Of a stretch of 38,549 nt of DNA, positions 1-38,549 are shown one piece after another; the stretch's first letter is position 1, and the number at the start of each line of letters is the position of its first letter. Under the pieces are notes generated by a model. That model was not told the DNA's origin and searched no databases. It saw only the letters and a list, made by a program, of their open reading frames with translations. The position numbers and the translations under genes are program-made. The DNA is from a virus. The stretch covers positions 1 to 38,549 of the IMG/VR virus record IMGVR_UViG_3300024518_004253; one strand, written 5' to 3'.

Positions 1-147
1 ACGAGATAAATATAAACCGTTTTTTTTACCATGCGTCAAAAATAAAGATCTTGAATTTCCAGCCCTGAATAAAAGGAAATTCTTCATTTCCTCTATTTCA
101 GAATCAACCATATTTTTAATACTAATCCATCGTTCATCTTTTTCAGA
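1..147. repeat. Left copy of 147-bp terminal repeat
   Basis: Positions 1-147 are repeated at 38403-38549, differing at one base (c at 127, a at 38529). This is either assembly overlap of a circular or circularly permuted molecule, or a short true terminal redundancy. An open reading frame continues through the junction, which supports circular closure. Confidence 0.95.
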
Positions 148-396
148 ATCTTCTACCTGATTAACCAATAGTTTAAGAACAGAGTTTTTAATTGTAGACA
201 CTTTTAATACTTCTATTGGGTCCCAAAAATCAAAATATGTAAGATTTTCAATCATAGCCTCTTCATAAATCCTTAATCCTTTTAATTTACCTTGCAAACT
301 AGCTATATCGTTTGGCTTTCCTTCTGTCTCTAATTCTTTTTTAACTTTATCAATTTGAAAACAAATCAATCCCATAATAATTTTAATTAATTCCAT
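1..396 (-). CDS. Hypothetical protein, N-terminal part of a 191-aa gene split by the contig ends
   Basis: The frame begins at ATG 396 (MELIKIIMGL) and is open to base 1. Base 1 is equivalent to 38403, and the same frame continues there to a stop at 38223, giving about 191 residues in the closed genome. The ATG lies inside the 3' end of the upstream 59-aa gene (14-nt overlap), typical of translational coupling. The N-terminus is hydrophobic for about 15 residues, then the protein is charged and helical. The two copies of the repeat differ at codon 90 (TGG Trp here, TGT Cys in the right copy). No family is recognised. It sits among small pre-terminase genes expected to be early or accessory. 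Confidence 0.8.
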   Translation of the reverse strand, partial: MELIKIIMGLICFQIDKVKKELETEGKPNDIASLQGKLKGLRIYEEAMIENLTYFDFWDPIEVLKVSTIKNSVLKLLVNQVEDSEKDERWISIKNMVDSEIEEMKNFLLFRAGNSRSLFLTHGKKNGLYLSR

Positions 397-562
397 GCTG
401 CAGCCCTTTATCCATTTGTATAAAATTAGAATTTTTAATGCAATCCAAACATCCTCCTTTTACTTTTTTAACATCAAAATTAAATCTCTGAGTTCTTTTT
501 GTACAATCTAAACATTTATGAGGAAGAGGTTTTAATTTTAAATCTAGTTTTTTTATTTGCAC
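383..562 (-). CDS. Small zinc-ribbon-like protein (59 aa, GTG start)
   Basis: The frame from GTG 562 gives 59 residues starting MQIKKLDLKLKP. It contains two CLDC knuckles (residues 17-20 and 38-41), the pattern of a four-cysteine zinc ribbon. AGGAG lies 8 nt upstream of the GTG (571-575), which supports the start. That ribosome site is the 3' arm of a perfect 10-bp inverted repeat (565-574 with 615-624), so translation is probably controlled by RNA structure. The end overlaps the start of the next gene by 14 nt. The function is unknown; a small nucleic-acid- or protein-binding role is an inference from the cysteines. Confidence 0.78.
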   Translation of the reverse strand: MQIKKLDLKLKPLPHKCLDCTKRTQRFNFDVKKVKGGCLDCIKNSNFIQMDKGLQHGIN

Positions 563-564
563 TA

Positions 565-652
565 CCTAATCTCCTAATAGATCATAATCTCTTTTGAAAA
601 ACCAAGGAAAGCTGGGAGATTAGGCAACCAACTTTTTCATTCCAAGCCGCAT
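565..652 (-). promoter_or_regulatory. Structured mRNA leader: 10-codon upstream ORF plus hairpin masking the ribosome site
   Basis: In the leftward transcript CCTAATCTCC (624-615) can pair perfectly with GGAGATTAGG (574-565), which contains the Shine-Dalgarno sequence of the GTG gene at 562. A short frame MRLGMKKLVA (ATG 652, TAA 622-620) ends exactly within the 5' arm, so a ribosome finishing it would cover that arm and free the ribosome site. This is the geometry of translational attenuation. The leader ORF has only a weak, distant SD (AAGGAT, 12 nt upstream). The pairing is seen in the sequence; the mechanism is inferred. Confidence 0.55.
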
Positions 653-677
653 AAGCTTAAAACTATCCTTGAAAACA

Positions 678-692
678 TATAACAAAGTTATA
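678..692. promoter_or_regulatory. 15-bp palindrome just downstream of a leftward promoter
   Basis: TATAAC-AAA-GTTATA is a perfect inverted repeat. It falls a few bases downstream of the start site predicted for the leftward promoter at 704-732, where a repressor could block transcription. It could also be chance in AT-rich DNA. Confidence 0.35.
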
Positions 693-703
693 CGATAAAT
701 AAA

Positions 704-732
704 AATATATACTATATGCTTTAAAATTGCAA
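704..732 (-). promoter_or_regulatory. Candidate sigma70 promoter for the 562 gene and downstream genes
   Basis: Reading leftward, TTGCAA (732-727), a 17-bp spacer and TATATT (709-704) begin directly after the methyltransferase stop codon. The predicted start near 697 would give a leader of about 135 nt before the GTG at 562, long enough to hold the hairpin and short ORF described there. Confidence 0.5.
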
Positions 733-740
733 ATATATCT

Positions 741-2333
741 TTATACTTTTAACTGATCTAGAAATTTCATAGAATCAACGACTATTGAATTTCCAGCCAT
801 TTTATATTGCTGACTATTACTAACACCAGAATCCTGTATTTTATCTATATCTACATCTGAAACACCCATTAGCCTAAAACACTCTCTAGGAGTTAACTTT
901 CTTATCCTAAAGGCTGGTTGCTCTAATAAATAGTTATCCTTTTGAACTGATGTTAAAGTATTGTAAACCCCATCCTTTCTAGGTTCGTGGACTCTCATAT
1001 TATGCCTTGACTCTTTAACCTCTCCAGCTTCGTATTTTGCCCTAATATCTTTACCATATTGGGCTCTTACTGTTCTTAAAACTTGGCTTTCTAATAACAA
1101 AGTATCTTTATGAACCGTAGTTAAACAGTTATTTATACCAGGGGTTTTACTCACTTCTAACATTTGCTGAGTAGGTAAACCACTTATTCGACTTTTAGGG
1201 TTTTCAGGGTTTCGTCCTCTTATTGCACATGCTTCTATTATCTTTGGTTGCCTATTACCACCCTGCATAGTCGTTAGCGACGGATAAACTCGCCTAATAG
1301 ATTCATTACCCTTAATATCCAACATGCCAACCATATTTAATTTATTAGATTCTAATATTTTAGGACAATTACCATGTCCAGCGGAATGAGTAGGACTAAC
1401 TCCTGTAGGACTAACAATTACACCGTCCTGAGAAGAACTAACACTTCCTATTTTTAAAATATTATTAGTCTTTTCTACAATCTGAGTACGTCGAGACTTT
1501 CCAATATTTCCCACACTGGTACCCTTATGGTAATTAGCATCAATACAATAAGCTAAACCATCACACTCATAATTACGCTTATAGCCTTTATAGCCTTTAT
1601 AGCCTTTATAGCCTTTATAGCCTTTAGCTTCTAAACCTTCAATTAATTTACAAGTTTTTTCTTCACTTAAATAATATTTTTCATCAACAGAATCTTCCAA
1701 AATATCTTTTAATCTAATTCCACTATCAAAATTATCATAAAATTTAAAAGTTTTTGGATCTTCAGTTTTTAATATAGATACACAAAAAACCCTTTCCCGA
1801 TTCTGAGGTATTCCGCAAAACTTTGCATTTATTACCTTGTAGTAATTATTATACCCCAATTGGTCCAGGACCTGCAGCCACCTATCAAAATCAGGTTTAT
1901 GCTTTTTACCTACAAGATTTTTAACATTTTCCATCATTAAAAACTTAGGCCTTTTTAATTCAATTATCTTTTGACATTCCCACAAAAGAGAGGATCTTGA
2001 GTCGCTACCCTCTTTTAAACCTCTTTGCTTTCCAGCCATTGAAATATCTTGACAAGGGAAACTATAAGTAAACAAATCAAAATCAGGTAATGACAGAGTA
2101 TTTATTTTTGATATATCACCAAAGTTTTTTATATTACCATGCAAAGCCTCATGTGCTTTTATAGCATAAGTATCGATCTCCGAAATACCTACAGTTTTAA
2201 AATTAACACCATATTTTTTTAATGCTAAACTTTGACTTCCATAACCTGAAAAGGCTTCAAAAACTCTTAAAACTTTTTTCTTTTTTTGTGTGGGTTTTTC
2301 ATTATCCACTATTTCTATATTATCAATTAACAT
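741..2333 (-). CDS. DNA (cytosine-5) methyltransferase, 530 aa
   Basis: It transfers methyl from S-adenosylmethionine to cytosine C5, probably protecting phage DNA from host restriction. Family motifs are in order: FSGYGS (28-33, AdoMet), SFPCQ with catalytic Cys94 (91-95), ENV (135-137), QNRER (177-181), and near the C-terminus the PREC.RLMG and AGNSI blocks. Between the two conserved parts lies a long variable region (about 210-470) with several similar short modules of the type LTxVxKDxxLLE, as in phage enzymes with repeated target-recognition units. A five-fold GYK repeat sits at about residues 237-252. ATG 2333 overlaps the stop of the upstream gene. No partner restriction enzyme is present, so it is an orphan enzyme. 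Confidence 0.95.
   Translation of the reverse strand: MLIDNIEIVDNEKPTQKKKKVLRVFEAFSGYGSQSLALKKYGVNFKTVGISEIDTYAIKAHEALHGNIKNFGDISKINTLSLPDFDLFTYSFPCQDISMAGKQRGLKEGSDSRSSLLWECQKIIELKRPKFLMMENVKNLVGKKHKPDFDRWLQVLDQLGYNNYYKVINAKFCGIPQNRERVFCVSILKTEDPKTFKFYDNFDSGIRLKDILEDSVDEKYYLSEEKTCKLIEGLEAKGYKGYKGYKGYKGYKRNYECDGLAYCIDANYHKGTSVGNIGKSRRTQIVEKTNNILKIGSVSSSQDGVIVSPTGVSPTHSAGHGNCPKILESNKLNMVGMLDIKGNESIRRVYPSLTTMQGGNRQPKIIEACAIRGRNPENPKSRISGLPTQQMLEVSKTPGINNCLTTVHKDTLLLESQVLRTVRAQYGKDIRAKYEAGEVKESRHNMRVHEPRKDGVYNTLTSVQKDNYLLEQPAFRIRKLTPRECFRLMGVSDVDIDKIQDSGVSNSQQYKMAGNSIVVDSMKFLDQLKV
1579..1623 (-). repeat. Five tandem 9-bp repeats in the methyltransferase gene
   Basis: TTATAGCCT (plus strand) occurs five times without interruption, followed by a degenerate part-copy. 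It encodes Gly-Tyr-Lys repeats. Because the unit is three codons, slippage would change protein length but not frame. It lies at the border of the catalytic and target-recognition regions. Confidence 0.9.
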
Positions 2334-2608
2334 TCAATACCTACCTTTTTTCTGTAAAAATCCCTATCCATATACTTAGGAAGTATTTTTATATTTAATT
2401 CTATTTCTTGTTTTAAATAATTTTTTAAATGTGGATCTTTCATAAACCAAAAATTAGGATCTATTTTACCTTCAGCCTCACAAAAAGTATCTGATTCGTA
2501 AACCAATGTTTTCAATATTCCACACATACCATAATTTGTAGGTGTAGGTGTAAATTTTAAACACTTATCACACCTAAACAAATCTAAAGTATTAATTTTC
2601 TTAGGCAT
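2327..2608 (-). CDS. Cysteine-containing hypothetical protein (93 aa)
   Basis: No family is recognised. Cysteines at residues 13, 16 (CDKC), 29 and 43 could make a small zinc site, followed by a lysine- and aromatic-rich helical tail ending in Cys93. The gene is packed between the replication initiator (2-nt gap) and the C5 methyltransferase, whose ATG overlaps its last codons, so the three are translated together. A role in replication or modification is only suggested by position. Confidence 0.75.
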   Translation of the reverse strand: MPKKINTLDLFRCDKCLKFTPTPTNYGMCGILKTLVYESDTFCEAEGKIDPNFWFMKDPHLKNYLKQEIELNIKILPKYMDRDFYRKKVGIEC

Positions 2609-2610
2609 TA

Positions 2611-3426
2611 TTAATTCACCTTCTTATTTTTTATCATCTTCATAAAGTCAACACCTTCCACTTTATCAAAAGATTTATCATTTTTGGCCTGTTCTTTAAA
2701 ATTATATTTCTCAGTATTTGTAAACTTCTTTTCAGCTGCAAACTTTTGTTCCTGATAATTTTCATCTATATAATCAACATAACCAACATTAAAAAAACTA
2801 GATCCGTGCATTAAAAAAGTTTTATCTAAAACACTACTATCATACCTTTTTATAATTACCTTCCATTGATCAATAGTATATTTAATCATTGCTTTTTTCT
2901 TAGCAGCAGATATTTTACCCTTACCTAATTTTTTAGGATATAACTTCCAAACTAATTTAAAATGATCCTCTATATTATTACTTGTATTATTAGAAGAACT
3001 TGTACTATTATCTTTGATCTTTTCGTCAATAGGGCAAATGATTTTTTCGTCAATAGGTGTATTGATCTTATTGTCATTACCCCTATTGATATTTAAATCA
3101 ATACCCCCCTTGATATCTAAATCAATAGGTATAGGATTTATAGTTAAAAACCTATTATCAATATCTTTTGTACCCTCTTTATATGTAAAAACTCTATTTA
3201 CATAACCATATTTTACAAGCTCACTAACCCAACGACTAACAGTCTCTTTACTTACTCCATACAGATTAGAAAAGTAATAATTTTTTGCATAACAAAAGCC
3301 ATGTTTATTAGATAGACAAGTTATTTCAGTATACATTATTTTAGTCATAGGCTTTAATCTTTTATCATACCGTACATTAGCTGGCAATATACCGTAATAA
3401 CTAGCCTCTGGATCATTATTACCCAT
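2611..3426 (-). CDS. Replication initiator with N-terminal winged HTH
   Basis: Residues about 12-90 match the helix-turn-helix domain common at the start of phage replication initiators (GILPANVRYD, then SKETVSRWVSELVKYGYV as recognition helix and wing). The C-terminal third (about 155-225) is a separate charged region that may bind a helicase or loader. The linker, residues about 99-134, is encoded by repeated TCAATAGG iterons that look like an origin, as in lambda O. The 5' end overlaps the antirepressor-HNH gene by 8 nt. No helicase or helicase loader is recognisable nearby, so host replication proteins are probably recruited. The family call is firm for the HTH and inferred for the initiator role. 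Confidence 0.82.
   Translation of the reverse strand: MGNNDPEASYYGILPANVRYDKRLKPMTKIMYTEITCLSNKHGFCYAKNYYFSNLYGVSKETVSRWVSELVKYGYVNRVFTYKEGTKDIDNRFLTINPIPIDLDIKGGIDLNINRGNDNKINTPIDEKIICPIDEKIKDNSTSSSNNTSNNIEDHFKLVWKLYPKKLGKGKISAAKKKAMIKYTIDQWKVIIKRYDSSVLDKTFLMHGSSFFNVGYVDYIDENYQEQKFAAEKKFTNTEKYNFKEQAKNDKSFDKVEGVDFMKMIKNKKVN
3026..3130. repeat. Iteron cluster, candidate replication origin inside the initiator gene
   Basis: TCAATAGGG-like 9-mers occur at 3026-3034, 3050-3058 and 3122-3130 (plus), 3081-3089 (minus), and with one or two changes at 3098-3106 (plus) and 3057-3065 (minus). TATTGAT (3084-3090) and ATCAATA form an inverted pair around an AT-only centre. Iterons within an initiator gene are the lambda O / ori arrangement; origin function is inferred. 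Confidence 0.7.
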
Positions 3427-4261
3427 TGGCTTTATGCTCTAATTTATGACAATCTTTACAAAGTGTTTGACCATTAGAAACATCAAACCTTTTTTTAACA
3501 GATTTTGACCATGGGATTATATGATGCGGTTCAATATCTTTACCAGCATAACCACACTTTTGACAGGTATATAAATCATTTTCAAATACTGATTTTTTCC
3601 ATTTTCTATAAGCTGAAGTATTACGACTTTTAGGATTTAACAAAACCATCCTTATTTTAATTAATCCTTTCTGACTCACTACGGTTGAAACACTTACATG
3701 ACCACTTTTTGAAACTGATTCAATTGATTTAAATAAACCCTGATTTTTATATTTCTGATATGGTTGGTTATACTGAGTTAAAAAATCTTCATCTCTTAAT
3801 CGCTTACATAAATTATTCCTACCAATTTCAGGAATATTTAAAAGATCCGACACCTGTTTTAATGTTATCCATTTATCAGATTTTGATACCATATCAAAAA
3901 ACTCTACTTTTGGTGATTGATCTATTAACAATTGTTGTTGCTTCTTATTTTCAATCCTCAACTCTTCAACCTCTTCATTTAAGAAGTTCATAGCCTGTTG
4001 AATTAAAAGCCTTTTTTCTAAAGCAGTTCTTTTATTCTCCACCTCGGAAATGTTTCCTAGGTCTGTTCTACCCTTCCCAATCTCTAATTTTATCAACGTT
4101 GTTTTTTCTTCATCAAAATATGTTTTAACACCGTTTCTAATAAAATCAGGAAATAATTTTTTGGCTATTTTACGAATAGTAGATTGATCAACATTTAATG
4201 TTTCAGCAATATCAACAATAGACATTTCATTTTTACTATCTGATAGTATTAAATCTTTCAC
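3419..4261 (-). CDS. Antirepressor (KilAC domain) fused to a C-terminal HNH endonuclease, 280 aa
   Basis: Three parts are visible. Residues 12-50 form an HTH (VDIAETLNVDQSTIRKIAKK). Residues about 75-205 are a helical linker and a KilAC-type antirepressor domain (KVEFFDMV, ITLKQVSDLLNI, then VVSQKGL). Residues about 217-275 are an HNH nuclease fold with CQKC (233-236), HHIIPW (246-251), Asn263 and CKDCH (268-272). KilAC proteins normally end after the KGL segment, so the nuclease is an extra C-terminal module with its residues intact. Translation starts at GTG 4261, overlapping the stop of the upstream HTH gene (TAGTG). The expected role is lifting repression or early control; the nuclease may be a homing enzyme captured by fusion, or may act in replication or recombination. 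Confidence 0.85.
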   Translation of the reverse strand: MKDLILSDSKNEMSIVDIAETLNVDQSTIRKIAKKLFPDFIRNGVKTYFDEEKTTLIKLEIGKGRTDLGNISEVENKRTALEKRLLIQQAMNFLNEEVEELRIENKKQQQLLIDQSPKVEFFDMVSKSDKWITLKQVSDLLNIPEIGRNNLCKRLRDEDFLTQYNQPYQKYKNQGLFKSIESVSKSGHVSVSTVVSQKGLIKIRMVLLNPKSRNTSAYRKWKKSVFENDLYTCQKCGYAGKDIEPHHIIPWSKSVKKRFDVSNGQTLCKDCHKLEHKANG

Positions 4262-4422
4262 TACTTACCATCCCTGAAATTTTCAACATCTGAAATCTTA
4301 AAACGAACAGCACCGCCAACCTTTGTTTCGTTTAACCCCTTTTTTTCTACCCAATTTTCAATCGTCTTAGTAGACACTTTAAAATATGAGGCAACTTCTT
4401 TTTTATCAAGTAATTTTTCCAT
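4261..4422 (-). CDS. Small excisionase-type HTH DNA-binding protein (53 aa), leaderless
   Basis: The protein starts MEKLLDKKEVASYFKVSTKT and ends ISDVENFRDGK, the MerR/excisionase-like HTH pattern (helix-turn-helix, then a wing with VRFKISD). It is the first gene of the leftward replication block. The -10 box TATAAT ends 6 nt before the ATG, so transcription should start at the ATG and the message would have no ribosome site. It lies at a divergent control region and probably regulates it (Cro/Xis-like); no integrase was seen, so an excision role is less likely. Its TAG overlaps the GTG of the antirepressor gene. Confidence 0.8.
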   Translation of the reverse strand: MEKLLDKKEVASYFKVSTKTIENWVEKKGLNETKVGGAVRFKISDVENFRDGK

Positions 4423-4428
4423 AATTCA

Positions 4429-4458
4429 ATTATATGTTTTTATTTTTATTTCTGTCAA
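4429..4458 (-). promoter_or_regulatory. Consensus sigma70 promoter, leftward, giving a leaderless transcript
   Basis: TTGACA (4458-4453), 18-bp spacer, TATAAT (4434-4429): both hexamers match consensus exactly. The expected start falls on or next to the A of ATG 4422. This is probably the main promoter of the replication block. Confidence 0.85.
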
Positions 4459-4483
4459 GTTCTATTTTTTTCTATATTTTTAA

Positions 4484-4514
4484 TTGACTATTATTATTAT
4501 ATAACCAATACTAT
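4484..4514 (+). promoter_or_regulatory. Divergent rightward promoter
   Basis: TTGACT (4484-4489) is followed at 19 bp by TACTAT (4509-4514), ahead of ATG 4543. The spacing is slightly long; AATACT at 17 bp is an alternative. The -35 boxes of the two divergent promoters are 25 bp apart. Confidence 0.55.
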
Positions 4515-4542
4515 ATTTATATTAAACATGAAGAGGTTAGGA

Positions 4543-4839
4543 ATGTTTGGAAGAAAAAAATTATTAAAAGAGATAGAATCTTTAAAATCTCACAATTCAT
4601 TATTAAGTAAAGATTGTAAATTATTTGCAAATGTAAATAAAAATTTGATAGATGAATTAGAAGATTATAGGAATCTTGAATTATGGTTTAATTTCAACAA
4701 AAAAGGAAATACTATTTCAGGTGTAACAAATAGTAGTAATCTTAGGTTTAAATTTTGCAATAAAAACTCTGGAAAAAACGGCTTTGATTTTACTTTAAAA
4801 GTATTAAAAAAGAATAAACTAAAAGGGTATAAGAAATGA
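4543..4839 (+). CDS. Hypothetical basic coiled-coil protein (98 aa)
   Basis: The start at ATG 4543 (MFGRKKLLKE) is preferred over ATG 4528, because AGAGG lies 6 nt before 4543 while nothing resembling a ribosome site precedes 4528. Residues 5-45 form a charged helical or coiled-coil segment; the rest is rich in Lys and Asn. No family is recognised. It is the first gene of a short rightward operon opposite the replication block, and its stop overlaps the next start (ATGA). Confidence 0.7.
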   Translation: MFGRKKLLKEIESLKSHNSLLSKDCKLFANVNKNLIDELEDYRNLELWFNFNKKGNTISGVTNSSNLRFKFCNKNSGKNGFDFTLKVLKKNKLKGYKK

Positions 4840-5477
4840 GTTTTTTAAGCATTGCAAACAATATCGTAAAAGACTTAGAGTTAAATGGTGTCAAATCTTT
4901 TATATGGCACTCAGCAACAACAGGAAGCGTCTATATTAGATTTGAATGTGTAAACATTGGATCTATAAGAATAGGCGATCATGACGGACGGTCGAAACTA
5001 AGGTATAAGTATAATGTTAGATCCGATATTAAAAAAAGTTATTGGGATAAAGAAAAGGGTATATTTAGATTTTATATTTCAACTAAGAACTGGACTAAAT
5101 TAATTCCTGAAATATGCAAACGTTATGAAATCGTTAAAACATGGGATCAAAAACGTAAATATTTTATCCCTATATATAAAAGATTTAAAACAGGTAGCAA
5201 GGGTTTAACCAAGATAAAGACCAAAATTATAATAGAAAATATTAAGGACTTTGAGGATCAATTTAAACCATCTGAAAATCATCTATCTGAAGAACATAAA
5301 AAAATATCGACACAGGTATATAATAGAATCAATAAAGAATTAGAACAAGAAATAATAATAAATAATGAAAGTGGTGTTTTTTGTGTTAATTACGATGATG
5401 AAGGTTATTGTCTATTTGAATGTAAATGTATAGGTAAAGGATTTTTAATTGCTGAATATACAGGTACAGCAAAATAA
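4836..5477 (+). CDS. Hypothetical protein (213 aa)
   Basis: The start overlaps the preceding stop (ATGA), so it is translationally coupled. The N-terminal 60 residues read SGSVYIRF-type beta strands followed by IRIGDHDGRS, a motif seen in uncharacterised phage proteins; it suggests a small alpha/beta fold but gives no function. The middle is Lys/Trp rich and may bind nucleic acid; the end has four cysteines (VFCVNY, YCLFECKC). Its place in an operon opposite the control block suggests an early, host-directed or accessory gene. Confidence 0.7.
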   Translation: MSFLSIANNIVKDLELNGVKSFIWHSATTGSVYIRFECVNIGSIRIGDHDGRSKLRYKYNVRSDIKKSYWDKEKGIFRFYISTKNWTKLIPEICKRYEIVKTWDQKRKYFIPIYKRFKTGSKGLTKIKTKIIIENIKDFEDQFKPSENHLSEEHKKISTQVYNRINKELEQEIIINNESGVFCVNYDDEGYCLFECKCIGKGFLIAEYTGTAK

Positions 5478-5479
5478 CA

Positions 5480-5566
5480 ATGTTAGAAGTCAAGAATACA
5501 ATAATCAATTCTATAACTTACGAAACATGGTATACAGAAGATAAAGATAATAATCATATTCAATAA
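5480..5566 (+). CDS. Possible 28-aa peptide
   Basis: ATG 5480 follows the previous stop by two bases, and the frame ends at 5566 just before a strong terminator. The peptide starts MLEVKNTIINSITYETWY. There is no clear ribosome site, so coupling to the upstream gene would be needed. It may be non-coding. Confidence 0.35.
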   Translation: MLEVKNTIINSITYETWYTEDKDNNHIQ

Positions 5567-5573
5567 AAAATCT

Positions 5574-5602
5574 AAACCGTATATTAACCTATACGGTTTT
5601 TT
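5574..5602 (+). terminator. Rho-independent terminator of the rightward 4543-5566 operon
   Basis: AAACCGTATA (5574-5583) pairs perfectly with TATACGGTTT (5590-5599) around a 6-nt loop and is followed by a T run to 5602. The surrounding 5478-5794 stretch otherwise holds only the tiny ORF and the opposing terminator; the rest looks non-coding. Confidence 0.9.
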
Positions 5603-5620
5603 AACACCCAAATACTATTT

Positions 5621-5652
5621 TAAAATAAAAAAGATCCTCGCTAGAAGATCTT
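5621..5652 (-). terminator. Leftward rho-independent terminator
   Basis: In the leftward RNA AAGATCTTC pairs with GAGGATCTT (one G-U) around a TAGC loop, followed by TTTTTTATTTTA. It faces the rightward terminator at 5574-5602 and ends transcription from the 5795-9677 side. Confidence 0.75.
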
Positions 5653-5794
5653 AAAGAAAAAATCAATGACAAAATTGATACATAAAAACATAGATCGTAC
5701 AATTATTAAAAAACTACTTCCAGATAATAAAACTATCAGTACTTTAATTTAATAACTCATACGAGCTAAATAAATAATATAACTGATATATAAA

Positions 5795-6100
5795 TTAGTC
5801 AATAAAAACAATATTTACAGAAATAGTTAAACTAATATCTTTTTCTATCCAAGATATAATACACCAACAACTAAAAATAAAATCTTTCATACACCATAAT
5901 CTGATTAATTTTTTTATAATATTCTGAGCTTCAGCAAAGGTACATATTTTTAAAATACTATAATCATAATTTTTATATCCATCAGCATATTTTTTATAGA
6001 CCGAACCAACAATATTACCTTCAAAATTATCAATATTAAACTCGCTACTATCTATTAAAGAATCTATTTGATATTGGTTTAAAATTTCTAGCTTTGCCAT
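5795..6100 (-). CDS. Hypothetical protein (101 aa)
   Basis: No family is recognised. The N-terminal 65 residues are a normal mixed sequence (MAKLEILNQYQIDSLIDSSE); the last 35 are hydrophobic with Trp and Cys and might be a membrane segment. The gene stands alone between two terminators. An extended -10 box (TGCTATAGT) ends 5 nt before the ATG, which would give a leaderless message, so it appears to be a separate single-gene unit. Confidence 0.6.
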   Translation of the reverse strand: MAKLEILNQYQIDSLIDSSEFNIDNFEGNIVGSVYKKYADGYKNYDYSILKICTFAEAQNIIKKLIRLWCMKDFIFSCWCIISWIEKDISLTISVNIVFID

Positions 6101-6105
6101 AAACC

Positions 6106-6114
6106 ACTATAGCA
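6106..6114 (-). promoter_or_regulatory. Extended -10 promoter giving a leaderless transcript
   Basis: Reading leftward, TGC-TATAGT is an extended -10 element whose last base is 5 nt before ATG 6100. No good -35 box is present, as is usual for extended -10 promoters. It overlaps the T tail of the terminator immediately upstream. Confidence 0.5.
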
Positions 6115-6138
6115 CAAAAGGGGCTTCTTAAAAGCCCC
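6115..6138 (-). terminator. Terminator after the 6165-7415 gene
   Basis: GGGGCTT and AAGCCCC (plus 6120-6126 and 6132-6138) form a perfect 7-bp GC-rich stem with a 5-nt loop. Leftward it is followed by TTTTG. It ends the recombination operon just upstream of the separate 5795-6100 gene. Confidence 0.8.
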
Positions 6139-6164
6139 CTTAAAACGATCAACAAACAAATATA

Positions 6165-7415
6165 CTACAATTCATTAGATAACTTAACCAAGTCTCTTAT
6201 ATGTTCCTCTACATGTCCAAAAAAGAAACTTTTAATGTCGTTAGCTTCTCCGCTTTCAAGTTTTATATTCTGACTTTTTAAAAATACCTTAAAATCATTA
6301 GCCATTTTAATTAATTTATCTTTATCTGGTGCAAGTGCTGCGGCTGCCTCTAAAGCTGCTTTATTTTCAATCTCTGCTTTATTTTTATTAAAAGTTTTGT
6401 CCTCTTCTAGGGCTTCTACTTGCAAATCAAAAATAACATTAATTTTATCGGCCTCTATTTCAAAGGCTAATTGAATTTTATTATTTTCCGAATTGATAAT
6501 ATTATTGTTATTTTTAACAATATCATTAAACTCTCTTTTATTCATAACTTTTAGAGCATCATAAGAAATAGTCAAACCTTTTTTAATATAATCGCCTCGC
6601 CGTCTTTTTTCGTAATTATCTTTTAATAGTCTTTTGACAAATAGATCCGCTTTATCAGTTAAAACTTTTTCATCGTTAAAAGCTATATTATATAAATGTG
6701 CTTCCTCTTCTATTTCTAGACGTTCTTTATTTAATGAAGCAGTAACCAGGGATTCAAATTCTTCATCAGGCATAATACCAAAATTGATATTTTCAAAATC
6801 TTCAATTAAATAGGCTATTCGGGAACACTTAACAACTCTTTTAGTGTGGAGGTCTATAACTCTCTGTTTTACCTCTTCCTCTTCCTGGATCCTTTTAGCA
6901 TCTGTAGCTTCATCCTCTAAACGCTTCTTGGTTCCATCAAAAAACATTTTATAGGTTTCATCTTCCCAAGTTCCTAAACCTACAGGTTCTTCAAAATCAG
7001 GATCCAAAGTTCTTAACTCTTCAATCCTTTCAACTCTGTTATTTTCAATCATCTCTTTTTCAAGATTCTCATAATAATTTTCAATATCTTTTAGTTTAGT
7101 TTCTCTTTCAGATACCGCAAACTTTAAAATATTATTAACACCGTCAATTGCTTTACCAGCTAATAAATATTCCTGTTTTTGTTCTTTCCTGTTTTTTTCT
7201 GCTTTAATTCTTACCTGGCCTATATCAAGTCTTAACCTTTTAGCTGCTTTACAGGCATCCTCTGACATTTCCATAGATAAAACTTTATTATATCTATCTT
7301 CAAACCCCTCCAACATCTTAACCATTGGTTCAAATGTGTTTTTAATTTGGCTTGCCTTTGATGCTTCAATACCACCAACAACCTCTTCAAATATTACAAT
7401 TGCATTTTCTTCCAT
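6165..7415 (-). CDS. Large coiled-coil phage protein (416 aa), recombination-operon associated
   Basis: The protein is strongly charged and helical throughout, with long coiled-coil stretches at about 85-190 and 300-360 and an Ala-rich segment near 355-365. No enzyme motif is visible. Similar coiled-coil proteins accompany phage single-strand annealing proteins or exonucleases, and this one ends the operon carrying the Rad52/ERF-like gene, so a recombination-accessory role is inferred. The ATG is preceded by AGGTTAGGAGATAATT, a leader box shared with other genes here, and the gene is 2 nt from the upstream HTH gene. Confidence 0.65.
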   Translation of the reverse strand: MEENAIVIFEEVVGGIEASKASQIKNTFEPMVKMLEGFEDRYNKVLSMEMSEDACKAAKRLRLDIGQVRIKAEKNRKEQKQEYLLAGKAIDGVNNILKFAVSERETKLKDIENYYENLEKEMIENNRVERIEELRTLDPDFEEPVGLGTWEDETYKMFFDGTKKRLEDEATDAKRIQEEEEVKQRVIDLHTKRVVKCSRIAYLIEDFENINFGIMPDEEFESLVTASLNKERLEIEEEAHLYNIAFNDEKVLTDKADLFVKRLLKDNYEKRRRGDYIKKGLTISYDALKVMNKREFNDIVKNNNNIINSENNKIQLAFEIEADKINVIFDLQVEALEEDKTFNKNKAEIENKAALEAAAALAPDKDKLIKMANDFKVFLKSQNIKLESGEANDIKSFFFGHVEEHIRDLVKLSNEL

Positions 7416-7417
7416 AA

Positions 7418-7675
7418 TTATCTCCTAACCTTTTTATTTTTTAATCGATATTCTTCAGACATTATTTTTTTAATAATATCTGAAAATAATTCCTTATCAC
7501 CTGTAGCATCTTCATAGTAATCTTTTAATTGGTGAATCCTAGAATCGGGTAATTTCACAACGTCCCTTTCCCATTTACTAACCTCCTGAAGATCAACACT
7601 CATTAATTTCCCCATTTCTGCCTGGGTCAATTTCATTATTGATCTAGCTTGTTTTAATAATAACCATTTTTCCAT
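7418..7675 (-). CDS. Cro/CI-type HTH regulator (85 aa)
   Basis: Residues 7-60 carry a classic XRE/Cro HTH: QARSIMKLTQAEMGKLMSV, then DLQEVSKWERDVVKLP as the recognition helix region. With 85 residues there is no cleavable C-terminal domain, so it is Cro-sized rather than a LexA-like repressor. Its promoter holds a perfect 15-bp palindrome over the -10 box, a good candidate for its own operator. It lies between the HNH-like gene and the coiled-coil gene, with its own promoter. Confidence 0.85.
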   Translation of the reverse strand: MEKWLLLKQARSIMKLTQAEMGKLMSVDLQEVSKWERDVVKLPDSRIHQLKDYYEDATGDKELFSDIIKKIMSEEYRLKNKKVRR

Positions 7676-7706
7676 AAGTCCCTAACCTTTTAATCGTATT
7701 TACTTA

Positions 7707-7735
7707 ATAATAGTCTATTATGCTTAACTAGTAAA
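7707..7735 (-). promoter_or_regulatory. Promoter with palindromic operator upstream of the Cro-like gene
   Basis: Leftward TTTACT (7735-7730), 17-bp spacer, TATTAT (7712-7707). The -10 box lies within ATAATAG-T-CTATTAT (7707-7721), a perfect palindrome with 7-bp arms. A dimeric HTH protein bound there would block RNA polymerase; autoregulation is inferred. Confidence 0.65.
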
Positions 7736-7746
7736 CAAAAAAATAA

Positions 7747-8097
7747 TTAATCTATGACATAACCTTTTCTTTCAAGATCTTCATAAATAGGTTTCAAATG
7801 TTCTTTTATTAATTCTGTCTTGGATGTATTTATCATTACACCATCATTACACTTACTATCATTACAAGTTATAATAATTCCTAATCGATGATGTACAACC
7901 TCATAGCCATATTTTTTTATATTCCTGTCTGCCTTACTAATAACATGCGCCATTTGTGGAAGTCTATTTAAATTAAAAGGTTTATGACATTGAGAACAAC
8001 ACCCACCAGCTTGTGATATCATATCCCTTTTAAGCTGCTCTATTTCTCTTTTATCGTCATAGGTCAACTTTTTAGGCTTCTTAGTTAATGACTTCAT
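7747..8097 (-). CDS. HNH/treble-clef endonuclease-like protein (116 aa)
   Basis: A CCSQCHKPF knuckle (about residues 33-41) is followed by MAHVISKA, HH (69-70) and CNDSKCN (78-84), the zinc-binding and catalytic layout of HNH-type nucleases, with AHVISKA in the place of the usual H-[IVL]-[IV]-P. In phage recombination clusters such genes include NinG-like nucleases, so a Holliday-junction or DNA-processing role is plausible. It overlaps the previous gene by 4 nt and follows the annealing protein, which supports that reading. It is short, and the second catalytic histidine cannot be fixed by eye. Confidence 0.6.
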   Translation of the reverse strand: MKSLTKKPKKLTYDDKREIEQLKRDMISQAGGCCSQCHKPFNLNRLPQMAHVISKADRNIKKYGYEVVHHRLGIIITCNDSKCNDGVMINTSKTELIKEHLKPIYEDLERKGYVID

Positions 8098-8630
8098 AAT
8101 AAACCACGCTTTTTACAATAATTATAATATCCAACACTAAGTAATGCTTCTTTATCAGATTCTAATAAATTAAGTGAATTCTCAACATTTTCAGGGATTT
8201 CATGAGCCTGTTTAATTTCTGTTATCATTAAATTTAGGGCTGAACATTGTTGATTTTTTGTCATTTCTTCCCAACCCCTAGTAACAGGTATAATTAATCT
8301 ATGATATTTTTCATCTAAGTTATCAGTAAAAAAACTTAAATCTTTCGACACTTCACCGCCAAACATATAATATCTTGCCTTACCTTCACATGCATGAAAT
8401 TTATAATAGTTTTTTAACCCACCAATAGTTCTAATATAGATCCCATTCCAGGTACAGCTATAACAACCAGAATTAAACCAGTTTTCTAATACAACATGAA
8501 AAGCACCCCTTAATCTTTTTCGGGGTCCTTGGACTTCAGCATCAATTAAAATAACACCTTTTTCATTATCTTGAATATAATCTAATAAATCAGGTGGTAT
8601 ATTACCTTTTTCTATTTTATATTTAGGCAC
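8094..8630 (-). CDS. Hypothetical recombination-cluster protein (178 aa), NinB-like by position
   Basis: It starts at GTG 8630, with AGAGAGG 7 nt upstream. The order RKRLRGAFHVVLENW, then GWEEMTKNQQCSALNLM and a C-terminal helix with AHEIPENV recalls the layout of NinB-type phage proteins, but identity cannot be confirmed by eye. It lies between the Rad52/ERF-like gene and an HNH-like gene, in the usual neighbourhood of NinB and NinG. Three cysteines (CYSC, FHAC) could bind metal. The function is inferred from context only. Confidence 0.5.
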   Translation of the reverse strand: MPKYKIEKGNIPPDLLDYIQDNEKGVILIDAEVQGPRKRLRGAFHVVLENWFNSGCYSCTWNGIYIRTIGGLKNYYKFHACEGKARYYMFGGEVSKDLSFFTDNLDEKYHRLIIPVTRGWEEMTKNQQCSALNLMITEIKQAHEIPENVENSLNLLESDKEALLSVGYYNYCKKRGLL

Positions 8631-8642
8631 TTCAAAACCTCT

Positions 8643-9455
8643 CTATTTTTTTGGTAAATCAAATTTATTACTAATAACTTGGATCTTAATCATTTTTTTA
8701 ATTTTACTATTCCCTAAATGTTCTTTTATTTTTTCTTTAGAATAGCCCCGATCTTCCATAGCTTTTTTAAATTTCTTATCTATTTCGGGTATAGATTCAA
8801 CAGGACTTTTTTTATTTACCTGTTTCCTACTAGGATTTTTATTAGATTTTTTACTAACAGGTTTTATTATTTTACCTTCTGAATCTGTCTCGTTACCATC
8901 ATCATCATAAAACCTTTTTTCTTTGCTTGCATCTTCAAAAGGGTCATTTGTCTCATTACCATCTTTATCATACATTTTTATAGACACTTCTTTTTTGTAA
9001 GATGTTAAAACCTTTTTATGTGGTTCATTATTTTCATTATCCCCATACTCAGCCATATAAACATCAGAAGAAAAACCAAGTTTAGAGAGTCCTTTACTTA
9101 ATGCATCAGTAGCACATTTTTTTGAATAGTGAACATCTACGCTACCATTAAAAGTTATTTGCTTTGACGATTCAATAGGAATTTCACCTTCAGGATAAAA
9201 AAGTATGGCGGTATATTCACATATTAAAAGAATTGTAGTATTTGCACCATTTTCAATTCTACCAATTTCTATATTTTTAAATACTGGATCTTTAACACCC
9301 CATAAACAACCAAAAGCTCCCCACTGTTCTGTGGCTCTTTTAATATTATAAAGAGGACTAACAGCAGTTAAAGAGGTACTACCCTCTTTATATGGCTTTT
9401 TAAAGTCTTTATCTGTTTCACTTACTTTATTCCATAATTCTAAATTGTCTGACAT
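8643..9455 (-). CDS. Rad52/ERF-superfamily single-strand annealing protein (270 aa)
   Basis: It anneals complementary single strands during phage recombination and genome circularisation. The pattern is that of Erf/Sak-type proteins: LWNKVSETDKDFKK at the start, AVSPLYNIKRATEQWGAFG (31-49), a central beta region, then TDALSKGLSKLGFSSDVYMAEYGDN (about 116-140), equivalent to the widespread T-x-A-L-S-K-x-L-x-x-L-G-F block. The C-terminal 130 residues are acidic then Lys/Ser-rich and low in complexity, a likely flexible tail for partner binding. ATG 9455 has AGAGG upstream. No exonuclease is obvious next to it. Confidence 0.78.
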   Translation of the reverse strand: MSDNLELWNKVSETDKDFKKPYKEGSTSLTAVSPLYNIKRATEQWGAFGCLWGVKDPVFKNIEIGRIENGANTTILLICEYTAILFYPEGEIPIESSKQITFNGSVDVHYSKKCATDALSKGLSKLGFSSDVYMAEYGDNENNEPHKKVLTSYKKEVSIKMYDKDGNETNDPFEDASKEKRFYDDDGNETDSEGKIIKPVSKKSNKNPSRKQVNKKSPVESIPEIDKKFKKAMEDRGYSKEKIKEHLGNSKIKKMIKIQVISNKFDLPKK

Positions 9456-9458
9456 TTT

Positions 9459-9677
9459 TTACACCTCTGGAACTATATTATTATTATTTAATAATTCTAT
9501 TATATCAGTAGAATCATAACTCTCTTTATCATCGGTTAAATCATAACCGCAACCCTTACAAAAATCTTTATCCACTGGGGGATCAATTGAATCTTTTTTA
9601 ACATAATCGAATACTGTAGCAGTATCACCAATTACAAACCATTTTTTACAACCATTGCAAAATATTAAATCTTCCAT
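9459..9677 (-). CDS. Small zinc-ribbon protein (72 aa)
   Basis: Two CxxC knuckles (FCNGCK at 6-11 and FCKGCG at 39-44) frame a beta hairpin, the classic zinc ribbon, followed by an acidic tail. It is the first gene of the leftward recombination operon. The ATG is preceded by AGAGGTTAGGAGATAAT, the same leader box as the 7415 gene. The role is unknown; DNA- or RNA-polymerase-binding ribbons of this size are common in phage early operons. Confidence 0.75.
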   Translation of the reverse strand: MEDLIFCNGCKKWFVIGDTATVFDYVKKDSIDPPVDKDFCKGCGYDLTDDKESYDSTDIIELLNNNNIVPEV

Positions 9678-9705
9678 ATTATCTCCTAACCTCTAATATA
9701 TTTTA

Positions 9706-9734
9706 AATATAACACTAGGTTGACAGATAGTCAA
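9706..9734 (-). promoter_or_regulatory. Leftward promoter of the recombination operon
   Basis: TTGACT (9734-9729), 17-bp spacer, TATATT (9711-9706), leading to the zinc-ribbon gene at 9677. Its -35 box is half of a palindrome shared with the opposing promoter. Confidence 0.8.
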
Positions 9735-9735
9735 C
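9719..9735. promoter_or_regulatory. Shared operator candidate between divergent promoters
   Basis: GTTGAC-AGATA-GTCAAC is an inverted repeat with 6-bp arms that contains both -35 hexamers head to head. Only one polymerase could occupy it at a time, and one bound repressor would silence both operons. Confidence 0.55.
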
Positions 9736-9748
9736 GCCAAGATACTAT
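9720..9748 (+). promoter_or_regulatory. Rightward promoter of the 9769-10507 operon
   Basis: TTGACA (9720-9725), 17-bp spacer, TACTAT (9743-9748); strong match. The transcript begins near 9755 and meets AGGAGG five bases before ATG 9769. Confidence 0.85.
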
Positions 9749-9768
9749 TAAGTAAACAGGAGGTTGAC

Positions 9769-9921
9769 ATGGAGTTAACGATTGCAGAATATTGCAAAAA
9801 AGAGAAAATATCACGTGCTGGCTACTATAAGAGACTTAAAAAAGGTTATATCTCTAAAGATAGATTAGGCCGAAATGATGGAAATCAAATAACTATTAAA
9901 GTGGAGGATAACAAACAATGA
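9769..9921 (+). CDS. Small putative HTH protein (50 aa)
   Basis: The peptide starts MELTIAEYCKKEKISRAGYY, a short segment resembling an HTH in which KISRAGYYKRLKKG would be the recognition helix, as in small phage DNA-binding proteins. A perfect AGGAGG lies 5 nt upstream. The stop overlaps the next ATG (ATGA). As the first gene next to a shared operator it could regulate the divergent pair; this is inferred. Confidence 0.7.
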   Translation: MELTIAEYCKKEKISRAGYYKRLKKGYISKDRLGRNDGNQITIKVEDNKQ

Positions 9922-10160
9922 AACATTCATTATTAATAAGTTTCCCTAATTTACCAGACGATAAAAAAAATGTTTTGGTAGAATTAGAAAACGGCATTAC
10001 TACAGGTGCTATTTATACAGCTAAAATATGGAGTAAACCAGAAGATTTACAAAGCAGCTTTAAACCAATAGGTATTGAAACTAATGAAAAGTGCGGTACT
10101 GAATCTTGTTATGTAGAACCTGGCTTTAATTCTAAAATCATTAATTGGTGGTATGCTTAA
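9918..10160 (+). CDS. Hypothetical protein (80 aa)
   Basis: No family is recognised. The sequence is mostly beta-like (LVELENGITTGAIYTAKIW) with two cysteines (CGTESC) and a Trp-rich end (NWWYA). It overlaps its neighbours at both ends (ATGA and TAATG), so the three rightward genes are one translationally coupled unit with the MazG-like gene. Confidence 0.65.
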   Translation: MKHSLLISFPNLPDDKKNVLVELENGITTGAIYTAKIWSKPEDLQSSFKPIGIETNEKCGTESCYVEPGFNSKIINWWYA

Positions 10161-10507
10161 TGAATATGCAGAAATTACAAAAAGATTCACATAAAATTGC
10201 AATATCTTTTGGATATAAGATAAATAAAAATACTACCATTGATTACATTAAAGGCGAACTAGAAGAACTTAAAACCTCTAACCCTTCTTTAATTGGTAAA
10301 ATTCATGAAAACATTTCTAACATTAAAGATGATAAAAAATTTCATGATAAATATATGAATCTTGTAAAAGGTACTGAAGCTGAAGAAATACCCGATAGTT
10401 TCTACGCTCTACTTACATACTGTCAAGAAATTGGCCTAGATTTTGAAACTATAGCCATGAACAAAAAAAGATTTAACGAAATTATAAAAAAGTTTAATCT
10501 AAAGTAG
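10160..10507 (+). CDS. MazG-like nucleotide pyrophosphohydrolase (115 aa)
   Basis: The family hydrolyses (d)NTPs to monophosphates; phage versions alter nucleotide pools or lower alarmone signalling. The metal-binding pattern is present: GELEEL (about 32-37), then EEIPDSFYALLTYCQEIGLDFETIAMNKKRFNE (about 75-107), equivalent to the E-x-x-D and K-x-x-x-N blocks. The start at 10160 (TAATG overlap with the preceding stop) is preferred over in-frame ATG 10145. It ends the operon, overlapping the 3' end of the outer-spanin gene on the other strand by 14 bp. Confidence 0.72.
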   Translation: MNMQKLQKDSHKIAISFGYKINKNTTIDYIKGELEELKTSNPSLIGKIHENISNIKDDKKFHDKYMNLVKGTEAEEIPDSFYALLTYCQEIGLDFETIAMNKKRFNEIIKKFNLK

Positions 10508-10787
10508 CTTTTTCAATCTTAGAGATTATATTTAATATAGTCTCTTTTTTTTCTTCATATTCTTCTACGGTTATTTCACCAACCATATAACGAGCATTAA
10601 ACGACCACAAAAGCATCCGATAGTAAGAAACAACCAAAGAGATATTATCATCTTTTAAATCATTTGTTAGTACTGGTTTCGATGGATTAGGTGGTAGCCT
10701 TACAATAGCCACATTATCAATTGTTTCACAACTCTGAATCGTTAAAGATATCAACAATATTATTAATAATATCGGTTTTTTCTTCAT
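10494..10787 (-). CDS. Outer-membrane spanin lipoprotein (Rz1-like, 97 aa)
   Basis: It has a signal peptide with hydrophobic core LLIILLISL and a lipobox ending IQSC, giving lipidated Cys20 after cleavage, then a proline-containing stretch RLPPNPSKP typical of Rz1-type outer spanins. With the inner spanin it fuses inner and outer membranes at the last step of lysis, which implies a Gram-negative-type host. Its start lies inside the inner-spanin gene in another frame (62-bp overlap), the classical overlapping Rz/Rz1 layout. It is longer than lambda Rz1. The 3' end overlaps the MazG-like gene and contains a terminator serving that gene. Confidence 0.8.
   Translation of the reverse strand: MKKKPILLIILLISLTIQSCETIDNVAIVRLPPNPSKPVLTNDLKDDNISLVVSYYRMLLWSFNARYMVGEITVEEYEEKKETILNIISKIEKATLD
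10521..10552 (+). terminator. Terminator of the rightward MazG-like operon, inside the outer-spanin gene
   Basis: AGAGATTATAT (10521-10531) pairs with ATATAGTCTCT (10535-10545) with one G-U, a 3-nt loop and a run of eight T. It lies within the opposite-strand coding sequence, so the DNA serves both purposes. Confidence 0.85.
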
Positions 10788-11013
10788 CTGTTTTATCCTT
10801 CATATTTGTTTTTATAATATCCTGTTTTTTCTGAATATCGTTATTTATTTCAGTATAATCAATAACCTGTGTTAGATTATCTTTTATACTATCAATCCTA
10901 ACCTGTAAAAGTTTATTTTTACCTTTTACTTTTATGTTGGACTTTATCAGAAGTACGACTGCAGTTATTAATCCAGCTATTACCAGGACCATTACTATTA
11001 TTGCTTCAAACAC
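10726..11013 (-). CDS. Inner-membrane spanin (Rz-like, 95 aa)
   Basis: A single N-terminal transmembrane helix (about residues 4-24, IIVMVLVIAGLITAVVLLI) is followed by a charged helical or coiled-coil periplasmic domain, the standard inner-spanin layout. The outer spanin begins inside its 3' end. GGGGG precedes the ATG. It is the second-to-last gene of the late operon, after holin and putative endolysin, as expected for lysis. Identification rests on topology and gene overlap, not on sequence identity. Confidence 0.78.
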   Translation of the reverse strand: MFEAIIVMVLVIAGLITAVVLLIKSNIKVKGKNKLLQVRIDSIKDNLTQVIDYTEINNDIQKKQDIIKTNMKDKTDEEKTDIINNIVDIFNDSEL

Positions 11014-11033
11014 ATAACCCCCATTAATTTAAT

Positions 11034-11056
11034 AAACCCTCATATATAGAGGGTTT
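11034..11056. terminator. Hairpin between the 11064 gene and the spanins
   Basis: AAACCCTC and GAGGGTTT form a perfect 8-bp stem around ATATATA. It lacks a strong T tail leftward (ATTAAATT), so it may be a partial terminator or an RNA processing/stability element between lysis genes. Confidence 0.45.
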
Positions 11057-11063
11057 TAATAAT

Positions 11064-11534
11064 TTATTTAGAATACGTCATTAAGGTTTTAAAGACCTCT
11101 TCAGAATATAACCGATCCTCTAATTCGTCACGAGCCTTTTTGAATTCCGAAATATGTTGTATGGCTATTTGCTTTTTTGTCCAACCTTCAGCTATCCAAT
11201 ATTTAACTAAATTATCTACTTCTAATGGTGTCCTGACATCTTTCAACGCTAAAACTAGATCATCAATATCAACCGTATAAGATTGCATTTCTATAGTATC
11301 AAACCTTATATTAATATCCCTCGTCAAACCCTCTAATTCATCTTTAACAACTTCCTTTATTATGGGTTTCAATGCTGCCTCTAGGATAGAATCACCATTT
11401 TCAGGTTGTTCTATAATAGCGGCCATTGATTCAAATTCTGAACCTGTTGGAACTTTACCACTAATAATCTGTGTAAGCATCATTACAATATATAATATAA
11501 ATACACCTTTATTTTTTTTAATAAACTCTTTCAT
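11064..11534 (-). CDS. Membrane-anchored hypothetical protein in the lysis cluster (156 aa)
   Basis: Residues about 10-27 (GVFILYIVMMLTQIISG) form one transmembrane helix; the remainder is acidic and helical with a coiled-coil-like end. AGGAGA lies upstream of the ATG. It sits between the holin candidate and the spanins, so it may be a lysis accessory such as a pinholin partner, antiholin or signal-anchored regulator. No family is recognised. Confidence 0.6.
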   Translation of the reverse strand: MKEFIKKNKGVFILYIVMMLTQIISGKVPTGSEFESMAAIIEQPENGDSILEAALKPIIKEVVKDELEGLTRDINIRFDTIEMQSYTVDIDDLVLALKDVRTPLEVDNLVKYWIAEGWTKKQIAIQHISEFKKARDELEDRLYSEEVFKTLMTYSK

Positions 11535-11581
11535 TAACTTCTCCTGAATATCTTTTTCATAATTTATTGTACACCTTTTTA

Positions 11582-11809
11582 TTAATTTTGCAATAGTTTA
11601 TTACCAATTGCATGTTTTGCAGAATTACCAATAACTAAAGAAAAACCCAAACCACCCCAATATTTTATTAAATCTATTGTTTCGGGATCTGTTAAAATTT
11701 CTAAACTCTTTAAAATAGTCATAATAAGAGCTACAGCAATACAGCCATAACCTATCCACTTCATTTTACCATTTGTATTTATTGTTCCATCTGTATTTAA
11801 TTTACTCAC
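11582..11809 (-). CDS. Putative holin (75 aa)
   Basis: It has two hydrophobic helices (about 18-37, WIGYGCIAVALIMTIL, and 48-62, YWGGLGFSLVIG) separated by a short polar turn, with a hydrophilic N-terminus and a Lys-containing C-terminus, fitting a class II holin. It is directly downstream of the putative endolysin and upstream of the spanins. Holins share little sequence, so the call rests on size, topology and position. Confidence 0.7.
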   Translation of the reverse strand: MSKLNTDGTINTNGKMKWIGYGCIAVALIMTILKSLEILTDPETIDLIKYWGGLGFSLVIGNSAKHAIGNKLLQN

Positions 11810-11811
11810 AA

Positions 11812-12297
11812 TTACAACCTTTTATAATATCTAGTAGATTTCAAACATATTTCTCTAGATCCAAACTTCCAAGGATCATGATCAAAACTTTTAAAGTGTC
11901 CAGGAACCGCCGTTGTACGTACCTGTAAAATCATATGCAAATCAGGATCATTAGTATAATTAGGATCGTTAACAAAAGATGTATACCCTTTACTTTCCAT
12001 TAACTGAGTATAGATTCTAGCAACATAAAGCCACTTAACTTTAAATCCTATGTGAAAACTAGCAGTATTTAAAATACCTATATGATCCCAACAATAAGCA
12101 CCATCAGTATTTTTATTTTCACTAGTTCCCAAATATCCTAAATCGTTACATTTTCTATATATAACTCTTATTTGTCTTTTAGAAAAGTTATATTTAAACT
12201 CTTTAGACACAACATTTATTAAAGATTTATATAAACATCCATTATTATAAACACCTGGTAAATCAGGAAAATCATTTTGATAATATATCTTTTTCAT
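11812..12297 (-). CDS. Putative endolysin / cysteine-peptidase-like protein (161 aa)
   Basis: The start at ATG 12297 (MKKIYYQNDF) is preferred to one 42 nt upstream inside the fibre gene. NNGCLYKSL near the N-terminus places a Cys at the head of a helix, and the C-terminal part has GHFKSFDHDPW, giving a Cys-His-Asp set like papain-fold (C39 or NlpC/P60-like) peptidases. It sits where the endolysin is expected: after the fibre and before holin and spanins. No lysozyme, amidase or transglycosylase gene is seen elsewhere in the window, so this is the best candidate for the cell-wall enzyme. Small uncharacterised spirochaete-phage proteins have a similar NNGC start, but I cannot confirm a match. 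Confidence 0.5.
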   Translation of the reverse strand: MKKIYYQNDFPDLPGVYNNGCLYKSLINVVSKEFKYNFSKRQIRVIYRKCNDLGYLGTSENKNTDGAYCWDHIGILNTASFHIGFKVKWLYVARIYTQLMESKGYTSFVNDPNYTNDPDLHMILQVRTTAVPGHFKSFDHDPWKFGSREICLKSTRYYKRL

Positions 12298-12304
12298 AAT
12301 CAAT

Positions 12305-14266
12305 CTACTTATTGTATGCAATAACGCTATATGTCGCATTTATAGCTATTCTTGTAACCTGTAAAGTTGTTGTCTCTCCTGACTTAATTACACCCAAACT
12401 ATCTATAGTTAACATTATCGGAAAATAAAACGCTCCTGTATATGCTATTCCAGATACAGGTAAAGCATCATCACAAACAGGCCGATAACCCACTGGCAAA
12501 GTTGCTATTACTTCATTTTGTGCTACGGTTGTTAAAGCATCTTTTAATATATACCCTTCAACGCTACACAATACACCTTCCCTTCTTGCTTTTAAACTTG
12601 CAAAATTTGCAGCCGATAAAGTAAAGTTAGCCGCTGCCGTAGGAAAAACAGAAGAACCACCAGACCATCTCCAATCAGACCAGACACCAGTGTTTGTGTC
12701 TCCAAATCTCCACGCAAAAGTATTAGTATTTGCCGGTAAATAAGGGTAATTATTTTGTACAACAATTCCGTCTACATGGTGTTTTATTTCTACTATACCA
12801 TCAAGAGGGAACCCGCTTCCTCCATCACACCGGCCATAACTTAAACCCTTAATAAATGAATTAGGCGGGAACGTTACATCTATTACTTGCTCATTCCCTC
12901 CGGTAACTTGAAAAGAATTTTGGCCTAATTTAGCCGTTAAACTATAAGGGAATACTGTATCAGTTATAATACTTGATATCCATAAATTCATGACCTCATG
13001 AGGATGGACTGTCCTACCGTCTCCAAATGGATCATCCATATAAATATTTGCTGCACCTTTGCTATCTCTTAAATATGCATAGGTATCAATATACACACAT
13101 TGAAATTCTCTAGCTATTTCCTTAATACCTAGACTTATACTTTCATGCCATGTTGCAGCTCGACCATTTGGTTCATCATTAGTTGAGTTTGGAGACATTA
13201 AAACGATTGTTAAATCTTCTATTCCAAGACCTTGAGTTGTTCTAATTTCAGCTAATCCAGCCCTCATATTTGCATAAAAAGTATCTCTATCAGCAGCAGA
13301 ACCATCATTTATTCCCCATCTTAAAAAATAAATATCTGGATTTAAAGCTAAATCCTGTGCTAAAAATGTGGATAACCAATCGGCTGAAGGTGATCCGGCA
13401 TGACCTGAGTTCAAAGAGGCTAACCCATACTGAGTATTCATCCCTAGTCTAAAAGCTGAGTTTTTGAATAAATTGTTTATTGTATATGTTGGATCTGTTA
13501 TCCCTGAACCGCCAATACCTTCCGTAGTACTATCACCAGAAAAGACCGCTACAGGTGCTTGACCCCATCCATCAATATATCCCTGATGAAAATGCGACAT
13601 ATATTCTTGACCAAATACATATTTAAAATTATCTTTTTCAGAATTAGATTGAGATGTTCCACCAATAACATTTTCTAATAATTTACCTGGACCAATTATT
13701 TTAATACCATTTAAATTAACTAATGATGGAACATAAAAAACATCTTCTATAAAAATCTCTTTTTCTGAAGCTGCAATTACAGCATTAACAATAACACTAT
13801 CATTTGTTACACCATCACCTATTGCACCAAACCATATAGGATTTAAAGGATATGTCAAAGGTTTCCATTTATCTAAATTATCTTTCGGTTTATTATTTAT
13901 ATTTGGTGATATATCCGTCCCAGATATTGACCGCCATAATACACCTTCATCTAAAGCTATAGAACCTCTATTATAATAATTTTCAGTATTAAGCCATTCA
14001 GGAACACCACTTTGAAATAAATATTTAACCATCGATGTAAGAAGAAAAAACAAACTATTTATATCTTCTGAATATGGAAGTCGGCTCGATCCTTGATCTG
14101 ATGTTATACCAAATAAACCCTCTAAATATTTAGGGTCACTTTGCATTGAATCAAGATTTTTAGTCGTTGTTGGTGATCCACTAGCCTTTGACCCTATTGC
14201 CCCAAATTCACCAGTTGCAGCAGAATTACCGAAAATCTTTTGTAATACTCTTGTTATTTTTGCCAT
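12305..14266 (-). CDS. Tail fibre/spike with SGNH (GDSL) esterase domain, 653 aa
   Basis: Residues 1-140 are a tail-attachment region. WFGAIGDGVTND (145-156) is the start motif of pectate-lyase-like phage spikes, but the beta-helix is cut short. Residues about 235-435 form an SGNH hydrolase: GDS with nucleophile Ser246, Gly291, GIND with Asn320, and a C-terminal GDGRTVHPH supplying Asp and His. Such domains de-acetylate surface polysaccharide, so this is probably the receptor-binding and capsule-modifying protein. The last 200 residues are beta-rich with a fibre-tip-like segment. AGGAGA precedes the ATG. It is the last gene of the tail block, just before lysis. Confidence 0.85.
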   Translation of the reverse strand: MAKITRVLQKIFGNSAATGEFGAIGSKASGSPTTTKNLDSMQSDPKYLEGLFGITSDQGSSRLPYSEDINSLFFLLTSMVKYLFQSGVPEWLNTENYYNRGSIALDEGVLWRSISGTDISPNINNKPKDNLDKWKPLTYPLNPIWFGAIGDGVTNDSVIVNAVIAASEKEIFIEDVFYVPSLVNLNGIKIIGPGKLLENVIGGTSQSNSEKDNFKYVFGQEYMSHFHQGYIDGWGQAPVAVFSGDSTTEGIGGSGITDPTYTINNLFKNSAFRLGMNTQYGLASLNSGHAGSPSADWLSTFLAQDLALNPDIYFLRWGINDGSAADRDTFYANMRAGLAEIRTTQGLGIEDLTIVLMSPNSTNDEPNGRAATWHESISLGIKEIAREFQCVYIDTYAYLRDSKGAANIYMDDPFGDGRTVHPHEVMNLWISSIITDTVFPYSLTAKLGQNSFQVTGGNEQVIDVTFPPNSFIKGLSYGRCDGGSGFPLDGIVEIKHHVDGIVVQNNYPYLPANTNTFAWRFGDTNTGVWSDWRWSGGSSVFPTAAANFTLSAANFASLKARREGVLCSVEGYILKDALTTVAQNEVIATLPVGYRPVCDDALPVSGIAYTGAFYFPIMLTIDSLGVIKSGETTTLQVTRIAINATYSVIAYNK

Positions 14267-14275
14267 TTATTTCTC

Positions 14276-15001
14276 CTAGTATGTTAACCAACCGCCAAAC
14301 GGTGTTTCGCTATAATCTATAAATCCTTCTAAAAACGAGGGTATTCCTAAATTAGTATAATCTAAAAAACCAAACATGTTATTTATATCCTCAACTATTG
14401 TAATTAATAATTTAACTGCCATAGGTTTAGGTAACAATGTTACAGATATTTCCAAAAATGGAAAGACTGATTTATCAACAAAATACTCTATCGTCATATT
14501 TAAATTATCATTCATTTGTATTTTATCGCCAAATGCATCAAATAGTAAACCATCTATTGATTCAGGTGAATAATTAGAATTATTCTGTATTATTTTCAAT
14601 CTAATAATAAATCTTAATTCAGCATCAGTTAAAACATAATTAGAATTAACACCAGTATCATAGTTTATCATATCAGCACTAGGTAAAGGATTCTGCGAAT
14701 AGTCTACAACTCCCACTATATTAGTATATGGGGGTACTTCATCATAATCAACAAAACCCCAATGCAAACCTGTTATATCTTCCTGTACTGTTATTACTCT
14801 TGAAGCTCCTACATATTTTGCAATTATATCAAGTTGAACACCGACAGAATCATCAACATTATAACCATTTTCAACATCTTTCACTAAGTCAAAAATCATT
14901 TGCGACCCTATCAGATTTTCAATATGAGAAACAGCCTTTATTTTAGATCTGTATTGCAATATTAAAAGATTGGAATAATAACTTATCAATTCACTATTCA
15001 T
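14276..15001 (-). CDS. Baseplate/tail protein of the DUF2612 type (241 aa)
   Basis: The N-terminal half (LISYYSNLLILQYR, then KDVENGYNVDDSVGVQLDIIAKYVGASR) matches the DUF2612 phage family, which follows the baseplate J-like gene and corresponds in position to tail protein I, linking the wedge to fibres. The C-terminus has three short repeats around FxDYxxxP (VDYDEVPPY, VDYSQNPLP, IDYSETPFG). It overlaps the J-like gene by 4 nt. Confidence 0.8.
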   Translation of the reverse strand: MNSELISYYSNLLILQYRSKIKAVSHIENLIGSQMIFDLVKDVENGYNVDDSVGVQLDIIAKYVGASRVITVQEDITGLHWGFVDYDEVPPYTNIVGVVDYSQNPLPSADMINYDTGVNSNYVLTDAELRFIIRLKIIQNNSNYSPESIDGLLFDAFGDKIQMNDNLNMTIEYFVDKSVFPFLEISVTLLPKPMAVKLLITIVEDINNMFGFLDYTNLGIPSFLEGFIDYSETPFGGWLTY

Positions 15002-16182
15002 GTAATAGTTATCCTACTTACATCATTTATGAATCTATTTTTTATTAAATCAACAGACACTATTTCTTCCCAAAATATATTGTCTTTCGAAACTTCCATA
15101 CCTGTTATTTTAAAATCATTATTATATTCTTTTACAAAACATGTAACAATTGAAGCTTCCGCATCGTCTCCGATCTGCCACAATACACCTTCAACTATTG
15201 CATTTTTAACATCATCAGAATTAAAAGATTCACCAGGCAATGACAATGACATTCTTATATATAAACCTTCACCTCCTGGCCTATCATATTTTACATTGTA
15301 AAACCTATCATTTGTTCTAGGTACCTGAACTATTTGATCGCCACGCATACCGCAACCAGTTGTTTTTTTAGAATAAATAACTTGCCCTATTTCGTCAGGA
15401 TCACCACCCTCAACTATACACCATATTGTATGTGCTTCAGTTCCGTTTGAATCCGTTACATTTGAATCATTTTCCTCAGCTAATGCAGTTGTTACTCCTT
15501 CAAGATCTTTCAAAGCAGCTTCAAGGCCGTCAAGATTTCCTATTGAAGATATAGCCGTAGAAACTCTACGCCGTACCTTTAACTTAGAATCACTCTCTTC
15601 ATTATTACCGATAGAGTTAGCCCCTGAAGGATTATTTATATTTGTTATTCCAGCTAGTACCGTTTCGCCTGTTGTTATAGTATTGGGCGTAACTTCTACT
15701 TTGCCTATTTCAGCAGCACGGAAATTAAAAGCGGTTACACTTGCACCTACAATAACTTGTGAAGATAATAAATAAAACAAAGTTCCCGCATCATCCTTAA
15801 CAGTATAAAGATCTTTAACGGTAGGATTTAATTCATTAGCCTCAGAATCTAAACCAACAAGATTTAACGCCCTATCCGTTGTTATGTTTATATCTTGAAA
15901 AGTGTATGTTCCTTCATTTCTTGTAATTCCGTTTATTGCAACCCTTTGATCTAATACCCGCCCTAGTGCTTGATCAGGATCAAAACCAGAATTAACACTT
16001 TGAAGTATTTCCCTAATATCTACGCCGTTCTGTGCTTCAATATCAACTTTTTGACCATCAGGACTATTTTGTTCAATATTGATATCATTACCATATATTG
16101 ATTTGTAGCCGTCACCTATTTCAGCTTTAAGCTCTGCCAATGATTTTGTTTGCAATCCATTTTCATCTAATAAATCAGGCAT
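14998..16182 (-). CDS. Baseplate J-like wedge protein (394 aa)
   Basis: It has the Mu gp47 / P2 J family layout: an N-terminal helix (KSLAELKAEIGDGYKSIYG), then a run of beta domains with NEESDSKLKVRRR (about 195-207), the typical E-S-D-x-x-(L/Y)-R block. It forms the ring that triggers sheath contraction. It is flanked by a small zinc-ribbon gene and the DUF2612 gene in the usual baseplate order. The length is typical. Confidence 0.88.
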   Translation of the reverse strand: MPDLLDENGLQTKSLAELKAEIGDGYKSIYGNDINIEQNSPDGQKVDIEAQNGVDIREILQSVNSGFDPDQALGRVLDQRVAINGITRNEGTYTFQDINITTDRALNLVGLDSEANELNPTVKDLYTVKDDAGTLFYLLSSQVIVGASVTAFNFRAAEIGKVEVTPNTITTGETVLAGITNINNPSGANSIGNNEESDSKLKVRRRVSTAISSIGNLDGLEAALKDLEGVTTALAEENDSNVTDSNGTEAHTIWCIVEGGDPDEIGQVIYSKKTTGCGMRGDQIVQVPRTNDRFYNVKYDRPGGEGLYIRMSLSLPGESFNSDDVKNAIVEGVLWQIGDDAEASIVTCFVKEYNNDFKITGMEVSKDNIFWEEIVSVDLIKNRFINDVSRITIT

Positions 16183-16354
16183 TTTTTATAGCCTCATAAA
16201 CAGTTTTATCAACAACCCTTAATTTACGATCACAACAACAAGGTATATTTTTAATAATAATTCTTTTAAATAAACCCCTTGTTTTTATTTTCTTTGTTTT
16301 TGTGTTTTGACCTTTATATTTTTTTCCGCATTTTGTACAGTGATAATATTTCAT
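16175..16354 (-). CDS. Small cysteine-rich protein (59 aa) inside the baseplate operon
   Basis: ATG 16354 overlaps the stop of the upstream gene (TAATG) and has AGGAG 9 nt upstream; its TGA overlaps the J-gene start. The peptide starts MKYYHCTKCGKKYKG and carries a CCC cluster (39-41), giving a plausible four-cysteine zinc ribbon with a very basic middle. It is not a recognised baseplate part. Overlapped starts and stops on both sides indicate it is a real, co-translated gene. Confidence 0.72.
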   Translation of the reverse strand: MKYYHCTKCGKKYKGQNTKTKKIKTRGLFKRIIIKNIPCCCDRKLRVVDKTVYEAIKNA

Positions 16355-17604
16355 TATATTCTACTCCTAAAAGTGTACCCAACACTTACATCTGAACCAT
16401 CAGCATCAGCATCGGCTATTATTGTTAAAGTTGTATCAGCCCATTGTTTTGCACCTAATACACTTGCAAGATCTATGATTGCAGTATCATCTTTAGCAAT
16501 TGCTAAAGACATTATTTCTTGACCACCACTAAAAGCAGTTGCTGATATATCGGCCTGCGCTGGAGTTGTTGGTGTTGAAATATCAACAAAAGAAGGACCT
16601 GTTAAAACTGCATTAAATAAAACCCTAAACGTTATAGCTTTACCACCGTCTACAGCAAGGGTTAATAATCTAGGCTCTAAATATAATTTATTATCTTTGC
16701 CTGCATATGTTCCAGGGTTTTTTATACTGAATAAATAATTATCCCCTAATAACATAGGAGTTAATGGAAAATCATAACCTTCTAGTGTTGTTAATGCTTC
16801 AGGAAATGCTTCACCCTCCGAGCCTGCCACAGCTGATGGTGACATAATTTCAACGGGATCTGTGTTTCCAAAATTTGCAACACCCATTGATATTGGTAAA
16901 CTTGGAATATCTAAAGAGGTTTCTTCATAAAGATTTGAATATTTTATTTTATTAACAATCCTTATTTCTCCACTGTCAGAATCTTCCATAGAAAAATATT
17001 GCATTCCAGCACCAAGCCATTGAAATTGTATTTGATAGACATTAAGCTTTGTTTGATCAAGTAAAGGCTTAACATCTTCGCTCCAATCCTCTTGTTTTAT
17101 CCAAGTATCAACACCTTTAGCCCTTCTTAATATCCCGAATTCAAGTCCATTGTAACCAAAAAATAAACCGTCATTAAAATCACCTATTCCATGAAGCTGT
17201 AAAGAATTTTCTTTTGGAGTTTTAAAGATGGTTGTAAATCGTACTAATCCACCAATACCAGGAGTATATGAAAGACTTGCATCTGTTCTAATAAAAGCAA
17301 CACCGTTTGGATCTGCCCCTGTTGAACACACCGCCATATTTCCAGAATGAGAAACTACACCACCATTCAATACTGTCTGTCGAATAGTTCCAGGATTTAT
17401 ATTATATGCAAATGTCCAACCTGCATGAACTCTAAATTCTGCGACTAATTGCTCGCCAAAAGCTGTTTTTGCTGGTGAATCACCACCAGACTCAACAATA
17501 ACCGGAAGAGGCTCACCACCAGAAGAAACAGCCAAAGCCCTTTTACCATTAGTCTGTGTAACATAAACATCTTTTAAACTTCCTAAACTCTCTATATCAC
17601 TCAT
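16354..17604 (-). CDS. Beta-rich virion protein with lectin-like jelly-roll domain (416 aa)
   Basis: Residues about 45-260 carry a pattern known from phage and giant-virus surface proteins: AEFRVHAGWTFAYNIN, then YTPGIGGLVRFTTIF, GLFFGYNGLEFGILRR and a W-containing strand; this is probably a concanavalin-like sandwich that binds sugars or subunits. The C-terminal 120 residues are a second beta domain. It lies between the gp25-like gene and the J-like gene, where wedge proteins are normally adjacent, so it may be a baseplate-attached adhesin. It has no catalytic motif. Confidence 0.6.
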   Translation of the reverse strand: MSDIESLGSLKDVYVTQTNGKRALAVSSGGEPLPVIVESGGDSPAKTAFGEQLVAEFRVHAGWTFAYNINPGTIRQTVLNGGVVSHSGNMAVCSTGADPNGVAFIRTDASLSYTPGIGGLVRFTTIFKTPKENSLQLHGIGDFNDGLFFGYNGLEFGILRRAKGVDTWIKQEDWSEDVKPLLDQTKLNVYQIQFQWLGAGMQYFSMEDSDSGEIRIVNKIKYSNLYEETSLDIPSLPISMGVANFGNTDPVEIMSPSAVAGSEGEAFPEALTTLEGYDFPLTPMLLGDNYLFSIKNPGTYAGKDNKLYLEPRLLTLAVDGGKAITFRVLFNAVLTGPSFVDISTPTTPAQADISATAFSGGQEIMSLAIAKDDTAIIDLASVLGAKQWADTTLTIIADADADGSDVSVGYTFRSRI

Positions 17605-17607
17605 AAA

Positions 17608-17949
17608 TTAAACCTCTACCGTTGCCGGTCCGTATATTGTTAATATTTCAGCCTGAGCCGAAAAACCTCTAGTACTTCTATTTACATCCGAAGAGTAACT
17701 TTTAATTTTTATTACACCTTCCGACTGAAGTATAACACGTTTAACATCAGAATCCAAAAATGTTTTAGTTCCTTTATCTAAATAGTTTTTATAATCCACA
17801 CCTTCAGCCGGACTTGTAAAACTGTCACCCTTCCATGATTTTAACCGAGTTTTAATATTTAGTAAAACAGCAGCTAAATCTTTTGTATAATCCTGTTTAC
17901 CTTTTCCAAACTGCCAATCATTATCATTATCAAGATTTCTATGTATCAT
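17608..17949 (-). CDS. Baseplate wedge protein, gp25-like (113 aa)
   Basis: DWQFGKGKQDY followed by AAVLLNIKTRLKSWKGD and VKRVILQSEGVIKI is the gp25/GPW lysozyme-like wedge pattern. It nucleates sheath assembly at the baseplate. It overlaps the spike gene by 4 nt. Confidence 0.8.
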   Translation of the reverse strand: MIHRNLDNDNDWQFGKGKQDYTKDLAAVLLNIKTRLKSWKGDSFTSPAEGVDYKNYLDKGTKTFLDSDVKRVILQSEGVIKIKSYSSDVNRSTRGFSAQAEILTIYGPATVEV

Positions 17950-18686
17950 CCTATTTTAACCTCCGATGAACTACCTGTAATTTTTCCTGTTAATTCTAAA
18001 GGTATAGTACCAAGAGATGTTAAAGCCGTTTGTATAGCTGTAATATAAGGAACAAGTATTATTGATACAGGATCGCCTCCACTTGCTAATGGTGTAAGTG
18101 CTGCTATAGCTGTTGTATTTGCAGCACTCCAAGCAGTATTAAAAGAATTATATTTAGCAGCCCAAGCCCAAAATGATGAATCTTCAGCAATAGTACTTTT
18201 TATTTCATCCGCTAACCTGGCCGCAAATTGTTCACTTCCTGGACCTGAAGTACCTAATAGCCGAACTATACCACCATCTGATTTAAAAAAAGCTGTTTTG
18301 GGATTTATCCCAACTAAAGCGATTCCATCAGATAAATTATGCTTTCTTCTTGTTGCGGGTTCTTTAACATTTGCACTATCCCACCAGGTGTCAATATTTC
18401 TATCACTAAATAATACAATACAGTAATCACCTTTTTTAATAGGCATATCCAAATAAGCACCACCACCAGAAATAACAACATAAGGACAATCAACAAGTAA
18501 AGGATAATCTTTAATCTTGTCACCTTGAACCCGTCTTTTTACTTGAATGTTTATTTCTACAGTTTGATCACTATTAACTTTTTCTATTTTCCCTATCTGT
18601 ATACAATTCATATTTGCAAATATAGAGTTTTTTAATTCTGCTAAAACATCATCTAAATCAGGCGGTATTACTGTTTGACTAGTCAT
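17946..18686 (-). CDS. Baseplate central spike, gp138/gpV-like (246 aa)
   Basis: The N-terminal region (about 30-120: IQIGKIEKVN, EINIQVKRRV, LVDCPYVVISGGG, MPIKKGDYCIVLFSDRNID, TRRKHNLSDGIALVGI) matches the OB-fold domain of phage membrane-piercing spikes (Gp138 type). The C-terminus is helical and Ala-rich, ending in a short beta piece (TGKITGSSSEVKIG) rather than a long beta helix. It sits at the tip of the tail tube below the hub. It overlaps neighbours on both sides by 4 nt. Confidence 0.85.
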   Translation of the reverse strand: MTSQTVIPPDLDDVLAELKNSIFANMNCIQIGKIEKVNSDQTVEINIQVKRRVQGDKIKDYPLLVDCPYVVISGGGAYLDMPIKKGDYCIVLFSDRNIDTWWDSANVKEPATRRKHNLSDGIALVGINPKTAFFKSDGGIVRLLGTSGPGSEQFAARLADEIKSTIAEDSSFWAWAAKYNSFNTAWSAANTTAIAALTPLASGGDPVSIILVPYITAIQTALTSLGTIPLELTGKITGSSSEVKIG

Positions 18687-19531
18687 TTTGACACCTCTGT
18701 TAATCCCTTTGCCCCGAAGTATAACTGCAGTGTTGTAACTGCTTCCCCTGGAATAGCCTGTGAAATTGTAACATTATGATTAAAACCCATAATTTTATAT
18801 TGTCCGTTATATATTTCTTCTAAGCTGTTAACCTCACATACAACGCCTACCTGAGATTCAGGAAGAAATAATACCGGAACAGTTAAAAAAGTATCTTGCC
18901 GCTTCGGTGTAGCTAATAATTGATTAGAATGTAATACAATTACTTTCCCTTTTATTGTCTCATCATCAGTTAAAACATTTACTGTTTCATTATCTATAAA
19001 ATATTGACCATCTGTTATATCTGATAAAACCGTAGCAGATTGACCCAATAATACTTGTCCCCTTGGAGAGTCACCAGTAGATTGACTACCAAAAACACCC
19101 GCCAAAACATTAGGCATATCATTTATTATGCTTTTCAAAACATCTACTTTTGAAGTTTTTTTATTTACTGTCTGAGATGTAAAACCGTTTTGTATTGCGT
19201 CTAATCCATCAAAACAATCTATTGATGTAATCCATTCAGTTTTTTGTTTTGTTGAATTAGCTTCATATATATTACCAGTGAAAACCTCTTTTAAACTATT
19301 TCCATATCCAGCCCTTAAAGATATTTTCCAATATTCAGTAGTTACATATCTATCTTTATATATCTGACTTCTAGTATTTTTACCAAGATTATATATTTTT
19401 AATTGACACCTATTTGCAGAGGCTAAAGTATTTCTGGTTATATTAAACATAAGAGTAAATGGAGGATTAATAGTTATAGATTTTCCATTAAGTGTTATTA
19501 TATTTAATTGATAATTTCTTTGAAACTTCAA
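18683..19531 (-). CDS. Baseplate hub protein, gpD/gp27-like (282 aa)
   Basis: PPFTLMFNITRNTLASANRCQLKIYNL and ISLRAGYGN...VFTGNIYEA mark the barrel domains of the tail hub that closes the tube and holds the spike. It sits between the plug gene and the spike gene in standard order. The assignment rests on strand pattern and gene order. Confidence 0.78.
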   Translation of the reverse strand: MKFQRNYQLNIITLNGKSITINPPFTLMFNITRNTLASANRCQLKIYNLGKNTRSQIYKDRYVTTEYWKISLRAGYGNSLKEVFTGNIYEANSTKQKTEWITSIDCFDGLDAIQNGFTSQTVNKKTSKVDVLKSIINDMPNVLAGVFGSQSTGDSPRGQVLLGQSATVLSDITDGQYFIDNETVNVLTDDETIKGKVIVLHSNQLLATPKRQDTFLTVPVLFLPESQVGVVCEVNSLEEIYNGQYKIMGFNHNVTISQAIPGEAVTTLQLYFGAKGLTEVSK

Positions 19532-19875
19532 ATTTTAGCCTCTTTGTAACTCTCGTTTATCTGTTCAACCTCTTCAGGTGTTAAAACTCCCAACAATACA
19601 CGACCACTTGATAAATCGTTAATTATAAATGGTTCTGTATCATCTATTACATTAACATTCAAACCAAATGGTATAATTTTATCATACTGCTGCAATAAAT
19701 TAGGACTATTACAAACTCTTAAACCATTAACAATAAAACTATTCCATTCTAAATCCATATACCACATCTTTATTGATGGTTTAAATGTTAAGGTAATTTG
19801 TATTGAATCACCATTTTCAATTACAGTAGTTAAACTTTGAGAGCTTAAAGCCTGTATACCTTCTAATATTTTCAT
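19528..19875 (-). CDS. Baseplate plug-like protein (115 aa)
   Basis: A small all-beta protein with MWYMDLEWNSFIVNGLRV, LLQQYDKIIPFG and a C-terminal LLGVLTPEEVEQI, the pattern of the phage baseplate plug family found between the Dit-like and hub genes of this type of myophage. It overlaps neighbours by 4 nt and 1 nt. Confidence 0.72.
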   Translation of the reverse strand: MKILEGIQALSSQSLTTVIENGDSIQITLTFKPSIKMWYMDLEWNSFIVNGLRVCNSPNLLQQYDKIIPFGLNVNVIDDTEPFIINDLSSGRVLLGVLTPEEVEQINESYKEAKI

Positions 19876-20669
19876 TACAAAGCCCCTACAGCACTAAATA
19901 AAAACGATTCTGTTCTACCTTGTATTTTACCTATATCCTCAGTTTCTTCTATCTGAACCTCTTCCCTCGGTGTATCGATATAATTATTAAAATCTGTTTT
20001 TTCTATATCTGCAAATCTCAATTGCTTTAATGAAACAGATATATTTGTTATTTCTTTTGTTTCTGTGTCCTGGGAAAAACCAATATTTGTTATTCTCATA
20101 TCTTCGAAATAATCCCAAGGTGTTTGAACAGTTAATAAAGATGAACTTTGCCACAATGAATATAAACTATTATAAGCTTTTTCCTGTGCTGTTTCTTTAA
20201 CACCTTCACCTTCAAAAAAATCAACTATATTCTGTATTCTATCAACAGATTGATTTATTTTAGATATTGCAGATTCTGCAAATAAAGTAGATTTTTGAAC
20301 ATCTTGAACAAATCCCGGTGTTAAATCTCCTAGATATGCATCAACAGTTTCAAGTCTATTATTTATTTCTGACAGTTCCCCCTCAATTCCTTCAGGAGGC
20401 CTAAATACCAACTCACCGATCAAGCCGGACAACATAATAACTATAGGTTTTTTTATTTCATGATCATTTATATAACTATTATTTTCTGTGTAATGGTCTG
20501 TAATTTCTGAAGATAAATCTATAGATTCATTTTCAGGGATATCAAATAAAAAACCCGAAATACCTTTAGCAGATTTTGGTCTAACAATAGTATTTGCTGA
20601 GTTGTTTAAATAACCGGAAGAGTCGCTGCCCCTTGGTTCTGTCTTAGGTCCTACCGTATCAAATGACAT
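19875..20669 (-). CDS. Dit-like tail/baseplate protein (264 aa)
   Basis: SAKGISGFLFDIPENE (34-49), then EITDHYTENNSYINDHEIKKP and VIMLSGLIGELV is the N-terminal Dit-like signature; QTPWDYFEDMRITNIGFSQDTET...ISVSLKQLRFA completes the domain. A helical insertion (about 118-175) is present. It forms the ring joining the tube end to the hub. It starts 3 nt after the tape measure stop. Confidence 0.78.
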   Translation of the reverse strand: MSFDTVGPKTEPRGSDSSGYLNNSANTIVRPKSAKGISGFLFDIPENESIDLSSEITDHYTENNSYINDHEIKKPIVIMLSGLIGELVFRPPEGIEGELSEINNRLETVDAYLGDLTPGFVQDVQKSTLFAESAISKINQSVDRIQNIVDFFEGEGVKETAQEKAYNSLYSLWQSSSLLTVQTPWDYFEDMRITNIGFSQDTETKEITNISVSLKQLRFADIEKTDFNNYIDTPREEVQIEETEDIGKIQGRTESFLFSAVGAL

Positions 20670-20672
20670 ATA

Positions 20673-22043
20673 TTATTCATCCCTTGGAATTTGTGCTGAG
20701 GCTGCATTTAAAGAATCTTCCATCATCCTAAAAGCTGTTCTACCTGTTGTTTCTGGATCATTAGATCCATTAACCACCATATTCATATTATTTGTAGTAT
20801 CTCCACCCTTTCCAATTAAATTTAAAAATGAATCTTTCAAAGAGGCTAAATATTCTTTTTTACTCATGCTTTTAAGTTCTAAATCTTTGGCCTGTCTCGC
20901 AGCCATTCCAGCCTCTAATCTACTTTTACCTTCAGCACTTGGAATAATAGCATCTTTTGTTTTCTGAACCACCGACTTTATTGTTCCTGTTCGCTCTTCC
21001 CATTCTTTTATCGCTTTTATACCTTCAAGAATTTTATCAATAAAATTACTGAATCCCTCTGATTTTTCCATAAAATCACCAAATAGAGATTTTCCACCCT
21101 GAGAATATATATATAAATCATCCATAATTGCAATTAATAATAATAATCCAGCAGTCATTAATCCAATAGGTGATAACAATAAAGCAGAATTTAAAAGAGC
21201 TACAGCACCTAACACACCCATAATACCAACTTTCCAACCAACAGTTTTAGTAATTAAATCATCGATACCAGTTACAGTATTAATAATAGCGCCTGTAAAT
21301 TTTGATACCCATTTAAACCCTAATTTAAAACCCTCGATTATTCCATCTTCATTTTTTTGAATAAAGGTCGTTACTCTTTTAGTTAATAATAATATTTGAG
21401 GTGATAAACCAACAGTTATCTGAGCTTTCATATAATTTATTGCTCTTGATGCTAGATCAATACTAGCCTTAGTTTGATTCATTGTTTTAATTGCAGATGG
21501 TGATATTATAAAAGCATTAGAGGCCATTTGATTAAACTGTTCATTTGTTAATTCTAAAGTTTGTAATAATCCAGCACCTACCCCCAATTGAGATAAAGCA
21601 TTTTTTTTCATAGCTGGATCTAAGTCTTTTATTTTTGTTCTTAAATCCTCTAATATTTTTAATGGGTCCTGGTTAGGATCTACACCAAGCAATTGATAAC
21701 CAGAAATATTACCCTGGCCTAATTTAATTTTTTCCCTTGCATCTGCTAAAGCTTTAACCGCTGCCGTTACTGATTCTATAGGTTGTCCAGTTTGTTCAAC
21801 TACAGATTGCCATTTTTGAAACTCACTTGTATTAATTCCAGTTTCTACCTGTAATTGATTAAAGGCTACTGCTGCATTTAAAGCGTCTGAAGTAATTTTT
21901 CTAATAGCTAAAGCAGTTCCAGCAGCTACACCAGTAACAGCAATCAAACCAGTTTTAACCGTATTCATAGACTTAGCAAAACTTTTAGCCTTTGCCTCAT
22001 CTGTTTTTAGTCCTATCCTAGCGAATAAATCAACTATAGTCAT
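20673..22043 (-). CDS. Tail tape measure protein (456 aa)
   Basis: It starts TIVDLFARIGLKTDEAKAKS, typical of short tape measures, with long helices, a Gly/Ala-rich start, and two or more hydrophobic helices at about 270-310 (VGIMGVLGAVALLNSALLL, LLLLIAIMDDLYIY) that enter the host membrane. At about 0.15 nm per residue a tail near 70 nm is implied. It is separated from the chaperone gene by a rho-independent terminator, which would lower its expression relative to tube and sheath. AGGGG lies 6 nt upstream of the ATG. Confidence 0.88.
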   Translation of the reverse strand: MTIVDLFARIGLKTDEAKAKSFAKSMNTVKTGLIAVTGVAAGTALAIRKITSDALNAAVAFNQLQVETGINTSEFQKWQSVVEQTGQPIESVTAAVKALADAREKIKLGQGNISGYQLLGVDPNQDPLKILEDLRTKIKDLDPAMKKNALSQLGVGAGLLQTLELTNEQFNQMASNAFIISPSAIKTMNQTKASIDLASRAINYMKAQITVGLSPQILLLTKRVTTFIQKNEDGIIEGFKLGFKWVSKFTGAIINTVTGIDDLITKTVGWKVGIMGVLGAVALLNSALLLSPIGLMTAGLLLLIAIMDDLYIYSQGGKSLFGDFMEKSEGFSNFIDKILEGIKAIKEWEERTGTIKSVVQKTKDAIIPSAEGKSRLEAGMAARQAKDLELKSMSKKEYLASLKDSFLNLIGKGGDTTNNMNMVVNGSNDPETTGRTAFRMMEDSLNAASAQIPRDE

Positions 22044-22081
22044 ACTGTACCCCTACTTGATTATACACGATGTTTTTTAAA

Positions 22082-22109
22082 TAAAAAAGAGGAACTTTCT
22101 AGCTCCCCT
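22082..22109 (-). terminator. Internal terminator between tail chaperone and tape measure
   Basis: In the leftward RNA AGGGGAGCT (22109-22101) pairs with AGTTCCTCT (22096-22088) with two G-U pairs and a 4-nt loop, followed by TTTTTT. The stop codon of the frameshifted chaperone lies in the loop region. It probably acts as an attenuator inside the late operon. Confidence 0.8.
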
Positions 22110-22263
22110 CTGATTTATTAATTTCAGTATAAACCCTTTCAAAATCATTATTAAAAGATTCGTAATCCAAAATACTTAATACATGGTCAACATTTGCATT
22201 TAATACATTTTCAGGATTACCACCATAATAACCCATCTTTGAAATCTTTAATGCAACTATCAT
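22099..22263 (-). CDS. Tail assembly chaperone second frame (-1 frameshift extension, 54 aa after its ATG)
   Basis: This frame is open from upstream of the 22284 stop to TAG at 22101-22099 and lies in -1 relative to the 142-aa gene. Entered by a -1 shift at one of two A5 runs (22300-22296 or 22291-22287) it adds about 60 residues (…IKIEATEEMIVALKISKMGY…INKSEGS). Tail chaperone genes between tube and tape measure nearly always come as such a pair (lambda G/GT). Independent initiation at ATG 22263 is possible, since GGAAG lies 3 nt upstream. Confidence 0.75.
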   Translation of the reverse strand: MIVALKISKMGYYGGNPENVLNANVDHVLSILDYESFNNDFERVYTEINKSEGS

Positions 22264-22283
22264 TTCTTCCGTAGCCTCTATTT

Positions 22284-22712
22284 TTATTTTTGGAATTTTT
22301 GCATCAGTTCCTCGACTCCCGGAAACATAGAACTGATTTTTCCGAAAAAAGGCGATAAATTGACCTTTAATACCTCAACCATTACAGGATAATAATATTG
22401 TCTATTTTCAACTTTCTCAAAAAATGCAATATTAACCAGCTCCTTATCAAGCAAAACCACCGTATCACAACATTTAAATAATACATCTTCGATCTTTTCA
22501 TCTGTAATTACTGCTAAAAGATTTTCTATTAAACTTCCTAACGTATCTTTCCCTATGTCACTTTTCATAAGATCATCATTATTTATAGTAATATCTTTTA
22601 AATCAAAAGTTATACCATCAGCCCTTAAAGCCTTAGATATAACCCTTTTAAGATTCATACCATTTTTAAATGATGAAGGTTGTACAATTAACTCTTTACC
22701 GTCTAAATCCAT
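22284..22712 (-). CDS. Tail assembly chaperone, first frame (142 aa)
   Basis: It lies between tail tube and tape measure, is mostly helical, and contains GKELIVQPSSFKNGMNLKRVISKAL near the start, as in phage tail chaperones (gpG-like). It coats the tape measure during tail assembly. AGAGGTTAGGG precedes the ATG (22728-22718). Its last codons, CAA AAA TTC CAA AAA TAA, include two A5 runs suited to -1 slippage into the 22099 frame. Confidence 0.8.
   Translation of the reverse strand: MDLDGKELIVQPSSFKNGMNLKRVISKALRADGITFDLKDITINNDDLMKSDIGKDTLGSLIENLLAVITDEKIEDVLFKCCDTVVLLDKELVNIAFFEKVENRQYYYPVMVEVLKVNLSPFFGKISSMFPGVEELMQKFQK
22287..22300 (-). promoter_or_regulatory. Candidate -1 ribosomal frameshift site
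   Basis: The last five sense codons contain CAAAAA twice, each putting AAA in a position where the tRNA can re-pair on AAA one base back. After a shift at either, no stop intervenes before 22101. It is not a perfect X-XXY-YYZ heptamer (C-CAA-AAA), so the exact site is uncertain. Confidence 0.6.
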
Positions 22713-22736
22713 ATTTACCCTAACCTCTATTTATTA

Positions 22737-23189
22737 TTATGTTAATGCTCTGTCACCATTTGCAAATACCATTGTATAAATTGCTATTGCTTGTTCGGTG
22801 TCACCTTCAACATTCTCTTTACCTTCTACCATTTTCTGAATTGCACCAGCAGATAATTGATAAACTATATTAGTTACATTACCAGCACCATCCCCGGATC
22901 TTTTTATAAATTCACCAGAAAAAAGAATAAAAGCTGCCGGATCATTTAAATACTCTTGTAATCTAGAATTTAAATATTTATCATCATCAGAACCTAAAAG
23001 AACTCTAACAACAACATTTGCAACTTTTCCAGTTGAATTAAGAGCAAATAAAACATTTCCGTTTTTTCCTCTCTTAGCCTCTACAACATTGTTTGGAAAT
23101 GTTAAAACCGTCGTGTCTCCATCTCCAAAATCTTTCATTATTCTAGTATCTAAAATTATAGTATCACTACCATTCATTGAAACACTCAT
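22737..23189 (-). CDS. Tail tube protein (150 aa)
   Basis: A compact beta-rich protein of tube size directly after the sheath gene. It begins SMNGSDTIILDTRIMKDFGDGD and contains FPNNVVEAKRGKNGNVLFALN and VVRVLLGSDDDKYLNSRL, as in the DUF3277-type tube proteins that accompany DUF3383 sheaths. It forms the rigid inner tail tube. The spacing to the sheath stop is 3 nt. Confidence 0.82.
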   Translation of the reverse strand: MSVSMNGSDTIILDTRIMKDFGDGDTTVLTFPNNVVEAKRGKNGNVLFALNSTGKVANVVVRVLLGSDDDKYLNSRLQEYLNDPAAFILFSGEFIKRSGDGAGNVTNIVYQLSAGAIQKMVEGKENVEGDTEQAIAIYTMVFANGDRALT

Positions 23190-23192
23190 CTT

Positions 23193-24668
23193 TTAGGCCT
23201 CCACTAATACGACTACATCAGAACTATGAAAAGCTCCTGAATCTTTAGACGCTATTTGAACAAGTGGCGCAACCCTTGCATCTCGTTCTGTCTGTGATTG
23301 TTTACTAATAGGTTCAGCAAACACATAATAACCAAAGTCGGCTATATTTCTTATATGATCCCCAGGGTTTCCAAAAGTTGTTGACCCATTCCACGTTCCA
23401 GGTGCAAACGTTCCATTAGTCACAAATAGAATCATTACCTTTCTATATGAACCTTTAAGTCCGTTTAAACCTTCTTCAGTTTGCGGAATCTTGGTATTAG
23501 TTTGTTTAAGAAAATTAAAACCAGCTATTTGTAGTCTAGTTTTTAAAGCTAGCCTACTATAAACCTGGTCAAAATATCTATTTATACCAGATGTTAACAT
23601 CCCAGGAACACCAAAATCAGCGTATACATCAACACCGTTTTGCTTTGCACTATCTACAGTCGATTGAATTAATCCAGTATCACCAATAAAACCTACAACC
23701 TCTTTTAAATGCATTGTTTGTGCCGTATTGGTTCCATCAAAATTAACAGACAAACCCCTAGAGGCATAAGCAGCTGCAAAGCTTAGAGCATCAGCGGCAG
23801 ATATAGAATAAAATAAACTTCTAGTATGAGTATAACCCTTGTCTTTTAATGTTTTAAATATTCCAACTATATCAGCTAATACACTTGAAGCAACAAAAAG
23901 CAATTTATCAAGCCCCTGAATAGTTAAAGCTAATTCATCAAGATTAGAATCTGTTTGTTTTTCATTTAAAATAATTCCAAAATAATTTATAGAGCCCTGA
24001 GTTCTTAAAACTGCATCCTTAACCCTTTCAAGTCCAGCATCTGCACCAGAAACAGGACCAGGAGGAAGATTTAACAATACTGATATATCCGTACCGGTTC
24101 CAGTTACATCAAGTTCAATAGTCTTGGTTGCCCCGGTTGCTATGGTTTTTAATGTCACTACAGCCGCCGCAAGCTCTCCGGAAACCTCAAAAACTAAACC
24201 AGCACCAGAAACAGCAACACTATTTAGCGAAGTTGTTACACTTGCAATTGAAGTTGTATCAATAGGACCAATTAAAAGATCCGCTGCACCTCCACCGTCA
24301 ACATCAGCATTTATATTATAATCTGACTCTGTTAAGGTTGTTAAGTTCAATGCAGCCGTTCCGCTTAATGTTGCGGGTTTAACTGATGCCGCCTGTTCTC
24401 GAGGGATTACAACTAAAAACCCTTTACCAGTTAAGATATTGGGATTCTGTGAAAAAATAACTTCAGCAAGTGCGAATGTATCACTATTACTTCCAAAATC
24501 CTGTTTAACTCCTTCAGAATTTAAGTAAGTTCTTGAAACTCCAAAATCCCCGGGTATAGGTGCTTCATCTGTTATTATAGCTAATGCAGAGGTATTAATA
24601 TTATTTAATCCTCTTTGTGCTGCTAACAGTGTAACCCTAACCACATTTCCAATGTCTATTTTACCCAT
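23193..24668 (-). CDS. Tail sheath protein, DUF3383 type (491 aa)
   Basis: The N-terminus (IDIGNVVRVTLLAAQRGLN, then ALAIITDEAPIPG) and C-terminal blocks (FGVPGMLTSGINRYFDQVYSRLALKTRLQIAGFNFL; GYYVFAEPISKQSQTERDAR) match the contractile sheath family. Residues about 95-200 are an Ala/Thr/Val-rich beta insertion, probably exposed on the sheath surface. It establishes the phage as myovirus-like. It overlaps the upstream neck gene by 8 nt. Confidence 0.88.
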   Translation of the reverse strand: MGKIDIGNVVRVTLLAAQRGLNNINTSALAIITDEAPIPGDFGVSRTYLNSEGVKQDFGSNSDTFALAEVIFSQNPNILTGKGFLVVIPREQAASVKPATLSGTAALNLTTLTESDYNINADVDGGGAADLLIGPIDTTSIASVTTSLNSVAVSGAGLVFEVSGELAAAVVTLKTIATGATKTIELDVTGTGTDISVLLNLPPGPVSGADAGLERVKDAVLRTQGSINYFGIILNEKQTDSNLDELALTIQGLDKLLFVASSVLADIVGIFKTLKDKGYTHTRSLFYSISAADALSFAAAYASRGLSVNFDGTNTAQTMHLKEVVGFIGDTGLIQSTVDSAKQNGVDVYADFGVPGMLTSGINRYFDQVYSRLALKTRLQIAGFNFLKQTNTKIPQTEEGLNGLKGSYRKVMILFVTNGTFAPGTWNGSTTFGNPGDHIRNIADFGYYVFAEPISKQSQTERDARVAPLVQIASKDSGAFHSSDVVVLVEA

Positions 24669-25152
24669 CTATACCAACCTCCACCGATTGAAAACTATCA
24701 TAATAATTTGTACTTGATCTTTTTATTATCATATGACTAATAATAACAGGGATTCGGAAACGGTGCAACGAGGAACCACCTTCAATAAAAGATAGATCTT
24801 GAATTGTTTTAGTTCTGAATATCCTAATATTGTTATCTTCTGATTCTCTTATGGCCTCATTTGAATTAATGGCCATTAAAACTTCGAACCGTCTAGTTTT
24901 TGCATCTTCATTTTTACTTGTTATTTCTACATTAAAAGTGGTATTCATAGTTATTGTTTGAACTTGCTCATTTGCAGATTCATCAAACTTATTTATATTA
25001 GAAATTATTTTATCTGTACCTGTTGAAATAACTATATAAATCAATTTGTCCTTAGGTGCTTTAAAATCTTGATCATAAATAACGACCCTATCATCATCTA
25101 AACCCAATCTTGATTGTATTATATCAGCTAGTACTATATCGGGTTCTTTCAT
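24661..25152 (-). CDS. Neck/tail terminator-like protein (163 aa)
   Basis: It starts with a helix (DIVLADIIQSRLGLDD) followed by DKLIYIVISTGTDKI and FNVEITSKNEDAKTRRFEVLMAI, resembling the neck or tail-terminator proteins found just upstream of sheath genes in this type of phage. It would cap the tail tube before head joining. Overlap with neighbours is 4 and 8 nt. The exact family cannot be fixed by eye. Confidence 0.62.
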   Translation of the reverse strand: MKEPDIVLADIIQSRLGLDDDRVVIYDQDFKAPKDKLIYIVISTGTDKIISNINKFDESANEQVQTITMNTTFNVEITSKNEDAKTRRFEVLMAINSNEAIRESEDNNIRIFRTKTIQDLSFIEGGSSLHRFRIPVIISHMIIKRSSTNYYDSFQSVEVGIDG

Positions 25153-25487
25153 ACTGTAAAATCCTCTATAGCTTCATATTTCTGAAAACCCGATTCAGTC
25201 CAGTTATTTGTAGATTGTATTTTATATCTAACACTATCTTTTATTATAATATCATCAGTTTTTAATAATTGACCTTCAGTTACAATAATAGACCACCATA
25301 TCCAAGTTCTTTGTTCTTCAGGTTTTCTATTTACTATGGCCGCTTTAAGTGATTGAAAATTGCAAGTAAGAACTATAGAAACTTCAGTATCTACAGTTTT
25401 ATGATTAACGATTGATTGAGTAACTAATTTTACATTTGTTTTTTTAGTCCAACCCTTTAGAGTTTTTCCCATGTAAGGAACTGCCAT
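25149..25487 (-). CDS. Neck-region protein (112 aa)
   Basis: The signature RKPEEQRTWIWWSIIVTEGQLLKTDDIIIKDSVRYKI...NWTESGFQKYEA recurs in uncharacterised phage neck proteins (tryptophan motif, D-x-I, RY-x-I, then W-S/T-x-x-G-[FY]-x-x-YE). It overlaps the terminator-like gene by 4 nt and the gp10-like gene by 1 nt. A head-tail joining role is inferred from position. Confidence 0.62.
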   Translation of the reverse strand: MAVPYMGKTLKGWTKKTNVKLVTQSIVNHKTVDTEVSIVLTCNFQSLKAAIVNRKPEEQRTWIWWSIIVTEGQLLKTDDIIIKDSVRYKIQSTNNWTESGFQKYEAIEDFTV

Positions 25488-25990
25488 TATCCACCAACCT
25501 TAGAACTTATAGATTTACGTAATACACCTTCATCAATTAATATTGAATCAGACCCCTTTGCTTTTATTGTAGATTCTGATAACTCTTCCCATGATCCGAA
25601 CCCACCAGTTTCAAAAGCTTCCTGTATTCTGGCCTCACCTGATATACCTATCAATTTAAATATTGTTTTAATATCACCATCTAATAAAAGTTTTTCCATT
25701 CTAGGGGCAATTGATTTTTCGATATATACTTGACCAGTTTCTAAAGGCATTTTAATAAAAGACCGTTCGGGTATTGTAGTATTTCTACCCCTTCCAGCTT
25801 TATCAGTTCCAAATTCATGAGTGGCACCAATTCCCGCTATTGTTAGGCCGCCCTCTTCGGTTGCGTGGTTTTCTCCAAGAATCCCAACATCTACATAAAG
25901 TTTTTCAGATAAGCCCGCTACAAGGTTTTCAAGTTTGGTAAAATCTCCTTTTACCTCACTATCCCCATTTTTAACATGGAACCCACTCAT
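25487..25990 (-). CDS. Virion morphogenesis / HK97 gp10-like tail completion protein (167 aa)
   Basis: YVDVGILG (32-39), IGATHEFGTD (53-62) and TTIPERSFIK (71-80), followed by GDIKTIFKLIGISGEARIQEAF and the end ILIDEGVLRKSISSKV, form the standard pattern of the family. The protein completes the upper tail or joins it to the head. It overlaps the DUF4054 gene by 4 nt. Confidence 0.8.
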   Translation of the reverse strand: MSGFHVKNGDSEVKGDFTKLENLVAGLSEKLYVDVGILGENHATEEGGLTIAGIGATHEFGTDKAGRGRNTTIPERSFIKMPLETGQVYIEKSIAPRMEKLLLDGDIKTIFKLIGISGEARIQEAFETGGFGSWEELSESTIKAKGSDSILIDEGVLRKSISSKVGG

Positions 25991-26412
25991 GGAAGAGTTG
26001 CACCACTAACAACATAAACAGCACCATCGATATAAGGCTTTGAAAGAGTAAGAAACTTTTGACCATAATAAGTAGTTGCATACATGGCAAAATCTCCCTG
26101 TGACATCCAATCGGGAACAATAACCGATTCCGATATTCCATCGGCCGACCTGGATCCCTGTATAAATACTGGTTGCCCTCCGGAATTTGCCGCTTCAATA
26201 TCATTAGTTAAAAAATGTGCTGTTAAGTACAATAAAGCTTGCTTACATGCTGCTTCATCAGGGTATAAATCACCGTTAAAAGTTGCCTGTGCTTCAGTAA
26301 TAGCCGATTCAATGTCTTTATCTCTTATAGCTGGTAAAGTTTCACCATAAGTAAATTGACCCCTGTCAAACTGTTCCTTAAACTCTTCAACTGTTATTGT
26401 ACATTCAGCCAT
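25987..26412 (-). CDS. Head-tail connector, DUF4054 type (141 aa)
   Basis: TVEEFKEQFDRGQF, then AITEAQATFNGDLYPDEAACKQALLYLTAHFL and the C-terminal TTYYGQKFLTLSK are typical of DUF4054 adaptor proteins that sit under the portal. It is located between capsid genes and tail-completion genes. Confidence 0.82.
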   Translation of the reverse strand: MAECTITVEEFKEQFDRGQFTYGETLPAIRDKDIESAITEAQATFNGDLYPDEAACKQALLYLTAHFLTNDIEAANSGGQPVFIQGSRSADGISESVIVPDWMSQGDFAMYATTYYGQKFLTLSKPYIDGAVYVVSGATLP

Positions 26413-26621
26413 TATTTTTTACCTTTTTTTTCTTCAGCTTTTTTTTTATCTTCCTGGATATCTTTAAAATCCTTTTCAGATACCGCATTTTCAAACTTTC
26501 CAATAAGCTTTTTGCCTTCATCATCTCCGAACACTAAATGCTTATTAGGGTGTATTACTTGCGGACCATCAAAAGTTCTACTATAAATTAAAGGCTTTAT
26601 ACCCTTATTAAATACTTTCAT
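26412..26621 (-). CDS. Small head-region protein (69 aa)
   Basis: It starts MKVFNKGIKPLIYSRTFDGP and ends in a strongly basic tail (EKKGKK). The short beta start VFNKGIKPLI resembles the first strands of the next gene (VKIYNKGRRSW), so the two could share a fold, one of them carrying a coiled-coil extension. Overlaps of 1 nt with both neighbours show it is part of the operon. The function is unknown, probably a minor head or connector component. Confidence 0.6.
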   Translation of the reverse strand: MKVFNKGIKPLIYSRTFDGPQVIHPNKHLVFGDDEGKKLIGKFENAVSEKDFKDIQEDKKKAEEKKGKK

Positions 26622-27001
26622 TATTTACCCGCTTTAACTGCTTTTAAATCTGCAATTTCTTTTACTAACTTTTTATTATCTGCTTCAAACTTTTCATTTT
26701 CAGAAGTTAATTTTTTATTATCCTCTTCAAGTTTTTCTTTATCTGCAGTCAATGTTCCAACTTCACCAGATAACTTTTTATTATCTGCTTCAAGCTTTTT
26801 GGTACTTGATGCCTTTTTCACTTCATCACTTTTAATAAAATCACGTGGATAGTCTTTAATTAACTTATCCGCATGATCTTCATTAAGAGTTATAAAACTT
26901 CCAGGCTTACAAGTTTTATTCTCTTCACTATCTCTTAGAGGCCATGATCTTCGACCTTTATTATATATCTTAACTCTTACAACTTCTCTTTTATTTGACA
27001 C
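26621..27001 (-). CDS. Head-region protein with Lys/Glu coiled-coil repeats (126 aa)
   Basis: Residues 8-65 form a small beta domain (VRVKIYNKGRRSWPLRDSE, GSFITLNEDHADKLI). Residues 68-123 are heptad repeats of the EADNKKL type, five near-copies, predicting a long rod. A 23-bp direct repeat (26666-26688 and 26771-26793) underlies two of them, so the rod grew by duplication and could vary in length. It is probably a minor capsid or fibre-like head protein. Confidence 0.65.
   Translation of the reverse strand: MSNKREVVRVKIYNKGRRSWPLRDSEENKTCKPGSFITLNEDHADKLIKDYPRDFIKSDEVKKASSTKKLEADNKKLSGEVGTLTADKEKLEEDNKKLTSENEKFEADNKKLVKEIADLKAVKAGK
26666..26793. repeat. 23-bp direct repeat within the coiled-coil gene
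   Basis: The 23 bases at 26666-26688 recur exactly at 26771-26793, both encoding EADNKKL-type heptads. A diverged copy lies between them. This allows in-frame gain or loss of rod segments by recombination. Confidence 0.8.
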
Positions 27002-27489
27002 TACATAACCCCATATATACGATCTTTAAAAAAGATCCTGGAACTTTCAGGAATAATTATTTCAATCCCTAAAGCTTCAGCCCTTCCACACATATAAAAA
27101 AATGTATCTCTTTGATTAATATATTCTTCCTGTGAAGCCATATCTAAACCAAATAAATATATTTTATTATAGCCCTCTTTTATTGCTAGTGCTAACATCC
27201 AACTGATAGAAGATCCAAAAACAGGACCGTATTTATCTAACATCTCTTTTACTGGATATTGCCTATATAAACCAGAAAAAGCGGTAATAACTTTATTACT
27301 AAAATCATTTAACCACTCTTCCCATATTTCCGGTTTATGTAATTGAAAAATCAAATCAACTTTATCCGGGTTCAATTTTTTAAATATAGAGGTAACACAC
27401 CAGATGTCACCCTCTATTGAATAGCAACCATCAAAGCCGGGTGATTTCCCGACTATTGATAGTATTTTATTAGGTTGCTGTTTCATCAA
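27001..27489 (-). CDS. DUF115/MptE-like or glycosyltransferase-like fold protein in the capsid operon (162 aa)
   Basis: It is not a recognised virion protein. SIVGKSPGF near the start, then DLIFQLHKPEIWEEW, FGSSISWMLALAIKEGYNKIYLFGLDM and a final IEIIIPESS read as a Rossmann-like alpha/beta domain; the GSS-x-A-x-A-x-x-x-GY-x-x-I-x-L-x-G-x-D segment is that of DUF115/MptE-like and related transferase domains. It might modify a capsid protein or carry a nucleotide or sugar. The start overlaps the major capsid gene by 20 nt, so its production is tied to that of the capsid. Confidence 0.55.
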   Translation of the reverse strand: MMKQQPNKILSIVGKSPGFDGCYSIEGDIWCVTSIFKKLNPDKVDLIFQLHKPEIWEEWLNDFSNKVITAFSGLYRQYPVKEMLDKYGPVFGSSISWMLALAIKEGYNKIYLFGLDMASQEEYINQRDTFFYMCGRAEALGIEIIIPESSRIFFKDRIYGVM

Positions 27490-28531
27490 TATATAACATC
27501 TCTCTTTTTCTGTTTAAGAGATAACCAGAATATTGACCAATTGCTGCCTGAGTCCAATTCAACTTATTAGCTGTATCAGCTTCTAACATTGTAAAATCTA
27601 CAGGTATAGACATTTTACCAGTATCTTCTACATTTCTATAAAGAGAATATCTATTCTTATTAATTCCACGACTAACATTTTTATCAGCCTGGGAATAAGA
27701 TAATCCCTTAATTGCAAAATTAGCGTTTCCAGTAGTACTTCTAAACATATCTAACATGTACTGAAGTTTAGATATATTAGGGAATGATTCAGAATATGGA
27801 ACACCTAAACCTAAAAAGTCACTATTAGGAATTACAAAAGTATCAGGTAAAACAGTATCATTCCCATTTGCAAAATAAGCTGGTAAAAGACCACCAATAA
27901 AAGCGGTAAACTCTGTCTCTGTCATTGCTGTTAGAGGCTTAGTAATTAACGTAGTGTTAATTGTTGCCTCTGGATCATTTAAAAGACCAGTAATTTTACC
28001 GTTTGGATGTCCTAAAAATGCAGTCTCCTGAACTCCAAGATCCCAATTTTTCTTTAATGAACCTAGTTTAGATTCCACAACATCCCAGTTATTAGCTAAA
28101 GCAGCTTTGTAAATCTCGAAAATTGTCCAGGCTGTACCCTTTCCCCATGATTTAATAGGCATTACTAATTTATCAATACCAGCGTCAACCTGTGCTAATC
28201 TTCCGGTTTCTGTTTGCATATCAACATCACCATCGTAGAAATCACCACCAGATTGAAAAACTACATTCTGGACAATTTCTTCAGCCCATGCAGCAGATCC
28301 AACATCAACCGGCATATAATCAGCTATTGGAATTTCGTAGAAAACTTGATTAACTACTTTTTCTCTTACATAGCTCATTGTAGTAATTAAATACTGGAAC
28401 CCCGCACCAGATGGATCTATATCACCACCCGCATTTAATAGACGCATACCATTAATATGAGATGGTAAAGGCATACTATTAAACAACCTCTTAGTTAAGA
28501 GATTTGATTTTTTATTTTTCTTAATAACCAT
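27470..28531 (-). CDS. Major capsid protein, DUF2184 type (353 aa)
   Basis: ISTMSYVREKVVNQVFYEIPIADYMPVDVG-type sequence (about 48-77), SWGKGTAWTIFEIYKAALA (about 128-146), WDLGVQETAFLG and a C-terminal FTMLEADTANKLNWTQAAIGQYSGYLL form the DUF2184 HK97-fold capsid pattern. It lies between decoration protein and connector genes. The N-terminal 20 residues are basic and probably disordered, perhaps removed by the prohead protease. Confidence 0.88.
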   Translation of the reverse strand: MVIKKNKKSNLLTKRLFNSMPLPSHINGMRLLNAGGDIDPSGAGFQYLITTMSYVREKVVNQVFYEIPIADYMPVDVGSAAWAEEIVQNVVFQSGGDFYDGDVDMQTETGRLAQVDAGIDKLVMPIKSWGKGTAWTIFEIYKAALANNWDVVESKLGSLKKNWDLGVQETAFLGHPNGKITGLLNDPEATINTTLITKPLTAMTETEFTAFIGGLLPAYFANGNDTVLPDTFVIPNSDFLGLGVPYSESFPNISKLQYMLDMFRSTTGNANFAIKGLSYSQADKNVSRGINKNRYSLYRNVEDTGKMSIPVDFTMLEADTANKLNWTQAAIGQYSGYLLNRKREMLYIDETAT

Positions 28532-28541
28532 AGTTACTCCC

Positions 28542-29015
28542 TTACTTTTCTATTAACACTCTAATAGGTTGATCTCCGGATGTTGCTTTATCAAGAGCAA
28601 TACCAACTTTTATTCCAGCAGACTTAGTAATAACATTACCAGGAGTTGCAAGAACTAATTCAACAGCAGCACCCCGAGCAATAGCAGCGCCGGAATTCAT
28701 ATTAACTACTGCACCAGGTAAAGCAACCTGAACAATATCACCTACAGCATTGCTATTTTTCTTAGTGGTATAAATTTTTATACCAAAAATAGAATCTGCT
28801 GTATTATCTGTTCTTTCATCTACAACAGGAGGACCTTGAAAGTCATTAACCCCCAAGTCTGCAAGCTGTACACCCTCACCAGGTAAAAGCAAATCAGCCG
28901 AAGCATCGTCATAACGAAATCGGCAAGTCATTGCATTAGGATTAGCATTAGTACTTAAATCTAAAGTACCTACAGCTTGACCCTGCTTAAATTGGTTTAA
29001 ATTCTGTAAAGACAT
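28542..29015 (-). CDS. Capsid decoration / cement protein (157 aa)
   Basis: A beta-rich protein of the kind found between scaffold/protease and capsid genes in this phage type: FKQGQAVGTLDLS, RFRYDDASADLLLPGEGVQL, AIARGAAVELVLATPGNVI and GIALDKATSGDQPIRVLI. The jelly-roll pattern and gene order suggest it trims capsid three-folds or forms a head fibre base. It overlaps the protease gene by 1 nt. Confidence 0.72.
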   Translation of the reverse strand: MSLQNLNQFKQGQAVGTLDLSTNANPNAMTCRFRYDDASADLLLPGEGVQLADLGVNDFQGPPVVDERTDNTADSIFGIKIYTTKKNSNAVGDIVQVALPGAVVNMNSGAAIARGAAVELVLATPGNVITKSAGIKVGIALDKATSGDQPIRVLIEK

Positions 29016-30043
29016 TAGTTAACCCCCTGTGCAACTTTAGAACCATATCGAGATTTTCCAAGCTCTAACCGTTCTGACTTTGTTTGAATATTAGGTTTAA
29101 AGGGTTTTGAATCCTGAGTCGCTGCATTTTTAACAACCTTGTTAACCCTTCTATTTACGATTGCATTAGTTCTTGTCTGTTTGGTTTCGTCAATTACATC
29201 CTCTGCAATTTCGTCCTGCGCTGGTTCTGCATTTTCAACAGTTCCAGGATTACAAGCATTATACATATCGGCAACTGACATTTTAACACCATCAACCTCT
29301 ACTTCATCGTCCATGTTAAATTTTGTACCAGAATTATCAAGCTCTGAATCTTTCTTTTCTTTGTACATTGCAATAAGTTCTTCTAATGGCATTTCAGTTC
29401 CATCAGGCAAAGAGACTACGCCACCTTCAGCATTTTCAACAACAACCTCTTCCTCTTCCTCTTCCTCAGGTTTCTTTTCAGGTTCCTGATTTTTAAGAAC
29501 TTTCTTGTCTTTTTTCTTAAAAAATTTAATTTTCACATTTCCCCCTATGGATTTGCTATTTTTTATTATCCACGCTTTCTCATATCTTGGATTAGGTACA
29601 ATAGCCATATGAACATATTCACCGTTTAAAACTTCAGCGTCATAATCCACATTATGAACAGTACCACCAGCTTCATCTGATTCAATAGGATCATAAGCAC
29701 ATGAAACAGAATAACCATTTTTATCAATGTTTTCCTGTGTCTCTTTATCCCAAATCATCATTTCCACAAAATACCAGCCGCTTTCTTCATCGTAACCACT
29801 AGACGAGACTATACCATCAGCAAATTTATTTTTTTCATCCTTAGACATTTCAAAGAGTTCATGCGGCTCTTTATCTGTGTGATCAAAATTAACTACTGGC
29901 ATTCCTACGAAAGTCGACATCATTCGATCAAGTGCAGGTTTCTGCACGAGAATGATCCCGATTCCTTCCGCTGTATAATCTGCAAGCCCTGGCTCAATAT
30001 AATAAGCTGTATATTTTTTTGGAACTGCATTTTTTATTTTCAT
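29015..30043 (-). CDS. Prohead protease-scaffold fusion, DUF2213 type (342 aa)
   Basis: The N-terminal 165 residues fit the DUF2213 family of assemblin-like prohead proteases: VVNFDHTD with His55 and NGYSVSCAYDPIE with Ser114 as probable catalytic residues, then GEYVHMAIVPNPRYEKA. The C-terminal half is acidic, with an EEEEEEV stretch (about 194-201), helical, and ends basic; this is the scaffold part that would be degraded. Protease and scaffold in one chain is a known phage solution. Confidence 0.82.
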   Translation of the reverse strand: MKIKNAVPKKYTAYYIEPGLADYTAEGIGIILVQKPALDRMMSTFVGMPVVNFDHTDKEPHELFEMSKDEKNKFADGIVSSSGYDEESGWYFVEMMIWDKETQENIDKNGYSVSCAYDPIESDEAGGTVHNVDYDAEVLNGEYVHMAIVPNPRYEKAWIIKNSKSIGGNVKIKFFKKKDKKVLKNQEPEKKPEEEEEEEVVVENAEGGVVSLPDGTEMPLEELIAMYKEKKDSELDNSGTKFNMDDEVEVDGVKMSVADMYNACNPGTVENAEPAQDEIAEDVIDETKQTRTNAIVNRRVNKVVKNAATQDSKPFKPNIQTKSERLELGKSRYGSKVAQGVN

Positions 30044-30074
30044 ATAGGTATTATGCCCCCTTTTTTATTGTATG

Positions 30075-31076
30075 TCAAACTACTGGAATACTTGTACATC
30101 TACAGCCAAAAGCCTGACCAGGATGATTACTATCTGCATTAATAACAGATCTACTCTTCCACTTTCCAGCCCTTGCAGCTTCTATGTTTTCAGCATATAC
30201 CGAAGCATCGGAAAACTTACATATTTTACCTTGCATTAAATAATGATTCCCATGGTCTTTTGTTGGCATAGGATATTTACCGCTAGGATTACCAACAACC
30301 CTAATATCGTTAGAAGTAGACCACTTGTAAAACTCTAAACCAGCACTTACATATCTTTCATCCCGAACCTCTGCCAAAAATAAAGAAGTTTCCTGTCTAG
30401 CCAAAAACTTAGCCTTTGCCTGTGAAACTCCATATTCAACCTCTATCAATTCCTGAAGCTCTTTTCTGTTATATCCGGATAATACATTTTGTTCTATTAC
30501 ATCTCTAAGCCGTGTTATTTCTATTTCAGTCCAATTAGTAATATTTATATTTTGATTATTTGTATAATTATCTGTTAACCTTTGTGACAATTCTGGTGTC
30601 ATTTCAGCAGTTACACCAATAGAAGAGAGTGTTTTATCTGCTTCTTTTGACATTTCTTCAAGTGGTTTAGAAACAGAATATTTTAATTTATTTACTTCAG
30701 CCTCTACCCTGGCCGGTATTCGATCAACAGCCCATTTTATTTTTTTATTGAGTGTCTCTCCCTTGGAGTTTGCAACCGTAGAAGCTGCCAACACATCAGG
30801 TGGGGCTAAACCCTCCCACCTTTTAGTACGTCCGTTATATTTAGCAAACTTTGATAATTCCCTAGATACGCGAGAGTTAAAAGAACCAGAAAACAAACCA
30901 TTCTTATAAAATATCTTTCCTGTTCTTATTGCTGTTATTAAATAACTATTAGAATTAAGTATTGTTTTTTTATCTTCCTCTAATATTTTAAATATCTCTT
31001 CCCAATAAAATTTGTAGAAATAGTAATTTAGATCTTTTTCAACAGGTTTATAGTAAGACTCTTTTAGTGTTAACAT
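30075..31076 (-). CDS. Phage head morphogenesis protein (Mu F / SPP1 gp7-like, 333 aa)
   Basis: The C-terminal half has the family signature: KAKFLARQETSLFLAEVRDERY (about 225-246), FYKWSTSNDIRV, KDHGNHYLMQGKI and the final NHPGQAFGCRCTSIPVV with the CxC end. The N-terminus is helical. It is a minor head protein delivered with the portal, encoded directly after it. Confidence 0.88.
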   Translation of the reverse strand: MLTLKESYYKPVEKDLNYYFYKFYWEEIFKILEEDKKTILNSNSYLITAIRTGKIFYKNGLFSGSFNSRVSRELSKFAKYNGRTKRWEGLAPPDVLAASTVANSKGETLNKKIKWAVDRIPARVEAEVNKLKYSVSKPLEEMSKEADKTLSSIGVTAEMTPELSQRLTDNYTNNQNINITNWTEIEITRLRDVIEQNVLSGYNRKELQELIEVEYGVSQAKAKFLARQETSLFLAEVRDERYVSAGLEFYKWSTSNDIRVVGNPSGKYPMPTKDHGNHYLMQGKICKFSDASVYAENIEAARAGKWKSRSVINADSNHPGQAFGCRCTSIPVV

Positions 31077-31078
31077 AT

Positions 31079-32488
31079 TTATACCTGGTAATTATTTTCT
31101 TGATTTGCCGATGGTTCGGGTGGTTCAGGGCTATCATTTAAACCCTGTTCGGTTTTAGTCTCAATTGTAACTATTCCAGCCTTTCTACACATCTGAAGAA
31201 ATTCTTCACCATCTATTAACCCCCGATCATATAAACCAGATAGCCTATTGTACTCTCCATTCTTAACAGTCTGATCAACTTCAGGGGTTAATTCCCTTAA
31301 AGATGGATACTTAAAAGAGAATTCCGGCTCATACCCGAATAAATGAGACATTGTTATTTTTAATAGCTTTCTAATTATTGGTTTAAGTGGTGCTCTAATA
31401 TCACTTTCAACCATTGCATTATAGTTTTCTAGATCTGATTCACCAGTATTAAAACCTGAAGCAGATAAACCAAAAAGCTTAGTCATAGGTATACGCAATG
31501 CAGCAGCTACACCCTTCATATTTTGGTTTTGAACTTCAGACAATCCAGAAAAAGCAATTTGTTTTTGTTCATAATTATCTTTAGCATCCATAACAATAGC
31601 ATTGATATAGTTTTTTATCTCGTTAGATGTTTGAATCCTGTTTGTTATTGCAGCAACACCACCCTTTTGGATCATCTTGTTGGCTAAACCTTCAATTTTA
31701 TATACATCTATTTTTGCTTCGTCTATCAATTCAAATGTTGCGTCCTGGGTTTTCATGTAAAGGTTTAAATCTCTTAGCATCCGTTCAGCTTCAGACATTC
31801 CCCAGCCCCTTAATTGTCTCCTAACATAGTGTGGGGCTTTTTTACCACTAGCCTTTAAAAACCTTGATTCATGGATAGGCTCACCATAAAGATAAACCAT
31901 GCCATCATCTTCACCATAACCAAAACTATCCCATTCATCAGAATAAGATGTATTACTATCTATCTGCCACCGATCCAGGTCATAAAACTCTAAATCTGTC
32001 TTAGATAATCCCTTATAAGTTAATGGCTTCTTAGGGTCCTGGTTAGTATTTATTAGCAGCGCACCACCACCAAACAGCCTAACCCATGTATAAAAATCAA
32101 GAATTTTACCCCAGATATTATTTTCTTCCCAATACTCATAAACCTTTTCTATATCATCATTATCAAGTTGACCTGATTCAATTTCAATACCTTTACCAAT
32201 TGCATCTTGTATTGGAAGTTGTACTGCAGTTTGAAAAATACCGTTAGTAGTATACATATAAGTTAATACGATACGGTTTAAAGTTATCAGTGAATAATTA
32301 TTACTAAAAGCCTGAGTATTATAATTAGACAAATAGCTACCGCCTGTAGTGGCGCCACCGATATTAGCAGCTAAATCGTTATATGCTGCATTCTTTAAAA
32401 CTGTATTATTCAAATTAATTTGACTATCACCATTTTTATTATTGTTATTGTTATTGTTATTTGGCTTGCTTCGTCTTCGTCTACTCAT
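31079..32488 (-). CDS. Portal protein, DUF1073 type (469 aa)
   Basis: It is a dodecameric ring at the head vertex for DNA entry and exit. SLITLNRIVLTYMYTTNGIFQTAVQLPIQDAIGKGIEIES (about 65-104), ARLFGGGALLI-type core (VRLFGGGALLINTNQD) and AALRIPMTKLFGLSASGFNTGESDLENYNAMVES are the family's conserved blocks. An Asn-rich N-terminal run (NNNNNNNN) is encoded by simple repeats at about 32438-32463. It is in the standard place between terminase and the head morphogenesis gene. Confidence 0.88.
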   Translation of the reverse strand: MSRRRRSKPNNNNNNNNKNGDSQINLNNTVLKNAAYNDLAANIGGATTGGSYLSNYNTQAFSNNYSLITLNRIVLTYMYTTNGIFQTAVQLPIQDAIGKGIEIESGQLDNDDIEKVYEYWEENNIWGKILDFYTWVRLFGGGALLINTNQDPKKPLTYKGLSKTDLEFYDLDRWQIDSNTSYSDEWDSFGYGEDDGMVYLYGEPIHESRFLKASGKKAPHYVRRQLRGWGMSEAERMLRDLNLYMKTQDATFELIDEAKIDVYKIEGLANKMIQKGGVAAITNRIQTSNEIKNYINAIVMDAKDNYEQKQIAFSGLSEVQNQNMKGVAAALRIPMTKLFGLSASGFNTGESDLENYNAMVESDIRAPLKPIIRKLLKITMSHLFGYEPEFSFKYPSLRELTPEVDQTVKNGEYNRLSGLYDRGLIDGEEFLQMCRKAGIVTIETKTEQGLNDSPEPPEPSANQENNYQV

Positions 32489-32527
32489 AGTTCCCCATTA
32501 TATATCCTTTTATATCGATTAACAAGT

Positions 32528-33766
32528 TTAACATAAATCTAACATAGAAAGACCGTTTTTTGTTTTCTCTTCTATAGCATACCTACATGCAGCAATAGCA
32601 TCATCTTTAAATTTAACAGGTTCATCAAGAACATTACCATCCCTATCTTCCTTCCACTTAAACCCTTTAACCTCTGAAGCTAAACCCGGACACTTATCTG
32701 GATCAATAACCCATTCACCACGATTCAACCATGATATTTGTTGACGTACACTATCAGGGCCTTTAATTGCTGGATTTATAGTATATCCGGCTCGTTCCCA
32801 ATCTAATATACTTTTAGGCTCTGCACTATCAGCGGTACAGGCTTCATGTTTTTGTAACATGTTTTGTTTTTCATTTTCTATTATTATTTCGTCATTTGTC
32901 ATTTGTCTAACATATAATTCATCAAAGGAATATTTTACACCGTCTTTAATTCCTATTTTTTGATTAGAATGATAATGATTAAATCCAAAGTCCATTCCGC
33001 ATAATACTTCGTCAAAATCCTCTTCAGTATAATTTACAGTTTCGTATTTAACATTTCTGAAAACTAAGTTTCCAATAGAGCCCCACTTTCCAAGAGCGTA
33101 AACATCATAATAAACCTTATCCTCATATTTTAAGGCCTCTAACTCTTCTTTGTAATCCTTATCTAAAAATCTATTATCCTGGTAGGTTGATTCATGAATT
33201 GTTATTTTACCCTTCTTAGGTCCAGGGTTATCAAAGAACCTGTTTTTAATCCAATGGGTATCTGATACAGGGTTAAACTGCAATGTCATTTGAAAAGGTT
33301 GTTTTGCCTGGCCTCTTAATCTTAGATTCAATTGATTAAAATCTGTTTCCGATACCTCTGTAGCCTCTTCGATAATAACATCTGTCAAAGGTCCATTCTC
33401 AAAAGTAATTGATTTAATTTTCTCTATATCATCTAAACCAGTAAACTTAATTTGATTACCATTAGTTATGCAAGTAATTGTTTGATCTGAAATATTAGCT
33501 TTAAATAATGACTCTAGGCTCCAATCGGCTATACAAGATTTTAATAAAGGCCAAGTACTCATTCTATTAGATCTTCCAGACTTCCTACATACTAAATAAT
33601 TATGCCCACGCTCAGCAACAAGCCTATAAACAACAAGGCGCATGGTATCAACGGATTTACCCGAACCAGCGCCCCCCTTCTTTATTATAAACCTGTTACG
33701 ATCAAACCATAATGGATAGAAGTTTTTATTTACCCATAATGGTATGTCTTTAAATTCTACGTGCAT
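32528..33766 (-). CDS. Terminase large subunit (PBSX-type, 412 aa)
   Basis: This is the packaging motor and headful/cohesive-end nuclease. It shows Walker A GGAGSGKS (31-38), Walker B VIIEEATE (130-137), coupling motif region LQFNP (162-166), and the C-terminal RNase H-like nuclease with CGMDFGFNH (256-264), ADSAEPKS and KFKDDAIAACRYA acidic residues. The length is normal. Its ATG overlaps the stop of the 68-aa upstream gene. The small subunit lies 2 kb upstream, separated by a cassette of small genes. Confidence 0.93.
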   Translation of the reverse strand: MHVEFKDIPLWVNKNFYPLWFDRNRFIIKKGGAGSGKSVDTMRLVVYRLVAERGHNYLVCRKSGRSNRMSTWPLLKSCIADWSLESLFKANISDQTITCITNGNQIKFTGLDDIEKIKSITFENGPLTDVIIEEATEVSETDFNQLNLRLRGQAKQPFQMTLQFNPVSDTHWIKNRFFDNPGPKKGKITIHESTYQDNRFLDKDYKEELEALKYEDKVYYDVYALGKWGSIGNLVFRNVKYETVNYTEEDFDEVLCGMDFGFNHYHSNQKIGIKDGVKYSFDELYVRQMTNDEIIIENEKQNMLQKHEACTADSAEPKSILDWERAGYTINPAIKGPDSVRQQISWLNRGEWVIDPDKCPGLASEVKGFKWKEDRDGNVLDEPVKFKDDAIAACRYAIEEKTKNGLSMLDLC

Positions 33767-33972
33767 TAACTACCCGATATCGTTATTTCATCAGAACAAG
33801 TTAATTGCTCCTCTAATTCTTTATTATGATAAAGAATAAATCTATCACCATTTTTCATTGCGGCATGTATTTTTTTATTTCGCCAACTATCTTCTTTTAC
33901 TATGATACTGGATAATTCTGACTTTTGGATATATGCCGTGTCTCCTGAACCATCTATAGTTACTTTAATCAC
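33766..33972 (-). CDS. Small hypothetical protein (68 aa)
   Basis: A beta-strand-rich peptide (MIKVTIDGSGDTAYIQKSEL, IIVKEDSWRNKKI, GDRFILYHNKELEEQL) that could be a small barrel or SH3-like domain. It is coupled to the terminase gene by a 1-nt overlap. The function is unknown; an accessory packaging role or anti-defence role is only suggested by place. Confidence 0.6.
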   Translation of the reverse strand: MIKVTIDGSGDTAYIQKSELSSIIVKEDSWRNKKIHAAMKNGDRFILYHNKELEEQLTCSDEITISGS

Positions 33973-33975
33973 GAT

Positions 33976-34269
33976 CTACTCCTCCAATAAAGTAATATTC
34001 TTTATTGTAACACTTCCAGGTTTTACCGCAACCCTCTTAATATAATTCTCTTCCGTCTCATTGATAAATCTTTTTAGACTTTTACCAGCTGCTCTACCAC
34101 CAGACAGAATACAAATACCATCGGGATCTACATTAGAAGGTATTACCGTTTCACATACTATAGTTACACCTGATTCAACCATGCTTTTATTTTTAATATA
34201 TTTATATATTCGATATATAACTGCAAATACATAAGTTATTATTAGTAATGTTATTATTAAATTACTCAT
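33976..34269 (-). CDS. Membrane-anchored mini-protein with Walker A-like motif (97 aa)
   Basis: An N-terminal transmembrane helix (about 4-24, LIITLLIITYVFAVIYRIY) is followed by a soluble part in which ICILSGGRAAGKS (about 52-64) matches GxxxxGKS after a hydrophobic strand. The remaining 33 residues are too few for a complete P-loop NTPase, and no Walker B is visible. It could be a truncated NTPase, a decoy or interfering peptide, or a chance match. It overlaps the upstream HTH gene by 8 nt. Confidence 0.55.
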   Translation of the reverse strand: MSNLIITLLIITYVFAVIYRIYKYIKNKSMVESGVTIVCETVIPSNVDPDGICILSGGRAAGKSLKRFINETEENYIKRVAVKPGSVTIKNITLLEE

Positions 34270-34444
34270 AAATAAACCTCACAATCCTATTAATAATATC
34301 AGTAGACACCCTGTCATAACTACCACACTGAAGATTAACCAAGGTATCATTATCAATATTAAACTTTTCACAAAACTCACTATAGGTTAGTTTATTTACT
34401 TTCCTATAATGCATTAATTGGTCTTTTAGTTCTCTTTTAGACAT
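34262..34444 (-). CDS. Small HTH protein (60 aa)
   Basis: The start at ATG 34444 (MSKRELKDQL) is preferred because it overlaps the upstream stop as TAATG; an ATG 12 nt further upstream is also possible. LTYSEFCEKFNIDNDTLVNLQ forms an XRE-like HTH. It is a likely DNA-binding regulator; alone among tiny pre-terminase genes it may affect late gene timing. Confidence 0.6.
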   Translation of the reverse strand: MSKRELKDQLMHYRKVNKLTYSEFCEKFNIDNDTLVNLQCGSYDRVSTDIINRIVRFIYE

Positions 34445-34710
34445 TACTTTATCCATCCCATAGCTCTTAATCTTATTACTACAGAATATTTAACTACATC
34501 CAAAATATAAATTATATTATCAATCTTTGACGGCTTACACTCATGCGGAACCTGCATTTCCATATTACAGGTTCTACAACAATATTGATAATGACTTTTA
34601 GTTATACTTATTGTTACTAAATTACTAGACCTGCATTTATTGTTCGTACATTTCAAACCCTTAGGAACACGATTCTTAAACACCGAATAACTTTTCTTTA
34701 CAACTCCCAT
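34444..34710 (-). CDS. Four-cysteine zinc-finger protein (88 aa)
   Basis: CTNNKC (about 21-26) and CCRTC (about 44-48) around SITKSHYQY make a C2C2 zinc ribbon with the spacing of Ogr/Delta-type late activators, though the family match is weak. A C-terminal amphipathic helix follows. It starts directly after the stop of the 40-aa zinc peptide (TAGATG). A transcription-factor role is an inference. Confidence 0.6.
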   Translation of the reverse strand: MGVVKKSYSVFKNRVPKGLKCTNNKCRSSNLVTISITKSHYQYCCRTCNMEMQVPHECKPSKIDNIIYILDVVKYSVVIRLRAMGWIK

Positions 34711-34833
34711 CTATGCTCTACCCCCAACCAACTTTTTACAATTACACCTAACAGTTATCAACCACTGTAAATGGTGATCATATATTTCCTTAATACCACT
34801 ACCTTTACAGCATGGACAATATTTATTAGCCAT
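34711..34833 (-). CDS. Tiny zinc-ribbon peptide (40 aa)
   Basis: The peptide starts MANKYCPCCKGSGIKEIYDH and ends VRCNCKKLVGGRA. CPCC and CNC supply a complete four-cysteine zinc site with the DnaJ-like CxxCxGxG form at the first knuckle. AAGGAA precedes the ATG, and the stop abuts the next ATG, which supports expression. The function is unknown. Confidence 0.65.
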   Translation of the reverse strand: MANKYCPCCKGSGIKEIYDHHLQWLITVRCNCKKLVGGRA

Positions 34834-34842
34834 ATCTATTCC

Positions 34843-35151
34843 TTACCGATCCCAGTTTGATATATCTTCATCGACATAATCTTCTGTTGAATCCTCACCA
34901 TCAATATAATCAAGATATTCTTCATCGGTCAAACAATCCATATGCTCAATCATATCTTTTTTTTCTAGATTATATTTATGTACAAAAATAGAAACACAAT
35001 CATTTTTAAATCTCTTTACAGTTTCAGATTTAAACTTTTTAACATCTTCAAGACAATCAATCATTTCTTGAACGTCGTTATCCGATTCAATATCAGGCAC
35101 TACATCTTTTAATATTTTTAATTTAAATAAAACATCTTCTATTGTTATCAT
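34843..35151 (-). CDS. Acidic hypothetical protein (102 aa)
   Basis: Helical and very acidic, above all in the last 30 residues (LTDEEYLDYIDGEDSTEDYV), which could mimic DNA as many anti-restriction proteins do. No family is recognised, and the first 70 residues are not unusually acidic, so DNA mimicry is only a possibility. It starts 2 nt after the upstream stop. Confidence 0.6.
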   Translation of the reverse strand: MITIEDVLFKLKILKDVVPDIESDNDVQEMIDCLEDVKKFKSETVKRFKNDCVSIFVHKYNLEKKDMIEHMDCLTDEEYLDYIDGEDSTEDYVDEDISNWDR

Positions 35152-35153
35152 AT

Positions 35154-35579
35154 CTATTCACCATCCTCAACAATAGGAAAAGATTTTTTCATGTAATGAG
35201 TTACACCCTTCAAAACTTCATTTTCAGATTCACACACTATAACACCTTCACCAGTATCATAGTGCAAATAACCTATTACCATTTCTTGATAACCATAAGT
35301 AAAAGGCTTATTATTGAGTGCAACAACTTCACCACCTGGGAGATCCTTACCATAATTTAACTTTATCCATGAAAGATTTGTACTTAATAAGTTTTTCAAC
35401 TCTTCATTTTCTAAATCCATCAAATCCATAGTCCTAATCAATTTCTCATTTTGATTTATTGATTCATCTAAAAGTGCAGATACATATTTAAACTTTTTAG
35501 ATGGTGACTTTTGAACAACATTTTCTTCATTAGATTCAATTATTAAATCTTCATCCCTTTCATTAATTCCATTACACAT
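35154..35579 (-). CDS. Hypothetical protein (141 aa)
   Basis: ATG 35579 (MCNGINERDEDL) is chosen because GAGGTTAGG lies 6 nt upstream, whereas longer in-frame starts run through the preceding HTH gene. An N-terminal disordered acidic segment and a coiled coil (about 52-85, LLDESINQNEKLIRTMDLMD) precede a small beta domain (GEVVALNNKPFTYGYQEMVIGYL, TGEGVIVCESENEVL). No function is recognised. Confidence 0.6.
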   Translation of the reverse strand: MCNGINERDEDLIIESNEENVVQKSPSKKFKYVSALLDESINQNEKLIRTMDLMDLENEELKNLLSTNLSWIKLNYGKDLPGGEVVALNNKPFTYGYQEMVIGYLHYDTGEGVIVCESENEVLKGVTHYMKKSFPIVEDGE

Positions 35580-35592
35580 AAACAACCTAACC

Positions 35593-35778
35593 TCATTTAC
35601 TTGATTTTTTAGATACAGCACCAGCGACAACACAAATAAACAATTCTCTATTATCATTCCACCAATCATTTAATGTTGTTTTAGGCTTATTGCACAATTC
35701 TGACAACTCCACCATTGAACTTAAACCCTGACTCTTACAATACTGACTCGGACTATTTGTATTTTCTGACTGTTTCAT
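35593..35778 (-). CDS. Small HTH protein (61 aa), leaderless
   Basis: SSMVELSELCNKPKTTLNDWWNDNRELFICVVAG is a short helix-turn-helix pattern known from small phage proteins (L-x-x-x-x-x-x-T-L-x-x-W). A promoter whose -10 box ends 6 nt before ATG 35778 predicts a leaderless message. It is the first gene after the small terminase gene and probably regulates the following block. Confidence 0.65.
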   Translation of the reverse strand: MKQSENTNSPSQYCKSQGLSSMVELSELCNKPKTTLNDWWNDNRELFICVVAGAVSKKSSK

Positions 35779-35784
35779 ACATAT

Positions 35785-35813
35785 ATAATAAACGACTATC
35801 GGGCATTATTCAA
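35785..35813 (-). promoter_or_regulatory. Leftward promoter downstream of the small terminase gene, leaderless
   Basis: TTGAAT (35813-35808), 17-bp spacer, TATTAT (35790-35785), then six bases to ATG 35778. It would drive the small-gene cassette and large terminase independently of the small terminase gene. Confidence 0.65.
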
Positions 35814-35849
35814 GTATTATATTAAAAAGGAATGGTAATCGTTTATTAT
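35785..35849. repeat. 11-bp inverted repeat flanking the promoter after terS
   Basis: ATAATAAACGA (35785-35795) and TCGTTTATTAT (35839-35849) are perfect inverted copies 43 bp apart. One arm covers the -10 box, the other the end of the terminase small subunit gene. It could be an operator pair or part of a packaging site. Confidence 0.65.
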
Positions 35850-36301
35850 TCTGGAAATTCAGCATCTTTAAGGGTAGGAGGCTTCCCGATTGTCATTTCT
35901 CCACTATGCTTAACATCCATTTTATCAGTGTACCCAAAGTTCTTCATAATGAATATTGCAAGTGCTGTTGGTATCTCGTCACGCATACCAAATTGAACCG
36001 CCCTTTCGCATATTCTAGTCTTAGCTCTTTTTATAGGATAAGAAAAGTCACCCTTGTCATTATCATATAAGCTCTGTTTACTGGCATAACCGAGATATAA
36101 AGCCAATCCTTCCTGTGTAGGATAATCAGGCTTAGTATATAAAACCTCTTGTGTCTTAGGGTGTAATTTAACTTCACCGTCTATTACAAGAGGGATAGGT
36201 TCACAACTATCAAAATATTCATCTATCTTAATAATCATATCGTCTACGTTATCCCATATTGGAGGTCTACCCATTTTTACATTGTCTTTATCTTTAGCCA
36301 T
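35846..36301 (-). CDS. Terminase small subunit (151 aa)
   Basis: GRPPIWDNVDDMIIKIDEYFDSC (12-34), then YPTQEGLALYLGYASKQSLYD (HTH, about 61-82), RAKTRICERAVQFGMRDEIPTALAIFIMKNFGYTDK form the phage DNA-packaging small subunit of the GRPP type. It recognises the packaging site and recruits the large subunit. It is separated from the large subunit by eight small genes, an unusual spacing. Confidence 0.85.
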   Translation of the reverse strand: MAKDKDNVKMGRPPIWDNVDDMIIKIDEYFDSCEPIPLVIDGEVKLHPKTQEVLYTKPDYPTQEGLALYLGYASKQSLYDNDKGDFSYPIKRAKTRICERAVQFGMRDEIPTALAIFIMKNFGYTDKMDVKHSGEMTIGKPPTLKDAEFPE

Positions 36302-36323
36302 GATAATATTATATACCCTTTAT

Positions 36324-36656
36324 TTATTTTTTACCAATATCAACATAATCACCTACATTAGTATAATGATACTGATTACTATTTAGATATATTTCCCTAG
36401 TCTTTAAGTTGTTCTTCAGGCTATAACCCTTAATAATTACAGCATATTGTTCAGGAACAAATACTTCTACATACCTATTTAATGGAATACCATATTTAAA
36501 AATGGTTTCGATATCATTTTCCATATGTTCAGGTATAGAGTTTTTACTAATTACTTGACCATAAGTCAAAGGATCTTCACTCTTTACAACTGCGGCAAAC
36601 CACAATACAAACAACACTGTAAATACTACTAAAATTATTCTTATTTTCTTATTCAT
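36324..36656 (-). CDS. Signal-anchored hypothetical protein (110 aa)
   Basis: An N-terminal hydrophobic helix (about 5-23, IRIILVVFTVLFVLWFAAVV) would anchor it or act as a signal; the exported part is beta-like (LNRYVEVFVPEQYAVIIKGY, REIYLNSNQYHYTNVG). GGGGAG lies 8 nt before the ATG, directly after the TAG that ends the extended methyltransferase frame. An envelope role such as superinfection exclusion is possible but unproven. Confidence 0.65.
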   Translation of the reverse strand: MNKKIRIILVVFTVLFVLWFAAVVKSEDPLTYGQVISKNSIPEHMENDIETIFKYGIPLNRYVEVFVPEQYAVIIKGYSLKNNLKTREIYLNSNQYHYTNVGDYVDIGKK

Positions 36657-36668
36657 AAAATTACTCCC

Positions 36669-36779
36669 CTATATTCCTACTAACATAGGTTGTTTTAAAC
36701 ATGCCTTTTCTCTAGCAACAATAGTATTAAAATGCTTTTCATTTATTTCAAAACATATATAATCTAATCCTAAATCAAT
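36669..36779 (-). pseudogene. C-terminal remnant of the beta-class methyltransferase after an in-frame TGA
   Basis: In the same frame after TGA 36782-36780, 36 codons read IDLGLDYICFEINEKHFNTI and on to TAG at 36671-36669. This is the usual continuation of the AdoMet-binding end of such enzymes (G-x-x-[FY]-I-x-x-E-x-[ND]). The interrupted codon stands where Ala/Cys is common. The TAG abuts the ribosome site of the next gene, so the gene originally ended here. Confidence 0.8.
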
Positions 36780-37652
36780 TCAGGCTTCTACATCAGTTCC
36801 AGAACCACCAAAAGGAACACATACTTTAAATCCCTTCCTTGCAACTGTTTGCAGCATCTTTTTAATTAAACTAATAGGTTTTTGCGTATCATGATCATAC
36901 TTTTTAGTTACATTCACCTGTTGAGAATGTTTAATAACATCAGTAAACCTAAATATATTATTGAAATACCTGGTTAAATGTTCATTCTGAAGTCTTAAAT
37001 CTTCATAATCCTGTTTTAATTCTCTGTATGGTTTTCTTAAATACTTTTGGAACCCATCATCGTTAACATAAGATCTTAATTTATTATAATGTTCTTCAGT
37101 AATCATTGAAGGTTCTTGTTTTTCTAAACTTAATACTGAACTGGCAACACCTCCACCATTGGAGGCGGTACCAATTGCAATATTAACATCCTTTAAAACT
37201 ATTTTACCTTTTGACTTTATTACTTCAGACCTTATGTAATCCCGAACATTATCAACACATAAATTATTTATATTGGTATTTTCTACTGAATAAAATAAAC
37301 AATGTTCTGTTACAGGTGCAAAACAATTATAATTATCTAAACCTTTTCTAGTTTGACAATCTATCTTTTCCCACTTAATAACATTTTCAAGATTAAAGTA
37401 TTTATCTATTATTACCTGACTATATGCAATTTTTTTTGGATGTCCCCACCAGAATAATGATCCAGTATCCTTTAATATCCGCTTACACTCTATAACCCAT
37501 TTCTCAACATCTTTTAAATATGCTTCAAAACTTGGCCATATAAAATCAAATTCTCCTTTAACTTCCCAATACGGACCATCTGCATGAATCACATCTATAG
37601 ACTTATCAGGAATATTATTATTTAAAAAATCCATATGAAATATTTTCTTCAT
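36780..37652 (-). CDS. Beta-class N4-cytosine/N6-adenine DNA methyltransferase, ended early by TGA (290 aa)
   Basis: The start at ATG 37652 (MKKIFHMDFL) overlaps the upstream stop (TAATG) with GGAAGG nearby. The order of motifs, catalytic DGPY (25-28) first and AdoMet motif FGGSG (281-285) last, defines the beta class; WWGHP and DHDTQKPISLIKKM are further family marks. DGPY replaces the usual DPPY, keeping Asp, Pro and Tyr. A TGA five codons after FGGSG removes the last helix-strand. Residues about 125-240 hold a large target-recognition insertion. It probably protected phage DNA from restriction; activity of the truncated form is doubtful. Confidence 0.85.
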   Translation of the reverse strand: MKKIFHMDFLNNNIPDKSIDVIHADGPYWEVKGEFDFIWPSFEAYLKDVEKWVIECKRILKDTGSLFWWGHPKKIAYSQVIIDKYFNLENVIKWEKIDCQTRKGLDNYNCFAPVTEHCLFYSVENTNINNLCVDNVRDYIRSEVIKSKGKIVLKDVNIAIGTASNGGGVASSVLSLEKQEPSMITEEHYNKLRSYVNDDGFQKYLRKPYRELKQDYEDLRLQNEHLTRYFNNIFRFTDVIKHSQQVNVTKKYDHDTQKPISLIKKMLQTVARKGFKVCVPFGGSGTDVEA

Positions 37653-37756
37653 TATTCCTTCCAATCCGTAGGCTTAATAGGAACATAAAAACATCCCTTT
37701 TCAAAAATACACCCACCATTTTTATAGTAAATACACTTTATTAATTTACAATCCAT
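37652..37756 (-). CDS. Tiny cysteine-rich peptide (34 aa)
   Basis: The peptide starts MDCKLIKCIYYKNGGCIFEK and has four cysteines in C-x4-C-x7-C-x5-C spacing, a likely zinc or disulphide knot. It overlaps the stop upstream (TAATG) and the methyltransferase start downstream (TAATG), so it is a coupled member of the operon. The function is unknown. Confidence 0.6.
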   Translation of the reverse strand: MDCKLIKCIYYKNGGCIFEKGCFYVPIKPTDWKE

Positions 37757-37917
37757 TATAGATTAACTTTTTTATAGATTTTTATAATTGCTTTCCTATC
37801 TGAATACCTAGGAACCAAAAAACATAAAGGAACAAAGGAAGCTAATTCAAGAACATATGAATAATAATTAAGTATTATCTCTTTTTTATGCTCTTTCTTT
37901 TTCTGCCTCTTATTCAT
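37756..37917 (-). CDS. Small basic membrane protein (53 aa)
   Basis: ATG 37917 gives MNKRQKKKEHKKEI, a very basic start, then one hydrophobic stretch (about 21-38, YVLELASFVPLCFLVPRY) and a basic end. It is preferred over an ATG 45 nt upstream inside the previous gene because GAGGG stands about 9 nt before it. The topology is that of a single-pass membrane peptide; the function is unknown. Confidence 0.55.
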   Translation of the reverse strand: MNKRQKKKEHKKEIILNYYSYVLELASFVPLCFLVPRYSDRKAIIKIYKKVNL

Positions 37918-38230
37918 AATCTTTACCCTCTTCATCCATTGCAGCAGCCATTTTATAGGCATAGTCGGCCATTTCTTCAGGTGTCCAGTTATATGAATTA
38001 TGTTTATCCCTGGACCGATTCAATTCAGATAAAGAATGCTTTAATATATCCATTGCCATAACATCTATTTTTTTTACAGGCTCGTGAGGTACAGAATTAA
38101 ATCCAGAATGACAATATATTCTTTTATCATCCTTATCATTTACAAAAAATACACCAATTATATTTAACTCTTCAGGTGTCATATTATCGTAAATCTTAGA
38201 TAGAAGATTACTTATATTTCCTCTAATCAT
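37910..38230 (-). CDS. Hypothetical protein (106 aa)
   Basis: No family is recognised. It is helical at both ends, with a beta segment (LNIIGVFFVNDKDDKRIYCHSGFN) in the middle that resembles small PAS/profilin-like folds. It overlaps its neighbours by 8 nt on each side, as do most genes in this block. Confidence 0.6.
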   Translation of the reverse strand: MIRGNISNLLSKIYDNMTPEELNIIGVFFVNDKDDKRIYCHSGFNSVPHEPVKKIDVMAMDILKHSLSELNRSRDKHNSYNWTPEEMADYAYKMAAAMDEEGKDYE

Positions 38231-38549
38231 TAATAACCTCTTCAGTACTCATAAAAAGAGATTCAAACGCATCAACCGAATCAACAACCTCTTCAACCTT
38301 ATCAGGATCTATCATCCTTTGCAAAAGTGGTTCATCCTCTTTCCTCTCTTTCCCTCTCTCAACTCTCCAATCAAATTCATCTATTATTTCTTTTTTTAAC
38401 TCACGAGATAAATATAAACCGTTTTTTTTACCATGCGTCAAAAATAAAGATCTTGAATTTCCAGCCCTGAATAAAAGGAAATTCTTCATTTCCTCTATTT
38501 CAGAATCAACCATATTTTTAATACTAATACATCGTTCATCTTTTTCAGA
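38223..38549 (-). CDS. Hypothetical protein, C-terminal part of the gene split by the contig ends
   Basis: The frame is open from the right edge to TAA/TAG at 38223 and continues the N-terminal part at 1-396. The visible part contains LTHGKKNGLYLSRELKKEI and a very acidic C-terminus (DPDKVEEVVDSVDAFESLF). If the contig were linear, translation could start at ATG 38513 (96 aa), but the open frame upstream and circular closure favour the 191-aa form. Confidence 0.8.
   Translation of the reverse strand, partial: SEKDERCISIKNMVDSEIEEMKNFLLFRAGNSRSLFLTHGKKNGLYLSRELKKEIIDEFDWRVERGKERKEDEPLLQRMIDPDKVEEVVDSVDAFESLFMSTEEVIND
38403..38549. repeat. Right copy of the 147-bp terminal repeat
   Basis: Identical to 1-147 except position 38529 (a) against 127 (c). 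See the left copy; together they define the circular genome length of 38,402 bp. Confidence 0.95.

Follow-up and report, generated by a model that had tools for sequence, protein, structure and literature searches.

A leader RNA resembling int-alpA and predicted to mask the ribosome-binding site of a phage zinc-ribbon gene

Genomic setting of the leader

The stretch of DNA analyzed here (the window, 38,549 nucleotides) is a viral contig with a G+C content of 31.7%. A direct repeat of 147 bp links its two ends (positions 1 to 147 and 38403 to 38549, one mismatch), which makes a complete, circularly read genome likely. In the region that extends leftwards from GTG 562, through the contig junction, and down to about 9.5 kb, the minus strand carries nearly all long open reading frames (ORFs), among them the terminase gene (32528 to 33766) and virion-type genes. 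The first gene of this packaging and structural run encodes a 59-amino-acid CxxC-CxxC zinc-ribbon-like protein, and the leader RNA lies immediately 5' of it, within a 178-nucleotide gap between the stop codon of a C5 cytosine methyltransferase (741) and the zinc-ribbon gene (562 to 383). Its size and place invite the guess, which Pfam does not support, that this small cysteine-pair protein could be a late activator analogous to Ogr/Delta of P2 and P4.

Table 1. Features of the leader and of the gene that it precedes
Feature	Positions	Strand	Details
Promoter-like site TTGCAA-17-TATATT	704-732	-	-35 at 732-727, -10 at 709-704; predicted start about 697; 9/12 match
5' hairpin, 8 bp, at predicted transcript start	676-694	-	Pair probabilities 0.90-0.99
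P1, 5' strand UCAAGGA	666-672	-	Pairs with 608-602; isolated-domain MFE, descriptor, model R1
Junction UA, P1-P2	664-665	-	Matches int-alpA consensus; model R1
P2, 10 bp (663-654/648-639), loop UAUGC	639-663	-	Pair probabilities 0.81-0.97; Rfam int-alpA consensus 4 bp
ORF MRLGMKKLVA, 10 codons	620-652	-	Lies in P2 and P3; judged not to be a functional leader peptide
Junction GAAAAA	633-638	-	int-alpA consensus GAAAA; model R1
P3 GUUGG/CCAGC (632-628/615-611), 12-nt loop UUGCCUAAUCUC (627-616)	611-632	-	Pair probabilities 0.96-0.97
Antisense segment CCUAAUCUCC (5' arm of the first-pass annotation)	615-624	-	10-nt complement of the SD region
P1, 3' strand UCCUUGG	602-608	-	Followed by U-tract 601-597; isolated-domain fold
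T1 GAGAUUA, 7-nt complement of P3 loop	585-591	-	10 nt past P1, like int-alpA tails
T2 GGAGAUUAGG, 10-nt complement of P3 loop region	565-574	-	Overlaps SD AGGAG 575-571; 10 nt beyond T1
Zinc-ribbon gene, putative regulated gene	383-562	-	59-aa CxxC-CxxC zinc-ribbon-like protein, GTG start; ORF

A Shine-Dalgarno sequence within an inverted repeat

A first-pass annotation of this DNA had predicted a leader of 135 nucleotides (697 to 563) between a promoter and GTG 562, and the analysis confirmed this layout. The GTG start is supported by its alignment with an ATG in the one related locus, described below. The promoter itself fared less evenly: taken alone, it is at chance level, with 16 promoter-like sites found versus 15.5 expected from shuffles, but in the relative a 12/12 consensus promoter occupies the corresponding position and aligns with it (12 of 1,000 shuffles, counted over the whole region).

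The perfect 10-bp inverted repeat claimed for this leader, with the Shine-Dalgarno (SD) sequence as its 3' arm, was borne out by exact complementarity and by folding. Its arms, CCUAAUCUCC (624 to 615) and GGAGAUUAGG (574 to 565), are separated by 40 nucleotides, and the helix reaches 13 bp if G-U pairs are counted, with a core pairing probability of 1.00 in the fold of the full leader. It covers the SD AGGAG (575 to 571), 8 nucleotides upstream of GTG 562. A perfect 10-bp helix over the fixed SD arose in 80 of 60,000 leader shuffles (0.13%), corresponding to about 0.08 expected across the 61 gene starts, and a stricter helix rule gave none in a smaller set of 5,000. By opening energy, the SD of 562 ranks fifth of 61 in strength of masking; the start at 24668, of a likely tail-structure gene, is more closed. 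The helix is unusual, not extreme. A search of IMG/VR for the exact arm pair returned no occurrence outside the window. Two other candidate signals were rejected: an operator palindrome, ATAACNNNGTTAT at 679 to 691, which is not enriched, and a late promoter in the 40-nucleotide loop (TATGAT, 586 to 581) that would yield transcripts devoid of the 5' arm, which has no good -35 element and no counterpart in the relative.

A predicted three-way junction

In isolation, the segment from 672 to 602 is predicted to fold into three stems, P1, P2, and P3, with pair probabilities of about 0.6 to 1.0 (outermost P1 pair excepted), mostly about 0.9 to 1.0 and declining toward the ends of P1. In the computed fold of the growing transcript, this junction is the minimum-free-energy (MFE) structure from the completion of the P1 3' strand until T2 emerges, after which the SD helix takes over. 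On this model, the hairpin of the first-pass annotation forms last, in an element that initially folds into the junction. The 40-nucleotide loop, for which a ligand pocket had been suggested, is instead taken up by the P3 and P1 3' strands, the U-tract, and T1, and that suggestion falls away. Pairing of the P3 loop to its own SD was computed at -18.2 kcal/mol, against a mean of -6.1 for shuffled loops, none of 300 being as good.

A syntenic int-alpA RNA in the nearest relative

Searches with the zinc-ribbon gene returned a single relative from IMG/VR and none from either the genome collection or the phage collection. The relative's protein (locus L002, contig G001) is 73% identical over residues 13 to 49. 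Between its promoter and the homologous zinc-ribbon gene, contig G001 carries an Rfam int-alpA RNA (RF02996), scored at 36.3 bits against a gathering cut-off of 35.8. The order of elements there is a perfect TTGACA-17-TATAAT promoter, the int-alpA RNA, a U-rich tract, the SD, and the zinc-ribbon start. The P3 loop of this RNA, UCCACAUU, matches AAUGUGGA directly after the U-tract, and its UCCAC matches GUGGA of the SD.

Loci related through their terminases (64 to 73% identity) had neither an int-alpA RNA nor another leader RNA in the portions scanned. Locus L035 (3022 to 5109) encodes a terminase large subunit with an intein-like insert of about 280 amino acids, inside which lies an HNH endonuclease-like ORF on the opposite strand. 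Another locus (L025, 3556 to 3780) encodes an alanine-rich repeat protein from a GGCGGCATA-like tandem repeat.

Covariation of loop and targets in the int-alpA family

int-alpA RNAs were discovered by comparative genomics, and Rfam types them as sRNA. A literature search yielded no function for them: one article (PMC12370729) merely names int-alpA, and none of the literature searched cites RF02996. Among 299 Pseudomonadota genomes, 49 had a match at an E value of 0.01 or less, 46 of these above the cut-off, and some genomes had four to six copies, six being the maximum. By eye, the Pseudomonadota copies (L038 to L067 and L130 to L169) often follow the end of an integrase-like, RelE-like, or antitoxin-like gene; the genes after them are varied, mostly with no Pfam match (9 of 10 tested).

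The stems P1 to P3 covary across the family, with two-sided changes in 17 of 17 pairs and a score of 0.70, compared with 0.20 after shuffling and no more than 0.22 with the 3' partners slid. Beyond the stems, the P3 loop has two complementary sites, one (T1) where the RNA's own tail ends and the other (T2) at the SD of the following gene. The loop CCUUUCA, for example, faces UGAAAGG twice (L040), CCUCA faces UGAGG twice (L042 and L047), and CCCUGC faces CAGGG and GCAGGG (L054). In the held-out member L145, whose loop is not SD-like, UCCGCA faces UGCGGA and GCGGA.

An alignment-free swap test on 60 int-alpA RNAs from Pseudomonadota scored how well each loop matches its own targets and how well it matches targets taken from other members. 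Across 29 members, matches to the loop's own T1 averaged 5.48 nucleotides versus 4.26 ± 0.16 after swapping, and matches to its own T2 averaged 5.76 versus 4.94 ± 0.17, with 0 of 2,000 swaps as good in either case. The 31 members fetched later and held out gave 5.19 versus 3.91 ± 0.16 for T1 (0 of 5,000 swaps) and 5.39 versus 4.65 ± 0.17 for T2 (1 of 5,000 swaps). Several members are exceptions, with a weak T2 or a next gene that is not obvious. Some of the T2 signal could stem from a preference that anti-SD-like loops have in general, for which the swap test controls, and the effect is modest (5.4 to 5.8 versus 4.7 to 4.9 nucleotides).

These sequence patterns suggest that int-alpA RNAs are SD-antisense elements akin to phage C4 RNA. 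We further propose, at even odds, that the class consists of modular switches in which a single loop chooses between a decoy within the RNA, T1, and T2, the SD of the gene that follows, that the loop is retuned to each gene by coevolution, and that the class extends to an uncultured phage, where it precedes the first gene of the packaging and structural run. Loop-target covariation gives int-alpA a testable job, namely, control over translation of the following gene, and suggests what int-alpA does in mobile DNA.

Assignment of the window leader

The topology of int-alpA (P1, UA, P2, GAAAA, P3, and the P1 3' strand) recurs in the window leader according to the MFE fold, a covariance model, and a shape descriptor. 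The covariance model, R1, was built from 28 int-alpA RNAs with the window left out; it aligns positions 673 to 591 with P1, UA, GAAAAA, and P3 in the expected register, at 9.8 bits and an E value of 0.0024 within the leader. Across the whole window, the leader has an E value of 0.67 in this model and comes second to another site. The descriptor recovers 22 of 31 known int-alpA RNAs (that of L002 included) and has one match in the window, at 672 to 602, with targets of 7 and 10 nucleotides. No match came from 305 kb of other loci, and the G001 copy was the only one in a further 356 kb. Among 5,091 shuffled windows, a single match had both targets of at least 7 nucleotides, a figure that is somewhat favorable, as the descriptor's ranges were set after the window had been viewed and were widened for its long P2.

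Rfam's own RF02996 model, with its cut-off of 35.8 bits, does not report the leader even at an E value of 10, so we do not file it as a member of that family; Rfam scans of the leader gave no meaningful match to any other family, C4 (RF01695) included. The leader also departs from int-alpA in the length of P2, which is 10 bp rather than 4, in being AT-rich, and in its longer complement to the SD (10 nucleotides). Like int-alpA, it is predicted to form a three-way junction with UA and GAAAA(A) joints and a P3 loop of antisense sequence, its T1 lies in the tail and its T2 at the next SD, and it shares synteny with the genuine RF02996 match of its nearest relative. The complementarity of the P3 loop to both targets, 7 and 10 nucleotides here, is a pattern that emerged from this analysis and stands outside the Rfam definition. 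From these resemblances, the leader appears to be a divergent, long-P2 variant of int-alpA, one that probably functions as int-alpA RNAs do and probably shares its origin with the copy in the relative.

The first-pass annotation had looked to related leaders for covariation of the two arms. Such comparison does align the leader with the int-alpA RNAs, in which loop and SD covary, but the repeat emerges as one pairing within a larger element. The pair covariation comes from the int-alpA family, the window's zinc-ribbon gene having a single relative.

Proposed mechanism

We propose, with a probability of roughly three in four, that the leader (697 to 563) contains an int-alpA-like RNA whose P3 loop pairs with the SD-containing T2 and thereby blocks translation of the zinc-ribbon gene. 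The proposal draws on the predicted fold, the two targets, the loop-target covariation of the family, and the syntenic RF02996 RNA of the relative. During transcription, 672 to 602 would fold into the junction, with CCUAAUCUC presented as antisense sequence by the P3 loop, which could then pair either with T1 just downstream or with T2, which holds the zinc-ribbon SD. Pairing with T2, in a helix of up to 10 to 13 bp, would block ribosome entry and keep translation low; the loop-SD pairing is thus probably an off switch for the zinc-ribbon gene. Given its fixed place within the RNA module, T1 may act as a decoy, retaining the loop until something moves it to T2, or it may be a second docking site. 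The central idea of the first-pass annotation, that a leader RNA conceals the zinc-ribbon gene's ribosome site, is upheld.

The RNA might act within one transcript or in trans. In the latter case, a short RNA that ends at the U-tract or is processed from the leader near it would repress the gene on other transcripts, as C4 or P4 CI do, and would serve immunity or timing control. The Rfam typing of int-alpA as sRNA, the U-rich tract that ends the relative's element, and the architecture of C4, which has P1 to P3 and blocks ribosome sites with a loop (PMC5320573), are consistent with action in trans. Against it, P1 followed by five U residues would make a weak terminator in the window, and the P3 loop has no significant target among the other 60 window starts, 42 of 300 shuffled loops doing as well. 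We regard action in trans as somewhat unlikely. Targeting of the GGTTAGG-type SDs of other genes was likewise rejected as not significant. The strong computed pairing to the leader's own SD, with no other window gene standing out, favors action on the RNA's own gene.

Alternative explanations

A simpler reading would make the leader a plain SD-sequestering hairpin of 13 bp with a 40-nucleotide loop, unrelated to int-alpA and acting as a fixed damper of translation. The hairpin helix is indeed the MFE structure of the full leader, but this reading leaves unexplained the UA and GAAAAA junctions, the stems P1 and P3, the target T1 with its family-like spacing, and the RF02996 RNA in the corresponding position of the relative, and we consider it improbable.

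Still less likely is that an AT-rich leader happens to fold in this way. Thermodynamic z-scores are weak by themselves (-1.7 to -1.9; -1.89 for the whole leader), and Rfam makes no call on the leader. Chance would, however, have to account both for a shape and target pair that shuffling produced only once and for the placement of the leader element exactly where the relative has its int-alpA RNA.

Least credible, and rejected here, is translational attenuation of the erm/cat type, which the first-pass annotation had favored and in which a ribosome stalled on the peptide MRLGMKKLVA would open the SD hairpin: the SD is masked by an upstream arm and the 10-codon ORF exists, its stop codon lying within the 5' arm as that design needs, but ATG ORFs of at least 6 codons end in this arm in 12.5% of shuffled leaders, the only SD-like sequence upstream (AAGGA) is 13 nucleotides from the AUG and belongs to P1, so that no SD stands at a usable spacing, the AUG sits in the P2 hairpin loop, and the sole relative (G001/L002) has no homologous peptide.

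Comparison with known RNAs

IsrK and the P4 CI RNA are, like the proposed element, leader RNAs of prophages or satellites that control a downstream phage gene. The closest RNA whose action is understood, C4 of phages P1 and P7, has three stems and is cut by RNase P from a longer transcript; one of its loops covers ribosome sites, and another provides specificity (PMC5320573). Like C4, the window leader is phage borne, with three predicted stems and a loop that would cover a ribosome site. Unlike C4, which uses two loops (a' and b'), it has one loop with two targets. The window leader suggests that the int-alpA design tolerates strong divergence and can escape Rfam, and because so divergent a copy went undetected, more such leaders are probably unnoticed in phage genomes.

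Other observations in the window

The SD-containing string GGTTAGGAGATAAT occurs at 7430 and 9691 on the minus strand, where it precedes two unrelated genes (starts at 7415 and 9677). An N4/N6 DNA methyltransferase (36780 to 37664) is shortened, with 294 amino acids (ending in ...GTDVEA) versus 353 in the relative, possibly through a frameshift or truncation. Finally, the C5 methyltransferase of the window (741 to 2333) and the N4 methyltransferase of the relative (L002, 2720 to 3781) are different enzymes that have in common the N terminus LIDNI(E/Q)IVDN, which resembles an N-terminal tag that has been swapped.
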